Part shown: one piece after another, positions 1-62,036 of the stretch
Numbering within the stretch: the stretch's first letter is position 1
Layout of the letters: every line of letters begins with the position of its first letter
Notes under the pieces: model-generated
The model's input: only the letters and a program-made list of their open reading frames with translations
What the model was told of the DNA's origin: nothing
The model's database searches: none
Source of the DNA: Gemmatimonadota bacterium
GTDB taxonomy: Bacteria > Gemmatimonadota > Gemmatimonadetes > Gemmatimonadales > GWC2-71-9
Direction of reading: 5' to 3'
Length of the DNA stretch: 62,036 bases
Assembly (NCBI GenBank): GCA_016874005.1
Contig: VGVQ01000023.1
Span: forward strand, 1 to 62,036
Program-made: the position numbers and the translations under genes

Positions 1-2283
1 AGCCAGCGCGGTGGTAGTCGCCCCCGCGATGTCGTCCTTGGCAAAGTTACGGGCGATCGAGCTACTCGTGTTGCCGGCCCGGTCGGTAACGAACGCCGAC
101 CAGTTGTAGTAACCCACGACCGTCCCCGCGTTGTCGCCGCAGTTGGCGTCGTGCTCGGTGGACCGGACGTACAGGTCGGCGAGCGCGGTGGGCAGGCTCC
201 AGAGGTTGGCGCACGCGGCCGTGCCACCGGAGTTGCGCCGGGTGTGGGACACGTTCACCGGGAAGTTGGTGATCGAGTTACCTTGATGGAATCCGGACCG
301 TCCATCGATCGCTTCGATCGCGAAGATATTGGTGGTCACGTGCGCCGACCCCACCTTGTAGATCGTGGTGTTCGCCGTGTCCGAGGCCGTGGAAATGGTG
401 GCGCCCGCACCTGTGGTGCCCGTGGCGAACCGAGCGGTCGGGGCCACTTTATCGACGCCGAACGAGTTCGAGCCGCCGACCTTGCCGGAGGCGTTGCCGA
501 GCGCGTCGGTGGCGGAGGCGCAGATTTGATACCCTTCAGGAGCCAGATCCGACGTCAGCGTCTCGGCCAAATCGGCGCCGGTCGACACGACGTTCACCGC
601 GTTGACGCAATCGGCGCCCACGGCAGTGCCGTTCGGAGTGGCAAAGGTGGTTTCGGACGCGACACCTGAACCCCCGTCGGAGCTGTTGACAGCCGACGCG
701 CCGAAGTTGTACGAGGCGTTGATCCACTTCTTATCGAACGTGGTATCGAACGCCACCGCGCGGAGGGTGACGGTCGGCGCCACGTTGTCGACGAACGGAC
801 CAGTCGGGGCCGGAGCAGCTGGCGTCCCGATCAGGTTGAACCGCTGGGCGCCATCGACCGTATAGGCCGAGCCGACGCCGGTGTAGCCGCCGGCCGCGAC
901 CGTCTGCGGGATGTCGTTCGCGGTCTGCGTGGTGGCAACAGCCGTGTAGCCGGACAGCGCGATCTGCGCTTGCACGGCGCCGCAGGTGAACGTCCCAGCC
1001 GTGGTGTACCCATTGGCGGCGTTGCCGCTCAGGGTGCCGCTGGTCGAAGTCGAGCCGCAGTTGTCGGAGTTCCATTTGAAGGTCGGGGCCGTCGGGGCGA
1101 ACGAGACATAGTTGCCACCGGCCACATTCGCGTTGCCCTTGACCCAGGTCTGACCACCGTTGACCACCGAGGGCGAGGGGCTGGCCGCGACCAAGGTGAC
1201 GGTCGGGGCAACCAGCATCGCGTCGGTGTTTTTCATCACGACCGGGATCGTGTTGGACGAGATCGGCGTGGAGCTGCTGGCCACGAAGATCCGGGCAGTG
1301 ATCCCGCTCGGGCCGTTGGGAATGACTGGCACGTAGAGCGCAGCGGTCGCGCCAAGCTTGAGCTGCGCGGTGTTGGTGCTGAGCACGATGGTCGACGGAA
1401 CCGCTTCGGGCGCCGCCGCCGGCCCAGTCGAGGCGAACGACTGCTCGGCCATGACCTGGCCACCAATCAACGCCTGCGCCTTGGTAATGGTGAAGGAGCC
1501 GTTGTCGACGTTCAGGCTGATCTCGATCTGGCCCCCGACGCCGCTCAAAACGACCGGAGTCTTCAGGTCACCGACGGTGATCGCCTGGATCGAGATCGTC
1601 GCTGGGCTCGGGACCACCACGGTGATCGCCGCGGTGCCGCAGATCGACGTGTTCACAGTCGAGCAGGCCCGGATGACCGCGCTCCCAGCCTTTGACTGTG
1701 CGTTGGCCGTCACCAGACCGGAGGCACTGACCGTCGCCACGGTGTTGTCGAGCGACGTCCAGGTGACCGTCTGGGCCGGGCTGTTCGTACCGGTGACCGT
1801 GGCGGCGAGTTGCACGGACTGAGCCGCGGACGATCCGGTCCCAGCGGTGATGGTCGCGTTGCTTGGCGTTACCGCCACCGCGGTGACGCTGGTGCCAACC
1901 ACGTTGAGGGTCGCGACGCCATTGGCGCTCGAACCACCGGTGGCGCAGGTCGCCGTGGCGCGCACGGCCACCGGACCAGTCGTGGCGTTCGCGGCGATGG
2001 AGACCAACCCGCTCGCGCTCACGGATGCCCGGGCAGCGTCCGAGACGCTCCAAGTCACCGCGGCGTTACAGCCCGCGCTTTGGGTCACGGCGGCGCTCAT
2101 CTGAACGGTCTGACCGGGGCTGACCGAGACCCCGTCAGGGCCAACCGTAACCGTCACCGAGACGATCGGTGGGGGCGGCGGCGGCGGCGGCGGCGGATCG
2201 ACTACCGTGACGTCGTCACCGCAGCCGGCGAGGCCCGCGGCCACGATACCGGTCAACAGTAAAGATCGATGGAACTTGTTCAT
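1..2283 (-). CDS. Ig-like (Big_2-type) repeat surface lipoprotein, 3' end beyond window
   Basis: The frame is open from an ATG at 2283 down to base 1 (761 codons, no stop), so the gene is cut by the window edge. The N-terminus is a lipoprotein signal (hydrophobic LLLTGIVAAGLAG followed by Cys, lipobox LAGC). A run of ten prolines follows, then at least two Big_2-like Ig domains (roughly residues 38-125 and 130-215, with the typical pattern VTWxSxDxxVATVSASGLVT). The remaining ~500 residues are Ser/Thr/Gly/Asn-rich beta-type sequence without a motif I recognise. GGGGAG lies just before the ATG. Probably an outer-membrane-anchored surface or adhesion protein; ligand unknown. Confidence 0.8.
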   Translation of the reverse strand, partial: MNKFHRSLLLTGIVAAGLAGCGDDVTVVDPPPPPPPPPPIVSVTVTVGPDGVSVSPGQTVQMSAAVTQSAGCNAAVTWSVSDAARASVSASGLVSIAANATTGPVAVRATATCATGGSSANGVATLNVVGTSVTAVAVTPSNATITAGTGSSAAQSVQLAATVTGTNSPAQTVTWTSLDNTVATVSASGLVTANAQSKAGSAVIRACSTVNTSICGTAAITVVVPSPATISIQAITVGDLKTPVVLSGVGGQIEISLNVDNGSFTITKAQALIGGQVMAEQSFASTGPAAAPEAVPSTIVLSTNTAQLKLGATAALYVPVIPNGPSGITARIFVASSSTPISSNTIPVVMKNTDAMLVAPTVTLVAASPSPSVVNGGQTWVKGNANVAGGNYVSFAPTAPTFKWNSDNCGSTSTSGTLSGNAANGYTTAGTFTCGAVQAQIALSGYTAVATTQTANDIPQTVAAGGYTGVGSAYTVDGAQRFNLIGTPAAPAPTGPFVDNVAPTVTLRAVAFDTTFDKKWINASYNFGASAVNSSDGGSGVASETTFATPNGTAVGADCVNAVNVVSTGADLAETLTSDLAPEGYQICASATDALGNASGKVGGSNSFGVDKVAPTARFATGTTGAGATISTASDTANTTIYKVGSAHVTTNIFAIEAIDGRSGFHQGNSITNFPVNVSHTRRNSGGTAACANLWSLPTALADLYVRSTEHDANCGDNAGTVVGYYNWSAFVTDRAGNTSSSIARNFAKDDIAGATTTALA

Positions 2284-2897
2284 TCAGCTCCCCCTATGAA
2301 CGTTTGACTGCATGAAGTGATTAGCCACCACTTCCACCGGGAACACACCTAACAACTACGTATTTCTGCCAAATTCCGATGAAGTCTAGCGAAAGACCGA
2401 ATCCGCCGCTGTGACGGAGCGCACATTTGCTCCCATCAAAGTCGGCAGACTGGACCCTTCCCCCGAAATCCTAACCCCCAAATTCGACCAGCGAGTGACC
2501 GAGAAGGCGGACCACACTCTCGACCAACCCTGACCAGCGACTGCAAACTTTGAATGCTTGGGTATCGAACGACGCGCCAAGATAGCCAACGCCTGCCCGG
2601 CGGTCAAGGACGCAACCCCATTCGACCCAACGCGTTGCCTCATTTGCCCTCCCCCAGGGCCTCGGAAGCACCCGAAAACCCCAGTATCCCGCCCCAAGCG
2701 ACCAACCCCAATTCGGCCGCTGGCAAGAACCCAGGCAATGACCGTGCCGGAAGTGCAAATTGTGACGCAGGTTACACCAGCCAGCCCCAAGACCGATCAG
2801 GTGACTGAATTCCGGTCGTCTGGCGCGCGGTTCATGCAGTGCGGCTCGCAATGCAAGCCGGGGGGCTTTGGACCCGGGTACCCCTCCGGAGAGACGC
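2284..2897. other. 614-bp intergenic region, no convincing gene
   Basis: This stretch separates the lipoprotein start (2283) from the stop of the thioredoxin-like gene (2898). Its first ~280 bases are richer in A+T than the flanks and must hold the lipoprotein promoter on the minus strand, but I could not pick a confident -35/-10 pair. Open frames on both strands here translate to low-complexity Pro/Arg/Gly sequence and look like GC-driven shadows. No tRNA, terminator or repeat stands out. Confidence 0.5.
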
Positions 2898-3452
2898 CTA
2901 GTCGCTCCGGGGGAGGGCCAACCGGGCCAACCGGACGGCGGCCGCCACCGATTGGGCAAGCTCCGCCGCCGGTACCTTCCCGGCCATCCGATGGGCGATT
3001 CGCCCGGCGTCGTCGACCAGCACGAAGGTCCAGTCGCTCGGCCGAGCCCCGAAGGCGCGGAGGACCCGGCCGGCGGAATCCGGGAACACCCCGACCGAGG
3101 AAAACCGCGGAAACCCCTCGAGGTCGGCCCGCCCAGCCCGGACGATCGCCACCTTCACGTCCGCGGCGATCGCCGTGTCGAGGATCGGCCGGTACTCCTC
3201 CCACGCCGCCCGATCCCCGGCCGGCCCGAAGACCAACAGGACCACCCGACCCAACTCGGCGCTGAGCCGAAATGCCTGTCCAGCGCCGCCTGCCGCCCCC
3301 GGCGCCAGGAGGTTGCCCTCAACCCTCGGAGCCGGTTGTCCGACCTTGGCCGACCCGACCAGGCCGGCGCGGACCGGCGCCTGGGCCGAGCCGGCCGCGG
3401 CGCCGACCCCGAGGAGGAAGATCGCCTGCAGTCCGACGGCCCGGGGGGTCAT
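2898..3452 (-). CDS. Secreted thioredoxin/AhpC-fold protein lacking a CxxC
   Basis: 184 aa. The ATG at 3452 overlaps the stop of the upstream tlpA-like gene (ATGA), so the two are translationally coupled. The N-terminus is a Sec signal (IFLLGVGAAAGSAQA). The body looks like the thioredoxin/alkyl-hydroperoxide-reductase fold: VGQPAPRVEG at about 37-46, VVLLVFGP at about 70-77, then TFVLVDDAGRIAHR. Where active relatives have CxxC after the VF strand, this protein reads GPAGDRAAW, and it has no cysteine at all. It is therefore likely a redox-inactive periplasmic partner of TlpA. The family call is by motif pattern only. Confidence 0.65.
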   Translation of the reverse strand: MTPRAVGLQAIFLLGVGAAAGSAQAPVRAGLVGSAKVGQPAPRVEGNLLAPGAAGGAGQAFRLSAELGRVVLLVFGPAGDRAAWEEYRPILDTAIAADVKVAIVRAGRADLEGFPRFSSVGVFPDSAGRVLRAFGARPSDWTFVLVDDAGRIAHRMAGKVPAAELAQSVAAAVRLARLALPRSD

Positions 3453-3964
3453 TTCGCCGCAACCTTGGCGACGGCGGCACCGATGTCCTGGTCCTCGCCG
3501 CTGCCGGTGTAGCGAACCACGCCGGCGGCGTCGACGACCATGATGAACCCCGTGGTCGGCACCTCGTATGCCCGGGCGGACACGCCCTGATCGTCGTAGA
3601 GCGTGCGGAAGGGCGGTTTGTGGACCGCGAGGTACCGGCGGACTCGCTCCTTCGATTCGTTGACCGCGATGTTGACCCCGATGATCGCCACCCGGTCGCC
3701 GTATTCGGCCTTGACCTTCTCGAGTTGGGGCATCAGCGCCTTGCAGACCGAGCACCACGATGCCCAGAACTCGAAGACCACCGGCTTCTTTCCGACCACG
3801 GTCGCCAGGTCGAAGGGCTGCCCGTCGAGGTCGCGAATCGATACGATCGGAAGCTTGGTCCCGACCGGAAGGCCGGCGTCGAATTGAGCGGCGGCCGGGC
3901 CGACCGTACCAGCCATCGCGGCCATGACCGCCAGCCCCAGTCCCAGCTGCCGAGCTAGACCCAT
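3449..3964 (-). CDS. TlpA-family thiol:disulfide oxidoreductase
   Basis: 171 aa with a signal peptide (LGLGLAVMAAMAGTVGPAAA, cleaved before Q27). The thioredoxin-fold domain carries FWASWCSVC (Cys71/Cys74) and the cis-Pro region YEVPTTGFIMVVD. Such proteins use electrons passed across the membrane by CcdA/DsbD-type proteins to reduce periplasmic disulfides, for example apocytochrome c. The ATG at 3964 lies inside the end of the DsbD-like gene (10-base overlap), which supports a shared function. Start chosen because the signal peptide begins there; the open frame upstream is low-complexity. Confidence 0.88.
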   Translation of the reverse strand: MGLARQLGLGLAVMAAMAGTVGPAAAQFDAGLPVGTKLPIVSIRDLDGQPFDLATVVGKKPVVFEFWASWCSVCKALMPQLEKVKAEYGDRVAIIGVNIAVNESKERVRRYLAVHKPPFRTLYDDQGVSARAYEVPTTGFIMVVDAAGVVRYTGSGEDQDIGAAVAKVAAK

Positions 3965-4671
3965 ACCGTCCCCATCTTCACGAAGTAGTACTGCGCCATG
4001 GCCAACATGATGACGCCGGCGGCCCGTTTGACCCACACCGTCCACTGGCCAGGTTTGGGCAGGGCCGCCAGGACGCCGGAGAAGATCCCCACCGCCACCA
4101 ACAACGCGGTCATCCCGAGGCTGAAGACAAAGAGGTAGACGAAGCCGAGCACCGCGCTCTGGGTGGCACCGACGAAGGTCAGCACGGCGGCGAAGGCCGG
4201 CGCCCCGCACGGCGCCGCGACCAACCCCGAAGTCGCTCCCATCAGGAAGACCGCACCTAACGACTGGCCGCCCAACCGGCCGGCCCACTGGAGGAGTCGT
4301 TCCGGAACGAGCACCGGGATGACGTCGAGCATCGCCAGCGCCGCGACCAGCAGGAGGTTGCCCACGACGAAGTAGGCCCACGGGTTGGCGCTGATGGTGC
4401 CGAAGAGCGTCCCGGTCAGGCCCGCGATCACCCCGAGCAGGGCGTAGACCGAGGCCAGCCCGACGGCGTAGGTCAGGCTCATCAGCACGGTTCGCCCGCG
4501 GGAGCGACCCACGGCACCCGCCCCACCCAGGATCCCGGCCGTGATCGGGATCATCGGATAGACGCAGGGCGTCAGGCTGGTGACCAGGCCGGCGCCGAAA
4601 AGCACCGGCATCGCCGCCCAGGGCTGGTCGAGGAGGGGGGACTGGAGCACGTCAGACGACGGTCTTGGCAT
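3955..4671 (-). CDS. DsbD/CcdA-type transmembrane electron transporter
   Basis: About 238 aa from the ATG at 4671, which has GGAG six bases upstream; an ATG at 4683 is also possible. It has six or so hydrophobic helices and the two family cysteine motifs, TPCVYPMIP near the N-terminus and [11 protein letters not shown] in the middle. These carry reducing equivalents from cytoplasmic thioredoxin to the periplasm. The length matches the membrane core of DsbD without its periplasmic domains, which the following tlpA-like gene could replace. Its start overlaps the end of ispG by about 20 bases. It is distinct from the CcdA at 26457-27185. Confidence 0.85.
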
Positions 4672-5887
4672 GGCCCGCTCCATAGCGGGCCGCCACGTAC
4701 TCGTTCAAGATGACGAGGAACTCCGCCACGATCGCGTCGCCCTTCAAGGTCTTGAGGAGCCGCCCGTCGACGAACACCGGTGCCTTCGGCTCCTCGAAGG
4801 TGCCCGGCAGCGAGATCCCGATGTTGGCATGTTTCGATTCTCCGGGCCCGTTCACGACGCAACCCATGACCGCCACTTTCATCGTCTCGACGCCCGGGTG
4901 GAGGGCCTTCCAGACCGGCATTTGATCGCGGAGGTAGTCTTGAATCTCCTGCGCCATCGACTGGAAAAACGTGCTGGTGGTCCGGCCGCAGCCCGGGCAG
5001 GCGGTGACCTGGGGGAGAAAACTGCGAAGCTCGAGGGACTGGAGGATCTGTTGAGCCACCCGGACCTCCTCGGCCCGATCCCCGCCGGGTGCCGGAGTGA
5101 GGCTCACCCTGATGGTGTCGCCGATGCCCTCTTGGAGCAGGATCGCGAGGCCGGCGGTCGAGGCAACGACCCCTTTCATGCCGAGCCCCGCCTCGGTCAG
5201 GCCGAGGTGGAGGGGATACTCGGTTCGCGGCGCCAGGCGACGGTAGACGTCGACCAAGTCCTGCACCCCGGAGACCTTGGCCGACAAGACGATCTTGTCA
5301 TGGCCGAGGCCACAGCCTTCGGCGAACTCAGCCGAGCGGACCGCGCTCTCGCACATCGCCTCGAGGGTGACGTCGCGGGCGTCGCGTGGGTCGGGCCGGG
5401 CCGCGTTGGCGTCCATCAGCTCGGTCAGGAGCTGCTGGTCGAGGGAGCCCCAATTGACCCCGATTCGAACCGGCTTGTGGTAACGAACGGCCACCTCGAC
5501 GATCGCCCGGAAATGCTCGTCATGACGCTTGGTGCCGACGTTGCCGGGATTGATCCGGTACTTGGCCAATGCCATGGCGCAGTCGGGAAACCGGGTGAGG
5601 AGGAGGTGTCCGTTGTAGTGAAAGTCGCCCACGATCGGAACGTCGAGCCCCCGGTCGCGGAGGCGCTGGACGATTTCGGGGACGGCTCGGGCCGCCTGAT
5701 CGGTGTTGACGGTGATCCGGACCACCTCGCTGCCGGCCTGGGCAAGGAGAGCGACCTGCTCGGCCGTGGCGTGGGCATCCGCGGTGTCGGTGTTGGTCAT
5801 CGACTGCACCATCACCGGGTGTTGGGAACCGACCGGAACGGGTCCGATCCAGACGGTCGTGGTACGACGACGGGGGGCGGGCGCCAT
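4652..5887 (-). CDS. ispG: 4-hydroxy-3-methylbut-2-enyl diphosphate synthase (IspG/GcpE)
   Basis: 411 aa, the normal length for the two-domain bacterial enzyme. It converts MEcPP to HMBPP in the MEP isoprenoid pathway using a 4Fe-4S cluster. Landmarks are the N-terminal [19 protein letters not shown] strand, [12 protein letters not shown], and the C-terminal cluster ligands CPGCGRTT and GCVVNGPGE. It heads an overlapping run with the CcdA/TlpA genes. No Shine-Dalgarno is obvious. An AT-rich GATTAAACT lies about 8 bases before the ATG, which could be a -10 of a short-leader transcript (inference). Confidence 0.96.
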
Positions 5888-5950
5888 GGCGGAAGTTTAA
5901 TCGTCCGCCCTGGCGCCCGCCCCCCGATTCCCGTCCGGTGTCGGTGCCGC

Positions 5951-6211
5951 TCAGCCGAGTCCGAGCTGCTTGATCAACCGGGCCCAGTCCGTGTCCGAAA
6001 CGGTGCCATCGGCCTTCAGCGGCGTGAGGGCGGCCATGATCTCGGCCCGGGTCCCCCCGATCCGCCGGTCCCGTAACTCCGAGATCATCCGGGAGAACCG
6101 GTGCTCGTACTCATCCGCGGCGTACTTGCCCGAGGCGCGCCCGTCGCTCAACGCTTTGAGTTCCTGGGCAACCCGAGCCGGGTTGACGGGGGTCAGCTTT
6201 TCATCGGCCAT
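5951..6211 (-). CDS. Small protein of unknown function (86 aa)
   Basis: The ATG at 6211 gives an 86-residue, helix-rich, charged protein with no signal peptide or membrane segment. It begins MADEKLTPVNPARVAQELKA and ends LIKQLGLG. I recognise no family. The longer frame to 6319 adds Arg-rich shadow-like sequence. It lies 62 bases downstream of the HD-GYP gene on the same strand and 63 bases before ispG, so it could be the last gene of the HD-GYP unit. Confidence 0.6.
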   Translation of the reverse strand: MADEKLTPVNPARVAQELKALSDGRASGKYAADEYEHRFSRMISELRDRRIGGTRAEIMAALTPLKADGTVSDTDWARLIKQLGLG

Positions 6212-6273
6212 CCGAGTTGGGCTCCATTGATCGGGGTCTGATCGGCGTCGGTGCGCCGCCCGGAGCCGCTGGA

Positions 6274-7578
6274 TCAGCCCCGGTTCGGCAATACGCTCGC
6301 GCCTTCCGGCTCGTTGCACAAGTGGTCGGTTGCCGGAAGCTCGCCGCTCGGACCTTCGGGAGCGGGTTCCGCCGGCGCAACTGGGAGGCGGGTGACGAGT
6401 GCCTCCTCGATCATGGCCCGGAACACCCGGACCAGGTCAGGGTCGAGCTCACGACCCGCCTGCTCGTCGAGATAGGCCATGGCTTGGTCGGGGACCCACG
6501 CCTGCCGGTAGGGCCGGTCGGTGCAGAGGGCGTCGTAGATATCGCAGATGTGAACGATGCGGCTGGCGTAGTGGCACGCTCGGGGGAAGCGGAGGACCGG
6601 GTAGCCGCCGCCGTTCAGATAGATATGGTGCTCGTAGGCCACGACAGCGGCCAGTCCGAGACCGCGTTCCCGCTCGAGGATCATCCGAGCACCTTCGACC
6701 GGGTGACGTTGGATGACCGCTCGCTCCTCGTCGGTGTATCGACCTGGCTTGACCAGGAGTTCGTGGGGAATGGCCACCTTGCCGATGTCGTGCAACAACC
6801 CCGCGACGCCAATGGCGCGAACCTCGGCCGGGGAAAGCCCGAGGCGCTCGGCCAGGCCCATCGCGAGCACCGACACGTTGCAGGCGTGGGTGGTGGTGTA
6901 CTGATCGTACTCCTTGAGCATCAGGAGCGGAACCAGCATCTGCTCCTGCTGGTGCATCGCGGCGGCCAGGGAGTGCACCACCGCCTCCACTTCGGCCATG
7001 GGAATCGGGCGGCTCTGGGAGACTTCGGCGTGGATCCAGCGGACGGCGGCGATCTCCTCGGTGAGGGTCACCGCAACGCCGGACTGACCCTCGCCAGCGG
7101 TTCCTGCCGCTCCCGCGCCTTCGGAAGGAGACCCCTCCCCGATTCCGCCGGGCCCGGCGTCGCCAACATTCCCGGGATCTCGAACCGAGACCTGTCCAAA
7201 GCGCATCGGCGGCCGGACCATCTGGCGCCGCAGCGCGGTGTCGACGCAGCGACCGGTCAGTTGGGTGGCCAGCTCTTCGAGGAAATCACGATAGGCGTCG
7301 CGATTCACGTCGGCATCGATCTCGATGCGCTCGATCCGGGCCGCCGCCAACTTGCTGGCCCAATCCCAGTGCCCGAGTTCGGTCATGACCCGGGATCCGA
7401 CCACGGCCTCCCCACCGAGGAACGAGTAGCCGACCGAGGCATGATCTCCCATCAGCCGGAGCAACTGGTCGAAGGACGAGTCGAGCGCCTTGGCCCGCGC
7501 TGGGTGGCCGTCGGCATAGAGCGACATCGTGGCCAGGGCCTGGCCCATCGAGATCAGGAAGGCACCTTCGGGCGTCAT
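6274..7578 (-). CDS. HD-GYP domain protein (putative c-di-GMP phosphodiesterase)
   Basis: 434 aa from the ATG at 7578, which overlaps the preceding stop (ATGA). The C-terminal half is a full HD-GYP domain: THACNVS near 230, LLHDIGKVAIP (HD 263-264), the HH pair at 317-318 and the GGGYP signature at 323-327, so metal-dependent hydrolysis of c-di-GMP is likely. Residues 1-110 form a separate domain beginning LYADGHPAR, which resembles the N-terminus of the neighbouring upstream protein. A Gly/Ser/Ala linker (about 135-168) joins the halves. The C-terminal ~40 residues are Pro/Glu-rich. Confidence 0.9.
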   Translation of the reverse strand: MTPEGAFLISMGQALATMSLYADGHPARAKALDSSFDQLLRLMGDHASVGYSFLGGEAVVGSRVMTELGHWDWASKLAAARIERIEIDADVNRDAYRDFLEELATQLTGRCVDTALRRQMVRPPMRFGQVSVRDPGNVGDAGPGGIGEGSPSEGAGAAGTAGEGQSGVAVTLTEEIAAVRWIHAEVSQSRPIPMAEVEAVVHSLAAAMHQQEQMLVPLLMLKEYDQYTTTHACNVSVLAMGLAERLGLSPAEVRAIGVAGLLHDIGKVAIPHELLVKPGRYTDEERAVIQRHPVEGARMILERERGLGLAAVVAYEHHIYLNGGGYPVLRFPRACHYASRIVHICDIYDALCTDRPYRQAWVPDQAMAYLDEQAGRELDPDLVRVFRAMIEEALVTRLPVAPAEPAPEGPSGELPATDHLCNEPEGASVLPNRG

Positions 7579-9635
7579 CGGGCACCTCCCCCGGCGGCTG
7601 CGGCGACCTCGGCGTCGGATGAGGTTCGGGCGAGGTCGAGCGCCTTGGCCACCTCCGGGTGGTCGGCCCACCGGGCGGCGAGCGCGGCCAATTTGGCGAT
7701 GACGACCGGCGACGCGGGAGCGATCCGCCGGCGGCGGAACCAACCCCGGCGGACGACCAGGCCCGCCAGCAGCAGTTGCCGAATCGAGGGCGTGTCGAAC
7801 TGGGCCAGCGCCGGGATCGCTCGGGCTTTGAGTTCCGGGGATCGCCGGGGACTGTTGAGCAGTTGAATCAGCCTGCTCAGACACTGCCTGGGCATCTCCG
7901 TGCGCCCGACCTCGAGCGCGAGGCGGACGACCCGCTCGTCTTCGTCAGCGAGGCCGTGGTAAAGGGCGTCGTCGCGCTCCGCCGGGCGCCGGACCATCAA
8001 TTGGAGCGCTTCGAGACGCACCAGCGGCTCCGGAGCATCGAGGTAGTCACGGACGCTGAAGCTCTCAGGGAGGTCCGGCAACTGGGACAGAACGTGGAGA
8101 TAGTGCCGCCGCTGCTCCGGGGTTGCCCCACGGACTCGCTCCCACACGGCGTGCTGGCCCTGACTCCCGAGCGACAAGACATGCTCGATCACCTCGCGTT
8201 GGGTCTCGAGGGTTGCGATGGCGGGGAGTCGGTCGAGGAGGAGGGCGACGCCATCGACGCCGACTCGTCCGAGGATCTCGCGAATGGCGTCTGGTCGGAG
8301 GTCTCCTCGATCGAGCACCCGCCGGAGATTCGCCGGCGCCACCAGCAGAGCCCAGATGGCTTCGGCGGCTCGGTTGGGCCCGGTGATGTCCGCCAAGATC
8401 TGGACCAAGTCGGTCACCGCGCCGGAGGCGATAACCTGCTCGACCGACTCGACCACCAGGTCGCCCGTGGCGTCGGTCTCGAGCGCGATTTGCGCCAGCC
8501 GGAGCCCTTCGGACGTCGGGGCGCCGTGGGCTGGCCCGGCAAGATCGTGCCGGGCCAGCACGTCGAGGATGTGCCCGTGGGCTTTCGAGTTGGGATCGGC
8601 CAGGGTCCAGTCCTGAACCAAGGCCCGGACCAGAAGGCGAAGGTCTCGACCGGAGGCCGAGCGAACCGGAGCCCCGGGGGTCGACTGCCCCGCCATCTTT
8701 CGCATCAGCCGGAGGAAGACCGCGGAGAACTTCTGGCCCTCGTCACGGGCAGCACTTTCGATGACCTCGATCAGGGCCACAGCCGGGAGCCACTCGGAAG
8801 CCGGCAGCAATTTGGCGCGGCCTTCGGCGTGTCTCAGGTTGATCTCGAGCACCTTGGCGAGCGCCTCGCGGGGCACGGTGGCGAGCAAGGCCTCGATTTT
8901 GGCTTCGGCATCGAGCCGGGCCTGGCCTTCGAGACACTGGGCCATCCGGCCGAGTCGCTCCAGGGCCGCGGCGAGGGCGCTGCGAGCCTCCGGGCCGGCC
9001 AGCCGTTCCGCGAGCAACGCCAGGTCCGGGTCGATCGACGCACGACCGCCCCCACCAAGTCCCCGGCCAGCCGCCGAACCACCGCCCCCACCCTCGCCCT
9101 CGCCACCGATGGCGGTGATTCGCGCCAGCTCCTCCCAGAGCCGATCGACTTCGAGATCGACCCCGCCGTCCAGCAAGCCGAGGGCGCCTAACGCCATCGG
9201 GGCGAACTCGAGTTTCGGGGTCGGCGAAACCGGCAGTGCCTCGGCGAGGTGACCGAGGGCATGTCGCGGGGACTCGACGGCCAACGCTTCCAACGCCGCG
9301 GTGAACTCTCCCAGGCTCAGGCCACCGTGGAAGACGAGGCTCCCGACTTGGCGGCGATGAAGGCGCGCGGCCAGGTCCCGAATGATGAAGTGATCCGGGT
9401 CGCTGACCCCCTCGCCGACGACGAACTGGGTTTGTCCCACGCCCAGCCGCCAGGGCGATTCTTCAGCCAGGAGGCCTTGGAGCGCCTGAAACGCCGCTTC
9501 GACGGCCGCTAGCCGCATCGGATGGCCGGGGGGATAGGCCCGGAGCTTGTGAATGCCAACCCCGAGGTGGCCCAGGAAACTGACCACCTCCGCGGGAACG
9601 AAAGGCCGTAGCGGCACCTCGGCGGGGGCCGTCAC
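7575..9635 (-). CDS. Large helical-repeat protein coupled to the HD-GYP gene
   Basis: 686 aa, GTG start at 9635. I do not recognise the family as a whole. Residues about 15-125 contain AYPPGHPMRLAAVEAAF, a pattern shared with the N-terminus of the HD-GYP protein. A Gly-rich stretch follows near 185-200. The rest is Leu/Ala-rich alpha-helical and looks HEAT/ARM-like (for example near 530-620, LLRALQLMVRRPAERDDAL-type repeats). No signal peptide or membrane helix. Coupling by ATGA overlap suggests a scaffold or regulator that works with the HD-GYP enzyme. Confidence 0.75.
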   Translation of the reverse strand: MTAPAEVPLRPFVPAEVVSFLGHLGVGIHKLRAYPPGHPMRLAAVEAAFQALQGLLAEESPWRLGVGQTQFVVGEGVSDPDHFIIRDLAARLHRRQVGSLVFHGGLSLGEFTAALEALAVESPRHALGHLAEALPVSPTPKLEFAPMALGALGLLDGGVDLEVDRLWEELARITAIGGEGEGGGGGSAAGRGLGGGGRASIDPDLALLAERLAGPEARSALAAALERLGRMAQCLEGQARLDAEAKIEALLATVPREALAKVLEINLRHAEGRAKLLPASEWLPAVALIEVIESAARDEGQKFSAVFLRLMRKMAGQSTPGAPVRSASGRDLRLLVRALVQDWTLADPNSKAHGHILDVLARHDLAGPAHGAPTSEGLRLAQIALETDATGDLVVESVEQVIASGAVTDLVQILADITGPNRAAEAIWALLVAPANLRRVLDRGDLRPDAIREILGRVGVDGVALLLDRLPAIATLETQREVIEHVLSLGSQGQHAVWERVRGATPEQRRHYLHVLSQLPDLPESFSVRDYLDAPEPLVRLEALQLMVRRPAERDDALYHGLADEDERVVRLALEVGRTEMPRQCLSRLIQLLNSPRRSPELKARAIPALAQFDTPSIRQLLLAGLVVRRGWFRRRRIAPASPVVIAKLAALAARWADHPEVAKALDLARTSSDAEVAAAAGGGAR

Positions 9636-9814
9636 GAGCTGTCGTTCCGGGGTCGGGCGCGGTTGGGCACAGCCGAGGGAGGGGCAGAAACCGCGCCAGG
9701 GGCCATTCGGCCCGGACGCTGCCCCCTATCCTCTTTCTTGGCAACAACTTGAGTCTATTTCGAGAGCCGATCCGCACCGCCAGCGGCGGTGGTGGCGGAA
9801 CCGGGCCGTCGCGT

Positions 9815-10864
9815 TCAGCGACGTGGGCGAGAGAAAAGGCTATCCCAGACGGCCAAAGCCGGCTTCGGGAGGAGATCGGTGTCGAGAACCCCGAGTCGGG
9901 CAAAGGGCAACAGCAGGTCTCGCAGCTCCACCGGAAAGGTCGCCAGGTCGAGGTCGGTTGGGGTGAGCTGAATCCACGCCAGCGCGTCCACCGTGGCGAG
10001 GAGGCTCGCGTGGCGGCGGAAATAATCCGCCTGCTCCCGCGGATCGGACGGCTGCGACCCGACACCGGCGCTCGACCAGCCACCCTCGACGACGAGGACG
10101 CCTAACGTCCTACCGTCGAGCAGCCGGCGGTAGTAGTCGCCCGGCAGGTCGGAGGGCATCGCCCACACGACGTAGGGATACGAAGAGAGGCCGAGCACCT
10201 CGATGAAGGGGAAGTCGCGGAAATCCGCCTCGATGCCCTGGTATGGCTGGCCGGTGAACTTGCCCCAGGCGGTCTCCACTTGAACCGACACGAACCGGCG
10301 GGGCCGGGTGGCTAGTCCGGCAAGGTCGCTGGCGGCGGCATTCGCGACGGCCACGACCGCCTGATAGAGCGCGGGCGGCGCAGCGACCCGGATCAAATTG
10401 GTTTCCGCCGCGAGGCCGACGTACTCCGGCCGGTATCTCCTGGCAAAAGCAAGAATCCAGTCGCGATAGAGGCGCTGAACCGACGGCTCGGCAATGCTCC
10501 GTCCGGCGGCCCGGAGGCCGGGGGCTTCCCGACCCCGGATCAGGCCATCGTTGGCATCCGCGACCAGGACCAGGGCGAGGCCTTTACCGCGGTAGTAGGC
10601 GATCAGCTCGTCTTTGGTGCGCCGAAGGATGGAATCCGGCGCGACCCCCGCCAATAACTCGGTCCAGGGAAGCTCCTCGTGCACGATCGCGACGTCGGCC
10701 CGAGGCGTCCACGCCTCCAGCGCCCTCACGGCCACGGCCTGGTCGGGTTTCGGCGGGAGGCCGGCAAAGCCCATTCGATAGCTCCGGGCTCCGCCGGGGG
10801 GTTCCGTGGGCGACTCTGCGCACCCCGCGAGAGCTGCCGCGACGAGACAGACCGCGATTCGCAT
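9815..10864 (-). CDS. Lipoprotein with glycoside-hydrolase-like TIM-barrel domain
   Basis: 349 aa. The ATG at 10864 begins a clear lipoprotein signal (MRIAVCLVAAALAGC, lipobox LAGC); the longer frame to 11011 is discarded for that reason. The mature part has barrel-like strands: FIEVLGLSSYPYV near the centre, VLVVEGGWSSAGVG, and DALAWIQLTPTDLD near the end. This pattern recalls GH53-type or related clan-A hydrolases, with EGGW as a possible nucleophile strand, but I cannot assign substrate. It stands alone, 179 bases from the next gene and about 250 bases downstream of nrdJ. Confidence 0.65.
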   Translation of the reverse strand: MRIAVCLVAAALAGCAESPTEPPGGARSYRMGFAGLPPKPDQAVAVRALEAWTPRADVAIVHEELPWTELLAGVAPDSILRRTKDELIAYYRGKGLALVLVADANDGLIRGREAPGLRAAGRSIAEPSVQRLYRDWILAFARRYRPEYVGLAAETNLIRVAAPPALYQAVVAVANAAASDLAGLATRPRRFVSVQVETAWGKFTGQPYQGIEADFRDFPFIEVLGLSSYPYVVWAMPSDLPGDYYRRLLDGRTLGVLVVEGGWSSAGVGSQPSDPREQADYFRRHASLLATVDALAWIQLTPTDLDLATFPVELRDLLLPFARLGVLDTDLLPKPALAVWDSLFSRPRR

Positions 10865-11060
10865 CCACCTGCCTCCATTTCCAGTCTTCACGCTTGGTGC
10901 AGCATCGGGGCCGTTCGTCGGACAGGCCGGGTGGCGCGTGGGGCGTGGACGGATTCCAATCGGGGTCTGGAGCGGGGTCTGCCCCCCAGCCGTCCGGCAT
11001 CCAGGCGGCATCGGAGATCAAGCCGAGGAGGGCGGCTTAATTGCCTTGCCCCAAGCAAAC

Positions 11061-11087
11061 CGCCCCCGGATGTGCGGTCCGGGGGCG
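11061..11087 (-). terminator. Intrinsic terminator of nrdJ
   Basis: A perfect 10-bp GC-rich stem (11061-11070 paired with 11078-11087) with a 7-base loop lies 30 bases beyond the nrdJ stop. On the minus strand it is followed by GTTTGCTT, a weak T tract. Confidence 0.65.
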
Positions 11088-11116
11088 GCGGGATTCGCGG
11101 GCGGAACAGGGTCAGC

Positions 11117-13663
11117 TCAGCCGCACTCGCTGAATCCGCAGACGTGGCACTTAACACACCCTTCGGCAAACTCGAGTTGAGAACCACAGTCGGGGCAAGA
11201 GCCGGCCAGGGTCTGCTGCATCCCACCCAAGGTCATTTGCTCGTTGCCGCGAATGATCGTCTGGGCGACTGGCTCGGCCACCGAGCCCGCGGCCAGAGAA
11301 CCGGGCAGCAACTCCTGTTGGATACCTTGTTTTTCCTGCATCCACCGCTCGAGCGCGATCCCGACCGCATCGGGCACCGACATGACTTTGTTGGGTCCCA
11401 GGCCCATGGTGCGATCGGAGCTGATCCCCCGGAGCTGGCGGTGGATCTCCTTGATCGGAATACCGGACCGCAGAGCCAAGGAAATCAGCCGTCCGAGCGC
11501 CTCGACGTCGGCCATCAGAGCGCCGCCGGCTTTGCCGAGGCTCATGAAGACTTCGAAGGGCTGACCCTTGTCGTCCTCGGTCAGGGTGACGTAGAGGGTA
11601 CCGAGCGGCGTTTCCAGCCGGCGCACCGATCCCTTCAGCAACTCGGGACGAGAGCGCTTCTGGCGCCGCTGGAGGTTCTCGGACTCGAGTTCGACCACGA
11701 CCTTGCGGAGCCGTTCATTTTCGGCGCGCAGTTCGGCCAATTCGCCGTGGAGATCGGCGCTTGTGTCCCGGGCGGCGAGGTTGACCACGGCTGTCGCGGC
11801 CGGCTGCTCGGCGGTCACCATGATGGCGAGGTCTTCGCGCGCCTCGGCCTTCCCAGCCTTGGTCGCGTCCTCCTGGACTTTCTTGGCCGTGGAACCGGCC
11901 GAGAGCACCTGCATGTCTCGGCTGCCGTCTCGATACACCGTGACACCTTTGCAGCCGAGCTGGAAGGCGAGGCGGTAGATCTCCTCGACCTGGGCCTCGG
12001 TAGCGTGGTTGGCGAAGTTCACCGTCTTGGAGATGGCGCTGTCGTTGGCCTCTTGGAAGGCGGCCTGCATTCGGACGTGCCACTCCGGGGAGATCTCGTT
12101 CGCCGTGGTGAAGACCCGCTGCCACTTCTCGGGCACTTCGGGGTGGCGAGCATGACCCGTTTCGGCGACTCGTTTCATCAGGTCGTCGGAGTACCACCCC
12201 TCGTGCTTGGCGACGGCAACGAAGTCTTCGTTGACATCGGGCATCAACACCCCGGCCTGGTTCCGCATGAAGGCCACCGCGAAGAGCGGCTCAATGCCGG
12301 AGCTGCAGCCCGCGATAATGGAGATCGTGCCGGTAGGGGCCACGGTGGTGACGTTGCAGTTGCGGAGGCGGCGCATCGGGCGAACGCGGTTGCCGTCCTT
12401 GTCGCGGGCACAACTGGCGTCGGGCCCCCAGATGCTGCGCTCCCACTCCGGGAAACTGCCGCGGAGGCCCGCCAGCCGTTCCGATTCGACCTTGGCCTCC
12501 TGGTCGACGAATCGCTGAATCTTACGGCCCAACTCGACCGCCTCCGCCGAGTCGTACGGAAGCCCCAGTCGGACGAACACGTCGGCAAGACCCATCACGC
12601 CGAGTCCGATCCGCCGGATCTTCTGGGCCAGCGCGGTGATCTCCGCCAACGGGTAGTGATTGGCGTCGATGACGTTCTCGAGGAAATGAGTGCAGAGGTG
12701 AACGACCCGCCGGAGATGGGCCCAGTCGAGGTCGCCGTCGACCACGAACGCTCCCAGGTTGATCGAGCCCAAGTTGCAGACGTCGTAGGGGAGCAGCGGC
12801 TGCTCGCCGCACGGGTTGGTCGCTTCGTAGCTGCCGAGATGGGGAACCGGATTGTAATGGTTGGCCCGATCGACGAAGAACACTCCGGGCTCACCGGTTT
12901 TCCAGGCGCCGTGGATGATCCGATTCCAGACCATCCTGGCGTTCAGCTTGCCGATGGGCTTGCCATCCTTGGGATGAAGCAGCTCGTAATCCTGGTCCTT
13001 TTCGACAGCGTCCATGAAGGCATCGGTCACCGCGACCGAGATGTTGAAGTTCGTCACCTTGGTGGTGTCGTCCTTGCAGGTGACGAAGTCCATCACATCG
13101 GGGTGGTCGACCCGGAGAATGCCCATGTTGGCGCCGCGGCGGGTACCGCCCTGCTTGACCACATCGGTCGAGGCATCGAACAGCGTCATGAACGACACCG
13201 GCCCGGAGGCAACTCCCATGGTCGAACGAACGATGTCGTTCTTGGGCCGGAGCTTGGAGAAACTGAAGCCAGTGCCCCCGCCGGATTGGTGGACCAGGGC
13301 CATGGCGGTGAGGGTGTCGTAGATGCCGCTCTTGCCATTGGAAAGAGCATCGTCGACCGGGAGGACGAAGCACGCCGAGAGCTGCCCGAGGGGGCGGCCA
13401 GCGTTCATGAGCGTTGGGGAATTCGGCATGAAGAGCCGCTTCGCCATCAACTCATAGAAAGCCTCGGCCAACGCTTCGATGGCGCCCTCGGAAGCACCGT
13501 AGCCACGATCCGCTTCGGCAATGGTCCGACCGACCCGCCAGAAGAGGTCCTCCGACCCTTCGGTGGGCCTCCCCGCGTCGTCCCGGATGAGATAGCGCTT
13601 CTCCAAGACAGTGAGCGCGTTCGGCGACAGTTCCAGCGGAACCCGTGGCGCGGAAGAACCCAT
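11117..13663 (-). CDS. nrdJ: Adenosylcobalamin-dependent (class II) ribonucleotide reductase
   Basis: 848 aa, ATG at 13663. It reduces ribonucleotides to deoxyribonucleotides with a B12-generated thiyl radical. Family landmarks are FMPNSPTLMNAG, the cysteine in LSACFVLPVDD, the radical/active-site motif NPCGEQPLLPYDVCN, and APTGTISIIAG. A Leu-rich coiled segment follows near residue 640-660. The C-terminus has CPDCG and CVKCHVCGFSEC, the Cys pairs that re-reduce the active site or bind zinc. No cobalamin-riboswitch consensus is visible in the 218-base upstream gap. The gene has its own terminator and no nrdA/B partner here. Confidence 0.95.
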   Translation of the reverse strand: MGSSAPRVPLELSPNALTVLEKRYLIRDDAGRPTEGSEDLFWRVGRTIAEADRGYGASEGAIEALAEAFYELMAKRLFMPNSPTLMNAGRPLGQLSACFVLPVDDALSNGKSGIYDTLTAMALVHQSGGGTGFSFSKLRPKNDIVRSTMGVASGPVSFMTLFDASTDVVKQGGTRRGANMGILRVDHPDVMDFVTCKDDTTKVTNFNISVAVTDAFMDAVEKDQDYELLHPKDGKPIGKLNARMVWNRIIHGAWKTGEPGVFFVDRANHYNPVPHLGSYEATNPCGEQPLLPYDVCNLGSINLGAFVVDGDLDWAHLRRVVHLCTHFLENVIDANHYPLAEITALAQKIRRIGLGVMGLADVFVRLGLPYDSAEAVELGRKIQRFVDQEAKVESERLAGLRGSFPEWERSIWGPDASCARDKDGNRVRPMRRLRNCNVTTVAPTGTISIIAGCSSGIEPLFAVAFMRNQAGVLMPDVNEDFVAVAKHEGWYSDDLMKRVAETGHARHPEVPEKWQRVFTTANEISPEWHVRMQAAFQEANDSAISKTVNFANHATEAQVEEIYRLAFQLGCKGVTVYRDGSRDMQVLSAGSTAKKVQEDATKAGKAEAREDLAIMVTAEQPAATAVVNLAARDTSADLHGELAELRAENERLRKVVVELESENLQRRQKRSRPELLKGSVRRLETPLGTLYVTLTEDDKGQPFEVFMSLGKAGGALMADVEALGRLISLALRSGIPIKEIHRQLRGISSDRTMGLGPNKVMSVPDAVGIALERWMQEKQGIQQELLPGSLAAGSVAEPVAQTIIRGNEQMTLGGMQQTLAGSCPDCGSQLEFAEGCVKCHVCGFSECG

Positions 13664-13881
13664 GGGCGCGTTCCCCTACTCTCTTTGTGGGTGTTGATGG
13701 CGCTGACGACCATCGAGCGACTGAACGAAGCCGGGAGCTTCGCTCCAACCGCCCGCCGCGTTTCGTGACCGATTCGTGAAACGGGAGTAGCAAGCTAGGA
13801 GGAACATCGAAACAACACAATACACCGCAAACTCAAGTAAAATCGAGAAGAAACAGTTCCCACATCACAAATCTGACTTCG

Positions 13882-15987
13882 TCACTTTTCCGGGTCCAGC
13901 ACCTCGAAACGGGCCCGAGCCCAAACCGCTTGGTCGGCGCTCCCCGCCATGGCCAGGCCCACTTCATAGAACCCCGCATCCAAGCGGCTCATTGGCAGCG
14001 AAGCCCGGACAACCCTCGACCACACTTCCACCGCGGTCCCGACTTTGAGCCCCGGGAAATCGCGCCACTTTGCCTCCTTCCGGGCACTGACCGATCGCAA
14101 TCGGATCCGAACTCGCTTCGGATCGAGATCCTCCCCGACCTCCGTCCATGCAATCAGCGTGTCCGCCCGCCCGAACCGTCCGATCGGATCGGCCGGCAGG
14201 TCGCCGGCGACGACGGCTGCCGCCCCAGGGACGCCGAGTAGCAATCGGCCCGCCCTATCCGCCACCCGACCCGGCGTCAACCCGACCTGATCGGCGGCGC
14301 CGAATGCGCCTCGTTCGCCGCCCGCCTCGATCACGGCCCGGACCGAATAATCGCCGGCCGGCGCGGCCAGCCGGGCCACGCCGTAGCGCTGTCCCGCCCG
14401 GCGGGGCACCGCCGGCACCAAGGTGTCGAGGGCATAGGCCATTTCGGTAACTTGGTTCCAGGCGCTGACTCGAACCCGGAGCGGCCGGTCCGATTCGAGG
14501 GAGTCCAGCGCGAAGGTCGGAACCGCGAAGACGACCTCGATGGCTGGCGCACCGGTGGACCGGCCCAGAAAGGCGAACCGGGCCGGGAGATCTCGGCCGA
14601 ACCGGAGCGGATAACGATCGGTGGTGAGGGCCAGGTTTTTCGCCGCTCGCCCAAACTCCCGCTCCCGAACCCGAAACTGATCCCGCTGCTCGCGGCGACC
14701 GGCGGCTGCCGCTTGATAGAACGGCGACAGCTGGGCTCGGGACTGGAGTAGCGCCTCCGCCAGGTCCAGCTCACCAGACCGCTCGTCGCCGGCTGGCTGG
14801 CCCGAACGCCGGTCGGCAATCAGATCGAACAGGCTCTCGGTGACCCGGTAGTTGCTGGTGTCGGCTCCGGCGGCGAAATGGACCACGAGATCGCCCTCGG
14901 GCCGCCGATATCGCCAGGTCTCGTTGAGGTTGAGCTGCTCGAGTTTCAGGGCGGCCCTGCCGTCAGGCTCCCCGTGGCGGATGAAGACGGCTACCCGCTG
15001 ATCGTCGGGATTGGAGAAGCGGCGCTCGGCTGCGGCCAGTCGCCGATAGTGTTCGATCAGCCGCTCGCCGTTCGATCGAAGCTCGGCGCGGTCGCGAATC
15101 GCCCAGAAACGCCAGGCGACCTGGCTCCGGTCTTCCGGCGACGCCCGAATGAACCGATCCAACTCGTCCGCGCTCGCGATCCAGCCGAGATCGGCCTGCG
15201 CCAACGCAATGGCGTCCGGGTCTTCGCTCGTCAGGGCGCGGAAGTACCTATCGACCCCGTCGATTCGGCCGGCCGTCAGTCGAGTCCGGGCCGACTCCAG
15301 CAAGCCGAGCGAGGGTGTCGAGTCCAACGAGGCGGCATGATCGAACGCGGCGATCGCCCGGGCGGAGTCGCCCAGCAAGCGCTCGACGCGCCCCGCCGCG
15401 ATTGCCACTCGCGCGGACGAGCTGCGGCCCGGGATCAGTCGGCGAAGGGCGTCGCGGTAGACGGAGGACGATGGCGCATCGCGACGGGAAAGGGCCAACG
15501 CCTCGAGCCGAGGAGCGAGGCCGGCGTCGAGCTCAACTGCCCGAGCGAAGGCACCCGTCGCCCTGGCCCAGGCGTCCCGCGCGAAGAGGGCCTCGGTCCC
15601 GGCATCGGTAGCATTCGCCGCTTCGCCGAGCCGACGTTCCGCCCGGCCGAGCCCGAACCAGGCGGCCGGCCATTGGGGATCGAGTTGAGTCGCCCATTTT
15701 AGCTCCGCGGTCGCATCCCGGGGCTGGTCGAGGGCGATCGCGAGCATGCCGAGCCGAAAATGCACCGCCGCGCTGGACCTCTCCCGCCGGGCCCGGAGGA
15801 GAAGCTCGCGTTCCCAGCCCTGGAGCACTTGCCGGTCGGTCGTCGAGGCAACCGAATCGGCGAAACGCTCGGCGGCGAGCCGCCGCTCGCGGATCGCCGC
15901 CGATTGCCCGTCGAGGGGTGCCGGCGAGGCGGGGAGAGACAGGGCCCCGAGGAGAGCCCAACCGAGCAAAGATATGGAACGAGTCAC
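13882..15987 (-). CDS. TPR protein with GWxTD-like domain, exported
   Basis: About 701 aa from a GTG at 15987, chosen because a signal peptide starts there (SISLLGWALLGALSLPASPA); a TTG at 16077 extends the frame by 30 residues. Residues about 45-300 contain tetratricopeptide-like helices (RLGMLAIALDQPRDATAELKWA, LDPQWPAAWFGLGRAERRLG). The middle has VAVFIRHGEPDG and WRYRRPEGDLVVHF, which recall the GWxTD domain found in GC-rich Gram-negative bacteria. The C-terminal third is beta-rich. Probably a periplasmic scaffold; no catalytic motif seen. It faces the PP2C gene across a 157-base divergent region. Confidence 0.75.
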   Translation of the reverse strand: MTRSISLLGWALLGALSLPASPAPLDGQSAAIRERRLAAERFADSVASTTDRQVLQGWERELLLRARRERSSAAVHFRLGMLAIALDQPRDATAELKWATQLDPQWPAAWFGLGRAERRLGEAANATDAGTEALFARDAWARATGAFARAVELDAGLAPRLEALALSRRDAPSSSVYRDALRRLIPGRSSSARVAIAAGRVERLLGDSARAIAAFDHAASLDSTPSLGLLESARTRLTAGRIDGVDRYFRALTSEDPDAIALAQADLGWIASADELDRFIRASPEDRSQVAWRFWAIRDRAELRSNGERLIEHYRRLAAAERRFSNPDDQRVAVFIRHGEPDGRAALKLEQLNLNETWRYRRPEGDLVVHFAAGADTSNYRVTESLFDLIADRRSGQPAGDERSGELDLAEALLQSRAQLSPFYQAAAAGRREQRDQFRVREREFGRAAKNLALTTDRYPLRFGRDLPARFAFLGRSTGAPAIEVVFAVPTFALDSLESDRPLRVRVSAWNQVTEMAYALDTLVPAVPRRAGQRYGVARLAAPAGDYSVRAVIEAGGERGAFGAADQVGLTPGRVADRAGRLLLGVPGAAAVVAGDLPADPIGRFGRADTLIAWTEVGEDLDPKRVRIRLRSVSARKEAKWRDFPGLKVGTAVEVWSRVVRASLPMSRLDAGFYEVGLAMAGSADQAVWARARFEVLDPEK

Positions 15988-16105
15988 AGGCAGGGAGACG
16001 TCCAACCGCGTGGGGACCCACACCGGTGCCAGTGCCCGACACCCCCCGATCGCGGTACATCGCTGCAAGGTACACAATGACTAGGACTTATATCAATCAG
16101 GGATG

Positions 16106-16135
16106 TTGACGCTGTGGCTCAACGGAGCCTAGATT
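16106..16135 (+). promoter_or_regulatory. Candidate sigma-70-type promoter of the PP2C gene
   Basis: TTGACG (16106-16111) and TAGATT (16130-16135) are separated by 18 bases. The ATG of the phosphatase gene is only nine bases after the -10, so the transcript would be leaderless or nearly so. No Shine-Dalgarno is seen before the ATG, in agreement. Confidence 0.4.
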
Positions 16136-16144
16136 CCGGCCCGG

Positions 16145-17170
16145 ATGAAGAATCCCACCGTCTCGCTCGAGATCGCCGCCCGCACCGACCTGGGCCGGAC
16201 CCGCGATCACAACGAGGACACCTACTTCTGCGCCGACCTCTCGGGCGACGCCGCCGCCATGGCGAACCGCGAGCGTGGGGTGGTTGGTTTGCGCGGCGCC
16301 CTCTTCTTGGTCGCGGACGGCATGGGGGGCGCGGCCGCGGGCGAGATCGCGAGCGCCATGGCGGCTGAGACAATCGCCGAACATCTCCGATTGCGTTGGT
16401 CGGGACCCGGCGGGGCCGAGGAGGATTTCATCCAGTCCCTTCGCGAAGCGGTCGAGGGTGCCAACGACCGGATTCACGCCTACGCCGGCCAGCACCCCGA
16501 CGCTCGGGGCATGGGAACGACGGCGACGGTAGCCGGGGTGCTCAACGGGCGCTTGCACCTCGCCCAAGTCGGCGACAGCAGGGCCTACCTGGTTCGGCGC
16601 GGCGGGATCGCCCAGCTCACCAAGGATCAGTCGCTGATGCAGCGGCTGATCGACGCCGGCGAGCTGACCGAGGAACAGGCCGCCCAAAGCGAGCGCCGCA
16701 ATATCATCCTCCAGGCGTTAGGCCCGGATCCGCGGATCCGGATGGACATCACCTACCAGGATCTGGCCCGAGGCGACACCCTGATCCTCTGCTCGGATGG
16801 GCTGTCGGGCCAGCTGACCCGGGCCGAGATTGGCCAGATCGTCGGCGAATCGCCTTCCGTGGCGGACGCCTGTGACCGGTTGATCTCGGCGGCGAACGAC
16901 CGCGGCGGTCCCGACAACATCACGGTCGTCGTGGTGAAGTTCGGAGGCGACCTGCCGGAGTCCACCGACGAGGAACCGGGGTACCATGCCTATCCGGTCG
17001 GCGAAAGCAGCGGCGAGGCTCCCGCTGTCGACCCGGAGCCGAGCCCGCTGGCACCGGAGCCGCCGGCCCCGGTCGTGCCGGCGCCGCGAACCGGCTCGCC
17101 CGTCGCGATGGCGGCCGCCGTGGTCGCCGTCTTGCTCGTCCTGCTCGTTCTCTTCCTCTTGATCAGCTAG
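16145..17170 (+). CDS. PP2C-family serine/threonine phosphatase, membrane-anchored
   Basis: 341 aa. The catalytic domain (about 1-245) shows the metal-binding PP2C motifs in order: RTRDHNEDTYF, LVADGMGGAAAGE, GMGTTATV, VGDSRAYLVR, DTLILCSDGLSG and GGPDNITVVVV. It would dephosphorylate Ser/Thr on proteins, usually countering a Hanks-type kinase. A Pro/Glu-rich linker leads to one C-terminal membrane helix (about 318-341), an uncommon anchor position. The FHA protein follows after 15 bases, so phosphothreonine recognition and dephosphorylation are encoded together. No kinase gene is in the window. Confidence 0.93.
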   Translation: MKNPTVSLEIAARTDLGRTRDHNEDTYFCADLSGDAAAMANRERGVVGLRGALFLVADGMGGAAAGEIASAMAAETIAEHLRLRWSGPGGAEEDFIQSLREAVEGANDRIHAYAGQHPDARGMGTTATVAGVLNGRLHLAQVGDSRAYLVRRGGIAQLTKDQSLMQRLIDAGELTEEQAAQSERRNIILQALGPDPRIRMDITYQDLARGDTLILCSDGLSGQLTRAEIGQIVGESPSVADACDRLISAANDRGGPDNITVVVVKFGGDLPESTDEEPGYHAYPVGESSGEAPAVDPEPSPLAPEPPAPVVPAPRTGSPVAMAAAVVAVLLVLLVLFLLIS

Positions 17171-17185
17171 TCGTTCGACCGCGGC

Positions 17186-18544
17186 ATGTTCGCCCAGTTC
17201 ACCTATCGCGACGGTCCCGCTGTGGGAGCAACCCGCGTCGTTGGGCACGACTTCGCGACCCTGGGCCGAGACCCCCAGGCCGACGTTCCGCTCGATTCGG
17301 TGCAGTACCCTGAGGTCTCGGTTCGGCACGCGGCGGTGTTCAAGCAAGGTGGCGGTTACCTGCTCCGCGATCTCGGCAGCACCAACGGAACGTTCCTGAA
17401 CGGGACCCGAGTGCGGGGTGATCGTCCGATCGAGGTCGGCGACCGGATCCAACTCGGGCCCGGTGGACCGGTCGTCGAATTCGGCGCCACGGCGGTGCCG
17501 CCCCACGGGAACCGATCCGCCGCGGGAGCCACGCCGTCGCCGGCGAGCCGGCTCGAGATCCACGCCCCGCGTCAGCGGACCACCTCCCCGGTCGGTTACC
17601 GGCGACCGAATCCCCGACGGCGCCCCTGGCTCGTCGGGCTCGTCACGGTCGTGGTCCTGGGCGCTTCCGCCGCGATCGGCTTGGGGTATCAGGCCCGGCG
17701 GGCGGCGGAAGTGCTGGCCGCCCGCCGCGACGCGCTGCAGCGGCAAGCCGACGATGTCCGCAACCGGCTGGATGGGGCGAGGGCACCTAACGACGGCCTC
17801 CGGGCGGCGGTGCGCGCCGCCATTTCGGGCCTCGAGACCGTCAGGTCGGACCTCGGGGCGGCGGCCAGCGACTCGGCGGTCGATCGGGCCGCGGCCCGCT
17901 TGGACAGCCTGGCCACGGCGGTCGCGCCGGTGCTGGCGGCGATCGCCACCGACCCGACGGGGGCGCGGCGGGAAGGCGTCGGCCGGGTGGCCGTCATCAT
18001 TGGCGAGTTCGTCCGGGGGGCGACGGCGGCCGCCAGCGGCATCGCCTTGCTCCGGATCGGCGACACCACCTGGTTCGCGACCGAACGACGGACCGCGGTC
18101 GATTCGATCGGGGTCCCGGCGATCCGTTTCGCGGTCATCGCCGACGGCGACCGGGCGGCGGCGCTCGGCCGGCTGGTCCGCGCCGACGACTCGTTAGGCG
18201 TGGCCATCGTGGCGGTCATCCGGGTCGAGTCACCGGAGCCGTCGCCGTCCGGAAACGTCCCCAGGATCGGCGAAACGCTGGTCCAAGTCGGCTTTCCCTT
18301 CGGGGCCGACTCGTTGGGCGAGTGGCGGTCGACCGGGGCGGCGGCCCAGGCCGCGGTCGCGACCGTCACCGCGGTCGACTCCACTGCCGTTCGACTGACG
18401 GGATACGGCGTCGGGGGCTGGCCCGGGAGCGCGTTGCTCGACCGGGCGGGAGCCGTGGTGGGAATGGTGAGCGGCCCTCCCGGAGGTGATCTCAGGGTGA
18501 TTCCGATCGCCAGACTCCGCCGGCTGGTCGAGACCAAGCGCTAG
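17186..18544 (+). CDS. FHA domain - membrane helix - trypsin-like (probably inactive) protease-fold protein
   Basis: 452 aa. The N-terminal FHA domain (about 18-98) has the phosphothreonine-binding residues in LGRDP, VSVRHAAVF and LGSTNGTFLNG. A Pro/Arg linker leads to one membrane helix (148-168), then a coiled stretch rich in Ala/Arg (170-260). The outer C-terminal part (about 265-445) has strands resembling a trypsin/HtrA fold and ends VGGWPGSALLDRAGAVVGMVSG. That matches the position of the GNSGGP motif but lacks the normal GxSGG order, and no catalytic His or Asp is evident. I infer a sensor with a degenerate protease fold. Partner of the PP2C gene. Confidence 0.8.
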   Translation: MFAQFTYRDGPAVGATRVVGHDFATLGRDPQADVPLDSVQYPEVSVRHAAVFKQGGGYLLRDLGSTNGTFLNGTRVRGDRPIEVGDRIQLGPGGPVVEFGATAVPPHGNRSAAGATPSPASRLEIHAPRQRTTSPVGYRRPNPRRRPWLVGLVTVVVLGASAAIGLGYQARRAAEVLAARRDALQRQADDVRNRLDGARAPNDGLRAAVRAAISGLETVRSDLGAAASDSAVDRAAARLDSLATAVAPVLAAIATDPTGARREGVGRVAVIIGEFVRGATAAASGIALLRIGDTTWFATERRTAVDSIGVPAIRFAVIADGDRAAALGRLVRADDSLGVAIVAVIRVESPEPSPSGNVPRIGETLVQVGFPFGADSLGEWRSTGAAAQAAVATVTAVDSTAVRLTGYGVGGWPGSALLDRAGAVVGMVSGPPGGDLRVIPIARLRRLVETKR

Positions 18545-18597
18545 GCGGGGACGTCGCCGGCGGATCGCCGAGAAGCTGACCAGGGGACGCTGTCCGC

Positions 18598-20232
18598 CTA
18601 ACGAAACAGCAGCCACCCCGGCAGGAGAGTCGCCCCGAGAATCGCCGCCGTCCAGGCCGCCCAGCTCGCGAGATCGCGCCCGAGGTCGTCGAGCGGCGCC
18701 AGACCGGTCACCTGTCGAATCGGGCCCCACCACCCGCCCGGCCGGACTCGTCGATAGAACGCCACCAGGGTCTCGGTCCGTTCGGGACGGGTCAGGAGCA
18801 TCACCGGGAACCAGACCGCGAGCGAGCCGAATGCGGTCAGCATCAGCCGCTGGCCGAAACTCAGGGCCGCGAGCGCCGGATGGAACGTCGCCAGCGCGAG
18901 CGCGAGACCGGCCCCCATCGCGGCCAGCTCAGCCCAGGCGTTGATCCGCCACCAGAACCAGCGCAGCAGCAACACCAGACCCGGACCGTTGCCGATCAGG
19001 ATCAGAAAGCGAAACACCTGGCCGACGTCATCCATCACGAACGAGAGGGTCGCGGCGAGCACGGTAAGCCCGATGGTGGCCCAGCGGGCGGCTCGGAGCA
19101 GTCGGGACTGGTCGGTGTCGCCGCTGAACCGGCCATAGAGATCGTGGACCAGGTAGCTCGCGCCCCAGTTCACCTGGGTGGACACGGTCGACATGAAGGC
19201 CGCCAGCAGGGAGGCGAACACCAAGCCCAAGAGTCCAGCCGGGAGGTACCGCTTCATGAGCAACGGGTACGCCAGCTCAGGATCCGACAGGCCGGGCAGG
19301 AGTACCATCGCCGCCAACCCCACCACCACCCACGGCCAGGTGCGGACCACGTAGTTGAGGACGTTGAACCAGATCGCCGCTCGCCTGGCATCGGCCTCGG
19401 ACCCGGTGGCCGCTAGGCGCTGGACGAACACCCCGCCGCCGTCCGAATTCCGGAAGGCCCACCACTGAATCGCGAGATAGCCGAAGAACGTCGACAGCGG
19501 CACCAAGGGATCGTCGCCCACCGGCGCCACCGCGAGGTGCGATGACTTCCCGGCGTCTCGGACGGCGTCGCCCAGGGCGGCGAAGCCACCCACGTCGCCA
19601 AGGGCGTACCCCATCACCAACACCGCCCCGACCATCGCAAGGACATACTGAACCAAGTCGGTGACGACGACGCCCCAGAGCCCCGAAGCGGCGGTGTACA
19701 CCAGCACCACGACGACGATCGGGATCACCGCCCACAGCCGCGGATCGCCGGGCAACGGCGGCAAGTTGTCGAGCAACCCCAAGCCGACGATCACCTTGCG
19801 CATCGCCAGCATCCCGTACCCGATGCTGATGCAGTTGAGCGGCACGGCGAACAGAAAGGCCCGGGTCGCCCGCAAGGCCGCGGCTGGCCGGCCGCCGTAC
19901 CGCAGCTCGGTGAGTTCCATGTCGGTGAGCACCATCGAGCGACGCCAGAGCTTGGCCAGCACCACGGCGAGAAAGACGTGGGAGAAAGCGAAACACCACC
20001 ACTCCCAGTTGCCGGCAATGCCCCTCCTGGCCACCAACCCCGCGATGTACAACGGGGTATCGACGTTGAAGGTGGTTGCCGCCATCGATGCGGTGGCGAG
20101 CCACCAGGGAATGGCGCGGCCCCCGACGAAGAACTCCGCCAGGTTCTTGGCGCCTCGCTTCGCGACGACCAGGCCGAGGGTGAGGGTTCCGATCAGGTAC
20201 GCGGCGACGACGAGCCAGTCGAGCGGGCTCAT
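18598..20232 (-). CDS. Sodium:solute symporter (SSF family)
   Basis: 544 aa from the ATG at 20232, which overlaps the nagZ-like stop (ATGA). It has about twelve or more membrane helices, starting DWLVVAAYLIGTLTLGLVV, then the family signature region FFVGGRAIPWWLATASMAATTFN (first unwound helix) and VNWGASYLVHDLYGRF. SSF proteins use the sodium gradient to import sugars, amino acids or organic acids. As the last gene of the murQ-anmK-nagZ-like operon it is a strong candidate importer of MurNAc-type sugars or breakdown products; that substrate is inferred from context only. Confidence 0.9.
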   Translation of the reverse strand: MSPLDWLVVAAYLIGTLTLGLVVAKRGAKNLAEFFVGGRAIPWWLATASMAATTFNVDTPLYIAGLVARRGIAGNWEWWCFAFSHVFLAVVLAKLWRRSMVLTDMELTELRYGGRPAAALRATRAFLFAVPLNCISIGYGMLAMRKVIVGLGLLDNLPPLPGDPRLWAVIPIVVVVLVYTAASGLWGVVVTDLVQYVLAMVGAVLVMGYALGDVGGFAALGDAVRDAGKSSHLAVAPVGDDPLVPLSTFFGYLAIQWWAFRNSDGGGVFVQRLAATGSEADARRAAIWFNVLNYVVRTWPWVVVGLAAMVLLPGLSDPELAYPLLMKRYLPAGLLGLVFASLLAAFMSTVSTQVNWGASYLVHDLYGRFSGDTDQSRLLRAARWATIGLTVLAATLSFVMDDVGQVFRFLILIGNGPGLVLLLRWFWWRINAWAELAAMGAGLALALATFHPALAALSFGQRLMLTAFGSLAVWFPVMLLTRPERTETLVAFYRRVRPGGWWGPIRQVTGLAPLDDLGRDLASWAAWTAAILGATLLPGWLLFR

Positions 20233-21614
20233 CCGAGACGCTGCGCCAGCCAGCGGCCGACCGCCTCCTGCATCAGCCGCTGGCGGTGCCACGCCAGCAA
20301 CGTCGGCGGGGCCGGCGACAACGCGGCCATGAGGCGGGGACCCGTGAACGCGACCGCGAGATCGCAAGGATCGGCCGCCGCGATGGTGGCGAGCGTCCGG
20401 GCGCCAAACCCGCCCCTGCCCTTGGATGCCCGGGGCTCGGCGAAGGCGAGCAGGATCCGGCTTCCACCAGTACCGAGCGGGACACCGAGGGCCGAGAGCG
20501 TTTCGGCGACGATCCGGTTGGACGACGCCGGGAAGGCGCCATCGAGATCGTCATCGGCGACGATCAGCTCGATCGGGGCCTCGAGCCGAACGGCGGGGCC
20601 GGCCGCGAGCAGTCGGTCGGCCAGGCCAGCCACGTCGAGTCCACCGGCGCCGGCAGGGAGACTCGCGGCGCGGCCGAGCGCCGCGTCGAGCCGACCGAGC
20701 GAGGCGGCTGCCGTCGCCGCGAAGCGGGGATCGTCCGCCACCGCCCGGCGGAGCGCCGCGATCGTCGCAGCCGGATCGGGCGGATAGAGGAGGATGTCGA
20801 GCCCGGCCGCGAGCGCCGCCACGGCCGGATCCGCCCCCCCGGCTCTGACCCCTTCCATGATCAGCGCGTCGCTCACGATCAGCCCGACGAAGCCCATCGA
20901 CCGGAGCAGCTGGAGAATCGGCGGCGACAGCGTGGCGGGCCGGCCGACCGGGTCGAGCGACCCGAAGGCCACGTGGCAGGTCATCACGGAGTCGACCCCG
21001 GCCTCGATGGCGGCGGCAAACGGCACCAGATCGGTCGCCCGGAGGATGTCCGCCGGAGTCTCGACCCGGCAGAGATGATCGTGCGAGTCACGGGTCGTTC
21101 GACCGTGGCCGGGAAAGTGCTTGGCGCACCCGAGCGCGCCACCCGCGGCCGCGCCGCGAATCCACCCGGTCACCGCTTTGGCCACGGCGGCGGGGTCGCC
21201 ACCGAACGCCCGGGTCTGGACGATCGGGTTTTCGGGCTCCACGTCGAGATCGGCAACCGGGGCGAAGACCCAGTCGACCCCGACGGACCGGGCATCGACC
21301 GCGGTGGTGAAACCGGCCGCCTCGACGACCGCCAGGTCGCCTAACGAGGCGAGGGCGGCCGGCGGGGGGATCTCCCGAAGCCCGGCGAATTGCTGCCCGG
21401 CCCCCCGCTCGAGATCGGCGCCGATCAGCAGCGGCGTCGCCGATCGGGCCCGGAGGTCCGCGGTCAGCGCGGCAACCCGCTCGGCCGGGCCGCCGAAGAC
21501 GATGAAACCGCCGACACCGGCAGCCAAGGCCGCGTCGATGCCGCTCGCCTCGTGGTCGAACCCGCTGTCGTCCCGCCACCGAATCGATGGCACCACCAGG
21601 CGAGCGACGTTCAC
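20229..21614 (-). CDS. Glycoside hydrolase family 3, beta-N-acetylglucosaminidase-like (NagZ-type)
   Basis: 461 aa from a GTG at 21614 overlapping the anmK stop (GTGA). The GH3 domain has GADLERGAGQQF, KHFPGHGRTTRDSH (the mobile His-Asp loop typical of NagZ-like enzymes), VMTCHVAFGSLDP and VSDALIMEGV, whose Asp is the expected nucleophile. It would release GlcNAc from GlcNAc-anhydroMurNAc or similar disaccharides. The C-terminal ~130 residues form an extra domain beyond single-domain cytoplasmic NagZ. No signal peptide at this start. Context with anmK and murQ supports muropeptide recycling. Confidence 0.88.
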   Translation of the reverse strand: MNVARLVVPSIRWRDDSGFDHEASGIDAALAAGVGGFIVFGGPAERVAALTADLRARSATPLLIGADLERGAGQQFAGLREIPPPAALASLGDLAVVEAAGFTTAVDARSVGVDWVFAPVADLDVEPENPIVQTRAFGGDPAAVAKAVTGWIRGAAAGGALGCAKHFPGHGRTTRDSHDHLCRVETPADILRATDLVPFAAAIEAGVDSVMTCHVAFGSLDPVGRPATLSPPILQLLRSMGFVGLIVSDALIMEGVRAGGADPAVAALAAGLDILLYPPDPAATIAALRRAVADDPRFAATAAASLGRLDAALGRAASLPAGAGGLDVAGLADRLLAAGPAVRLEAPIELIVADDDLDGAFPASSNRIVAETLSALGVPLGTGGSRILLAFAEPRASKGRGGFGARTLATIAAADPCDLAVAFTGPRLMAALSPAPPTLLAWHRQRLMQEAVGRWLAQRLG

Positions 21615-22714
21615 GCGGGGGTCACGACACCGAGCACCCTCGGACCTCGCGCGCCGGTGGCGGAGGGGAGGTTGCCGGGCTGGCCGTGAATGGTGAGATA
21701 CCCGAGCAGCGCGAACGCCACCGCCTCTTTCGCGTCGCCCGAGAAGAACACCTCGTCGAATCGGCGGACTCGGACTCGGGCACCGAGCCGGGCTTCGAGG
21801 CCAGCCATCACGGCTGGGTGATGGCGCCCGCCACCCGACACCAGGAGGTCGGCGGTGTCCGGCATCCACCGGCTCATCGCGGCGGCAACCGACGCCGTCG
21901 TCAACGCCACCGCCGTTGCCACGGCGTCGGCGGGACCCGCCCGCCGCAACAGCGCGGCCGCGTAGTCCGACCCGAACCGCTCCCGGCCGGTGCTCTTGGG
22001 CGGCACGGCGGTGAAATATTCGTCGGCCAGCAGTTCCGCCAACAGCGCCTCGTTCACCGATCCGGTGGCGCCGAGCCGACCGTCGACGTCGTACGGAAGC
22101 GCCGGATCGATCAGCCGGGCAAGGTCATCGATGACCGCCATGCCCGGGCCGGTGTCGAACGCAAAGGCCCCCTCGGTCACCGCCCGGCGAGCGACCCAGG
22201 TGACGTTGGCCATTCCCCCGAGGTTGAGCAGGGCCCGAGGATGATCGCTCCCGAAGAGGAGAACGTCCGCGATCGGCACCAGCGGGGCACCTTGCCCGCC
22301 CGCGGCGAGGTCACGACCCCGAAACCCGCTCACGACCCGGACACCGAACGCCTCGGCGAGGCGAGCGGGCTCGCCCAGCTGCCAGGTGACGATCGGCGGT
22401 TCGTGCCAGATGGTCTGGCCGTGGAAGGCGATCAGATCGAGGTCCGAGGCCCTGACATGGGCTTGGGCGAGCACTTCCGCCGTAGCCTCGACCGCCCATT
22501 CGGCGATGGCGTCGTGAAGGAGGGCCAACTCGCGGGTGGTGCCACGGGTGATCGCGGCCGAGAGGCGGGACCGGTAGTCCTTGGAGTAGGGCAGCTGAAC
22601 GAATCCCAGCAGCTCCGCGCGGGTCGGACCGGAGAACCGCACCAACGCCGCATCCATCCCGTCCAGCGAAGTACCGGACATCAAGCCAACCGCGAGCGTG
22701 GGGCGTTCCGTCAT
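21611..22714 (-). CDS. anmK: Anhydro-N-acetylmuramic acid kinase
   Basis: 367 aa. It phosphorylates and opens 1,6-anhydroMurNAc to MurNAc-6-phosphate. Family motifs are GLMSGTSLDGMD at the N-terminus, GFRGRDLAAGGQGAPLVP, NLGGMANVTW, FDTGPGMAVID and LVSGGGRHHPAVM. The ATG overlaps the murQ stop (ATGA), so product (MurNAc-6P) and next enzyme (MurQ etherase) are encoded side by side. Confidence 0.96.
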   Translation of the reverse strand: MTERPTLAVGLMSGTSLDGMDAALVRFSGPTRAELLGFVQLPYSKDYRSRLSAAITRGTTRELALLHDAIAEWAVEATAEVLAQAHVRASDLDLIAFHGQTIWHEPPIVTWQLGEPARLAEAFGVRVVSGFRGRDLAAGGQGAPLVPIADVLLFGSDHPRALLNLGGMANVTWVARRAVTEGAFAFDTGPGMAVIDDLARLIDPALPYDVDGRLGATGSVNEALLAELLADEYFTAVPPKSTGRERFGSDYAAALLRRAGPADAVATAVALTTASVAAAMSRWMPDTADLLVSGGGRHHPAVMAGLEARLGARVRVRRFDEVFFSGDAKEAVAFALLGYLTIHGQPGNLPSATGARGPRVLGVVTPA

Positions 22715-23643
22715 CGAGCCGGCACCCCCGGCGGGGGACCGATCACCGCCCGGACCCGGTGATCGGAGGCGGCGAGCCGAGCGTCGGCTTCGGCGCGGGA
22801 AAGCCCGGTCTTGGCCATGACGATGGCGCTCCGGACGCTGCCACCGGCGGCGTCGATCGCGGCGCGGGCCGCCCCGCGATCGACGCCGGTGACCTCCATC
22901 ACGATCCGCTCGCCTCGATCGATCAGCTTGGCGCTCCAGGCCTGCAGATCCACCATGAGGTTACCATAGGTCTTGCCCAACCGGACCATCGCGGCGGTCG
23001 TGAGGGTGTTGAGCACCAGCTTGGTGGCCGTGCCGGCTTTCATTCTGGTCGAGCCGGTCACCACCTCGGGTCCGGTGGGGAGGTAGATGACCACGTCGCA
23101 ATCGGCTCGGAGGCCCTGGGGCGGCTCCGCGCAAGCGACGAGTACCGTCTTGGCGCCTCGAGTGAGGGCCGCCCCGAGCGCGGCCCGAACGAACGGGGTG
23201 CCGCCGCTCGCGGCGATCCCCACGACGGTATCGTTGGGCCCGACTCCCCGCCCTTCGATGGCGTCCCGGCCGGCGTTGACGTCGTCCTCGGCTCCTTCGG
23301 CCGGCTTGACCAGGGCCGGGAGCCCACCCGCGATGATCCCCTGCACCATGTCGGGCGGTGTTCCGAACGTCGGGGGACACTCGGAGGCATCGAGCACCCC
23401 GAGCCGCCCGCTGGTGCCAGCACCGACGTAGAACAGCCTCCCGCCGGCCCGGAACGACTCCTCGATCAGCGACACGGCGGCTGCGATCTCGACCCGGGCC
23501 CCCGCGACGATGGCCGGCACGGTGGCGTCTTCGGCGTTGATGAGATCGACCAGCCCCAGGGGATCGGCGAGGTCGATTTCGGTGGAGCGTGGGTTGCGGC
23601 GTTCGGTCAGCCGTAACTGCTGCTCCCCGGTTTGGTTGGACAT
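22711..23643 (-). CDS. murQ: N-acetylmuramic acid 6-phosphate etherase
   Basis: 310 aa, usual length. It cleaves the lactyl ether of MurNAc-6P to give GlcNAc-6P and D-lactate. Visible: ERRNPRS near the start, the sugar-isomerase-type phosphosugar loop GAGTSGRLGVLDASECPPTFG (with the catalytic Glu in SECP), and VVTGSTRMKAGTATKLVLN. It is the first gene of the recycling operon and is divergent from ggt. A TTGCTT/AAAATT pair in the 49-base gap could be its promoter but is weak. Confidence 0.97.
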   Translation of the reverse strand: MSNQTGEQQLRLTERRNPRSTEIDLADPLGLVDLINAEDATVPAIVAGARVEIAAAVSLIEESFRAGGRLFYVGAGTSGRLGVLDASECPPTFGTPPDMVQGIIAGGLPALVKPAEGAEDDVNAGRDAIEGRGVGPNDTVVGIAASGGTPFVRAALGAALTRGAKTVLVACAEPPQGLRADCDVVIYLPTGPEVVTGSTRMKAGTATKLVLNTLTTAAMVRLGKTYGNLMVDLQAWSAKLIDRGERIVMEVTGVDRGAARAAIDAAGGSVRSAIVMAKTGLSRAEADARLAASDHRVRAVIGPPPGVPAR

Positions 23644-23692
23644 TCGTTAATTTTTACCGGTACGGTTCCCCAAGCAACTGGAGTCTGCCTCG

Positions 23693-25603
23693 ATGCGCCA
23701 GGGTCTCGTCGCGATTCTCGCCGTCCTGGCTGGACCGGCGGTCGCCCAAGTCCACCCCAATTGGCCGCTGGCGGACAGCGCGATCACGGTCGAAGGATCG
23801 GCCGTCGTGGTATCGGGTCATGTCATCGCCAGCCAGGTCGGCCGGGCGATCTTGGAGCAGGGCGGAAACGCCATCGACGCCGCCGTGGCGACCGGGTTCG
23901 CCCTCGCGGTGGTCTATCCCGAAGCCGGCAACGTCGGGGGTGGCGGTTTCATGGTCATCAGGCTCGCCAACGGGTCGAGCTACGCCCTCGACTACCGCGA
24001 GACCGCACCCGCCAAGGCTCGTTGGAACATGTACATCGGCCCGGACGGGAATCCCACCGACAAGAGTTGGACGGGGCATCTGGCGCCCGGCGTGCCCGGG
24101 AGCGTGGCTGGGCTCGCCGAGGCGCATCGCCGGTTCGGCACGCTGCCGTGGCGGGCGCTGCTCGAGCCCGCCATTGCCCTGGCCCGCGACGGCTTCGTGG
24201 TCGACCAATACCGCCACCGGTCGATCGCCGGCGACTCGGCGCGGTTGTCCCGATTCGCCGCCTCAGCGAAGCAATTCCTTCCAGACGGCCGACCGCCCGC
24301 GCCGGGCAGCGTGCTGGTCCAAAGGGATCTGGCCGCCACCTTGGAGGCGATCCGCGACCGCGGCGCCGCCGGCTTCTATCGGGGTCCCGTCGCCCGGCTG
24401 ATCGTCGCCGAGATGCGCCGGGGTGGCGGGATCATCAGCGCCACCGACTTGGCGGGCTACCGACCCCGGTGGCGGGAGCCGATCCGGTTCTCCTATCGGG
24501 GGTACCAGGTCATTTCGATGCCCCCGGTCTCCTCGGGCGGGGTGACGCTGGCCCTGATGATGAACATCCTCGAGGGCTACGACTCGATGCCCCCGTTCGG
24601 CTCGGCGGATCTGCTCCACCGCGAGGCCGAGGCGATGCGCCGGGCGTTCATCGAGCGGAACCGTTCGTTAGGCGACCCCGCCTTCGTCGCCAACCCGATC
24701 GCCCGGATGACGAGCAAGCGATACGCCGCCCGGCGCCGGGCAGAGATCGATCTGGCCCGGGCAACGCCGACGGCCTCGGTGAGCCCGGTGCTCAAAGAAG
24801 GGGCGTCCACCACCCATTACTCGGTGGTCGACCGCGACGGTGTGGCGGTCAGCACCACCACGACGCTCAACAACAGCTATGGCAGCGCGGTGACCGTGAC
24901 CGGGGCCGGATTCCTGCTCAACGACGAGATGGACGACTTCACCACCGCCCCCGGCAAGCCCAACAACTACGGGCTGGTCCAAGGACGAGCCAATGGCATC
25001 GCCCCAGGGAAACGGATGTTGTCGGCGATGACGCCGTCGATCGTTCTGGATCGGGAGGGACAGCTGTACCTGGTCGTCGGGACCCCGGGCGGGCCGACGA
25101 TCATCACCCAGGTGTACCACGTCATCAGCAACCTGATCGACCACGGCATGAGCCTGCCAGCCGCGCTGGCCGCGCCACGACTCCACCATCAGTCGCTGCC
25201 GGATCGGATCCTCCTCGAAGACGGTGGCTTCAGCCCCGAGGTGGTCGCTGCCCTGGAAGCCAAAGGGCACCCGGTGGCGACCCGGAGCTACATGGGGGAC
25301 GTCGAAGCGATCATCAGAACGCCGCGGGGCTGGCTGGGAGCCAGTGACCCGCGGCGGGGAGGCGGCGCTCAGCCCTTCAGACTGAACAGGCTCTTGAGCG
25401 CGATCACGATCTTGGCGCCGACCGGAACGATCACGTCGCGATCGGCGGAATTCACGGCGACAGCCGTGCCGGCCGCCGCCCCGATCACCCCGCCGACCAC
25501 GGCGCCCTTCTTCTTCCCACTGAGCACCCGGCCCACGACCGCGCCGGCGGCCGCTCGGCACCGACTTTGGCGGCGTCGCCAGCCTGGACTCCCCGTCCCT
25601 TGA
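23693..25603 (+). CDS. ggt: Gamma-glutamyltransferase (glutathione hydrolase), with aberrant C-terminus
   Basis: 636 aa with a signal peptide (LVAILAVLAGPAVAQ). It is a periplasmic N-terminal nucleophile hydrolase that cleaves gamma-glutamyl bonds. Motifs: VVSGHVIASQVGRAILEQGGNAIDAAVA, GGGGFMVIR, DYRETAP, the autoprocessing site STTHYSVVD (nucleophile Thr373) and LSAMTPSIVL. The usual C-terminus DPRRGGGA is reached at about residue 560, but instead of stopping the frame continues some 75 residues (RLNRLLSAITI...). That segment is antisense to the tail of the neighbouring lipoprotein gene and looks non-native. Confidence 0.92.
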   Translation: MRQGLVAILAVLAGPAVAQVHPNWPLADSAITVEGSAVVVSGHVIASQVGRAILEQGGNAIDAAVATGFALAVVYPEAGNVGGGGFMVIRLANGSSYALDYRETAPAKARWNMYIGPDGNPTDKSWTGHLAPGVPGSVAGLAEAHRRFGTLPWRALLEPAIALARDGFVVDQYRHRSIAGDSARLSRFAASAKQFLPDGRPPAPGSVLVQRDLAATLEAIRDRGAAGFYRGPVARLIVAEMRRGGGIISATDLAGYRPRWREPIRFSYRGYQVISMPPVSSGGVTLALMMNILEGYDSMPPFGSADLLHREAEAMRRAFIERNRSLGDPAFVANPIARMTSKRYAARRRAEIDLARATPTASVSPVLKEGASTTHYSVVDRDGVAVSTTTTLNNSYGSAVTVTGAGFLLNDEMDDFTTAPGKPNNYGLVQGRANGIAPGKRMLSAMTPSIVLDREGQLYLVVGTPGGPTIITQVYHVISNLIDHGMSLPAALAAPRLHHQSLPDRILLEDGGFSPEVVAALEAKGHPVATRSYMGDVEAIIRTPRGWLGASDPRRGGGAQPFRLNRLLSAITILAPTGTITSRSAEFTATAVPAAAPITPPTTAPFFFPLSTRPTTAPAAARHRLWRRRQPGLPVP

Positions 25604-25610
25604 GCTGGCG
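25369..25610 (-). pseudogene. Detached glycine-zipper C-terminal part of the adjacent lipoprotein gene
   Basis: Beyond the TAA at 25611-25613 the minus strand still reads like coding sequence. In the original frame it continues QLKGRGVQAGDAAKVGA, then one base appears to be missing near 25553-25560. In the shifted frame follows a typical glycine-zipper stretch, AAAGAVVGRVLSGKKKGAVV, then GGVIGAAAGTAVAV, ending LFSLKG and TGA at 25369-25371. So one stop and one frameshift separate this segment from the lipoprotein. Either a real pseudogenisation or an assembly error. The opposite strand is occupied by the odd tail of ggt. Confidence 0.6.
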
Positions 25611-26231
25611 TTAGACGTTGGTCGAGGTGCCCTCGATCGGATAGCTCTTCCCCCCGAAGGACACCGAGGTCGCCGCGAGTTGCACGGTCCCGGGGTCGTC
25701 CTTGTTCTCAGAAACGGCGAACTTGACGATCGAGAGTGTCACCGTCGCGCCGGCTGGGATGACCACTTTGCCATCCGCGTCGGTGACGTCGGCGGGCACG
25801 GTGGCGGTCACGGCATCACCCACCTTGTGGGTCTTGGTCGAGAACTCGCCCGCCGCGGCCAACGATACGGCCGAGCCGCCCGGTAGTGACGGTGCCGCGG
25901 CCGGAGCCGGCGGCGGAGCAACCGGCGAGGGGGCAGGGGCGGGCGCGGGTGCGGGCGCGGGAGCGGGAGCGGGGGCAGGTGGTGGAGCGGGACTTGGTCT
26001 CACTGCCGGCCGGGTCACGGGCGGCGGAGCCGGAGTTGGCGTCGTGACGGGGGGAGGGGTCACCGCGGCGGCCGACTCGGCCGGCTGGTCGTTGAACGCG
26101 GCGGAGGTATCGACGGGCGACAGCGACAGATCGCGGAGGGAGTCCTGCCCTGCCCCGCCCGGCGTGTCTGTCTTGCCACAGGCCATCAACAGGGCCACGC
26201 CCGCGGCGGCCAGGATGCTGTATCGGTTCAT
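25611..26231 (-). CDS. Pro/Ala-rich lipoprotein, C-terminally truncated
   Basis: 206 aa from the ATG at 26231, which has an excellent GGAGG five bases upstream. Lipoprotein signal ILAAAGVALLMAC (lipobox LMAC). Residues about 65-120 are an alternating Pro-Ala linker able to span the periplasm or reach through peptidoglycan. The C-terminal part (about 125-205) is a small beta domain (DAVTATVPADVTDADGKVVIPAGATVTLSI). The frame stops at 25611, although the following 240 bases encode what looks like its glycine-zipper end in a disturbed frame. Function unknown. Confidence 0.75.
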   Translation of the reverse strand: MNRYSILAAAGVALLMACGKTDTPGGAGQDSLRDLSLSPVDTSAAFNDQPAESAAAVTPPPVTTPTPAPPPVTRPAVRPSPAPPPAPAPAPAPAPAPAPAPSPVAPPPAPAAAPSLPGGSAVSLAAAGEFSTKTHKVGDAVTATVPADVTDADGKVVIPAGATVTLSIVKFAVSENKDDPGTVQLAATSVSFGGKSYPIEGTSTNV

Positions 26232-26282
26232 GGCAACCTCCTCGTTGCTCGATCGGAACATGTTTCTTGTTGAATCAAGTAC

Positions 26283-26308
26283 CCTACCCGAAAAGATAGT
26301 TGGGTAGG
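26283..26308. repeat. Inverted repeat upstream of the lipoprotein gene
   Basis: A 7-bp perfect inverted repeat (26283-26289 and 26302-26308, CCTACCC/GGGTAGG, 12-base AT-rich loop) lies 52 bases before the lipoprotein start and could be an operator or a leader hairpin. Separately, GGCACCGGTGCC at 26432-26443 is a 12-base palindrome just after ccdA. Role of either is unknown. Confidence 0.3.
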
Positions 26309-26456
26309 TGCTGGCTTCGGCCGCCCAACCGGCCGGCAGGTCCGGCCGGCCGAACGCACCTGAGGTGACGCCCCAACCTCGCCCCAGTGACACCGACGAA
26401 CAAAGGTTCCCAGGCGGGGACGGCCTGGTGTGGCACCGGTGCCGGTCAGCCTGACC

Positions 26457-27185
26457 CTACAGCATCCGGAGCAGGAAATCCGGCGTCAACCGCTGCAAGT
26501 ACGCGGCCAGCCGGGTGAATTGCCCGGTCAAGATGAGAAGCCCCACCGCGACGAGCAACGCCCCGCTGACCTTCTGGACGACGCCAAGGTGGCGACGGAA
26601 TCGCTGGAACCACCCCAGGAACCGTTCGACCGCAAGCGCCGCGACCAAGAACGGGACGGCCAGGCCGGCCGAATAGGCAATCAGGAGGCCCATTCCACGG
26701 TTGAGGTCGGCCTCCGTGGCCGCGAGACTCAGAATCCCGCCCAGGATGGGGCCGATGCATGGGCTCCAGCCCGCCCCGAAGGCCATCCCGACCAGGACCG
26801 ACCCCAGGTAGCCGAGCGGCTTCTGCTCCAAGTGGAACCGGCGCTCCTGAGTCAGAAAACCCAACTTGAGCACGCCGAGGCAGTAGAGCCCGAAGGCGAT
26901 GATCAAGACGCCGCCGCCCTGCTGGATCACGTCTTTGTAGGCTCGAAACGCCGACCCTACCGCGGTGGCGCTGGCCCCCAAGAGGATGAAGATCAGCGAG
27001 AAGCCGGCCACGAAGAGCGTGGCATGGAGCATCGCCAGGCGGCGGTTGGCGCCGAATTCCTCGACGGTGAACCCGGTGATGAAGCTCAGGTATGACGGTA
27101 CCAGGGGCAGCACGCAGGGCGAGAGGAAGCTCAGCACTCCGCCCAGAAACGCGACGAACGGGCCTAACGACGGGCCGTCGCTCAT
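26457..27185 (-). CDS. ccdA: Cytochrome c biogenesis protein CcdA
   Basis: 242 aa, six membrane helices. The redox cysteines lie in LSPCVLPLVPSYLSF (first helix) and GWSPCIGPILG (fourth helix). CcdA passes electrons from thioredoxin to periplasmic thiol proteins, mainly for cytochrome c maturation. The ATG at 27185 overlaps the fur stop (ATGA); the frame upstream is fur out of phase. It is a different subfamily from the DsbD-like protein at 3955-4671. Confidence 0.93.
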   Translation of the reverse strand: MSDGPSLGPFVAFLGGVLSFLSPCVLPLVPSYLSFITGFTVEEFGANRRLAMLHATLFVAGFSLIFILLGASATAVGSAFRAYKDVIQQGGGVLIIAFGLYCLGVLKLGFLTQERRFHLEQKPLGYLGSVLVGMAFGAGWSPCIGPILGGILSLAATEADLNRGMGLLIAYSAGLAVPFLVAALAVERFLGWFQRFRRHLGVVQKVSGALLVAVGLLILTGQFTRLAAYLQRLTPDFLLRML

Positions 27186-27649
27186 CCCGCGGAGCCCAGA
27201 TCGCGGGCCCGGCACGGCGCGCAGATCCCGTGGATCTCGACCTTGTCGCGCTCGTAATGGAAGTGGTGCTCGTCGGCGGTCATCCGGAGCATCCGGGCAA
27301 GGCGTTCGTTGGCGAACTCGACCACTCCACCGCACCGCCGGCAGACCAAGTGGGCGTGCTCGACCGTCGGCGTCGAAGGCTCGTAGCGCCGAAACCCGTC
27401 GCCGAAATCGTGCTCGAGCACGAGCCCGCTCTTGACGAGAGCGTCGACGGTGCGGTACAACGTCGCGGTCCCGACGTGGAGCCCCTTGGCCTCGAGCCGC
27501 TGGCGAAGGAGGTCGACCGAGGGATGGTCCTCGCTGCCGAGCAGCACTTCGGCCACGGCGATCCGCTGCTTGGTCACCGGCAGCCGCCTGTCCCTGAGGT
27601 AGCGGCGGAACTGCTCGACCAGGGGGGCCGTCTTATCCCGGGTCAGCAA
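27182..27649 (-). CDS. Fur-family metal-responsive transcriptional repressor
   Basis: About 155 aa from a TTG at 27649, preceded by GGAGGT eight bases upstream; it overlaps the previous gene by 17 bases. The winged helix (VTKQRIAVAEVLLG...HPSVDLLRQRL...VGTATLYRTVDALVKSGLV) is followed by the metal and dimer domain with HAHLVCRRCGG, HHFHYERDKVEIHG and a final CAPC (structural zinc Cys4). It could be Fur, Zur or PerR by sequence. Proximity to a TonB-dependent receptor hints at iron or another metal. Confidence 0.92.
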   Translation of the reverse strand: MLTRDKTAPLVEQFRRYLRDRRLPVTKQRIAVAEVLLGSEDHPSVDLLRQRLEAKGLHVGTATLYRTVDALVKSGLVLEHDFGDGFRRYEPSTPTVEHAHLVCRRCGGVVEFANERLARMLRMTADEHHFHYERDKVEIHGICAPCRARDLGSAG

Positions 27650-28031
27650 CCCTCGCCACCTCCCTCGCGAACCACCGCTCCGTCGGGATCTCGATCGGAG
27701 GTGCCTCGTCCTCCGAGCGCTTCGGCACCAACGCCAGCAGCTCGTCGAGCGCGCCGAGCGGGCCGCTGCCGACCTCGGCGATCTCGGACTCGAAGCGGCC
27801 CCGGCTCTTCCCCTTGACCGCCAGTACGAACCGGGCGGTGTAGATCCGCCGGCGATCGCCGTCGACCCGCGACAAGATGGCCGTTCCGAAGTCTCGGGCC
27901 TGATGGCGAATGGTCCGGAAGACCCACAGCCGATCGAACTCGTGGACCGGGAGCGACAGGCGAATCGCCTCGGCGAGGCGGGTCCACCCGTCGCCAAGGC
28001 CCGGGCCGGTTGGCGTCAACGTTGGCGGCAT
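27633..28031 (-). CDS. Protein of unknown function (132 aa)
   Basis: The ATG at 28031 overlaps the end of the ornithine-cyclodeaminase-like gene by 16 bases, and the stop overlaps fur. No family recognised. The middle reads as alternating beta strands (RRIYTARFVLAVKGKSRGRFESEIAEV), with helices at both ends and conserved-looking Trp/Phe residues. Soluble, with no signal peptide. The longer frame to 28607 is an antisense-like shadow of the preceding gene. Confidence 0.7.
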   Translation of the reverse strand: MPPTLTPTGPGLGDGWTRLAEAIRLSLPVHEFDRLWVFRTIRHQARDFGTAILSRVDGDRRRIYTARFVLAVKGKSRGRFESEIAEVGSGPLGALDELLALVPKRSEDEAPPIEIPTERWFAREVARVADPG

Positions 28032-29089
28032 AGCTCCAAATAATGGCGAAAGACGTGCATGAAATCTTGGGCGTTGGTCACCACGCCATAGGCTTGATGA
28101 GTGCCCCGGTCCTTGAGCTTGGTGACCACGAACTCGGTCTGATCCACGCAGACGGTCATCAGCGGCTCGGGATCGCCTCGATGAGTGTGAAACGCCGGGA
28201 GCATGTTGCCGACGGCGATCGCGTGGAGCGCGGTGGCGACGAAGATGGCCCCGGTGGCCCGAACGGTGTGATCCCGCATCGCGTCCTGGGCCGCCGCGGT
28301 ATCGGTGATGACCCCTGGGAGCGGCCCATCGTCGCGAATCGAGCCGGCCAGCACGTAGGGTATCCCGCGCGTCACCAGGGCGTGCATGATGCCGTTCGGC
28401 ACCACCCCCCGGGCCACCGCGGCCTCGATCGATCCCTCCGCCCGGATCCTGTTGATCGCCCGCATGTGCAGGCTGTGACCCTGATCGGCCGCCTGGCCGG
28501 TGTTGGTCATCCCCAGCGTGGTTCCGTAGATCGCCGCCTCGATATCGTGGACCGCCACCGCGTTGCCGATCAGGACCGCCTGGACGTACCCGTTGCCGAT
28601 GAACCACTCGAAATCCTGGCGAGCCCGGGAATGAACCAGGGCCGGTCCGACCACCCAGACGAGATACCCGCTGCGGCGACGCTCCTCCTCGACTCGGAGG
28701 GCGATGTCTTCGTAGTTGACCGGCCGCTCCCGGCTCACCTCGGCCGACATGAACCGGAACTCGTTGGCCGACAGGGCGCCGCCGAGAAACCCCGCGGAAT
28801 GGACCACGATCCCCTCGGAGCCGTCCTCGGCGAGGCCGAGCGCGATTATCTCGCCCCGGCGGACCCGGCGCGGTTCGATGGTTTCGAGCTCATCGCCCCG
28901 GCGGACGATGACACCATCCATCCGCGGGCGGGTCGGCATCAGCCAGCGCCCCCCGACATTCACGTAGGTAGGGAGGTTCGAGGTCGCGAAGAAGTTCTCG
29001 GGCAGCACCCCGTCAGCCGGTGCAGCCTCGAATCGAGCCGGGGCGGCACCTCGGAAGGGTGGTTCTGAAAAAACGGGCGGCGATGACAT
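28016..29089 (-). CDS. Ornithine cyclodeaminase-like / LOR-SDH conserved-region protein (TIGR00300-like)
   Basis: 357 aa from the ATG at 29089. Recognised by motifs of the family seen in archaeal ornithine cyclodeaminase and the C-terminal half of cyanobacterial AgrE/ArgZ: GVLPENFFATSNLPTYV, GGALSANEFRFM, VGPALVHS, VLIGNAVAVHDIE and GMTNTGQAADQGH. The N-terminal ~110 residues match the short LOR/SDH domain. The archaeal enzyme makes proline from ornithine with NAD; here activity is an inference. It heads a four-gene overlapping unit with an unknown gene, fur and ccdA, and is divergent from a TonB-dependent receptor. Confidence 0.7.
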   Translation of the reverse strand: MSSPPVFSEPPFRGAAPARFEAAPADGVLPENFFATSNLPTYVNVGGRWLMPTRPRMDGVIVRRGDELETIEPRRVRRGEIIALGLAEDGSEGIVVHSAGFLGGALSANEFRFMSAEVSRERPVNYEDIALRVEEERRRSGYLVWVVGPALVHSRARQDFEWFIGNGYVQAVLIGNAVAVHDIEAAIYGTTLGMTNTGQAADQGHSLHMRAINRIRAEGSIEAAVARGVVPNGIMHALVTRGIPYVLAGSIRDDGPLPGVITDTAAAQDAMRDHTVRATGAIFVATALHAIAVGNMLPAFHTHRGDPEPLMTVCVDQTEFVVTKLKDRGTHQAYGVVTNAQDFMHVFRHYLELCRQR

Positions 29090-29149
29090 AGCGAGGCCCG
29101 AAAGGTAGGCCCATCCCCAAGCCGGTTTCAAGCAGGCTATCCTTCAGAC

Positions 29150-31249
29150 ATGCACAGGTTTACCGTCGCAATCGCAGCCCTGCTCGGCGGCGGCGTCGCT
29201 CCGATGTACCCGCAAACGGACAGTAGTCGGGCGCGAGGCGATACCGTCCGCCTCGCGCCGCTCGAGGTGCGGGTCACCCGCGGGGCCGAGACCGCCCTGC
29301 GGGCCCCGGCTCGAATCGGGTCGGTGGATAGCGCCGCCTTTCGGGGCGCCCAGTTGGGCAACGGCCTCGATGAGACGCTCGGCCGGATTCCCGGGATCTA
29401 CGCCGCCAATCGCTACAATCCATCGCTCGACCAACGCCTGGTGATCCGAGGGGCGGGGGCCCGGGGCAACTTCGGCGTCCGCGGCCTCAAGATCCTGATC
29501 GACGGCCTCCCCCAGACGCTTCCCGACGGCCAGAGCCAACTCACCAACCTCGACCTGGGGCTCGTCGATCGGGCCGAGGTACTTCTCGGGTCGGCTTCGG
29601 CGCTCTATGGCAACGCGGCCGGAGGCGTGGTGTCGTTCAGTTCGAGCATTCCCGCCGACCGCTGGGCCGCGCGAGCCCGGGTCACGGGCGGACGCTTCGG
29701 CACCCGGCGAGGGTCCGGACAGCTGGAGGCCAGCTCCGGTCCATGGAGCGGCCGGCTCGGGCTCACCCGGTTCGAGCAGGCCGGCGCCCGGCAGCACAGC
29801 GCCACCGAAACGAGCCAACTCAGCCTCGGGGTGAACCGGCTGGTAGGAACAAGCTGGCTCCTCAAGGGACGCTACTTCTTCGCCAACAGCCCGCTGGCCG
29901 AAAACCCCGGGGCGCTGACCGCGGCGGAGCTCGCCCGTAACCCGGACTCGGCCGCGGCGGCAAACATTCTCAGAGGCGCGGACAAATCGGTGCGACAGCA
30001 CCAACTCGGGGTCAGCGCGACCCGGAACTGGGGAGGCGATGGACAGCTCGACCTCACCGTCTTCGGGTTGAGCCGAGACCTCGATAACCCGCTCGCGACC
30101 GCCCCCCCCGGACCCGGCGGCCCGACGATCGGCACCTTCAGCCGAATCGACCGGCTGGTTGGAGGCGGGCGGCTGAGCGGGGAGCGACGACTGAGCCCCG
30201 CCGTCCGGCTCGGGTTCGGGCTCGACGCCCAGTGGATGCGGGACGACCGGCGGAATGAGCGAGCCCGGTCGGGGATCCCGCTCGATACCCTCACGGCCGA
30301 CCAACGCGAAACCGTCGAGGAGTTAGGCCCCTTCGCGCGACTCCACTGGGAGCCGACCGGCCGGCTGACCATCGTTGGCGCTACCAGGTATGACCGGGTC
30401 GCCTTCCGGGTCCGGGATCGTTTCCTGGCGGACGGCGTCGATCAGAGCGGGCGCCGCGTCATGGGAGCGGCCAGCGGGAGCCTGGGGGCGAGCCTGGTGA
30501 TCGGCCCGGCGGTGGCCGCCTTCGGTTCGATCGCCACCGCGTTCGAGACCCCGACCACCACCGAGTTGGTCAATCAGGCCAACGGCACCATCGGGTTTAA
30601 CACCGATCTCGGACCCCAACGAAGCCGCACCTGGGAGTTGGGCCTCCGAACGGTCGGCCGCTGGAGCGTTACCGCGAGCCTGTACCGGTCGGCGATCTCC
30701 GACGCCCTGGTTCAGGCCCGCGAGCGGGACGGGCGGGCGTTCTTCGAGAACGCCGCCCGGTTGACCATTCGCGGGGTCGAGTTGGGTGCCCGCTGGCGGG
30801 CCTCCGATCAGGTCAGCCTCGAAACCAGCTACCATCACAGCGACGCCGAGTTCTCCCGGTACCGATCCCGAAACGGGGCCACCATCGACACCCTCGACGG
30901 CAACCAAGTCCCGGGGATTCCCCGTCACGTCTTTCGGGGAGTCGCCACGGTCCGATTCGGCGCGGTCGAGGCGGAGTGGGACCAACAGATCGTGTCCCGG
31001 TTCTTCGCCGACGATCGCAACACCCTTCCGGTCGACGGCTGGGGAGTGGGCGTCACCGCGCTCCGGATCCAACTGCAGGGCGCCCTCGGTCGCACCGCGG
31101 TGCGGCCGTTCGCGTCGGTGGCCAATGCCTGGAACCGCCGGTACGTCGCGGCGGCGACGGTGAACGGGTTCGGCGGCCGGGTCTACGAGCCCGGTCCCGG
31201 ACGGTGGGCCTATCTCGGGCTCGAGGTCGGTTGGCGGGCCACCCGTTAG
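29150..31249 (+). CDS. TonB-dependent outer-membrane receptor
   Basis: 699 aa with a signal peptide (FTVAIAALLGGGVAPMYPQ). The plug domain (about 35-155) shows LDETLGRIPGIYAANRYNPS, LVIRGAGARGNFGVRGLKILIDGLP and LGSASALYGNAAGGVV, like FecA-type siderophore receptors. The rest is a beta-barrel with alternating aromatic strands. The last residues (LGLEVGWRATR) lack the usual terminal Phe. Ligand unknown. Only 60 bases separate its start from the divergent ornithine-cyclodeaminase-like gene, and fur lies two genes further; I found no good Fur box in the gap. Confidence 0.92.
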   Translation: MHRFTVAIAALLGGGVAPMYPQTDSSRARGDTVRLAPLEVRVTRGAETALRAPARIGSVDSAAFRGAQLGNGLDETLGRIPGIYAANRYNPSLDQRLVIRGAGARGNFGVRGLKILIDGLPQTLPDGQSQLTNLDLGLVDRAEVLLGSASALYGNAAGGVVSFSSSIPADRWAARARVTGGRFGTRRGSGQLEASSGPWSGRLGLTRFEQAGARQHSATETSQLSLGVNRLVGTSWLLKGRYFFANSPLAENPGALTAAELARNPDSAAAANILRGADKSVRQHQLGVSATRNWGGDGQLDLTVFGLSRDLDNPLATAPPGPGGPTIGTFSRIDRLVGGGRLSGERRLSPAVRLGFGLDAQWMRDDRRNERARSGIPLDTLTADQRETVEELGPFARLHWEPTGRLTIVGATRYDRVAFRVRDRFLADGVDQSGRRVMGAASGSLGASLVIGPAVAAFGSIATAFETPTTTELVNQANGTIGFNTDLGPQRSRTWELGLRTVGRWSVTASLYRSAISDALVQARERDGRAFFENAARLTIRGVELGARWRASDQVSLETSYHHSDAEFSRYRSRNGATIDTLDGNQVPGIPRHVFRGVATVRFGAVEAEWDQQIVSRFFADDRNTLPVDGWGVGVTALRIQLQGALGRTAVRPFASVANAWNRRYVAAATVNGFGGRVYEPGPGRWAYLGLEVGWRATR

Positions 31250-31261
31250 GCGGCTGACCGC

Positions 31262-33676
31262 TCACAGCAGCGAGACCGGGTCCCGATCGATCGCCACTCG
31301 AACTCGACTGGGGGGGTCGAGCTTGTCGGCCAGGTACCGAACCACCCGGCCCAAGTCGGCCCCGGGGCCTTTGAGCATCAGGTGCCACCGGAACCGATCC
31401 TTGACCTTGGCGATGGGACAGGGAGCCGGACCCAGCAGCTCCAAGGCGAGCCGACGATCGGCGAGCAGTGCCCCGAGCCAGTCGCCCAGTTGGCTCGCCT
31501 GGCGGATCACCTCAGGCTCGACCGGCCCGGACACCACGATGTTCACCAGCGCGAGCCCGGGCGGATAGGCCGGGTCGCGGCGGGCCTCCCGCTCGGTCTC
31601 CCAGAAGCCTTCGACATCGTGTCGGGCGGCAAATCGCAGAGCCGGATGCTCGGGGTTCCGGGTTTGAACCAGGACTCGGCCGCCCTTGGGCCCCCGGCCG
31701 GCGCGGCCCGCCACCTGGGTGATGAGTTGGAAGGTCCGTTCGGCCGCCCGAAAGTCCGGTAGGTGCAATCCGGTGTCAGCATCGACCACCCCGACCACGG
31801 TGACGTTGGGGAAGTCGATGCCTTTGGCGATCATCTGGGTCCCGACCAGGATGTCGATCTCCCCGATCGCCACCCGGTCGAGAATCCGATGGTGCGACCA
31901 CTTGGTCGCGGTGGTATCGAGGTCCATCCGGGCGATCCGAGCGCCGGGGTACCGCTCGGCCACGACCTGCTCGACCTGCTGAGTGCCGAGGCCCCGGGCT
32001 CGGGCCGTCGGCTCGCCGCACGATTCGCACAGGGGACTGACCGGGGCGGTGGCGCCGCAGTAATGGCAGCGAAGCGCGGCCGGGTGATGGTGCACGGTCA
32101 GCGAGATGCTGCAGCGCTCGCAGGCCTTCACCGAGCCACACCTGCCGCACTGCAGGTAGGCGGCGTAGCCTCGGCGGTTGAGGAGCACGATCGCCTGCTC
32201 CCCCTTGGCCAGCGCCTGCCGCAGGGCGCCGTCGAGCCGTTCGCTCCAGGGGACCGCTCCGGTGCCCCCCACGACCGGGGCCGTTCGCAAGTCGACGAGT
32301 TCCACCGGCGGCAACGGTCGGGAACCGATCCGCTCGGGCAACCGAACCAGACGAAGCCGCTCGGACACCTGGCTCGCGGCCTCGAGACTCGGGGTGGCGC
32401 TGCCGAGCACCAGGCGAGCGCCCTCGAGACGGCAGCGGACCCAGGCGACGTCGCGGGCATGGTACCGGGGCGCCTCGCCGTTCTTGTAGCTGGCCTCGTG
32501 CTCTTCGTCGATGACGAGGTAGCCGAGCGACCGGACCGGAGCGAACACCGCCGACCGGGGACCGACGGCCACCCGCTTCTCCCCCCGCCAGAGAGCCCGC
32601 CAGGCGTCGGCCCGCTCGCCATCGGACAGGCCGCTGTGGAGCACCGCGACCTGATCGCCGAACACCCCGCGGACTCGGCTCACCGTCTGCGGCGTCAGAC
32701 CGATCTCCGGAACCAAAATGATCGCTCCCTGTCCCGCCTCGACTCCCCGTCGAATCGCCTCGAGATACACCTGGGTCTTGCCGCTGCCGGTCACCCCGAA
32801 GACCAGAGCACCATCGCCCGGCGGCAACCCGGCGATCGTCTCGACGGCCGTCCGTTGCGGCCCGGACAGGGAGTCCGGCGGGGTGGTGGCACCCATCTCG
32901 GCGAAGGGATCGCGCTGCCGCTCGATCTCGACGAAGCGAGCGAGCCCGGTCGCGACCAGCCGGCCGATCACCCCGTCGGTCACCCCGGCGGCGGCGGCCA
33001 CCGTCGCGACGGTCACCGGACCGTTGGCGCCCTCGAGGGCCTGATAGACCGCGAGCTGCTTCGGGGTGGTCCGGAACCGCTCGTTTCGTTGCAGCAGCGT
33101 GAGGCGAGGGCCGACCAGCTCGACGCCCTTGGCGACCGAACGGCCCGCCGACGTTCGGGGCGGCTCAACGGTCATCGTCAACGCTCCGACCCGGCTCAAT
33201 CGGTCGGCGGCGGCCCACAGCGGGCGCTTGAGAGCCCGAGCCGCTTCCCGGATGGTGGCCTCCCCGCCCCGACGCTCGAGCCAACGCGCCAGCTCGCCCG
33301 CCGTTCCGCCGCCCACCGGCCGCCCCGCCTGGAGGGCGAGGCGGACCTCCGACTCACCCCACAGCGGCCCGGGCAACATGGCCTTGAGGACGATGCCTAA
33401 CGGTGCGCCATAGTAGTTGGCCAGCCAATGGGCGGTCTTCAGCAGCGCCGGGCTGAGCACCGGCACCGGATCCGGCACCGCCAGCACGGGTTTGGCCGGG
33501 TGGGCCGGGGCGCTGTCGTCGACCGCCATGACCACGCCGACCAGCTCCTGCCGCCGAACCTGGACCACGACCCTCGACCCCGGCACGATCCGGTCGGCGA
33601 GGTCGTCGGGAACGGCATAGCTGTACGGAGCGGCGATGGGCAGCGGAAGGGCCACCTGGGCGAAACGGCCGGGCAT
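31262..33676 (-). CDS. priA: Primosomal protein N' (replication restart helicase PriA)
   Basis: 804 aa. It reloads the replisome at stalled forks. An N-terminal DNA-binding part (ALPLPIAAPYSYAVPDDL) is followed by the helicase core: Walker A GVTGSGKTQVYLEAI, VPEIGLTPQ, DEEH box, LVLGSATPSLEA. Then come eight zinc-binding cysteines (CGRCGSVKACERC...CHYCG...CESCG), GTQMIAKGIDFPNVTVVGVVDAD and QVAGRAGRG. All key motifs are intact. It converges on the TonB receptor gene with a 12-base gap. Confidence 0.97.
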   Translation of the reverse strand: MPGRFAQVALPLPIAAPYSYAVPDDLADRIVPGSRVVVQVRRQELVGVVMAVDDSAPAHPAKPVLAVPDPVPVLSPALLKTAHWLANYYGAPLGIVLKAMLPGPLWGESEVRLALQAGRPVGGGTAGELARWLERRGGEATIREAARALKRPLWAAADRLSRVGALTMTVEPPRTSAGRSVAKGVELVGPRLTLLQRNERFRTTPKQLAVYQALEGANGPVTVATVAAAAGVTDGVIGRLVATGLARFVEIERQRDPFAEMGATTPPDSLSGPQRTAVETIAGLPPGDGALVFGVTGSGKTQVYLEAIRRGVEAGQGAIILVPEIGLTPQTVSRVRGVFGDQVAVLHSGLSDGERADAWRALWRGEKRVAVGPRSAVFAPVRSLGYLVIDEEHEASYKNGEAPRYHARDVAWVRCRLEGARLVLGSATPSLEAASQVSERLRLVRLPERIGSRPLPPVELVDLRTAPVVGGTGAVPWSERLDGALRQALAKGEQAIVLLNRRGYAAYLQCGRCGSVKACERCSISLTVHHHPAALRCHYCGATAPVSPLCESCGEPTARARGLGTQQVEQVVAERYPGARIARMDLDTTATKWSHHRILDRVAIGEIDILVGTQMIAKGIDFPNVTVVGVVDADTGLHLPDFRAAERTFQLITQVAGRAGRGPKGGRVLVQTRNPEHPALRFAARHDVEGFWETEREARRDPAYPPGLALVNIVVSGPVEPEVIRQASQLGDWLGALLADRRLALELLGPAPCPIAKVKDRFRWHLMLKGPGADLGRVVRYLADKLDPPSRVRVAIDRDPVSLL

Positions 33677-33804
33677 GGGCGGAATGTAGCTGGGGAGGTC
33701 TCGGGCGGTCGGCGGCCCCAGGGCCCCGAAGCTCGGCTGGCAGGAGCAAGCGAATGTTAGGCCTCAGGCCGGCGACGGGCCGGCGGGGTGTCGGGCTCGC
33801 GAGG

Positions 33805-34833
33805 TCAGGCCCGAGCGGTGACCCCGAGACCCGGCGAGTCGGGTAGCCGGATCCGGCCCCCGGCGATGGAGGCCCCGACATAGGGATCGTGGGCCAGCAA
33901 CGCCGCGCCATCGAGATCGGCGATGTCGACGAGGGGGGTGAAATGCGCCGCCGCGGTGATCCCGATCGAGCTTTCGATCATGCAGCCCACCATGACCATG
34001 AGGTGGTGCGCCCGGGCGATGGCGATCATCCGGAGGGCTTCTCGCAGGCTCCCGGTCTTGGCCAGCTTGATGTTGATCCCGTCGACCAGGCCCACCAGCC
34101 TCGGGATGTCGGCGGCCACCAGGCAGCTTTCGTCCACGATCACCGGAATCCGCGACGCCCGCGCTACCGCCGCGAGGCCTTCGAGGTCGGTGGCCGGCAA
34201 CGGCTGTTCCAGCACCGTGACGCCGAACTCCTCCAGCACCGGGAGCATCCCGATCGCCTGTTTCCGGGTCCAGCCACAGTTGGCGTCGACCCGAAGCTCG
34301 CGATCGGTGACCTCCCTGATCGCCCGGAGGATCTCGAGGTCGTTATCGAGCCCGAGCTTGATCTTGAGGATCGGGTACTGCTCCGCCTCGAGCACCTTCT
34401 TCTTGATCATCTCCGCCGTGTCGATCCCGATCGTGAAGGTCGACATCGGCGCCTTCGCGGCATCGAGCCCCCAGAGTTTCCAAAGCGGCACGCCGAGTCG
34501 CTTGCCAACCAAGTCGTGCAACGCGGTCGACAAGGCGGCCCGCACCGAGTTGTTCCCGATCATGGCCCGTTCGAGGGCTCGTTCGGCCTCTTCGAGGTCG
34601 AACGCGGTTTCGGGCATCGCGGTGGCGTACGTCTCCAGAGCGGCGAGAACCGTCTCGCAGGTCTCGCCGTAGAACTTCTGGGGCGTCGCCTCGCCCAGGC
34701 CTTCCAGTCCGTCGTGGTCGATGACCCGGACCAGGACCGTTCGGTACGAGTCCTGGTTCCCCCGGGCGATCTTGAACGGGTACTTGGTCTTGAGGGTGAG
34801 GATTTCGGCCTGAATGCGGAGGCGATTGGACAC
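33805..34833 (-). CDS. Enolase-superfamily dipeptide epimerase (L-Ala-D/L-Glu epimerase-like)
   Basis: 342 aa, GTG start at 34833. A muconate-lactonising-type barrel with the epimerase residues: YPILKIKLG (catalytic Lys of KxK), VDANCGW, VLEQPLP and VDESC as metal ligands, and GINIKLAKTG (second catalytic Lys). Such enzymes epimerise dipeptides, often L-Ala-D-Glu released from peptidoglycan, which would fit the recycling operon elsewhere in the window. Specificity is not decided by sequence alone. A promoter candidate lies upstream. Confidence 0.88.
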   Translation of the reverse strand: MSNRLRIQAEILTLKTKYPFKIARGNQDSYRTVLVRVIDHDGLEGLGEATPQKFYGETCETVLAALETYATAMPETAFDLEEAERALERAMIGNNSVRAALSTALHDLVGKRLGVPLWKLWGLDAAKAPMSTFTIGIDTAEMIKKKVLEAEQYPILKIKLGLDNDLEILRAIREVTDRELRVDANCGWTRKQAIGMLPVLEEFGVTVLEQPLPATDLEGLAAVARASRIPVIVDESCLVAADIPRLVGLVDGINIKLAKTGSLREALRMIAIARAHHLMVMVGCMIESSIGITAAAHFTPLVDIADLDGAALLAHDPYVGASIAGGRIRLPDSPGLGVTARA

Positions 34834-34875
34834 GGGCTACTCTCGGGCTCGAGGAACGGAGCGAAGCGACGAGGA

Positions 34876-34903
34876 ATTGTATCCAACACGATGGCAACGG
34901 CAA
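34876..34903 (-). promoter_or_regulatory. Candidate promoter of the dipeptide epimerase gene
   Basis: On the minus strand TTGCCG (34898-34903) and TACAAT (34876-34881) are spaced by 16 bases, about 40 bases before the GTG start. Confidence 0.45.
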
Positions 34904-34924
34904 GCGACCCGCGAGGTGCCCACG

Positions 34925-35821
34925 CTAGGCGAGAGCCTGGCACACCGCCACGACGCCGTCGGCCAGCCGGTTCGGGACGTAGCCACCTTCCATCGCGGCG
35001 GCGACGGCTGCCTTGGGAAAGCGCTCTCGAATCCGAAGGGTCCATTCGGCATAGTGCTCGGGTTCGAGGGTGAAGCCGCCGAGCAGGTCGCCCCGCATCG
35101 AGTCGAACCCCGCGGATATCAGCACCAAGTCAGGGCTCCAGCCTTCGGTAGCCCTGACGATCGCATCCCAAAGAGCCTCCTGGTAGCGGTCCGGCTCGAG
35201 CCCGGCCCGCATCGGGACATTGAAGACGTTCCCGACACCGGTCTCCTCGACGGACCCCGAGAAGGGCCAGTGGGGCCACTGGTGGAGGGAGACGAATCGG
35301 ATCGAGGGATCCTGCTCGACCAGCGCCTGGGTTCCGTTACCGTGGTGGACGTCCCAGTCGACGATCAGCACCCGCCCGGCTCCTTTGGCCTGGGCGGCCC
35401 GGGCCGCGATGACCGCTGAGGCGAAGAGGCAGAAACCCATCGGGGTCTCGCTCAGAGCATGGTGCCCGGGCGGCCGGACCGCGGCGAACGCGGGGACGCC
35501 GGCCAGGGCGCTGGCGACGGCGTCGAGCACGCCGCCGGTGGCCCCGCGGGCCGCCTCGAAGCTCTCCGGGCTCATCGCGGTATCGGGATCGAGGCGTCCG
35601 CCGCCCGCGGCGGCCACCTCGGCCAGGTGGTCCAGGTACCGGGCCGGATGGACCCGCTCGAGCGGTTCGCGCGGAGCGAGGCTCGCTACTCTGAGCGCGT
35701 CGGGGTCGAGAGCCGTAATTCGGTCGCGAACGGCGGTCAGCCGAGCGGGCGCCTCGGGGTGTCGACCACCTGGCCGATGCTCAAGGCAGATCGGATGCGA
35801 GAATACGGGGCAGAGACCCAC
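34925..35821 (-). CDS. Histone deacetylase-family (acetylpolyamine amidohydrolase-like) enzyme
   Basis: 298 aa, GTG start. Class II HDAC-type motifs are complete: HPEAPARLTAV at the N-terminus, AVRPPGHHA (catalytic His pair), VDWDVHHGNGT (zinc ligands Asp and His), ISAGFDSM (zinc Asp) and MEGGYV. In bacteria these enzymes deacetylate polyamines, acetoin-related substrates or other small acyl amides. It lies nine bases after the ubiquitin-fold gene on the same strand, so it may be co-expressed with that pair. Confidence 0.93.
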   Translation of the reverse strand: MGLCPVFSHPICLEHRPGGRHPEAPARLTAVRDRITALDPDALRVASLAPREPLERVHPARYLDHLAEVAAAGGGRLDPDTAMSPESFEAARGATGGVLDAVASALAGVPAFAAVRPPGHHALSETPMGFCLFASAVIAARAAQAKGAGRVLIVDWDVHHGNGTQALVEQDPSIRFVSLHQWPHWPFSGSVEETGVGNVFNVPMRAGLEPDRYQEALWDAIVRATEGWSPDLVLISAGFDSMRGDLLGGFTLEPEHYAEWTLRIRERFPKAAVAAAMEGGYVPNRLADGVVAVCQALA

Positions 35822-35830
35822 CGGCCGATG

Positions 35831-36085
35831 CTACTTGGCCGGGATCCGGCGGCGCGAAAGGACGATCAAGCCGGCGTTGGGGACCACCCCGGCCGACTGG
35901 AGCGTCGTGCCGCTCTCGGGAAGTTCCGCCCCGCGGAACTTGACCAGGTAGTCAGCCGCCGAGCCGCGCACTTTGGCGGCGCGGAGGGCCTCGGCCTTGA
36001 GCTGGTCGACCGGCGTCTCCGCCGGCAGCGTCACCGAGAATTCCTCCCAGGTGTCGAGCACCATGATCCGGACCGGGATGGTCAT
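35831..36085 (-). CDS. Small ubiquitin-fold (beta-grasp) protein, 84 aa
   Basis: The ATG at 36085 overlaps the previous stop (ATGA). Predicted elements follow the ubiquitin order: strand PVRIMVL, strand EEFSVTLPAE, helix TPVDQLKAEALRAAKV, strand YLVKFRGAELP, then GVVPNAGLIVLSRRR. It ends RRIPAK, without the diglycine needed for conjugation, so it is probably an interaction module and not a modifier. The fold call rests on pattern, not on a search. Partner of the 87-aa gene immediately upstream. Confidence 0.65.
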   Translation of the reverse strand: MTIPVRIMVLDTWEEFSVTLPAETPVDQLKAEALRAAKVRGSAADYLVKFRGAELPESGTTLQSAGVVPNAGLIVLSRRRIPAK

Positions 36086-36345
36086 GAGGCGGTCTCGGGG
36101 AGGGTGGACAGGAACCGTTCGACCGCCTGATCGAACAGCAGGGTCGAGGCCCGAACCCGCTCGGTGGCGCCTTGGCTGATGACCGCGATGGCGATCTCTT
36201 CCCCACCCTGGCCGCGAAGGGTGAGGAACCGTTCGCCTTCTTTTTCGGGGAAGGCCGCGTTATGGGGCACCCGCTCGGCGAAGAACGCCTTGGCCCGGCG
36301 GAGCACTTCCGCGGGCGGAAGCGAGGTTTCGGTTTCGTGGACCAT
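36082..36345 (-). CDS. Small protein of unknown function (87 aa), coupled to ubiquitin-fold gene
   Basis: ATG at 36345. Layout helix (PAEVLRRAKAFFAER), two or three strands (ERFLTLRGQGGEEIAIAVISQG), then a long helix (STLLFDQAVERFLSTLP). No cysteine, signal peptide or known motif. It overlaps the start of the ubiquitin-fold gene by four bases and sits 15 bases after the beta-propeller gene, so a two-subunit complex with the ubiquitin-fold protein is plausible. Confidence 0.65.
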   Translation of the reverse strand: MVHETETSLPPAEVLRRAKAFFAERVPHNAAFPEKEGERFLTLRGQGGEEIAIAVISQGATERVRASTLLFDQAVERFLSTLPETAS

Positions 36346-36360
36346 TGGGTTGGTACGGCC

Positions 36361-37482
36361 TCAGTAGGTGAAGATGGCGAGCCCGGTGGGCTGGGCAGGA
36401 ATCGCGACGGTGCTGACGATCTTTCGGGTGCCCAAATCGATGACGTCGATGGCGCCCGGATCCGAGCCGATCGACTCCTGCGATACGTAGGCGAGCTTGC
36501 CGTCGGGAGAGAAGGCCACCCCGTGGACGATCTTCTTGGTCGTCTTGAGCCGGACGATTTCGGTGAGCGCCTTGGCGTCGACCAGGCTGACGCTTTGATC
36601 CTTCTTGTTGGTGACGACCACCAGGGCGCCGTCCGGCGAGGGCTCCGCGTTGTAGGAGCCGGCTCCCAGGGGAATCTCCTTGATCAATGCCAGCGAAGCG
36701 GCATCCCAGACCTGAAGGCTGTTCCCGTAGTTGCAGGCGACGTAGAGGGTCTTTCCGTTGGGGGAGACCGAGACGAAAGTCCCGGCGCACTCCTTCTTGA
36801 GCAAGCCGTAGGGATCGGCGGGAGGCGGCTCCGGTGCCGTGGCCTGGTGCTGGGCGTGGGTCGCGGGGTGGCCCCCCATGTCGTGGCCCTTGCCGATCCG
36901 GACTCGGCGGCTGATCCCGAAGGTGTTGACGTCGATCTCGAGGATCTCGTCGCTGTTCATGCACGACACGTAGGCCAACGTGCCGGCCCGATTGACCTTG
37001 ACGCCGTGGGGCATGTCGCAGGCCGGCAGGTCGGTGATCTTGGCCATGGTCGGCACGTGAACGATCGACACCACGTTGGTTCGGGGACGATCGCCGTGGA
37101 AGTCGGAGTTGGCCACGAAGGCGAACTCGCCGTCCGGCGTCACGGCGATGGTGGTCGGGAACAACTCCACGGTCGCCCTGCCGATCAAGGAGTCGGTGGC
37201 GGTATCGAACCGCCACAGCGTGCCGAAGGGCACCCCGTGCGCGATGGTCACGAAGTACGACTTCATGTCCGGGGCCATGGCGATGTTGTGGGGTCCGTCG
37301 ATGTCGGCCGGCATGATCCCGACCGGGACCACCCGATCGACCACCAGCTGGTGGCCGTTTGGCTTGAGCCAGGTGACGATGTCGCCGGACTCGCTCACGA
37401 TCGCCACTTTGTACCGGGGCTCGGCCTGTTGGGCGAGCAACGGTGCCGCGAGCAGGGACCCCAACAGCAGTTGCTTGATCAT
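36361..37482 (-). CDS. Exported YVTN/cytochrome-D1-like beta-propeller protein
   Basis: 373 aa from the ATG at 37482, where a signal peptide begins (LLLGSLLAAPLLAQ). Seven or so repeats of the type TIAVTPDGEFAFVANS, VKVNRAGTLAYVSC, VSVSPNGKTLYVACNYGNS and VAFSPDGKLAYVSQES are typical YVTN propeller blades. A His/Pro-rich insertion (GHDMGGHPATHAQH, about 200-213) could bind metal. Periplasmic binding or scaffold role; no catalytic residue evident. It precedes the two small genes on the same strand. Confidence 0.85.
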   Translation of the reverse strand: MIKQLLLGSLLAAPLLAQQAEPRYKVAIVSESGDIVTWLKPNGHQLVVDRVVPVGIMPADIDGPHNIAMAPDMKSYFVTIAHGVPFGTLWRFDTATDSLIGRATVELFPTTIAVTPDGEFAFVANSDFHGDRPRTNVVSIVHVPTMAKITDLPACDMPHGVKVNRAGTLAYVSCMNSDEILEIDVNTFGISRRVRIGKGHDMGGHPATHAQHQATAPEPPPADPYGLLKKECAGTFVSVSPNGKTLYVACNYGNSLQVWDAASLALIKEIPLGAGSYNAEPSPDGALVVVTNKKDQSVSLVDAKALTEIVRLKTTKKIVHGVAFSPDGKLAYVSQESIGSDPGAIDVIDLGTRKIVSTVAIPAQPTGLAIFTY

Positions 37483-37516
37483 GGTTGCTGACTCCCTCGT
37501 CCTACCTTCGGTGACT

Positions 37517-38206
37517 TCACCGCTCGAGGTGGGCATCCACCTCTCGCTGATCGGGCTCGGGGGGCCGGAGCCGTTCCCACCACCGGACCGGTTTGACCAA
37601 GACGATCACCAACTCGCCAGCCGGCGGCTCCTCGAGCCCTTGAACCGAGAGAAATCCCGGCAACCCCAAATCGCTCGGGACGTCGACCCGGTACCGCTTG
37701 CCCGCCCAGGGAAACCGGACCACACCCGAGCCGTCGACCTCGACCTCGATAAAATAATCGTCTTCGACCCGAAAGAGGCCGCCAGGGAGCGGCTCGCCGG
37801 CCCGGTAGAACGCCGGGTCGAAGGGCTCGCCGGCCATCCGGGCGAAGTTCTGTTCCTGGGCCTCGTCGAGATCTTCGAGGCCGTCCTCCCGCGCCCGCCA
37901 TTCGACATGGTGGCGAATCTCGTGGGTCAGGGTCTCCCAGGCCTCGTGGCGCCAGTCGAAATCCGGCTGATCCCGCGCCATGGCGGCGAAGGAGCCGTGG
38001 TAGAGCACCACCCGGCTTTGGATGGTGTCCGGATCGTCCAGCGGCGCGGGGAGGGGGATGCACTCGCCCAGGGTGAAGATCTCGGCCCGTTCGGGGTGGA
38101 CCAAGGTCCGGGGCGAAACGACGATCTCGGCGATGCCCGACATGAACTCGTCGGGAATCTCGCCGGCGAGGTCCTGAACCAACCGCTCGAAGTCGCCCAG
38201 CCGCAT
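37517..38206 (-). CDS. Zincin-type metallopeptidase family protein
   Basis: 229 aa, ATG at 38206. The N-terminal ~130 residues match the small bacterial zincin family (PF06262-like): FERLVQDLAGEIPDEF, then TLTHEIRHHVEWRARE with the HExxH zinc site. The C-terminal ~90 residues form an added beta domain (GLFRVEDDYFIEVEVDG) that is not part of the usual short family members. No signal peptide. It ends 34 bases before the propeller gene start and begins just after glyS. Confidence 0.8.
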   Translation of the reverse strand: MRLGDFERLVQDLAGEIPDEFMSGIAEIVVSPRTLVHPERAEIFTLGECIPLPAPLDDPDTIQSRVVLYHGSFAAMARDQPDFDWRHEAWETLTHEIRHHVEWRAREDGLEDLDEAQEQNFARMAGEPFDPAFYRAGEPLPGGLFRVEDDYFIEVEVDGSGVVRFPWAGKRYRVDVPSDLGLPGFLSVQGLEEPPAGELVIVLVKPVRWWERLRPPEPDQREVDAHLER

Positions 38207-38221
38207 CCCGACCGTTGGAGC

Positions 38222-39547
38222 TCAGAGCCGTTCCCGGAGGAACGAGAGTACCTGACCGAGGGCGATCCGGTCCTGCTGCATGCTGTCGCGGTGGCGGACG
38301 GTGACCTGGCCGTCTTCGGCGGATTGCCCGTCGACCGTTAGGCAGAACGGGGTTCCCACCTCGTCCATCCGCCGATACCGCCGGCCAATGGCACCGCCGT
38401 CGTCGTAGAAGCAGGGAAAGTGACGCCGGAGGTCGTTGTACAGGGCCGCAGCCATCTCCGGCATCCGGTCCTTGTTGACGAGGGGCAAAACGGCCGCCTT
38501 GATCGGGGCGATCTTGGGGTGGAACCCGAGCACGACTCGAAGCTCGCCCTCGACCTGTTCCTCGCGGTAGGCGTCGACCAACACGGTGAGGGTCACCCGG
38601 TCGGCCCCGGCGGAGGTTTCCACGATGAACGGGACGTATCGCTCGCCGCTGGCCTGCTCGAAGTACTCGAGCTTCTTGCCCGAGTGTTCCTGGTGGCGCT
38701 TGAGGTCGAAGTCGGTTCGATTGTGCACCCCTTCGATCTCCTGCCATCCGAACGGAAACTGGTATTCGATGTCGTAGGCCGCCCGGGCATAGTGGGCAAG
38801 CTCGGTGGGGCCGTGCTGATGCCAGCGCAGTTTGTCGGGGTTGAGCCCGAGATCGTGGTGCCAGGCCATCCTCAGGGCCCGCCATCGCTGGAACCACTCG
38901 TCGTCGGTGCCCGGCTTGACGAAGAACTGCATCTCCATCTGCTCGAATTCACGAGTTCTGAAGATGAAGTTCCCTGGGGTGATCTCGTTGCGGAACGCCT
39001 TGCCGATCTGGGCAATCCCGAACGGGATCTTCTGCCGCGAGCTGTTGAGGACGTTGAGGTAGTTGACGTAGATCCCCTGGGCCGTCTCCGGCCGCAGGTA
39101 TACCACCGCGGCCTGCTCCTCGACCGGGCCCATAAAGGTCTTGAACATCAGGTTGAAGAGCCGGGGCTCGGTCAGATCGCAGGTCGAGTGTTCGCCGGGG
39201 TGCTTGGACGGCTTCTGGGGACAGGCGGCGTCGGCGAGCTTGTCGGCCCGAAACCGGGCCTTGCAGGTCCGGCAATCGACCAGGGGGTCGGTGAAGCCGG
39301 CCACGTGGCCGGAGGCTTCCCAGACCTTGGGGTGCATCAGGATCGCGGCATCGAGCCCCTCGATGTCGTCCCTGGCCTGGACCATCGCCTGCCACCAGCG
39401 GTCCTTGACGTTCTTTTTCAGCTCGACGCCGAGCGGCCCGTAGTCCCACACCGAGCCGAGGCCGCCGTAAACCTCGGAGGATTGGAAGACGAAGCCCCGC
39501 CGTTTGGCGAGCGAGACGAGCTTGTCCATCACGGTCGGGGCAGCCAT
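38222..39547 (-). CDS. glyS: Glycyl-tRNA synthetase, alpha2 type
   Basis: 441 aa from the ATG at 39547; the longer open frame adds Pro/Arg-rich sequence and is rejected. Class II synthetase of the dimeric, eukaryote-like type: KRRGFVFQSSEVYGG and WDYGPLGVELK at the N-terminus, motif 2 in FRNEITPGNFIFRTREFEQMEMQFF, RPETAQGIYVNY, and a C-terminal anticodon-binding domain. Charges tRNA-Gly. No T-box leader is recognisable upstream. Confidence 0.96.
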   Translation of the reverse strand: MAAPTVMDKLVSLAKRRGFVFQSSEVYGGLGSVWDYGPLGVELKKNVKDRWWQAMVQARDDIEGLDAAILMHPKVWEASGHVAGFTDPLVDCRTCKARFRADKLADAACPQKPSKHPGEHSTCDLTEPRLFNLMFKTFMGPVEEQAAVVYLRPETAQGIYVNYLNVLNSSRQKIPFGIAQIGKAFRNEITPGNFIFRTREFEQMEMQFFVKPGTDDEWFQRWRALRMAWHHDLGLNPDKLRWHQHGPTELAHYARAAYDIEYQFPFGWQEIEGVHNRTDFDLKRHQEHSGKKLEYFEQASGERYVPFIVETSAGADRVTLTVLVDAYREEQVEGELRVVLGFHPKIAPIKAAVLPLVNKDRMPEMAAALYNDLRRHFPCFYDDGGAIGRRYRRMDEVGTPFCLTVDGQSAEDGQVTVRHRDSMQQDRIALGQVLSFLRERL

Positions 39548-40019
39548 TCGTGGTCGAGCCGGAAAAGGTGGGGGAATTTGACTCCGGTCGGGTGGTGGGG
39601 CAAGCGAAACGGTGGGCGTCGTGGTAGCGTCGATGACCGGCGCCACGCCATTGTATGGCGTACTATTCCGCAACACTTTGACGCCTGGCTGGCTCGAGAG
39701 AGTGGCGTGGCTGTAGTCCAGGAAAGGCCCGGTTCGAGGTGCCACCGGATCGACCCCCCGGGGTGGGGGTTGGAGGCGTTCCGCCAAGCGGTCGCCAGGC
39801 ATGGCGCAAATGACTGCCCTTGCACGATTTGGCCGCTTGGCAGGTTGCCCCGAAGGGCCGCAATCCGAACCCTCGTGGGTTGCTGCGTGGATGCGACACC
39901 CCCATGCTATCTAATAACTTACGGACTGGCAGGTCCTGGCTTGCCCCTTGCTTTCGGAATGGGCAAGGCAACCGGCGAATTGCGGCCCGGCGTTGGATCC
40001 GGCTACTGAGGGCGGGCGT
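39548..40019. other. 472-bp divergent intergenic region between glyS and the pseudopilin operon
   Basis: It holds the promoters of both units. At 39645-39661 there is a perfect 7-bp hairpin (ACGCCAT, loop TGT, ATGGCGT), about 100 bases before glyS, of unknown role; its minus-strand copy includes TACAAT, a fair -10 box. Near the right end lies a strong sigma-54 promoter match, described separately. No coding region or tRNA seen. Confidence 0.5.
39936..39952 (+). promoter_or_regulatory. Sigma-54 (-24/-12) promoter of the pseudopilin operon
   Basis: CTGGC at 39936-39940 and TTGCT at 39948-39952, with exactly seven bases between TGGC and TTGC and a G at the third, match the consensus YTGGCACG-N4-TTGCW except at two positions. 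Transcription would start near 39962, about 58 bases before the first ATG. Pilin genes are often RpoN-dependent. Confidence 0.6.
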
Positions 40020-40571
40020 ATGCAGCGAATGTCATTCGAGAACCAACGCGGGTACTCGCTCGGCGAGTTGCTCTGGGTCATCGTGATCCTGAGCATCGTC
40101 GCTGGCCTGGCGATTCCGCGGCTCGACTGGATGAAATACCGCGTCAACGCCGAGTCGCGAAACATCGCCCTCCAACTCACCTACGCCCAGCGGCTTGCGG
40201 TGAGCCTACAGCACGACGTCCGGGTGACTCTCGATCACGCCGCTCGGCGGCTCATCGTCGACGAAGACAAGAACAACGACGGCACCTTCGGCGCCGGCGA
40301 GCGCCGTCGGGTGGTCCAGCTCGACGATGGGATCAACTTCGAGCGCAACGGCGTCGCCACCCTGCCCGCACCGCTCCCCTCGAACGAGCTGCTGACGATC
40401 ATCTACCGTCGAGACGGCAGCGCCGACCAGGCGGGGGTGATCTACCTCAACACCAATCGCGGGGTCGCGATCGGTGCCAACAAAGACGCTCGCGCGCTCG
40501 AGGTGGTCCGCGCCACCGGCCGGGCAACCACCTACTCGTACGCCTCCGGCGCTTGGGTGAAAGGGAGCTGA
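40020..40571 (+). CDS. GspH/FimT-family pseudopilin
   Basis: 183 aa from the ATG at 40020 (GAGG eight bases upstream); an ATG at 40029 is also possible. The type III (prepilin) signal is short and basic, ending RG before YSLGELLWVIVILSIVAG, with Glu at position +5 of the mature protein, as prepilin peptidase needs. The C-terminal part resembles GspH/FimT (LQLTYAQRLAVSLQHDVRVTLD). Minor pilins of this type prime pilus or pseudopilus assembly. First gene of a four-gene operon. Confidence 0.88.
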   Translation: MQRMSFENQRGYSLGELLWVIVILSIVAGLAIPRLDWMKYRVNAESRNIALQLTYAQRLAVSLQHDVRVTLDHAARRLIVDEDKNNDGTFGAGERRRVVQLDDGINFERNGVATLPAPLPSNELLTIIYRRDGSADQAGVIYLNTNRGVAIGANKDARALEVVRATGRATTYSYASGAWVKGS

Positions 40572-40573
40572 TC

Positions 40574-40969
40574 ATGAACACCCGGGGCTTCACCCTGATA
40601 GAGGTCCTCATCGCCGTGGTGCTCCTCAGCCTGGCCGTGGTCAGCCTGGGTCACTTCATGGGCAAGTACCAGAGGGCGACGGCCAACGCCACGCTCCTGT
40701 CGACCATGACCACGATCGCCAAAGAGCGGCTGGAGCTGATCCGGGGCGATGTCCGATACACCACCCTGACCAGCCGGTACGGGACCGGCGCCAGCGCCGA
40801 CACCACCGGCTTTCCGGGGTTCTCCACCATCCGCCGGGTGACCGCGGTCAGTCGCGATCAGTCCGGTGTCCCGCCCCGCGATCGCACCACGATCACGGTG
40901 CGGGTCTTCACCACCAACGCGCTCATCAAGGACACGGTCAGCCTGACAGCCGTGATGGCCCGCCCATGA
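40574..40969 (+). CDS. PilV/GspI-type minor pseudopilin
   Basis: 131 aa from the ATG at 40574, with GGGAG upstream. Prepilin site RG before FTLIEVLIAVVLLSLAVVSLG, Glu at +5. Starts three bases after the previous stop and its own stop overlaps the next start (ATGA). Short globular part without cysteines. Position and size fit PilV/GspI. Confidence 0.85.
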   Translation: MNTRGFTLIEVLIAVVLLSLAVVSLGHFMGKYQRATANATLLSTMTTIAKERLELIRGDVRYTTLTSRYGTGASADTTGFPGFSTIRRVTAVSRDQSGVPPRDRTTITVRVFTTNALIKDTVSLTAVMARP

Positions 40970-42168
40970 TAACGCTCGGATCTGCCACCGGCCGAATCCG
41001 GAATCGTTCCGGCTTCTCGCTGGTCGAATTGCTGGTCACCCTGATCGTGCTGACGATGATCATGGGAACCACGGTGATGTTCTTCCAGTCCCAGGGCAAG
41101 GCGTTCGGGAATGCCGGCGAGAAGATGGACCTCCTCCAAAACGCCCGGTACACGGTAACCCAGGTCGAGCGGCTGCTCCGCACCCTGGGCGCGGGGGTCA
41201 CCGGACAGCAGCCGATGCTGGTGTACGGGGCCAGCAACGTCGTGGCGTTCAACACCGACTTCGACGAGGCCGACACCACCGACTACCGCTGGGCGGTCAA
41301 CTTCAATCCGAGCATCGCCACGACCGAAGCGGTGGCCTGGACCGTCGGAACCGCCGGGGTGATCCCCAACTCGTCCCCAGGCTACACCTACCCGACCCAG
41401 AATTACGCCCAGGGCAACGGGGCGGTGAGCCTCGCCGAAACCAAGATCTTCTGGTTCGCCCAGGATTCGACCACAACCCGCACCGACGACTACATCCTCT
41501 GGGAACGGACCAACAACGCCACACCCGAGTTCATCGCCCGGAACATCCTGGCCTATCCCGGCCGGCCGTTCCTCGAGTTCATGCTGGCCCGCAGGCTGAA
41601 TACCGGCGCCGACACCATGCTCATCGCATCCGGGAGCCTCCTGCCGCTCAAACGGCTCTGGCCTCAGGCAGGGTGGACGCCGACGGACACCGCCAATGCG
41701 GTCCGGCCTGACAGCGTCCGGGCCATCCGGATCAACATTCGGGTCACCAACGGGAAGACCGGGACCGACGAGCGGACCCGGGACTTTTCCCCGATGATCC
41801 AGGTGCCCAACAACGGGCTACCCTCGCCCAACGTCTGCGGGCGCTCTCCCTTCGCGCCGACGGCGTTCACCGCCTATTCGGACACCGCCCCGGGCAGCGG
41901 GGTGGTGTACTTCCGGTGGACCCGCTCGCCAGATCATGGCGGTGGCGAGTTCGATGTCCGCCAATATGTGCTCTGGCGGCGCGACGACACCGCCACGGTC
42001 TGGAGCGATCCGCTGATCCTGGTCAAGGCCGACACCACGGTCACCTACGACAGTGTCGCGGTGGGCGGCCAAGTCAGCGGAAACGCCTATGACTACGCGA
42101 TCGCGGCGCAGGACTGCACGCCGGCGGTCTCCACGATGTTGATGGTCAACGGCCACCTGGCGCCGTGA
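40966..42168 (+). CDS. PilW/GspJ-type pseudopilin with C-terminal fibronectin-like part
   Basis: 400 aa. Prepilin site SG before FSLVELLVTLIVLTMIMG, Glu at +5. The middle resembles PilW (NARYTVTQVERLLRTLGAGV). From about residue 300 a beta-sandwich-like segment follows (PTAFTAYSDTAPGSGVVYFRW ... YDYAIAAQDC), suggesting an Fn3-type domain not normally present in PilW. The stop overlaps a GTG used by some readings of the next gene. Confidence 0.82.
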   Translation: MITLGSATGRIRNRSGFSLVELLVTLIVLTMIMGTTVMFFQSQGKAFGNAGEKMDLLQNARYTVTQVERLLRTLGAGVTGQQPMLVYGASNVVAFNTDFDEADTTDYRWAVNFNPSIATTEAVAWTVGTAGVIPNSSPGYTYPTQNYAQGNGAVSLAETKIFWFAQDSTTTRTDDYILWERTNNATPEFIARNILAYPGRPFLEFMLARRLNTGADTMLIASGSLLPLKRLWPQAGWTPTDTANAVRPDSVRAIRINIRVTNGKTGTDERTRDFSPMIQVPNNGLPSPNVCGRSPFAPTAFTAYSDTAPGSGVVYFRWTRSPDHGGGEFDVRQYVLWRRDDTATVWSDPLILVKADTTVTYDSVAVGGQVSGNAYDYAIAAQDCTPAVSTMLMVNGHLAP

Positions 42169-42188
42169 CCGCAGGAGGATACGATCGT

Positions 42189-44216
42189 ATGCGGCCAAAC
42201 CTCGAGAACGAACGCGGCGTTGCCCTGATCTTGACCCTGTTGATCACCATGGCGGTCGCCGCGATGGCCATCGGCGGGGTGATGATCTCGGGCAGCGGGA
42301 TGCTCACCTCGAAGTTCAACGCCAAGGAGGCGGCCCTCCACTCCCTGGCCGACGCCGGCCTCGAAATCGCCCGCGACTCGATCAACCGGGCCCTCACGAT
42401 CCTCCCCGAAACCGGCCACATCCAGATCGTCCCGGCCAGCACGATCACCGACGCCTCGGGCGCTACCATTCCCGGCTTCACCCGCGAGGTCTACGCCGGC
42501 AAGACCGGCGGTCGGACCGGCGGGCCGGCCACCTCGGGGCAGTATGGCAGCAACTTCATGAGCATCGTCTCGCGGATCAACGACGTCCGTGGCACGGTGG
42601 CGGCTCGCCGAGGCCTCTTCTCCCAGGAGTCGTGGTCCCGCTTCGCGGTGGCGATCAACAACTGGGGCGGGAGCGCGGTCTATGGCTGCGGCGAGTCGAT
42701 CGCCGGCCCATTCCACTCCAACAGCACCCTCCGGTTGCAGAGCGGATGCACCACCCCCAAGGTCGATTTCTTCGGGCAGGTGACCGTGGTGGGCTCGATC
42801 TCGAACCCGCGGTCCGGCAACTTCACCCAGGGCTACACCACCGGCGCGCCGGCACTGGCCTGGCCGACGGCCGCGCAGCTCGCGACGATGCGGCAATACG
42901 CTCAAGACGCCGACCAGGCGAACGGCGATTACGACATCACCGGCGGGAACACCGGAACCAACCGGCCGTGCACCCGGCTCGACTTCGCCGTGCTCGACTC
43001 GAACCGCGACGGGATCATCCAGTGGGACGAGGGGTACTACCGGGTGTTCAAGTGCCTGAGCGTTTCGGCCAGCACTTTGGATAGCTCGCTCGCCATGGTC
43101 AACGGCCGCCGGTGGACGAACATCAACACCGCGGGGATGACGGGCACACTGCCCACCTTGACCACTGACCCCAATCTCCTCTCCCCGAACTGCGGCGGCG
43201 TCGTAAACGCCAGACCGTGGACGACGGCCCGAGGAATTTGGGCCAACATGACAGCCCTCGGCAGAACTGCCAACCAAAGGCGGGACACCATTCGGGTCGC
43301 CTTGACCAGTCCTCAGCGCCGTTGCTTCCTGGGCGGCGATCCACGCCTCCGCGGAAACACCCCCGCCGACACCCTCCTGGGTGACTCGACGTCGGTGAAC
43401 TTTGGTCTCCCGGTCAACTTCGGCGGCAAGTGGATCACTCGCCGACTCGGCCCCCACAGCAGCGTTACTCCCGTTCGCAACACGGTCGCCGGTGGCGGCG
43501 ATGCCGATTACTGGATCCCGCTGGGCAAGAACCCGAACTTCAAGGGCGTCGTCTACGTGACTGGCGACGTGGCGATCAGCGGCACCCTGCGGGGCCGGGT
43601 CTCGGTCGTCGCCACCGGCAACATCAATCTCGCGGATGACTTCCAGTACTGGACCACGCCCGGAACGAACTGCTCGGAAACCGGGGACATCTTTGGTGCG
43701 ATCAGCTCCTCGAACGTGGTCATCCAAGACAACAGCCTCCAGACGCCGTTTCGGGTCGGGCCGTACCCGGCGGGTGTCCCGTACGCCGCCTGGGCCGGCG
43801 GCTACGTCGGCGGGTTCGACGACACTCCCGCCGCCGAGAACTATCACCTGTTCATGCTGATGCTCGGCAATTTCATGGGCGACATCCCGGGCATCCCGGT
43901 GTATACCGGTCCCGCGAGCCCCGCCATCCCCGGCACCCTGCCCGACCGCTGCGCCAATGCCGCGGCCGGTTGTATCCGGGTGACCGGCGGGATGGGGCTC
44001 GGGAACGTCGACTGGTGGACCTATTACGGGGTGGGCAGCAGCAACTCGTCGGGCTGGGCCGAGGCCCATGCCTACGACCCGTGCGGCGCCACCAACCCGC
44101 CGCCATACTTCCCGACCACGGGCCGATTCGTGAAGAGCCGGTACTACGAGCTCGATCCGGTCTGGCTCAACCAAACCGGGATCGCGAGCTACTTCCGCGA
44201 GTTGCAGAGCCGATAG
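42189..44216 (+). CDS. Very large PilX-like pilus assembly protein
   Basis: 675 aa from the ATG at 42189, with GGAGG ten bases upstream; a GTG at 42165 overlaps the previous stop and is less likely. The N-terminus has ERG before VALILTLLITMAVAAMAIGG. This is the PilX arrangement in which Glu+5 is absent, then KEAALHSLADAGLEIARDSINRA. The remaining ~550 residues are Gly/Asn/Thr-rich with scattered cysteines and are several times longer than classical PilX (about 200 aa). No known domain recognised; a tip adhesin-like part is possible. Confidence 0.72.
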   Translation: MRPNLENERGVALILTLLITMAVAAMAIGGVMISGSGMLTSKFNAKEAALHSLADAGLEIARDSINRALTILPETGHIQIVPASTITDASGATIPGFTREVYAGKTGGRTGGPATSGQYGSNFMSIVSRINDVRGTVAARRGLFSQESWSRFAVAINNWGGSAVYGCGESIAGPFHSNSTLRLQSGCTTPKVDFFGQVTVVGSISNPRSGNFTQGYTTGAPALAWPTAAQLATMRQYAQDADQANGDYDITGGNTGTNRPCTRLDFAVLDSNRDGIIQWDEGYYRVFKCLSVSASTLDSSLAMVNGRRWTNINTAGMTGTLPTLTTDPNLLSPNCGGVVNARPWTTARGIWANMTALGRTANQRRDTIRVALTSPQRRCFLGGDPRLRGNTPADTLLGDSTSVNFGLPVNFGGKWITRRLGPHSSVTPVRNTVAGGGDADYWIPLGKNPNFKGVVYVTGDVAISGTLRGRVSVVATGNINLADDFQYWTTPGTNCSETGDIFGAISSSNVVIQDNSLQTPFRVGPYPAGVPYAAWAGGYVGGFDDTPAAENYHLFMLMLGNFMGDIPGIPVYTGPASPAIPGTLPDRCANAAAGCIRVTGGMGLGNVDWWTYYGVGSSNSSGWAEAHAYDPCGATNPPPYFPTTGRFVKSRYYELDPVWLNQTGIASYFRELQSR

Positions 44217-44222
44217 GAGAGG

Positions 44223-45503
<1,281 letters not shown>

Positions 45504-45505
45504 TG

Positions 45506-46546
45506 TCAACGCCTTCCACCGAAGGACTTGGCCGTTTCCGGGGCGATAATCCCGGCCTTGAGCAACTCCGCCGCATGGACCTGGAAGGACTGCATCCCGT
45601 GTCGCTGGCCCTTGGCCACCAGGTCGGCCAACGCGGCCAGGTTCTCGCCCCGGATGACCTCGCGAACCTGGGGCGTCGCCATGAGCAATTCGACGACGGC
45701 CACCCGTCCCGCCCCATCCCGGCGAGGGACCAACTGCTGTGAGACCACGGCGGTCAGGCATTCCGCCAGGCGATTCCTCGTCATGTCGCGGAGGTCCGGC
45801 GGCACCATGGCCGCGGCTTGCCCGATCGCGGCCGGCCCATCGAGCGCGTGGACTGCGCCGATCACCAGTCGGCCGGTCTCGGTGGCTCGAAGGGCGGTCT
45901 CGAGGGTGTCGCCATCGTGCACATCGCCCACCACGATCACGTCGGGATCCTGGCGGAGCGCGGCGCGGACCCCGGCTCGGACCGTCTCGGTATCGATGCC
46001 GACCTCGCGCTGGGTGATCGAGCAGTTGATGTCCCGGTGGAGGAACTCGATCGGGTCTTCGACCGTGACGACGTGACGCCTGTGGGACTGGTTCATGTGA
46101 TGCAACATCGCCGCGATCGTCGAGCTCTTCCCGCTGCCCACGACCCCGGCGACCAGCACCAAACCGAGGTTGAGATCCGCTAGGCTTCGAACCTGGTCCG
46201 GCAACCCCAGCTGCTCGATGCTCGGGACGGCAAACGGGATCACCCGCATCACGATCATCACCGAGGAGCGCTGCCTGAGGATGCTGAACTGAAAACGACC
46301 CACCCCGGGGAGGCCCCAGGAGCAGTCGTAGTCGAGCATGCTCTCGAGGCTCGCCCGGGCCCGTTCGCTCGGAAGCAGCTTGAGGGCAATGGCCTTGGTT
46401 TGATCGGGCGTCAGGCGCTGCTTGGTGAGCGGAACCAGCTTGCCGTCGATCCGGGCCCGGAACAGGTCGCCCGCCTTGATGTGGAGATCCGAGGCCCCGC
46501 GATCCACCGCGGCCTTGATGATTCGTTCGATCGGGACCGCGCTCAT
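45506..46546 (-). CDS. PilT-like ATPase with altered Walker B and His box
   Basis: 346 aa. The N-terminal domain (ASDLHIKAGD...GKLVPL) and the ATPase core match type IV pilus retraction motors: Walker A GVVGSGKSS (134-142) and Asp box TVEDPIEF (161-168). Walker B, however, reads VVGDVHDGDT, where PilT has GEMRDxET, so the catalytic Glu is Asp and the Arg is His; the His box is IGAVHALDG in place of GTLHTNS. It may be a PilU-like or low-activity motor. Sits between purA and trpS, coupled to trpS by ATGA overlap. Confidence 0.85.
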   Translation of the reverse strand: MSAVPIERIIKAAVDRGASDLHIKAGDLFRARIDGKLVPLTKQRLTPDQTKAIALKLLPSERARASLESMLDYDCSWGLPGVGRFQFSILRQRSSVMIVMRVIPFAVPSIEQLGLPDQVRSLADLNLGLVLVAGVVGSGKSSTIAAMLHHMNQSHRRHVVTVEDPIEFLHRDINCSITQREVGIDTETVRAGVRAALRQDPDVIVVGDVHDGDTLETALRATETGRLVIGAVHALDGPAAIGQAAAMVPPDLRDMTRNRLAECLTAVVSQQLVPRRDGAGRVAVVELLMATPQVREVIRGENLAALADLVAKGQRHGMQSFQVHAAELLKAGIIAPETAKSFGGRR

Positions 46547-47541
46547 CGGCTCGTCATCGCCGGTAGAAACCCCATTCGGCGCTCCACCTCCCGCATGGTG
46601 TCGACCGCGATCGCCCGCGCCTTGTCGGCACCGAGCGCGATGGCGCGATCGACGGCCTCGACATCGGCCCGCAAGGCCGCCCCGCGTTCGCGGATCGGGC
46701 TCAGCTCGACGATGACGTTGTCGGCCAGGACCCGCTTACACTCGATGCACCCCCAGCCCGCGGTCCGGCATTTGGTATCGACCTCGGCCACGGTGGCCGG
46801 TGGGGAGAAATGCTGGTGCAGCGTGAAGAGGTTGCACTTCTCCGGCGTCCCCGGATCCGATTTCGTCTTCCGGGCCGGATCGGTCTTGGCGGGACGCAGC
46901 TTGGCCCAGATCTGCTCCGCTGACTCGAAGATCCCGATGGTGTTGCCGAGGCTCTTCGACATCTTCGCGTCGCCGTCGAGGCCCATGATCCGCCTGGCCG
47001 GAGTCAACAGGGGCGCCGGCTCGGGAAAGAACGGCTCGTCGGGGGCGAACTCCGCGTTCCAGGCCCGGGCGATCTCGCGAGACAGCTCGAGATGCTGCAC
47101 CTGGTCCTCGCCGACCGGGACCTTGTTGGCCCGGTACAAGAGGATGTCCGCGGCCTGGAGCACCGGATACATCAGCAGCCCGGCGGGGACCCGCTCCATC
47201 CGCTGCGACTTATCTTTGTATTGCGTCATCCGTTCTAGCTCACCGACGCCGGTGACGTTGGTGAAGAACCACATCAGCCGGGTGTGCTCGGGCACCTGCG
47301 ATTGCGCGAAGAGAATGGATCGATCGGGGGAGAGGCCGGCGGCCATCAGGCCGATCAGCATCTCCCTGGTGCGCTCGGCGAGGACCGCTGGCTCGTACTT
47401 GGCCGTGAGGACATGGAGGTCCACGGCGCAGTACAGGCAGTCGTAGCGTTCCTGAAGCGCGACCCAGTTCTTGACCGCGCCGAGCCAGTTGCCGATGTGC
47501 AGCTCGCCGGTGGGCTGAATGCCCGAGAACACTCGATCCAT
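46543..47541 (-). CDS. trpS: Tryptophanyl-tRNA synthetase
   Basis: 332 aa, ATG at 47541. Class I synthetase with GELHIGNWLGAV (HIGH motif) and DAKMSKSLGN (KMSKS), plus VPVGEDQVQHLELSR. Heads the trpS-pilT-purA unit. A GC hairpin with a T run lies in its leader, described separately. Confidence 0.97.
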   Translation of the reverse strand: MDRVFSGIQPTGELHIGNWLGAVKNWVALQERYDCLYCAVDLHVLTAKYEPAVLAERTREMLIGLMAAGLSPDRSILFAQSQVPEHTRLMWFFTNVTGVGELERMTQYKDKSQRMERVPAGLLMYPVLQAADILLYRANKVPVGEDQVQHLELSREIARAWNAEFAPDEPFFPEPAPLLTPARRIMGLDGDAKMSKSLGNTIGIFESAEQIWAKLRPAKTDPARKTKSDPGTPEKCNLFTLHQHFSPPATVAEVDTKCRTAGWGCIECKRVLADNVIVELSPIRERGAALRADVEAVDRAIALGADKARAIAVDTMREVERRMGFLPAMTSR

Positions 47542-47550
47542 TCGGCTTTC

Positions 47551-47592
47551 GAAAAAGAGGAACGGGCGAGCCCGCGTTGGAGATCGCCCGTT
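47551..47592 (-). promoter_or_regulatory. Terminator-like hairpin in the trpS leader (possible attenuator)
   Basis: A perfect 9-bp stem (47561-47569 with 47584-47592, AACGGGCGA/TCGCCCGTT) is followed on the minus strand by CCTCTTTTTC, ten bases before the trpS ATG. No other minus-strand gene lies upstream, so termination here would act on trpS itself. No Trp-rich leader peptide or T-box is visible. Confidence 0.5.
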
Positions 47593-47597
47593 GGAAC

Positions 47598-47626
47598 AAA
47601 CTAGTGGCCCCGAGGTGCCGTCGCAA
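47598..47626 (-). promoter_or_regulatory. Candidate trpS promoter
   Basis: TTGCGA (47621-47626) and TAGTTT (47598-47603) are spaced by 17 bases on the minus strand. Transcription would start at about 47590, right at the leader hairpin. The -10 is weak. Confidence 0.35.
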
Positions 47627-47627
47627 G

Positions 47628-48407
47628 ATGAACCCCGCCATACACTTATGTCACCTGGCCGAATCCGCGGCCAGCCGGGCCGCGGAGTACTTGCGTGGAG
47701 TCGCGACGCCGTTTGACCCGGCTTCCTGGAGTGCCAAACGCGACAACGATTTCGTGACCGAACACGACCGGCGGGCCGAGGAGTTGATCGGGGAACTCTT
47801 ACTCACTGGCGCTCCGGATTCGACCATCGTGGGCGAGGAGTTGAGTCCCGACGCACCCCGTCAGGGACTCTGCTGGATCGTCGACCCGATCGATGGAACG
47901 ACCAACTTCGCCCATGGATTCCCAGTTTATTCGGTCTCGATCGCCGCGGAGGTCGACGGCCAGTTGCTGGCGGGCGTGGTGGTCGACGTGGTACCGAATC
48001 GGGTGGCACGAGCCTGGAGCGGTGGTGGGGCCTGGATCGGCGAGCGGAGGTTGCGGGTGTCGACGATCGAGGACCCGGCGCATGCCTTGATCGGGACGGG
48101 GTTCCCGTTCAAACACCCGGAGCACCTGCCGGCCTACCAGGCGCAGTTTGCCCGGATCGCGCCGGCCACCGCGGGGATTCGGCGGGCGGGCTCCGCCGCG
48201 CTGGACCTCTGCTGGGTGGCCTCCGGATCATTCGATGGTTTCTGGGAACTCAAGCTCTCGCCGTGGGACATGGCCGCGGGGCTGGTGCTGGTCAAGGAGG
48301 CGGGCGGGCTGGTGACCGACTTGTCGGGAAACCCGATTGGCGCGATGACTGGTCCGGTGGTCGCCGGTAACCCCGCCGTGCACCGCTGGCTCCTGAGCAT
48401 GCTGTGA
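47628..48407 (+). CDS. suhB: Inositol monophosphatase family protein
   Basis: 259 aa from the ATG at 47628. Metal-dependent phosphatase with IVGEELS, WIVDPIDGTTNFAHGFP, and SPWDMAAGLVLVKEAGG, the three conserved metal-binding segments. Substrate could be inositol-1-phosphate or another small sugar phosphate. The symbol is by family, not by proven function. Divergent from trpS. Confidence 0.9.
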   Translation: MNPAIHLCHLAESAASRAAEYLRGVATPFDPASWSAKRDNDFVTEHDRRAEELIGELLLTGAPDSTIVGEELSPDAPRQGLCWIVDPIDGTTNFAHGFPVYSVSIAAEVDGQLLAGVVVDVVPNRVARAWSGGGAWIGERRLRVSTIEDPAHALIGTGFPFKHPEHLPAYQAQFARIAPATAGIRRAGSAALDLCWVASGSFDGFWELKLSPWDMAAGLVLVKEAGGLVTDLSGNPIGAMTGPVVAGNPAVHRWLLSML

Positions 48408-48549
48408 CCGCCCCCGGAGCCCTCCGGAACGAGTCCTGACGCGGGGCGCGGGTGACCTAGGGTGATGCCTGACATGCGCCGACCCCGTGGCGCCCGCTTG
48501 GAGCGGTATCCCAAGCCCCCGATCGAGCAGTGCCACTAAAGGACCACCC

Positions 48550-49116
48550 ATGCAAGACAAAGCGCCCGTCGTCACCATCCACATGGCCGCGAGCCTGGAT
48601 GGCTACATCGCCCGTCGGGACGGCCGTGTCGATTGGCTCGAGGTGTCCGACACCTTCGACGGGGGCAAGACCCTGACCCCCGACGAGGTCACCGAATTCC
48701 TGACGACGATCGACTGCTATGTAATGGGCTCCCGCACCTACGAGACCGCCCTCGGGTTCGAGGCGAAGGGCCACGGCTGGGCCTACGGCGAAACACCCAC
48801 CATCGTACTCACCCATCGCGCCTTGCCCCGCGTCAAGCCGACGGTCGAATTCTTCGCCGGTGACCTCGCGTCCCTGGCCAACGAGCGACTCAAGCCCCGC
48901 TTTCGCAACATCTGGGTCGTTGGCGGCGGCGAGGTCGCCGCGGCGTGGCTCCGGCTTGGCCTGGCGGACGAATTGCGGTACTCCATCCTGCCGGTTCTCA
49001 TTGGCGACGGGATTCCGTTCTTTCGCAACCTCGAACGCGACGTGACCCTGCACCTGATCGAGATCCAAGCCTATCGCTCCGGCACTGTCGAGCTTCGGTA
49101 CCAAGTCGCCCGATAG
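48550..49116 (+). CDS. Dihydrofolate reductase / RibD C-terminal family protein
   Basis: 188 aa from the ATG at 48550. The fold is marked by VTIHMAASLDGYIARRDGRVDWL, DCYVMGSRTYE and IWVVGGGEVAAAWLRLGLADELR. Such proteins reduce pteridine- or pyrimidine-like substrates with NADPH, but most stand-alone members have no known substrate. Alone between suhB and an unknown gene. Confidence 0.88.
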   Translation: MQDKAPVVTIHMAASLDGYIARRDGRVDWLEVSDTFDGGKTLTPDEVTEFLTTIDCYVMGSRTYETALGFEAKGHGWAYGETPTIVLTHRALPRVKPTVEFFAGDLASLANERLKPRFRNIWVVGGGEVAAAWLRLGLADELRYSILPVLIGDGIPFFRNLERDVTLHLIEIQAYRSGTVELRYQVAR

Positions 49117-49308
49117 CGCCCTTGGCTCGGCCCGCCCCGATCGGCTCGAAAACGGTCCTCCGGCTTGACAGCCAACGGCAGATGTGCCAATTTGGAACGG
49201 TCGGGCCGCCTGGGAGGGATCCTCCGGGCAGGCAATCCGACCCCGGTATCGCGCGGCCGGCTAAAACAGCGCGACGAACCACGCAGGTAACCAACCAGGG
49301 AGCGAACC

Positions 49309-49734
49309 ATGCCACACCGCAACGCCGCGGCGTCATCCGCCATCCACATCATCTTCAGAACCGAGGGCAAGCCGTTACGCTTCGCTGGCGTTCAGGTCGG
49401 CGAGCACGTCATCTACGATGAGGACGAGGGCGAGTGGGATACCCGAGTCCGGCTGTTTCGCACCGACAAGGGAAGCCTGGTTTGGGCCTGGGATCGGGTC
49501 GAGCACGGCTATTTGCCGGACGAGGACATCGATGCCGAGCAGATCCAGCGAGCCGATGCGTTGGTGATCTCGGCCACGGAACCTCCTCGGGCCCCGGCGG
49601 AGGTGGCGACCGAAGCCTGGGAACGGCGACCGACCTCGAACGCTCGGCTGGCGGACGCCAGCATCCGGACCTGGCATCAGGCGGCCCGCTACGACGAGGG
49701 GATCGCCGGGGTGCTCTACACCGACGTGGAGTAG
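49309..49734 (+). CDS. Protein of unknown function (141 aa)
   Basis: ATG at 49309 with AGGGAG upstream. Acidic, soluble, with beta-type sequence in the first half (GVQVGEHVIYDEDEGEWDTRVRLFR) and helices near the end. No motif recognised. It converges on map with a seven-base gap, so the ribosomal operon is bounded here. Confidence 0.65.
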   Translation: MPHRNAAASSAIHIIFRTEGKPLRFAGVQVGEHVIYDEDEGEWDTRVRLFRTDKGSLVWAWDRVEHGYLPDEDIDAEQIQRADALVISATEPPRAPAEVATEAWERRPTSNARLADASIRTWHQAARYDEGIAGVLYTDVE

Positions 49735-49741
49735 GCCGGCT

Positions 49742-50497
49742 TTATGCGGCTTTGGTCAGGATCCTGGGCCCGGACTTGGTGATCGCGACGGTGTGCTCGA
49801 AGTGGGCCGCCATCGACCCATCGGCGGTGACGACCGTCCACTTGTCCGGGAGCAGCTTGGTCTTGTAGTCGCCCATCGTGATCATCGGCTCGATCGCGAT
49901 GGTGAGGCCCTCGAGGAGTCGCTCGCCCCGCTTGGGCTTGCCGTGGTTCGGGACCTGGGGATCTTCGTGCATCCTGGTCCCCACCCCGTGCCCGACCAGC
50001 TCCCGGATGACCCCGTAGCCACCGGCCTCCGAGACCGCCTGAATCGCGTGACCGATATCGCCGGTGAAGTTGCCTAACACGGCCTGTTCGATGCCCGCCG
50101 CGAGAGCCCGCTCGGTGGTCGCGAGGAACCGGGTGACCGCGGGCGCCACTTCGCCGACCGGAACGGTGATCGCGCTGTCGGCGTGGAAGCCGTCGATGCA
50201 GACCCCGCAATCGATGCTGACGATGTTGCCCTCTTTCAGGATCCGCCGGTGAGATGGGATCCCATGGACCACTTCCTCGTTGACCGAAATGCAGAGGCTC
50301 TTGGGAAAGCCATAGAGGCCCTTGAACGAGGGCTTGGCCCCGCGGTGGCTTCGGATGAACGCCTCGGCCTCGCGGTCGAGGTCCTCGGTCGAGATCCCCG
50401 GCTTGACCAGGCGGCGGCAGAGTTTGAGGGTGGCCTCCACGATCGCGCCGGCCCGCGCCATCGTGTCGATCTCCCGCGGTGATTTGAGGGTGACCAT
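49742..50497 (-). CDS. map: Methionine aminopeptidase, type I
   Basis: 251 aa from the ATG at 50497. Removes the initiator Met from nascent proteins. Metal ligands and active-site segments are visible: CISVNEEVVHGIPS, DCGVCIDGFHADSAITV, GHGVGTRMHEDPQVPN, IAIEPMI and AHFEHTVAIT. Last gene of the ribosomal cluster, five bases after adk. Confidence 0.96.
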   Translation of the reverse strand: MVTLKSPREIDTMARAGAIVEATLKLCRRLVKPGISTEDLDREAEAFIRSHRGAKPSFKGLYGFPKSLCISVNEEVVHGIPSHRRILKEGNIVSIDCGVCIDGFHADSAITVPVGEVAPAVTRFLATTERALAAGIEQAVLGNFTGDIGHAIQAVSEAGGYGVIRELVGHGVGTRMHEDPQVPNHGKPKRGERLLEGLTIAIEPMITMGDYKTKLLPDKWTVVTADGSMAAHFEHTVAITKSGPRILTKAA

Positions 50498-50502
50498 CGG
50501 CG

Positions 50503-51066
50503 TCAGGCGCCGATCGCCTGCTTGACGCGGTCGGCGATGTCCTGGACCGTGCCCACGGCCGGAATGGTGGTGACGCCGCCGCGGCCGCGGTACCAATCGA
50601 GCACCGGTGCCGTCTGTTCGCGGTAGGCCTTGAGCCGTCGCTGGACCGCGACCGGATCGTCGTCGGCACGACCCTCGATGCCCCGGCGCTTCTCGATCCG
50701 GGAGAGGATTTCCTCGTCGGTCACATCGAAGAACAGCACCTTGTCGATCCGCCGGCCCAACGTCGCCAGCAGTGCCGCCACGCCCTCCGCCTGCGGAATG
50801 GTCCGAACCACCCCGTCGAAAATCACGCCCCCGGCGGCGGTCGGCTTGCGCAGCTCTTCACCGACGACACCCATGATGATGTCGTCGCTGACCAGCGCGC
50901 CGGATTCCATGACCGCTTTGGCCTGGAGCCCGAGGGGAGTGCCAAGTCGCACCGCGTCGCGAAGGAGGTCGCCGGTCGCGAACTTGGGAATCCCGAGCCG
51001 CTCGGCGATCAGAACGCCCTGGGTTCCTTTGCCGGCGCCGGGAGGACCGAGGAGGAGAAGATCCAA
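50503..51066 (-). CDS. adk: Adenylate kinase (short form)
   Basis: 187 aa, TTG start at 51066 with GGGGGAG upstream. P-loop GPPGAGKGTQ, ATGDLLRDAV and RRGIEGRADDDP. The LID insert is absent, as in short-type enzymes. The usual FDGFPRT segment reads FDGVVRTIPQAE: the Arg is kept but Phe-Pro is replaced. Lies between secY and map as in many spc operons. Confidence 0.94.
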   Translation of the reverse strand: MDLLLLGPPGAGKGTQGVLIAERLGIPKFATGDLLRDAVRLGTPLGLQAKAVMESGALVSDDIIMGVVGEELRKPTAAGGVIFDGVVRTIPQAEGVAALLATLGRRIDKVLFFDVTDEEILSRIEKRRGIEGRADDDPVAVQRRLKAYREQTAPVLDWYRGRGGVTTIPAVGTVQDIADRVKQAIGA

Positions 51067-51079
51067 CCGCTCTCTCCCC

Positions 51080-52402
51080 CTAGATGAACCGTTGCTGCCG
51101 GCCGCGGAACTTGACTCGACCGGTCTTCATGAAACTGTCGTACTTCCGGAGTTGGCGGTGCTGTTCGATCTGCGCGATCGTATCGAGCAACACGCCGACC
51201 ACGATCAAGACCGAGGTCCCGCCGAACGCCGACTGGTAATTGAACTGCCGGGCCACGATCGTCGGAATCAGGGCAATCAGAGCCAAGAACAGCGAGCCAG
51301 GCAGGGTGATCCGACCCAGCACCTGGTCGATGTAGTCGGCCGTGGCGCCGCCTGGCTTGACGCCGGGGATGAAGCCGCCCTGCTTCTTGAGGTTCTCGGA
51401 CAGATCCACCGAGTTGAACACGATCGAGGTGTAGAAGTAGCTGAACAGCACCACCATGATCGCGAACACGATGTCGTACGGCCAGTCGCCCGGGGTGAAG
51501 AACGTGGCGATTTCCCGTAGCCGCTCGCTCTGGGTGAAGGTGGCAATGGTCGTGGGCATGATGATGATCGTCTGGGCGAAGACGATCGGCATGACGCCGG
51601 CGGTGATCAATCGGATCGGGATGAAGGTCTTCTGGCCTTCCCGGACCCGGCCCCGCCCCATCACTTTCCGAGGGATCTGAATCGGGATTCGGCGGGCGGC
51701 GATGGTCATCGCCACCACCGCGACGATGGCGCCCACCGCGAGCGCCACGACCAGGAGCGCGACCCCGATCGAAATGGCGCCGACCCGGATCGACTCGAAC
51801 ATCTGGAAGGCCGTCGGCCAGAGCGCCTCGATGATCGACACCGCGATCAGCAAGCTCATCCCGTTGCCGATCCCTCGCTCGGTGATCTGCTCGCCGAGCC
51901 ACATCATGAAGATCGCGCCGACCGTGAGGGTAAACACCATCACGATCCGGGAGGTGAACCCGAGATTCGGAACCGCCCCCGGGATCGACTCGACGAACAA
52001 CACGAAGGTGACCGCTTGGGCGGCGGCAATGGCGACGGCCGAGTACCGGGTCCATTGGGTGAGCCGCTTCTTGCCTTCTTCGTCCTTCTGCATCTTGCTG
52101 ACGGTGGGCCAGATCCCGCCGGCGAGCTGGAAGATGATCGAGGCCGAGATGTACGGCATGATCCCGAGGGCGAAGATGGTGGCCCGGTAGAGGCCGCCCC
52201 CCAGGGTGTCGTACAGCTGGAAAAAGGTGCTGGTCCCGGTGTTGCTGTTGACGAACGCCTGGAGGGCGTCGACGTTGACGCCCGGCGCGACGATATGGGC
52301 GCCGATTCGGTAAATCAGAATGGCGATCAGCGTGAACTTGAGCTTCCGGCCCAGTTCTTCGTCGATCCCGAGCGTCGACAGCGAAGGTTTGGGGCTGGTC
52401 AC
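51080..52402 (-). CDS. secY: Preprotein translocase subunit SecY
   Basis: 440 aa, GTG start. Ten membrane helices; plug region and conserved segments seen in TLGGGLYRATIFALGIMPYISASIIFQL, ITERGIGNGMSLLI and KKQGGFIPGVKPG. Forms the protein-conducting channel. Its start is three bases away from the rplO stop. Confidence 0.97.
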   Translation of the reverse strand: MTSPKPSLSTLGIDEELGRKLKFTLIAILIYRIGAHIVAPGVNVDALQAFVNSNTGTSTFFQLYDTLGGGLYRATIFALGIMPYISASIIFQLAGGIWPTVSKMQKDEEGKKRLTQWTRYSAVAIAAAQAVTFVLFVESIPGAVPNLGFTSRIVMVFTLTVGAIFMMWLGEQITERGIGNGMSLLIAVSIIEALWPTAFQMFESIRVGAISIGVALLVVALAVGAIVAVVAMTIAARRIPIQIPRKVMGRGRVREGQKTFIPIRLITAGVMPIVFAQTIIIMPTTIATFTQSERLREIATFFTPGDWPYDIVFAIMVVLFSYFYTSIVFNSVDLSENLKKQGGFIPGVKPGGATADYIDQVLGRITLPGSLFLALIALIPTIVARQFNYQSAFGGTSVLIVVGVLLDTIAQIEQHRQLRKYDSFMKTGRVKFRGRQQRFI

Positions 52403-52404
52403 CG

Positions 52405-52851
52405 TTAGGCCTCGACCGTGCCGCCGGCCGCCTCGATCTTGGACTTCGCCTGGGCCGAGACCGCGATCCCCCGGACGGTGAACGCCCGAGCGACTTCGCC
52501 GGTCGCGAGCAGCTTGATCGGCGCCTGCAGCTTCTTGACCAATCCGGCCGCCGCGAGGGTTTCCGGGGTCAGATCGCCCCCGGTCACCTTGTCGAGCTGG
52601 CGGAGATTGACCACTTGAGCGGTCTCCCGGAACGGGTTGGTGAACCCGCGCTTGGGCAGCCGGCGGAACATCGGCATCTGGCCGCCTTCAAAACCGGGGT
52701 TGGTCGAGCCACCGGTCCGGGCCTTGTGTCCCTTGTGGCCCTTCCCGGCGGTCTTGCCCAACCCGCTTCCGATTCCGCGGCCCACCCGGCGGCGGGCCAC
52801 GTTGCTGCCCTTGGCCGGCTTCAGGTTGCCGAGGGTAATCTTGTCTGCCAT
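52405..52851 (-). CDS. rplO: 50S ribosomal protein L15
   Basis: 148 aa. LGNLKPAKGSNVARRRVGRGIGSGLGKTAGKGHKG is the typical Gly/Lys-rich N-terminus, followed by FEGGQMPMFRRLPKRGF. Stop TAA lies inside one of the CGTTAGGC octamers. Confidence 0.97.
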   Translation of the reverse strand: MADKITLGNLKPAKGSNVARRRVGRGIGSGLGKTAGKGHKGHKARTGGSTNPGFEGGQMPMFRRLPKRGFTNPFRETAQVVNLRQLDKVTGGDLTPETLAAAGLVKKLQAPIKLLATGEVARAFTVRGIAVSAQAKSKIEAAGGTVEA

Positions 52852-52864
52852 ACGTCCGTCCTCG

Positions 52865-53119
52865 CTACGAAATCGGGTCGACTTTCACCATGTGGCGGAC
52901 TTTGTTCAACATCCCTCGAACCGAGGCGTTGTTGACCAGTTCCACCGTGGCCTGGTGCTTGTGCAGGCCCAGCGCCGCGAGGGTCCGACGCATCGTGTCG
53001 TCGTGCCCGATCGTCGACCGGATCTGCTTGACTCGCACCCGCTTGGCCTCGTTCTCGGAGGGGATCGTGGCGGCGTAGTACGCCGGCCCCTGCCGTCCGA
53101 CCGCTGGATTGCGACCCAT
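52865..53119 (-). CDS. rpmD: 50S ribosomal protein L30 with N-terminal extension
   Basis: 84 aa against about 60 for the usual protein. The L30 core starts near residue 25 ([13 protein letters not shown] ... [10 protein letters not shown] ... [11 protein letters not shown]). The first ~24 residues ([18 protein letters not shown]) are an extra segment. Confidence 0.93.
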
Positions 53120-53122
53120 CGT

Positions 53123-53767
53123 TTATCCCTCCTGTCGGGGCTTGTACGGCAAGCCGTCGACCTCGATGCCCCGCTCCCGGGCGATCTGTCTCACCGATAC
53201 CAGGCCGCGCAGCCCGGTGATCGTGGCCCGCACCATGTTGTGCGGATTGTTGGAGCCCAAGCTCTTGGTGAGCACGTCGGTGATCCCGGCGCACTCGAGG
53301 ACCGCCCGGACCGCGCCGCCCGCGATGACACCGGTACCGGTCGCGGCCGGCTTGAGCAACACTTTGCCGGCCCCGTGTCGGCCGATCACCTCGTGGGGGA
53401 TCGTCGATCCGGTCCGCGGCACCTCAACCATCCCCCGTTTGGCCGCCTCGACCGCCTTGCGGACAGCCTCCGAGACCTCATTGGCCTTGCCGGTGGCGAA
53501 GCCGACTTTGCCCTTGCCGTCGCCCACCGCGACCAGGGCGTTGAACGAGAACCGCCGGCCGCCTTTGACGACCTTGGCCACCCGGTTGATGTCGACCACC
53601 TTTTCGACGAACTCGCTCGGCGCGTCGCGGTCCCGCCGGTCGCCCCGATCGCCCCCACGGCCCCGACCGCCTCGACCACCCCGATCGCCGCCGCGCCCGC
53701 CGCGGCGTCCCCGCTCCTGAGCCGGCGCTTCGGTCGTTTCCGTTGTCTGCGTCTCTTGTTCCGCCAT
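53123..53767 (-). CDS. rpsE: 30S ribosomal protein S5 with RGG-rich N-terminal extension
   Basis: 214 aa. The core begins near residue 51 ([25 protein letters not shown]) and includes [11 protein letters not shown] and [17 protein letters not shown]. Before it lies an added ~50-residue tail: acidic/Thr start, then repeated RGG and RGD-type units (18-49). Start overlaps the rplR stop by one base. Confidence 0.96.
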
Positions 53768-54138
53768 TAGAACTCCAGTCCCCCTTCGCGGGCGCCGTCG
53801 GCGACGGCCTTGACCCGCCCGTGATAGCGATAGCCGGCCCGGTCGAACACCGCCTTGGCGATCCCGCGCGCCTTGGCCTTGTTGGCGAGTAGCTTGCCGG
53901 TCGCTTTGGATCGGGCAACCTTGCCGGTGCCGTCGACCTCGAGCCCCTCGGACCGATCGGTGACTCCGAGGAGCACCGCGCCAGTCGAGTCGTCCACCAA
54001 CTGGGCCGTGATGTGCTTGATCGACCGGAACACCACCAACCGGGGGCGTTCCGGAGTGCCGCTGACTTTCTTACGAACCCGAAGATGGCGGCGGTACCGC
54101 TTTTCTTCGCGGGTCTTCGGCGCGTGAATGGGGCGCAT
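53767..54138 (-). CDS. rplR: 50S ribosomal protein L18
   Basis: 123 aa, 5S rRNA-binding. [27 protein letters not shown] is the hallmark, ending [13 protein letters not shown]. Confidence 0.97.
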
Positions 54139-54141
54139 GGC

Positions 54142-54681
54142 TTACTTGGCTCCTGTCTTGCCGGCCTTGCGTCGAACCCGCTCGCCCTGGTACCGCACGC
54201 CCTTCCCTTTGTACGGCTCGGGTCGGCGAATCGAGCGGATTTCGGCGGCGACCTGCCCGACCAGCTCCTTGCTCGGGCCGGCAATCCGGACGACGGTGTT
54301 GTTATCGACGGTGAACTTGATGCCGGCCGGCGCCGGATAGCTCACTGGGTGCGAGAATCCGAGGCTCAGGGTCAGACCCTTGGCGTTGGCTTCGGCCTTG
54401 TAGCCGACGCCCTGGATCTCGAGCACCTTCTCGTAGCCCTTGGCGACGCCCTCGATCATGTTCGCCACCAGGGTCCGCGACAGCCCGTGCAGCGCCTTGC
54501 TGGCCGGCTCGTCGTTTGGCCGATTGACCACGACCTGACCGTCGGCGAGCACCAGCTGCATGGCCGGATGAAGGGCTCGGGCCAACTCGCCCTTCGGCCC
54601 TTTGACCGAGATCGAGTTGCCCTTGACCTGGACGGTCACGTCCTTCGGCACCGGGACCGGGCGTTTTCCAATTCGGGACAC
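54142..54681 (-). CDS. rplF: 50S ribosomal protein L6
   Basis: 179 aa. MSRIGKRPVPVPKDVTV at the start, VKGPKGEL, and the conserved C-terminal PEPYKGKGVRYQGE. Confidence 0.98.
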   Translation of the reverse strand: MSRIGKRPVPVPKDVTVQVKGNSISVKGPKGELARALHPAMQLVLADGQVVVNRPNDEPASKALHGLSRTLVANMIEGVAKGYEKVLEIQGVGYKAEANAKGLTLSLGFSHPVSYPAPAGIKFTVDNNTVVRIAGPSKELVGQVAAEIRSIRRPEPYKGKGVRYQGERVRRKAGKTGAK

Positions 54682-54690
54682 GGCGACCTC

Positions 54691-55086
54691 CTACCAGACC
54701 ACCGCGAGGAGTTCGCCGCCCAAGTTCGCCGCCCGGGCCTGGCTGTCGCTCATCAACCCTTTCGGGGTCGAGACGATCGCCATGCCGAGCCCGTTCTTGA
54801 TCCGGGGAATCTCCCGCGACTTGACGTAGCGGCGCAGGCCGGGCGAGGACATCCGCCGCATCTCGCGAATGACCGGTTGCTCGTTGTGATATCGCAGGGC
54901 GATCCGCAACGTCGGGCGACCGTCGTTCTCGAGGACCTTATAGTCCGCGATGTAGTGATTGTCGTGGAGGATCCGCGCGACCTCCGCCTTCAGTCGCGAC
55001 GCGGGTACCTCGACCCGACGCTGGCCGGCCGCACAGGCGTTGCGAATCCGGGACAGCATGTCCGCCACAGGATCTGTCATGCTCAT
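54691..55086 (-). CDS. rpsH: 30S ribosomal protein S8
   Basis: 131 aa. TDPVADMLSRIRNA at the N-terminus and GMAIVSTPKGLMSDSQAR near the end. A second ATG at 55080 gives the more usual MTDP start. Confidence 0.97.
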   Translation of the reverse strand: MSMTDPVADMLSRIRNACAAGQRRVEVPASRLKAEVARILHDNHYIADYKVLENDGRPTLRIALRYHNEQPVIREMRRMSSPGLRRYVKSREIPRIKNGLGMAIVSTPKGLMSDSQARAANLGGELLAVVW

Positions 55087-55101
55087 GCTCGATCCCTTCC
55101 C

Positions 55102-55287
55102 TTACCAGCTCGCTTTACGCACGCCGGGGAGGTGTCCCCGGAGCGCCAGTTCCCGGAAGCACAGTCGGCAGAGGCCGAACTTCCGGAGCACCGCCCGTGA
55201 CCGGCCGCACCGCTGACAGCGGCGGACCACCCGGGCCTTGAACTTCGGGACACGTTTCGCGCGCTCGATCCAACAGGTCTTCGCCAT
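55102..55287 (-). CDS. rpsN: 30S ribosomal protein S14, zinc type
   Basis: 61 aa with four zinc cysteines (CQRCG and CRLC), the short type Z form, ending LPGVRKASW. Confidence 0.97.
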
Positions 55288-55299
55288 CGTTCGCCCTCG

Positions 55300-56001
55300 T
55301 TAGGCGGCCACCGACTTCGGGGTCTCGCCCCGAAACGGCCAGCCGAATTCCCTGAGCAGCGCCAGCGCCAGGTCGTCGCGACCCGCCGTGGTCACCACCG
55401 TGATGTCCATCCCGTGGATCTTCTCGACTTTGTCATAGTCGATTTCCGGGAAGATCAACTGCTCCTTGATCCCGAAGGAGTAGTTCCCCCGCCCGTCGAA
55501 ACTGCGGTTCGGCAGGCCCCGGAAGTCGCGGATCCGCGGCACCGCGAGCGAGATGAACCGATCGAGAAACTCGTACATTCTGGGGCCTCGGAGCGTCACC
55601 ATCACGCCGACCGGCACGCCCTGTCGCAACCCGAAGTTCGAGATCGCCTTCTTGGCCTTGGTGACCACCGGCCGCTGACCGGAGATCGCCACCAACTCGT
55701 CGACCACCGCGTCGAGGGCCTTGGCGTTCTTGCTCGCTTCGCCGAGACCGACATTGAGAACGATCTTGGCCAGCCGCGGAATCTCGTTCGGATTCTTGAG
55801 GCCGAACTGCTGCTGGAGCCGGGGCCGGATCGTCTTGCCGTAGTAGTCCAGCAACCGCGGCGTCCCGTCGTTCACCTTGGGGGCCGGGTCGGTGGCGCCG
55901 CCCGGCGCCTTCTTGTCGCCCTTGCCCGGTTTCGCCGGCGGGCCGCCCTTCTTCGGCGCGGCGGCTTTCGCCGGCGCCTTGGTCTCTTTCGTGTCAGCCA
56001 T
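55300..56001 (-). CDS. rplE: 50S ribosomal protein L5 with Lys/Pro/Ala-rich N-terminal extension
   Basis: 233 aa, about 50 more than usual. The core begins near [14 protein letters not shown] and has [22 protein letters not shown] and [12 protein letters not shown]. Residues 1-47 are a low-complexity basic tail with three Lys-Pro-Ala-type clusters. Stop TAA lies in a CGTTAGGC octamer. Confidence 0.96.
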
Positions 56002-56003
56002 CG

Positions 56004-56390
56004 TTACCGGTTCCTCGGAATCGACTGCCCGGACTTGATCGCGATCCGCTCAACGGTCCCATCCTTGTCCAACTTCCGCCGAATCCGAGTCGGCTCGCCG
56101 GACTTCGGATCGATCAGCATCACGTTGGAGTGGTGGATCGGCGCCGGCCGCTCGATGATCCCCGACTGCTGGTTCTGATTGGTCGCCTTGAGGTGCCGCT
56201 TGACCAGGTTGACCCCGTCCAGCGTCACCCGGCCGCTCTTCGGGTGGACCCGGATCACCCGGGCTCGCTTGCCCTTGTGCTCTCCGGCGATCACCTGGAC
56301 CGTATCGCCCTTGGTGACCCGCATGGTGTGGCGGACCACCGGCTTGACTCCCAGCCGCCGGCGGGCCTTTCGATACTTGAGAATCCGCAT
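56004..56390 (-). CDS. rplX: 50S ribosomal protein L24
   Basis: 128 aa. KOW motif [21 protein letters not shown], then [18 protein letters not shown]-terminal 25 residues ([13 protein letters not shown]) are a basic extension compared with the usual start near MRVTKGD; an internal ATG at MRVTKGD is an alternative start. Confidence 0.95.
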
Positions 56391-56759
56391 TTAGATGACC
56401 TCCGGCGCCAGCGAGACGATCTTCATGTAGCGCTTGTCGCGGAGCTCGCGGGCCACCGGACCGAAGATCCGGGTCGCCCGAGGTTCGCCTTGGTCGTTGA
56501 TCAGGACCGCGGCGTTCTCGTCGAAGCGAATGTAGGATCCGTCCTTGCGCCGGGTCTCCTTCGCCACCCGGACGATCACCGCCTTGGCGACGTCGCCCTT
56601 CTTCACCTGGCCGGTGGGAATGGCGTCCTTGATGCTGACGACCACCACGTCGCCCAGCCCCGCGTAGCGGCGTTTCGAGCCGCCCAGGACGCGAATCACC
56701 AGCGCCCGCCGGGCACCGCTGTTGTCCGCGACTCGCAGAATCGTTTCTTGTTGGACCAT
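56391..56759 (-). CDS. rplN: 50S ribosomal protein L14
   Basis: 122 aa. [21 protein letters not shown] and [16 protein letters not shown] are characteristic. Confidence 0.98.
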
Positions 56760-56780
56760 GGTTCGAAGCCTTTCCTAGGC

Positions 56781-57050
56781 CTACTTCGCCCGCTCGACGA
56801 CTTCGGTCACCCGCCACCGCACCGTCTTGGCGAGGGGCCGGGTCTCCATCAGCCGCACGGTGTCACCGGTCTTGGCGCCGACTTCATTGCGCGCCTTGAT
56901 GACCTTCCGCCGAGTGATCTGCTTGCCGTACACGGGATGGGCGAACCGCCGCTCCATCACGACCGTCACCGTCTTGGTCATCTTGTCGCTCTTGACGACG
57001 CCGGTCCGGACCTTCCGCCGGTTCCGCGCCTCCGCCGCTTGTTCGGTCAT
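56781..57050 (-). CDS. rpsQ: 30S ribosomal protein S17
   Basis: 89 aa. [27 protein letters not shown] and [18 protein letters not shown]. Confidence 0.97.
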
Positions 57051-57053
57051 CCC

Positions 57054-57257
57054 TTACGCCCCCCGCTCTTTCTGTCGCAGCGCGGTCTTGAGCCGCGCGA
57101 TGTCCCGCCGCCTGGTCCGGAACTGGATCGGATTCTCGATCGCCTCGGTGGCCGAACGGAACCGAAGGCGGAACTGCTCCTCCTCGAACGCGGCCAACTT
57201 GAGCTTGAGCTCCTCGACCGTCATTTGGGCGAGGTCACTCCCTTTGAGTGCCTTCAT
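57054..57257 (-). CDS. rpmC: 50S ribosomal protein L29
   Basis: 67 aa. Two-helix protein: [22 protein letters not shown] and [16 protein letters not shown]. Confidence 0.96.
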
Positions 57258-57260
57258 GGC

Positions 57261-57674
57261 CTATTGCCCCTCCCGCTTCACGAACCGGGTCTTGACGGGC
57301 AGCTTGGCCGCCGCGAGGGCGAACGCCTTCTTGGCCACGTCTTCCGGGATCCCTTCGATCTCGAAGAGGACCCGGGCCGGCTTGACCACCGCGACCCAGC
57401 CCTCCGGATTGCCCTTGCCACTGCCCATCCGGGTCTCGGCCGGCTTCTTGGTGATCGGCTTGTCCGGAAAGAGGCGGATCCACATTTTGCCGCCCCGCTT
57501 CATGGCTCGCGAAATGGCCACCCGGGACGCCTCGATCTGCCGGTTCGAGATCCAGCCCGGCTCGAGCGCGGCCAGCCCGAACTCCCCGAACGCGATGGTG
57601 TTGCCGCGCAACGCGATCCCTCGCATCTTGCCTTTGAACTGCTTGCGGAACTTGATCCGCTTCGGCGCCAGCAT
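57261..57674 (-). CDS. rplP: 50S ribosomal protein L16
   Basis: 137 aa. [38 protein letters not shown] and [15 protein letters not shown]. Confidence 0.98.
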
Positions 57675-57677
57675 GTG

Positions 57678-58337
57678 TTAGGCTCCCGTGCTGTACGTCT
57701 TGCCGGTCAGGTCTTCGACCACCTCGCCCCGGAAGATCCACACCTTGATGCCGATGGTGCCGTAGGTCGTCTTCGCGGTGCTGGTGGCGTAGTCGATGTC
57801 CGCGCGCAGGGTGTGGAGCGGGACCCGACCCTCGTGGTACTTCTCCGTCCGAGCGATTTCGGCGCCGCCCAGCCGCCCCGAGACCCGAACCCGGATGCCC
57901 TGGGCGCCCATCCGCATGGCGCTTTGAACCGCCCGCTTCATGGCCCGGCGGAAGGAAATCCGCTGGACGATCTGGTGGGCGATGTTGTCACCGACCAGTT
58001 GGGCGGAGATCTCCGGCCGCTTGATCTCCTCGACGTTGATGGCGGCCTCTTTGCCGGTCAGCTGGGCCATCTCGTCGCGCAGCTTGTCGACCTCGGTGCC
58101 CTTCTTGCCGATCACCACGCCGGGCCGGCCGGTGTGAATCGTCACCGTCACCTTGCCAGGCCGCCGTTCGATGTGCACCTCGGCGATCGCGGCGTGCCCG
58201 AGCCGGGTCATCAGGTACTTCCGGATCAACTGGTCTTCCGTGAGCAACGCGGGCATGTCCTTCCCGCCATACCACCGCGAAACCCAGGGCTTGACGACGC
58301 CTAACCGGAATCCGACCGGATTGGTCTTCTGACCCAT
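57678..58337 (-). CDS. rpsC: 30S ribosomal protein S3
   Basis: 219 aa. [13 protein letters not shown] start, KH domain with [18 protein letters not shown], and C-terminal GVKVW-like [12 protein letters not shown]. Confidence 0.98.
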
Positions 58338-58339
58338 GA

Positions 58340-58693
58340 CTACTCCTTGCTCCGCACGTGGATCTCCACGTGGCTGGTGCGCTTCTTGATCGGGGTGGCT
58401 CGGCCCTGCGCCGCGGCGTGGATCCGCTTGAGCGGCGTCCCGCCGTTGACCGTCGCCCGGCTCACCACCAACTCGTCGGCGTCGAACCGCTCGTTCTCCG
58501 CCATCGCCTTCTGCTCGGCGTTGGAGACCGCGCTCTTGAGCGTCTTGCCGATCTGCTTCGCGGCCAGCCGCTTGTTGAACTTGAGGATCGCCATCGCCTC
58601 GTTGACGTCCTTGCCGCGGATCAAGTCGATCACCAGCCGCATCTTGCGGGGCGATTGACGGACGTGGCGCTGAATTGCGTGTCCTTGTGCCAT
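58340..58693 (-). CDS. rplV: 50S ribosomal protein L22
   Basis: 117 aa. [23 protein letters not shown] and the exit-tunnel loop [21 protein letters not shown]. Confidence 0.97.
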
Positions 58694-58696
58694 GGG

Positions 58697-58987
58697 CTAC
58701 TCCGGCTTCGCCTTCTTGTCGGCCACCAGCTTGCCGCTATGTCCCTTGAAGACGCGGGTCGGCGAAAACTCGCCCAGCTTGTGGCCCACCATGTTCTCGG
58801 TGACGTACACCGGCACGTGCTTGTTGCCGTTGTGCACCCCGAAGGTGTGGCCGACGAACTCGGGCAGAATGGTGCTCGACCGACTCCAGGTCTTGACCAC
58901 CTGCTTCTGGTTCTTCGAGTTGAGAACCTGGACCTTCTTGAGCAGGGACTCGTGTACGTACGGTCCCTTGCGAATGCTCCGTCCCAT
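58697..58987 (-). CDS. rpsS: 30S ribosomal protein S19
   Basis: 96 aa. [40 protein letters not shown] and [16 protein letters not shown]. Confidence 0.98.
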
Positions 58988-58990
58988 AGG

Positions 58991-59839
58991 TTAGGCCGTC
59001 CCGCCCGTGGCTTTGCCGCGCTTCCGACCGCGGACGATCAATCGATTGGTGGACTTCTTGGGATGCCGAGTCTTGACGCCCTCGGGCTTGCCCCAAGGCG
59101 ACACCGGCGGCCGGCCGCCGGAGCTCTTGCCCTCGCCCCCGCCTAACGGGTGGTCGACCGGATTCTTGGCGACCCCGCGGACCTTCGACCGCCGGCCCAG
59201 CCAGCGGGTCTTCCCCGCCTTGCCCCGCGACAGCAGCTCGTGCTCCGCGTTGCCGACCTCGCCGATCGTGGCCATGCAACGGGCGCTCACCATCCGCATC
59301 TCGCCGCTCTTGAGCCGGACCGTGACGTAACCGCCCTCCCGGGCCACCACCTGCGCGAACTGACCGGCGCTCCGGGCCACCGAACCGCCCTTGCCGATCT
59401 TGAGCTCGACGTTGTGCACGTTGGTGCCCAGCGGGATCTCCCCGATCGGCAGACAGTTGCCCAACCGCGCGTCGGTCCCCGGGCCGGACATCACCGTGTC
59501 GCCCTGCTTGAGCCCGGCCGGGTGGAGGATGTAGCGCTTCTCCCCGTCGGCATAGTGCAGCAGCGCGATCCGGGCGCTCCGATTCGGATCGTACTCGATG
59601 TGGGCCACCTTGGCCGGCACCCCGTGCTTCTCCCGCCGGAAGTCGATCCGCCGGTAGTGCTGCCGGTGGCCGCCCCCGATCGCCCGCATGGTGACGTGAC
59701 CACGGTTGTTCCGCCCGCCCGATTTCCGCATCGGCTCGAGCAACGATTTCTCGGGCGTCGACCGGGTGATCTCGGAGAAGTCAGAGACCGACCGGAACCG
59801 AGTGCCCGCCGAGGTCGGCCGGTATTGACGAGTTCCCAT
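58991..59839 (-). CDS. rplB: 50S ribosomal protein L2
   Basis: 282 aa. Peptidyl-transferase-centre protein; [29 protein letters not shown]-like [12 protein letters not shown], and [17 protein letters not shown] with the conserved His. Confidence 0.98.
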
Positions 59840-60127
59840 TTATCCCTCGAACACGGCGATCGAGTCGCCGTCCTTGAGCCGGACGATGGCCTTCTTCCAG
59901 GCCTCCGTCTTTCCCCGCGTCCGGCCGCGAACCACCGCCTCCCGCCGCACCTGCATCGTGCGCACGTCGGTGACGGTCACGCCGAACAACTTGTGGAGCG
60001 CCTCACGGATGTCCCGCTTGGTCGCCGTCGGGGCGACCTGAAAGGCGTATTCTTTCCGGTTCTGGTAGGCCGTCGAGCTCTTCTCGGTCACCAGCGGCCG
60101 CACCACCACGCTATGAAGGGCCGGCAT
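59840..60127 (-). CDS. rplW: 50S ribosomal protein L23
   Basis: 95 aa. VVVRPLVTEKSSTAYQN and IREALHKLFGVTVTDVRTMQVRRE. The ATG shares one base with the rplD stop. Confidence 0.97.
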   Translation of the reverse strand: MPALHSVVVRPLVTEKSSTAYQNRKEYAFQVAPTATKRDIREALHKLFGVTVTDVRTMQVRREAVVRGRTRGKTEAWKKAIVRLKDGDSIAVFEG

Positions 60128-60954
60128 TACTTGGCTCCCTTCTTCTTCGGCGCGGCCTTCTTAGCCGACGCCTTCTTGGGCTTGGGTCCCTTGGGATCGT
60201 TGTCCGGCCGCGGCTTCGTCGCCTTCTTGGCCCGCGCCACCGTCTTCTGGGCGCCCGCCGAAGGCGTTCGCTTGGTGCGCTTGAGCGGCACCTCGGTCAC
60301 CTTCGGCCCGACGTCGGGCGTCGGCAGGTGCTCATCGGCGACCGCGTCGCCGGTGAGCGCGCCGCGCTCCACCACCACCGTGTCGGACCACAGCACGTTG
60401 TAGGTCGCGGCCTCGGCGAAGGGGAGCACCTCGACCGTCGGGATGTTCCGGCCGCTCAGGTAGACGTTCTTCCGGAGCCCGTTGGTCAGCAGGAGCACCT
60501 TCTTGCCGGCCAGCCCCATCGACTCGAGCAGCCCGGCCAGCTTGGCGGTCTTCGGCGCCGAAAAATCGAGCCCGTCGACGACGGCCAGGGCACCCTCACG
60601 GGCCCGAGCATTGAACGCCGATCGGCGGGCCAACTGCCGGACCTTGCGGGGAATGTCCTGGGTATAGTCCCGCGGATGCGGGCCGAAGACCACCCCACCG
60701 CCGGGCCAGTGCGGGGCGCGGGTGGTGCCTTGGCGGGCGCGGCCAGTGCCCTTCTGCTTCCAGGGCTTCTGGTTTCCGCCGGCGACCCACCGGCGGGTCT
60801 TGGTGGCGTGGGTCCCCTGGCGCTGATTGGCCAGGAACACCTTCACGGCCTGGTGCATCACCGGCTCGTTGACGGTGCCGTCGAAGTAGTCGCCGGGGAG
60901 CGCGAAGCCGCCCTGCTTCTTGCCCGACGCGGCGAACAGTGGAGCCTCAAGCAT
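60127..60954 (-). CDS. rplD: 50S ribosomal protein L4 with long basic C-terminal tail
   Basis: 275 aa against about 205 usually. Core: [55 protein letters not shown]. Residues about 222-275 form an added Lys/Ala/Pro-rich tail (AKKATKPRP ... [16 protein letters not shown]). Overlaps the rplC stop by eight bases. Confidence 0.96.
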
Positions 60955-61573
60955 GACGGCTGCCTCCTCCCTGCTTGGCGACGGTCACGATGCCGTTCTT
61001 GGCCCCGGGAATCGCACCCCGGACGAAGAGGAGGTTCTTGTCGGCATCGATTCGCACCACGGTGAGCCCCACCTCGGTGTGACGGCGATCGCCCATGTGG
61101 CCAGGCATCCGCTTGCCCTTGATCACCCGCGAGGGGTCGGTGCCAGGGCTGATCGAACCGGGCTTCCGGTGTCGAGTGTTGCCGTGGGACGCCGGACCGC
61201 CGCCGGCGCCGTATCGGTGGACCAGGCCCTGGAACCCGCGGCCCTTCGACTGACCGGTCACCTTCACGGTTTCGCCGGCGGCGAAGATGTCGACGGTCAC
61301 GGTGTCGCCGGGTTTCGGCGAGTCGCCGGCGACGGGCAGCGTCCGTACCACGCTGGGCGCGGCATCGAGCCCGGCCGCCTTCTGGGCGTGGCCGAGTTCC
61401 GCTTTGGAGGCGCGGTTCTTTCGCTTCTGGCCGAAGCCGAGCTGCACCCCGCCCTCGCGAACCTGGAGGACCCGACAGGGCCCGGCCTCGATGACCGTGA
61501 CCGGCACCGACGAGCCATCGTCGACGAAGACCCGGGTCATCCCCACTTTGCGTCCAATCAATCCAGCCGTCAT
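60947..61573 (-). CDS. rplC: 50S ribosomal protein L3
   Basis: 208 aa from the ATG at 61573 (MTAGLIGRKVGMTRVF); an upstream TTG at 61585 would overlap rpsJ. Contains GRGFQGLVHRYGAGGGPASHGN and GSISPGTDPSRVIKGKRMPGHMG. Confidence 0.97.
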   Translation of the reverse strand: MTAGLIGRKVGMTRVFVDDGSSVPVTVIEAGPCRVLQVREGGVQLGFGQKRKNRASKAELGHAQKAAGLDAAPSVVRTLPVAGDSPKPGDTVTVDIFAAGETVKVTGQSKGRGFQGLVHRYGAGGGPASHGNTRHRKPGSISPGTDPSRVIKGKRMPGHMGDRRHTEVGLTVVRIDADKNLLFVRGAIPGAKNGIVTVAKQGGGSRHA

Positions 61574-61577
61574 CGTT

Positions 61578-61886
61578 CTACTCAACCTTGATTTCGACGT
61601 CGACCCCAGCCGGCAAATCGAGCTTGGTCAACGCGTCCATCGTCTGAGGGCGGGAGTCGTTGATATCGAGCAGCCGCTTGTGCGTTCGGAGCTCGAATTG
61701 CTCTCGGCTCTTCTTGTCGATGTGCGGGCTGCGGAGCACCGTCCACCGCTCGATCTTGCTGGGCAGGGGAATCGGACCGGACACCTGGGCCCCGGTCTTC
61801 TCCACTGTCCGCACGATGTCCGAGGCCGCCTGGTCGAGGACCTGGTGGTCGAATGCCTTGAGCCGAATGCGAATCTTGCTTGCCAT
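61578..61886 (-). CDS. rpsJ: 30S ribosomal protein S10
   Basis: 102 aa. [51 protein letters not shown]. Follows tuf by 24 bases, so str and S10 units are joined. Confidence 0.98.
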
Positions 61887-61910
61887 CTACTCTCTCCTGG
61901 CGGAGCCAGC

Positions 61911-62036
61911 CTACTTGAGGATCTTGGTGACGACGCCGGCGCCGACCGTTCGGCCGCCTTCCCGAATCGCGAACCGCAACCCCTCGTCCATCGCGATCGG
62001 CGTGATCAACTCGATCTTCATCTGAATGTTGTCCCC
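61911..62036 (-). CDS. tuf: Elongation factor Tu, 3' end only
   Basis: The last 41 codons of EF-Tu run from the window edge to TAG at 61911-61913: [20 protein letters not shown] and [20 protein letters not shown] are the standard C-terminal domain ending. The rest lies beyond the window. Confidence 0.96.

Follow-up and report, generated by a model that had tools for sequence, protein, structure and literature searches.

A four-gene operon in a Gemmatimonadota genome is likely to recycle the amino sugars of peptidoglycan, with its last gene, encoding a member of the sodium:solute symporter (SSF) family, providing a non-homologous stand-in for the importer AmpG. The genes overlap end to end in an order that is conserved among relatives, no AmpG was found in the genome, and in two members of one genus the SSF protein and AmpG occupy the same slot of the operon. 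The operon lies within the window, i.e., the whole 62,036-nucleotide stretch of DNA that was analysed.

The murQ-anmK-nagZ-symporter unit

The unit is on the minus strand of the window and runs from 23643 to 18598. Its first gene, murQ (22711..23643), encodes an N-acetylmuramic acid 6-phosphate etherase of 310 residues, which scored 344.8 bits against the TIGR00274 equivalog model (cut-off 302). It is followed by anmK (21611..22714), encoding an anhydro-N-acetylmuramic acid kinase of 367 residues (PF03702, 309.4 bits, cut-off 24; NCBIfam NF007148, 386.6 bits, cut-off 387); this is the only kinase gene of the four, and there is no MurK within the unit. The third gene, which has a GTG start (20229..21614), encodes a NagZ-type GH3 β-N-acetylhexosaminidase of 461 residues, predicted to be cytoplasmic (PF00933, 198.6 bits), and the fourth (18598..20232) an SLC5-type SSF protein of 544 residues, a predicted amino-sugar importer (PF00474, 108.9 bits, cut-off 22.8). 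Successive genes overlap by an ATGA at 22711-22714 (anmK start, murQ stop), a GTGA at 21611-21614 (GH3 start, anmK stop) and an ATGA at 20229-20232 (SSF start, GH3 stop), an arrangement that fits a single translation unit. The original prediction had been that these four genes were chained in just this way, and both the coordinates and the family profiles bore it out.

The GH3 protein carried the NagZ signature KHFPGHG-x4-DSH, in the form KHFPGHGRTTRDSH, matching the pattern tested, KH(F/I)PGHG-x4-5-D(S/T)H, and a crude hydrophobicity test detected no hydrophobic N-terminal stretch. Its score against the NCBI NagZ equivalog NF003740 was 150.2 bits, below the cut-off of 207, and in a comparison with solved structures its best relatives were GH3 hexosaminidases. 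Elsewhere in the same genome, a NamZ gene (C3:40207) was accompanied by another GH3 gene, whose product has a signal-peptide-like N-terminus, and the C3 region also encodes a further SSF protein, distinct from that of the operon.

Upstream of the unit, and outside it, is the divergent gene ggt (23693..25603, plus strand), encoding a γ-glutamyltransferase (TIGR00066, 511.7 bits); this divergent neighbour is conserved across the phylum (component c1) and occurred in 54 of the compared loci. On its downstream side, the operon slot is bounded by a convergent gene (17186..18544, plus strand) for a protein with FHA and trypsin-like domains (Pfam FHA and Trypsin_2), which corresponds to component c11 in the conserved arrangement.

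The AlphaFold model of the SSF protein (pLDDT 88.7) had the SGLT/vSGLT/SiaT fold, with Z scores of about 31-34 (33.6 to human SGLT2, 31.6 to vSGLT and SiaT). Its residues A52, A345, S348 and T349 aligned with A62, A361, S364 and S365 of vSGLT, which we take to be the Na2-site positions of that transporter; in an alignment of 36 homologues the first three were invariant and T349 nearly so. In the tree, the protein belonged to a clade of 61 rows with a support of 99, made up of the Gemmatimonadota operon members together with cyanobacterial and Rhodothermaceae homologues. Its clade, its modelled fold and the intact Na2 site all suggest that transport would be coupled to Na+.

Exchange of the symporter with AmpG

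A profile search of the window genome, which is 97% complete, did not reveal an AmpG: the top match to TIGR00901 scored 11.4 bits (cut-off 350) and was located outside the operon SSF. The order murQ-anmK-GH3-SSF was present in the Gemmatimonadota families f1, f2, f3, f7 and f9, and in several families of the phylum the last gene of the murQ-anmK-nagZ operon was a member of the SSF clade. Three Dadabacteria loci had the same order, but with more distant SSF proteins, and murQ-anmK-SSF was found in one record titled Deltaproteobacteria (Myxococcota according to the tree taxonomy). Because both the gene order and the overlaps recur in other genomes, the arrangement is not due to chance. The SSF gene did not adjoin anmK in some members of family f5 (G069, G075 and G166) or in cyanobacteria, where its neighbours (RlmN-type, HEAT and GNAT genes) gave no hint of function.

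In one genus, the slot was occupied by the SSF gene in one genome (G047) and by ampG in another (G095), while the flanking proteins were 74-97% identical between the two, MurQ 75% and GH3 78%. AmpG was encoded in the slot after murQ-anmK-nagZ in relatives such as G010 and G095, and after murQ-anmK in G016 and G126. Within the genus of the window genome itself, the latter had the SSF protein and no AmpG, whereas the four other sampled species had AmpG and no SSF protein of this clade; in G037 and G132 there was nothing in the slot after GH3. The idea that the SSF protein is a dedicated importer replacing AmpG, put forward in the original prediction, therefore gains support from the absence of AmpG, the conserved gene order and the congeneric pair.

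Co-occurrence pointed the same way. Among 200 Gemmatimonadota genomes, 34 had a member of the SSF clade and 25 had AmpG, and only one had both (Fisher p = 0.015 among AnmK carriers, 0.047 across all genomes). One SSF-bearing genome, G075, had a weak AmpG-like match of 123 bits. None of 74 cyanobacteria had both (10 with SSF, 13 with AmpG; p = 0.13), in a search with one joined query (AnmK, SSF and AmpG) that reaches only fairly close homologues. Phylogeny-aware pairs were in the expected direction (3.1 with exclusion versus 0.3 against) but were too few to be significant (median p = 0.25). AnmK was found in 33 of the 34 Gemmatimonadota genomes with the SSF protein, compared with 126 of the other 166, and in the sole exception (G185) the contig stops inside the GH3 gene. 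Most AnmK-bearing Gemmatimonadota had neither transporter, so AnmK requires neither. In cyanobacteria, AnmK accompanied the SSF protein in 25 of 25 genomes, but it is present in nearly all the cyanobacteria sampled, and its co-presence there is therefore uninformative.

Cargo and alternative explanations

The SSF protein is probably an unrelated protein performing the job of AmpG. Periplasmic turnover, presumably by lytic transglycosylases and amidases, would yield GlcNAc-1,6-anhydroMurNAc, which would cross the inner membrane with Na+ via the SSF protein. NagZ would then split it into GlcNAc and anhydroMurNAc, AnmK would convert the latter to MurNAc-6P, and MurQ would turn this into GlcNAc-6P and D-lactate; the steps catalysed by NagZ, AnmK and MurQ are established chemistry of these families. 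The import of GlcNAc-anhydroMurNAc compounds is something we infer from the swap with AmpG only, and the exact substrate, its peptide-free state and the coupling to Na+ are likewise predicted.

The cargo had been left between MurNAc, anhydroMurNAc and the disaccharide. A profile search of the window genome did not find the AmpD domain (PF01510), nor was Mpl found, the best match to the Mpl model (E = 9e-46) falling far below the Mpl group. Together with the cytoplasmic NagZ, these results favour the disaccharide and make free MurNAc less likely; our best guess is therefore peptide-free GlcNAc-anhydroMurNAc. Mpl was also considered as a marker of peptide import, but its distribution was too mixed (5 of 34 SSF genomes, 10 of 25 AmpG genomes). 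A part in handling the peptide, suggested for two nearby genes, gained no direct support: the epimerase at 33805 is 10 kb away, with an N-acetyl-D-Glu racemase (DgcA) as its best model, below cut-off, and for ggt, for all its conservation, no functional link to the operon emerged.

Could the SSF protein instead import a monosaccharide, i.e., free MurNAc or anhydroMurNAc, with NagZ acting on something else? We consider this unlikely, although it has a precedent in MurT of Tannerella forsythia, a MurNAc transporter of the sodium symporter superfamily encoded with murK and murQ (PMC5790795), and although the NamZ of the C3 region and its putatively exported GH3 partner could free monosaccharides outside. 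The kinase of the operon is AnmK, which phosphorylates anhydroMurNAc, rather than MurK; the cytoplasmic-looking NagZ suggests import of a GlcNAc-linked compound; and MurQ-linked SSF proteins of Bacteroidota were on a different branch, with the C3 SSF of the window genome, in a tree that did not include T. forsythia MurT.

Relatives of the SSF protein with about 40% identity are encoded alongside GH20, NagA-type, ROK and NamZ genes, and the GH20, NagA-type or ROK neighbours of these more distant relatives make a GlcNAc-type cargo possible. It is nevertheless improbable that the operon SSF takes up GlcNAc or some other sugar containing it and owes its position to general amino-sugar catabolism, since its close clade is linked with AnmK and NagZ and swaps with AmpG, the known cargo of which contains the GlcNAc-anhydroMurNAc unit. 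Least probable is that the swap represents coincidental gene loss, the SSF cargo being an unrelated solute. The non-significant pairs test and the many genomes with neither transporter would be compatible with coincidence, but the operon order is conserved over several families and phyla, the same-slot swap occurred inside one genus, and the exclusive pattern was repeated in two phyla.

Relation to known transporters

AmpG is missing in bacteria that retain AnmK, MurQ or NagZ, and a substitute has been identified in few groups. The chances appear about even that the SSF clade as a whole, in Gemmatimonadota and a number of cyanobacteria (certain Prochlorococcus and Synechococcus among them), with relatives in Dadabacteria, is a Na+-driven equivalent of AmpG importing GlcNAc-anhydroMurNAc, and that the two have replaced each other several times. 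If so, it would be a candidate AmpG substitute in Gemmatimonadota and in a subset of Cyanobacteria, two unrelated transporter folds would be recurrently exchanged in one pathway slot, and the cargo range of SSF proteins would widen from MurNAc (MurT) to an anhydro-disaccharide. Searches of the open-access literature turned up nothing that addressed an SSF importer of anhydromuropeptides, or AmpG in cyanobacteria.

With vSGLT, SGLT1/2 and SiaT the operon SSF shares the whole fold and the Na2-site residues, at about 20% identity, whereas several of what we take to be the galactose-binding positions of vSGLT (such as Q69 and N64) are not retained in the alignment. It resembles MurT (PMC5790795) in its superfamily, in being encoded in an operon with murQ, and in its predicted cargo, a muramic sugar, but where the murTKQ operon has MurK, that of the window has AnmK and NagZ instead. 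We considered whether it was a MurT orthologue and judged this unlikely from the tree, in which three MurQ-linked Bacteroidota SSF proteins (L313, L318 and L323), taken as MurT-like candidates, grouped elsewhere. No MurK was identified beside these three, one of the MurQ-linked SSF proteins was also NamZ-linked, and the sampled Bacteroidota murQ loci were mostly without a nearby SSF gene.

The original premise that Gram-negative bacteria normally import these compounds via AmpG has a published exception in YejBEF-YepA of Agrobacterium, an ABC muropeptide importer that replaces AmpG and is a solution found in Rhizobiales (PMC9790009). It is a non-homologous replacement for AmpG where other recycling enzymes persist (PMC9790009), as the operon SSF is predicted to be; unlike the SSF protein, YejBEF-YepA is of the ABC type and relies on a periplasmic binding protein, carries peptide-bearing muropeptides, and operates in a host with AmpD. 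The known cargo of AmpG carries the GlcNAc-anhydroMurNAc unit (PMC13046382), and AmpG and the operon SSF are alike in this predicted cargo unit, in their place in the pathway, and in the slot after murQ-anmK-nagZ. However, AmpG is an MFS protein (TIGR00901), whereas the operon SSF belongs to an unrelated family with a LeuT-type fold and predicted coupling to Na+.

Genes and Joins of the Operon

The genes murQ (TIGR00274), anmK (PF03702), a GH3 gene (PF00933) and an SSF gene (PF00474) lie on the minus strand of the window from 23643 to 18598; the window itself, contig 23, belongs to a genome of 3.88 Mb that is 97% complete. Family profiles gave clear assignments for all four predicted proteins, and the genes overlap at ATGA (murQ/anmK, 22711-22714), GTGA (anmK/GH3, 21611-21614) and ATGA (GH3/SSF, 20229-20232), so that the gene content and joins of the original prediction hold. 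The GH3 protein scored 150 bits against the NCBI NagZ model, under the strict cut-off of 207. Its sequence contains the NagZ motif KHFPGHG-x4-DSH and its N-terminus showed no hydrophobic stretch, so it is most likely the cytoplasmic NagZ.

A ggt gene (23693-25603) is divergent from murQ, with the start codons 49 bases apart, and no other neighbour of the operon recurs as often in Gemmatimonadota. The top model for a dipeptide-epimerase-like gene (33805-34833), 10 kb off, was DgcA (N-acetyl-D-Glu racemase), with a score below the cut-off. The suggested roles of these two genes in handling the peptides are still guesses, Ggt being seen as a conserved divergent neighbour.

Exchange of SSF and AmpG among Relatives

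We compared 78 further Gemmatimonadota anmK regions, with two additional regions centred on the SSF instead. A gene order recurred in the anmK regions, i.e., ggt, murQ-anmK-(GH3), an FHA gene in convergent orientation and a PP2C gene, with variable content after murQ-anmK-(GH3): an SSF, a same-strand AmpG (G010, G095 and G032; immediately 3' of anmK in G016 and G126), an AmpG converging on GH3 (G008, G018, G048, G049 and G066), or no transporter. Nothing lay between the GH3 and FHA genes in G037 and G132, and the AmpG matches of G037, G041 and G132 were on a different contig from anmK. In two genomes of one genus, this slot held an SSF in G047 but an AmpG in G095, with flanking proteins 74-97% identical. 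All four other sampled species of the window's genus had AmpG and lacked this SSF clade.

Among 200 Gemmatimonadota genomes, 34 had an SSF in or close to the clade of the operon's SSF (46-100% identity), including G097 and G177 (46-48%), just outside it; in a 35th (G088) the gene was broken by a contig end. AmpG (TIGR00901, at least 120 bits) was found in 25, and both transporters in only one (G075), where the AmpG match was weak. This match (G075:C1) scored 123 bits, and neither gene adjoins anmK there. By Fisher's exact test, which ignores kinship, exclusion gave p values of 0.047 for all genomes and 0.015 for AnmK carriers. On the AnmK tree each trait changes about ten times, and independent pairs numbered 3.1 in the expected direction and 0.3 in the opposite, too few for significance. 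A joined query of 74 cyanobacterial genomes found the SSF in 10 and AmpG in 13, with no overlap (p = 0.13). Given the same-slot swap and near-exclusive distribution, replacement of AmpG by the SSF stands as its predicted role.

Most AnmK-bearing Gemmatimonadota, about a hundred, lack both AmpG and this SSF clade, and therefore a third import route, or the wider SSF family, is likely to serve them. Examples of anmK loci without a transporter are L169, L172, L174 and L205-L216.

Kinship, Fold and Probable Cargo

The clade of the operon's SSF (61 rows, support 99) unites the SSFs of Gemmatimonadota operons with sequences from Rhodothermaceae and from cyanobacteria, Prochlorococcus and Synechococcus among them. 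In records of Prochlorococcus and marine Synechococcus (L106-L108, L110, L117 and L123) the SSF lies away from anmK, with an RlmN-type gene on one side and a conserved row of genes on the other. Other members of the wider family to which the clade belongs stand beside NamZ, GH20, NagA-type, ROK or MurQ genes. More distant SSFs, outside the clade, occur as murQ-anmK-GH3-SSF in three Dadabacteria loci and as murQ-anmK-SSF in one record titled Deltaproteobacteria. Bacteroidota SSFs adjacent to murQ, the setting of the Tannerella forsythia transporter MurT (itself not among the tree's sequences), form a separate branch, divided from the clade by a long, well-supported branch. The Bacteroidota SSFs share their branch with the other type of SSF seen in NamZ clusters, to which the C3 copy of the window genome belongs. 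That copy lies 5 kb from NamZ and GH3 in a second amino-sugar locus (L245, G000:C3:26500-46000), whose GH3 has a signal-peptide-like N-terminus. NamZ-GH3-GH3-SSF-SSF clusters recur in Gemmatimonadota (L253, L255-L257), L255-L257 having one SSF from each of the two main branches.

The predicted model of the operon's SSF (pLDDT 88.7) matched human SGLT2, vSGLT and SiaT with Z scores of about 31-34. A52, A345, S348 and T349 align with the vSGLT Na2 site and show little or no variation among 36 homologues. Several sugar-site positions of vSGLT are not kept. We infer that the protein couples Na+ to import of a sugar other than that of vSGLT.

In the established chemistry of these enzymes, NagZ releases GlcNAc, AnmK converts anhydroMurNAc to MurNAc-6P, and MurQ converts the latter to GlcNAc-6P plus D-lactate. 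Since the NagZ seems to be cytoplasmic, a GlcNAc-linked compound would be the natural cargo. The search for an AmpD domain was negative for the window genome and for 21 of 26 SSF and AmpG genomes checked, and the best match of the window genome to the Mpl model was far below the Mpl group. Therefore, of the cargoes originally proposed (MurNAc, anhydroMurNAc or the disaccharide), the bare disaccharide is the probable one. Peptides would probably be removed prior to import; this is the least certain step of the argument, which an unknown cytoplasmic amidase would undo. The SSF would then bring in the bare disaccharide with Na+, NagZ would free GlcNAc, AnmK would phosphorylate anhydroMurNAc, and MurQ would complete the conversion.

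Comparison with Known Transporters

We found no report in the open-access literature of an SSF importing GlcNAc-anhydroMurNAc compounds. The nearest SSF precedent is MurT, whose cargo is free MurNAc, with the kinase MurK (PMC5790795, PMC7670621). The functional parallel is AmpG, which belongs to another protein family; that an unrelated transporter can replace it is known from YejBEF-YepA (PMC9790009). In a comparison of the known transporters, a Caulobacter study from 2026 described AmpG as the only one recognising GlcNAc-anhydroMurNAc-containing muropeptides (PMC13046382), and it is this gap that the predicted role of the SSF addresses.

Follow-up and report, generated by a model that had tools for sequence, protein, structure and literature searches.

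Among described systems, the closest in layout to the locus reported here is ratA-yfjF/rnfH of beta- and gamma-proteobacteria, in which an SRPBCC-type gene precedes and overlaps the gene of a ubiquitin-like protein (Ubl). The pair RatA-RatB was formerly described as a toxin-antitoxin pair. In E. coli, the gene of RatA (Polyketide_cyc) lies just upstream of, and overlaps, the gene of YfjF/RatB (Ub-RnfH). In the excerpted text of two reports, no ubiquitin-like transfer system is linked to RatA-RatB (PMC1779556; PMC4131195). The same excerpts of one of them give YukD (EsaB), a stand-alone ubiquitin fold, as not conjugated (PMC1779556).

The window analyzed here is the whole 62,036-nucleotide stretch of contig VGVQ01000023.1 from a bacterium of the Gemmatimonadales. 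It contains a small partner gene (P0002) followed by a gene of a ubiquitin-like protein (P0001). By analogy, the pair is best read as resembling RatA-RatB in layout and as unrelated to it in sequence. Order and overlap match those of RatA-RatB; the assignment of P0002 to a helix-grip fold, as in RatA, rests on tied fold matches. As in the RatA-RatB loci covered by the excerpts, the Ubl has no conjugation system nearby (PMC1779556). However, neither protein showed a detectable sequence relation to its counterpart (hhalign 0.2 and 0.1), and RatA has 158 aa, whereas the partner has 87 aa. The assignment of P0001 to RnfH/RatB was rejected, with an hhalign value of 0.1 and no PF03658 match in the window genome (the E. 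coli control was found). The Ubl as proposed below would be like YukD/EsaB in being a ubiquitin fold that acts alone without conjugation. An assignment to the YukD/EsaB family was also rejected, since P0001 scored 16.7 bits against PF08817, where the gathering score is 27 bits, and WXG100 (PF06013), found in the B. subtilis control, was absent from the window genome.

The gene pair and its flanking genes

The first-pass annotation had placed a two-gene cassette at positions 35,831-36,345. Both reading frames were found at these positions and have the ATGA in common; they lie on the minus strand, which had not been stated earlier. P0002 (87 aa; 36,082-36,345) is transcribed first and the Ubl gene (P0001, 84 aa; 35,831-36,085) second. 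In an ATGA overlap on the same strand (36,082-36,085; gap of -4), the P0002 stop codon falls within the Ubl start, and this overlap probably couples the translation of the two proteins. Neither P0001 nor P0002 matched NCBIfam, and P0002 matched no family in Pfam. No description of the pair was found in the open-access literature searched, and the first-pass annotation had not recognized it as a described system.

Three flanking genes named earlier, all on the minus strand, were identified by Pfam. A histone-deacetylase-type amidohydrolase (HDAC; 34,925-35,821; PF00850, Hist_deacetyl, 7.8e-71) begins 9 nt downstream of the Ubl gene and is a frequent neighbor of the pair. Upstream are a beta-propeller protein (36,361-37,536; YVTN repeats, TIGR02276; Pfam Cytochrom_D1/YNCE/Lactonase) and a zincin-like metallopeptidase (37,517-38,206; PF06262, Zincin_1, 3.3e-7), both variable neighbors. 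These flanks are present here, but they are not what is constant about the locus, namely the partner gene together with a beta-grasp gene. The absence of an E1/E2-type enzyme nearby, also claimed earlier, held for the open reading frames and Pfam matches beside the window locus.

Predicted folds of the two proteins

The model of P0001, built from an 81-row alignment, had a ubiquitin fold (pLDDT 89.6, pTM 0.76), and Foldseek matched it to 674 PDB entries at E<=0.001. It superposed on ubiquitin (2gbr) with a VIA-align Z of 13.2 and an rmsd of 1.1 over 74 residues, and on the bacterial Ubl 8tyx with a Z of 12.9 and an rmsd of 2.3 over 80 residues. PDB searches with the sequences of single proteins gave weak or composition-like matches only; the profile of the P0001 alignment (A2) matched a single ubiquitin chain, 6ob1, with an E-value of 5.6e-6. 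Pfam ubiquitin matched 11 of 28 members of the P0001 family at E<=1 (best 2.5e-5). Both the predicted fold and the sequence similarity to ubiquitin thus place P0001 in the ubiquitin-like beta-grasp superfamily. The beta-grasp fold read from the sequence at first pass was borne out by the model and the PDB comparison, and no other fold emerged. P0001 shares its fold with ubiquitin and with bacterial Ubls, 8tyx among them. Unlike these, Ubls of the window lineage lack the Gly-Gly end, the window genome lacks Prok-JAB, and the locus lacks an E1.

The model of P0002 was compact and of high confidence (pLDDT 93.4, pTM 0.85), with the order b-a-b-b-b-b-a and a turn, RGQGG, that is invariant in the alignments. 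Foldseek gave no PDB match at E<=0.001. In VIA-align, the KA1 domain of SAD kinase (4yom) ranked highest, with a Z of 9.9 and an rmsd of 2.3 over 81, and Rv2186c (8jmy, entitled polyketone cyclase), a small SRPBCC protein, gave a Z of 9.1 and an rmsd of 3.1 over 87. The predicted fold of P0002 is nearest to these two, which are tied within one Z unit and match neither in sequence nor through a Pfam family, and its affiliation is therefore left between them. A match of the P0002 profile (A1) to polyubiquitin was discarded. It apparently reflects the RGQGG turn, which resembles a repeat junction, and it passes in no single stretch.

Distribution and conservation

Profile searches with P0002 and the Ubl were made in a phylum sample of 298 genomes, 172 of which belong to the window order (families f1-f3). 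Of the 172 genomes, 165 had P0002 and 157 had the Ubl by this tally; of all 298, P0002 was found in 204 and the Ubl in 182. The first-pass annotation had held that the pair would be in doubt if the two genes did not co-occur elsewhere; both were present in 181 of the 298 genomes, P0002 alone in 23, the Ubl alone in one, and neither in 93. Among 41 close genomes, including its own, P0001 was detected in 35 with P0002 homologs adjoining, and the gene order was the same in all 28 loci, including the window locus, where BLAST found both homologs.

When GTDB contigs were scanned with the P0002 alignment, 196 relatives were counted. The best 80 of the 196 (loci L032-L111) were all titled Gemmatimonadetes, Gemmatimonadales or Gemmatimonadota, and the Ubl gene directly followed P0002 in every one of these 80 loci. 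The gap between the two genes ranged from -14 to 50 nt in these best 80 and was exactly -4 in 41. HDAC was present in 77 and GlyS in 64 of these 80 loci (uncorrected for contig ends); zincin was present in 43 and the propeller in 31, with many contigs cut. The Ubl pair was met in several different gene contexts.

Close pairs indicated purifying selection on both genes, with a median dN/dS of 0.14 for 116 P0002 pairs and 0.17 for 38 Ubl pairs. As a rule, the pair is single-copy and syntenic with glyS and priA. The best explanation is that the two genes form a core unit of the order and have been inherited vertically. Since nearly every genome of the order keeps it, the pair likely serves a basic function, one unnamed in the open-access literature searched. 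The possibility of phage or plasmid cargo was rejected; P0002 had no match on plasmids, the pattern scan of viral contigs with the P0002 alignment confirmed no relative, and PHROGs gave nothing useful. A defense system was rejected as well, with no PADLOC match.

The 23 genomes with P0002 and no Ubl comprise eight of genus g47, nine of family f6 and six others. All eight sampled g47 genomes keep P0002 without a detectable Ubl, and an HDAC-type gene lies directly downstream of P0002 in the four g47 stretches fetched (L172-L175). Apparent in-frame stops in the g47 P0002 genes were rejected as such; they are the natural gene end in all eight genomes. In G124, the sole Ubl-only genome, the Ubl gene is flanked by glyS and HDAC-priA, and P0002 is missing. 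The losses in g47 and G124 indicate that each gene can exist alone, though rarely.

As a rule, the partner family precedes Ubl or MoaD

Class-wide, the fetched loci held 231 genes of the partner family, duplicates included. The gene that followed was a Ubl gene in 205 cases, moaD in 18 and neither in eight; of these eight, genus g47 accounts for four and f4/f5 for three, and the last is L285. Like the Ubl, MoaD is thus a beta-grasp protein whose gene directly follows one of the partner family, though in other families of the class. In f6, the P0002-family gene has an HU gene on one side and moaD-moaE-moaA on the other; MoaD, MoaE, MoaA and HU were identified by Pfam at L186, and at the other loci by eye and with a MoaD profile. 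Genomes of f7 and f9 carry two P0002 paralogs, one ahead of moaD and the other ahead of the Ubl gene.

By profile comparison, the P0002 groups form one family (hhalign 97.7 and 99.5), as do the Ubl groups (98.9). Compared with MoaD, however, the Ubl showed no detectable sequence relation (hhalign 19.9) and lacks Gly-Gly. P0001 was accordingly rejected as a MoaD/ThiS protein, for which it also had no PF02597 match. One partner family accompanying two beta-grasp proteins without a detectable sequence relation to each other gives a testable rule for the role of the partner.

A tree of P0002 was made from 70 rows, a chosen subset of the 231, and 84 columns, which are too few to settle the origin of the Ubl pairing. 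The MoaD-linked members of f7 and f9 grouped together (98/99), and so did the f6 members (100/98). The Ubl-linked partners of f7 and f9 stood apart (100/100), and the partners of the window order were weakly united (88/63). Because the Ubl-paired partners were not one group in this tree, the Ubl pairing would be either ancestral or arisen more than once.

The P0002-family gene stands directly before moaD-moaE at L186:5056-5361, L187:4932-5237, L188:5122-5427, L179:5114-5413 and L183:4997-5266 in f6, f7 and f9, adding a small gene to the molybdopterin operon; the one tested had no Pfam match. In f4/f5, P0002 relatives precede a gene judged by eye to be DEAD-helicase-like (L280:3001-3252, L281 and L282), and no Ubl was found in the genomes concerned. 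A gene of the DEAD-helicase-like type also occurs near the f9 pair.

The C-terminal tail and E1-like genes

The C-termini of 181 unique Ubls were compared, 170 that do not end in Gly and 11 from the sister families f7 and f9. The window protein ends in RRRIPAK, which agrees with the basic end without Gly-Gly described at first pass. All 170 unique Ubls examined from the window order lack a terminal Gly and keep the basic tail, in which position -5 is Arg in 168 proteins and position -3 is Pro in 145. In all 11 Ubls of f7 and f9, an arginine-x-aromatic-Asp stretch is followed by a C-terminal Gly, or in one protein by Gly-Gly. The basic tail in the order and the terminal Gly in sister families, some of which have an E1-like gene near, could show a Ubl moving between covalent and non-covalent use.

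No E1, E2 or deconjugase was linked to the Ubl at the window locus. The genome-wide search, which covered PF00899 and PF14464, found two E1-like (PF00899) genes in the window genome, both on other contigs, and no Prok-JAB (PF14464). The window-lineage Ubl thus lacks the hallmarks of a conjugated modifier, namely a C-terminal glycine or diglycine and linked enzymes at the locus. Eight f7 genomes were searched, and six of them have an E1-like gene on the strand of the pair, 3.5-6.5 kb upstream of it; in G179 (f9) the distance is 17.6 kb. The remaining four of the 11 f7/f9 genomes have the gene on another contig or, in the case of G171, at a distance of 1.5 Mb. The E1-like gene of G138 and G179 belongs to a cluster of a PALP enzyme, Prok-JAB and a ThiS-ThiF-rhodanese fusion. 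This E1 of f7 and f9 has its own fused ThiS domain, and oppositely oriented genes stand between it and the pair. The link between E1 and Ubl is only a lead because that E1 carries its own ThiS, and the nearby E1 was dropped as a conjugation system for the Ubl once the fused domain was seen. The glycine-ended Ubl of the two sister families is a further lead. Near the f7/f9 pair, the PALP, Prok-JAB and ThiS-ThiF-rhodanese cluster is accompanied by serine-pathway-type genes (L298:11826-14699 and L303:13845-16617).

Proposed role of the pair

The reading that we mildly favor is that the pair is a non-covalent ubiquitin-fold adaptor, acting by binding, with a dedicated companion. The Ubl would be a stand-alone ubiquitin-fold protein that acts by binding and is not covalently attached, and P0002, a small KA1/SRPBCC-like alpha+beta domain, would be its dedicated companion. 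Made from coupled reading frames, the two proteins would probably form a complex in which P0002 stabilizes or positions the Ubl, and the conserved basic tail (RR-R/Q-P-V-R) could serve as a docking or recognition end. What the data show are the predicted folds, the gene order, the conservation of the pair and of the tail, the lack of a terminal glycine in the window lineage, and the position of the partner family ahead of a beta-grasp gene (Ubl or MoaD); we infer physical binding, adaptor function and the role of the tail. The earlier preference for an adaptor over a modifier appears better supported for the window lineage, where terminal Gly and linked enzymes are both lacking. Calculated from 181 unique pairs (Neff 136), covariation between the proteins did not exceed the background within each protein and gives no direct support for binding of P0002 to the Ubl.

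As a counterpoint, expression alone may be the reason why adjacent genes are inherited together. The two could be small core genes that are adjacent through synteny and translational coupling and have no common function, as the covariation result and the separate losses of each gene would allow. We regard this as rather unlikely, however, given the several gene contexts in which the pair occurs and the presence of the partner family ahead of another beta-grasp gene, moaD, as well. A covalent role has a smaller chance of being right. An E1-like enzyme would then activate the Ubl as a protein modifier or sulfur carrier, the partner would escort the Ubl, and the ends of the Gemmatimonadales proteins would have diverged. 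The glycine ends of all 11 f7/f9 Ubls, Gly-Gly in one, the E1-like gene within 3.5-6.5 kb in six of eight f7 genomes and at 17.6 kb in G179, and its place in the PALP/Prok-JAB/ThiS-ThiF-rhodanese cluster of G138 and G179 all point in this direction. However, that E1 has a fused ThiS, genes of opposite orientation stand between it and the pair, four of the 11 genomes have it on another contig or 1.5 Mb off (G171), and synteny among the f7 genomes does not count as independent because of their relatedness. All 170 unique Ubls of the window order, moreover, keep a basic tail without terminal Gly.

There is a slim chance of a scheme that joins several of these elements, in which the partner family would be dedicated companions of beta-grasp proteins whose client switched between Ubl and MoaD. 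The Ubl would descend from, or in f7 and f9 still be, a glycine-ended carrier activated by the neighboring E1-like enzyme, retired from covalent chemistry in the Gemmatimonadales by the basic docking tail. We give similarly little weight to a toxin-antitoxin-like pair as once described for RatA-RatB, suggested by the two small coupled genes and by the same order and overlap of RatA and YfjF/RatB in E. coli. Such a role sits badly with a near-universal pair in the order that is as a rule single-copy and syntenic with glyS and priA, with either gene able to persist alone, with the lack of P0002 on plasmids and of a confirmed relative in viral contigs, and with the lack of a PADLOC match. A role of the Ubl in type VII secretion, as a component like YukD/EsaB, is very improbable. 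The weak Pfam similarity (16.7 bits, with 17 of 28 members at E<=1) lies under the 27-bit cut-off, the genome is without WXG100, and the named neighbors include no secretion genes.

Additional small gene and partner extensions

A third small gene of about 85 aa was seen between the Ubl gene and HDAC in 48 of the 80 loci L032-L111 (e.g. L083:2217-2471). Its best Pfam match was a sub-threshold holin-type family. It had no match elsewhere in the other loci examined, with none in the window and none in the 77 f2 loci. By eye, its product has two hydrophobic segments followed by a charged helix, and it is possibly a membrane tether. Some f2 partners carry charged C-terminal extensions ahead of the Ubl gene (L191:4821-5207 and L190:5333-5662).
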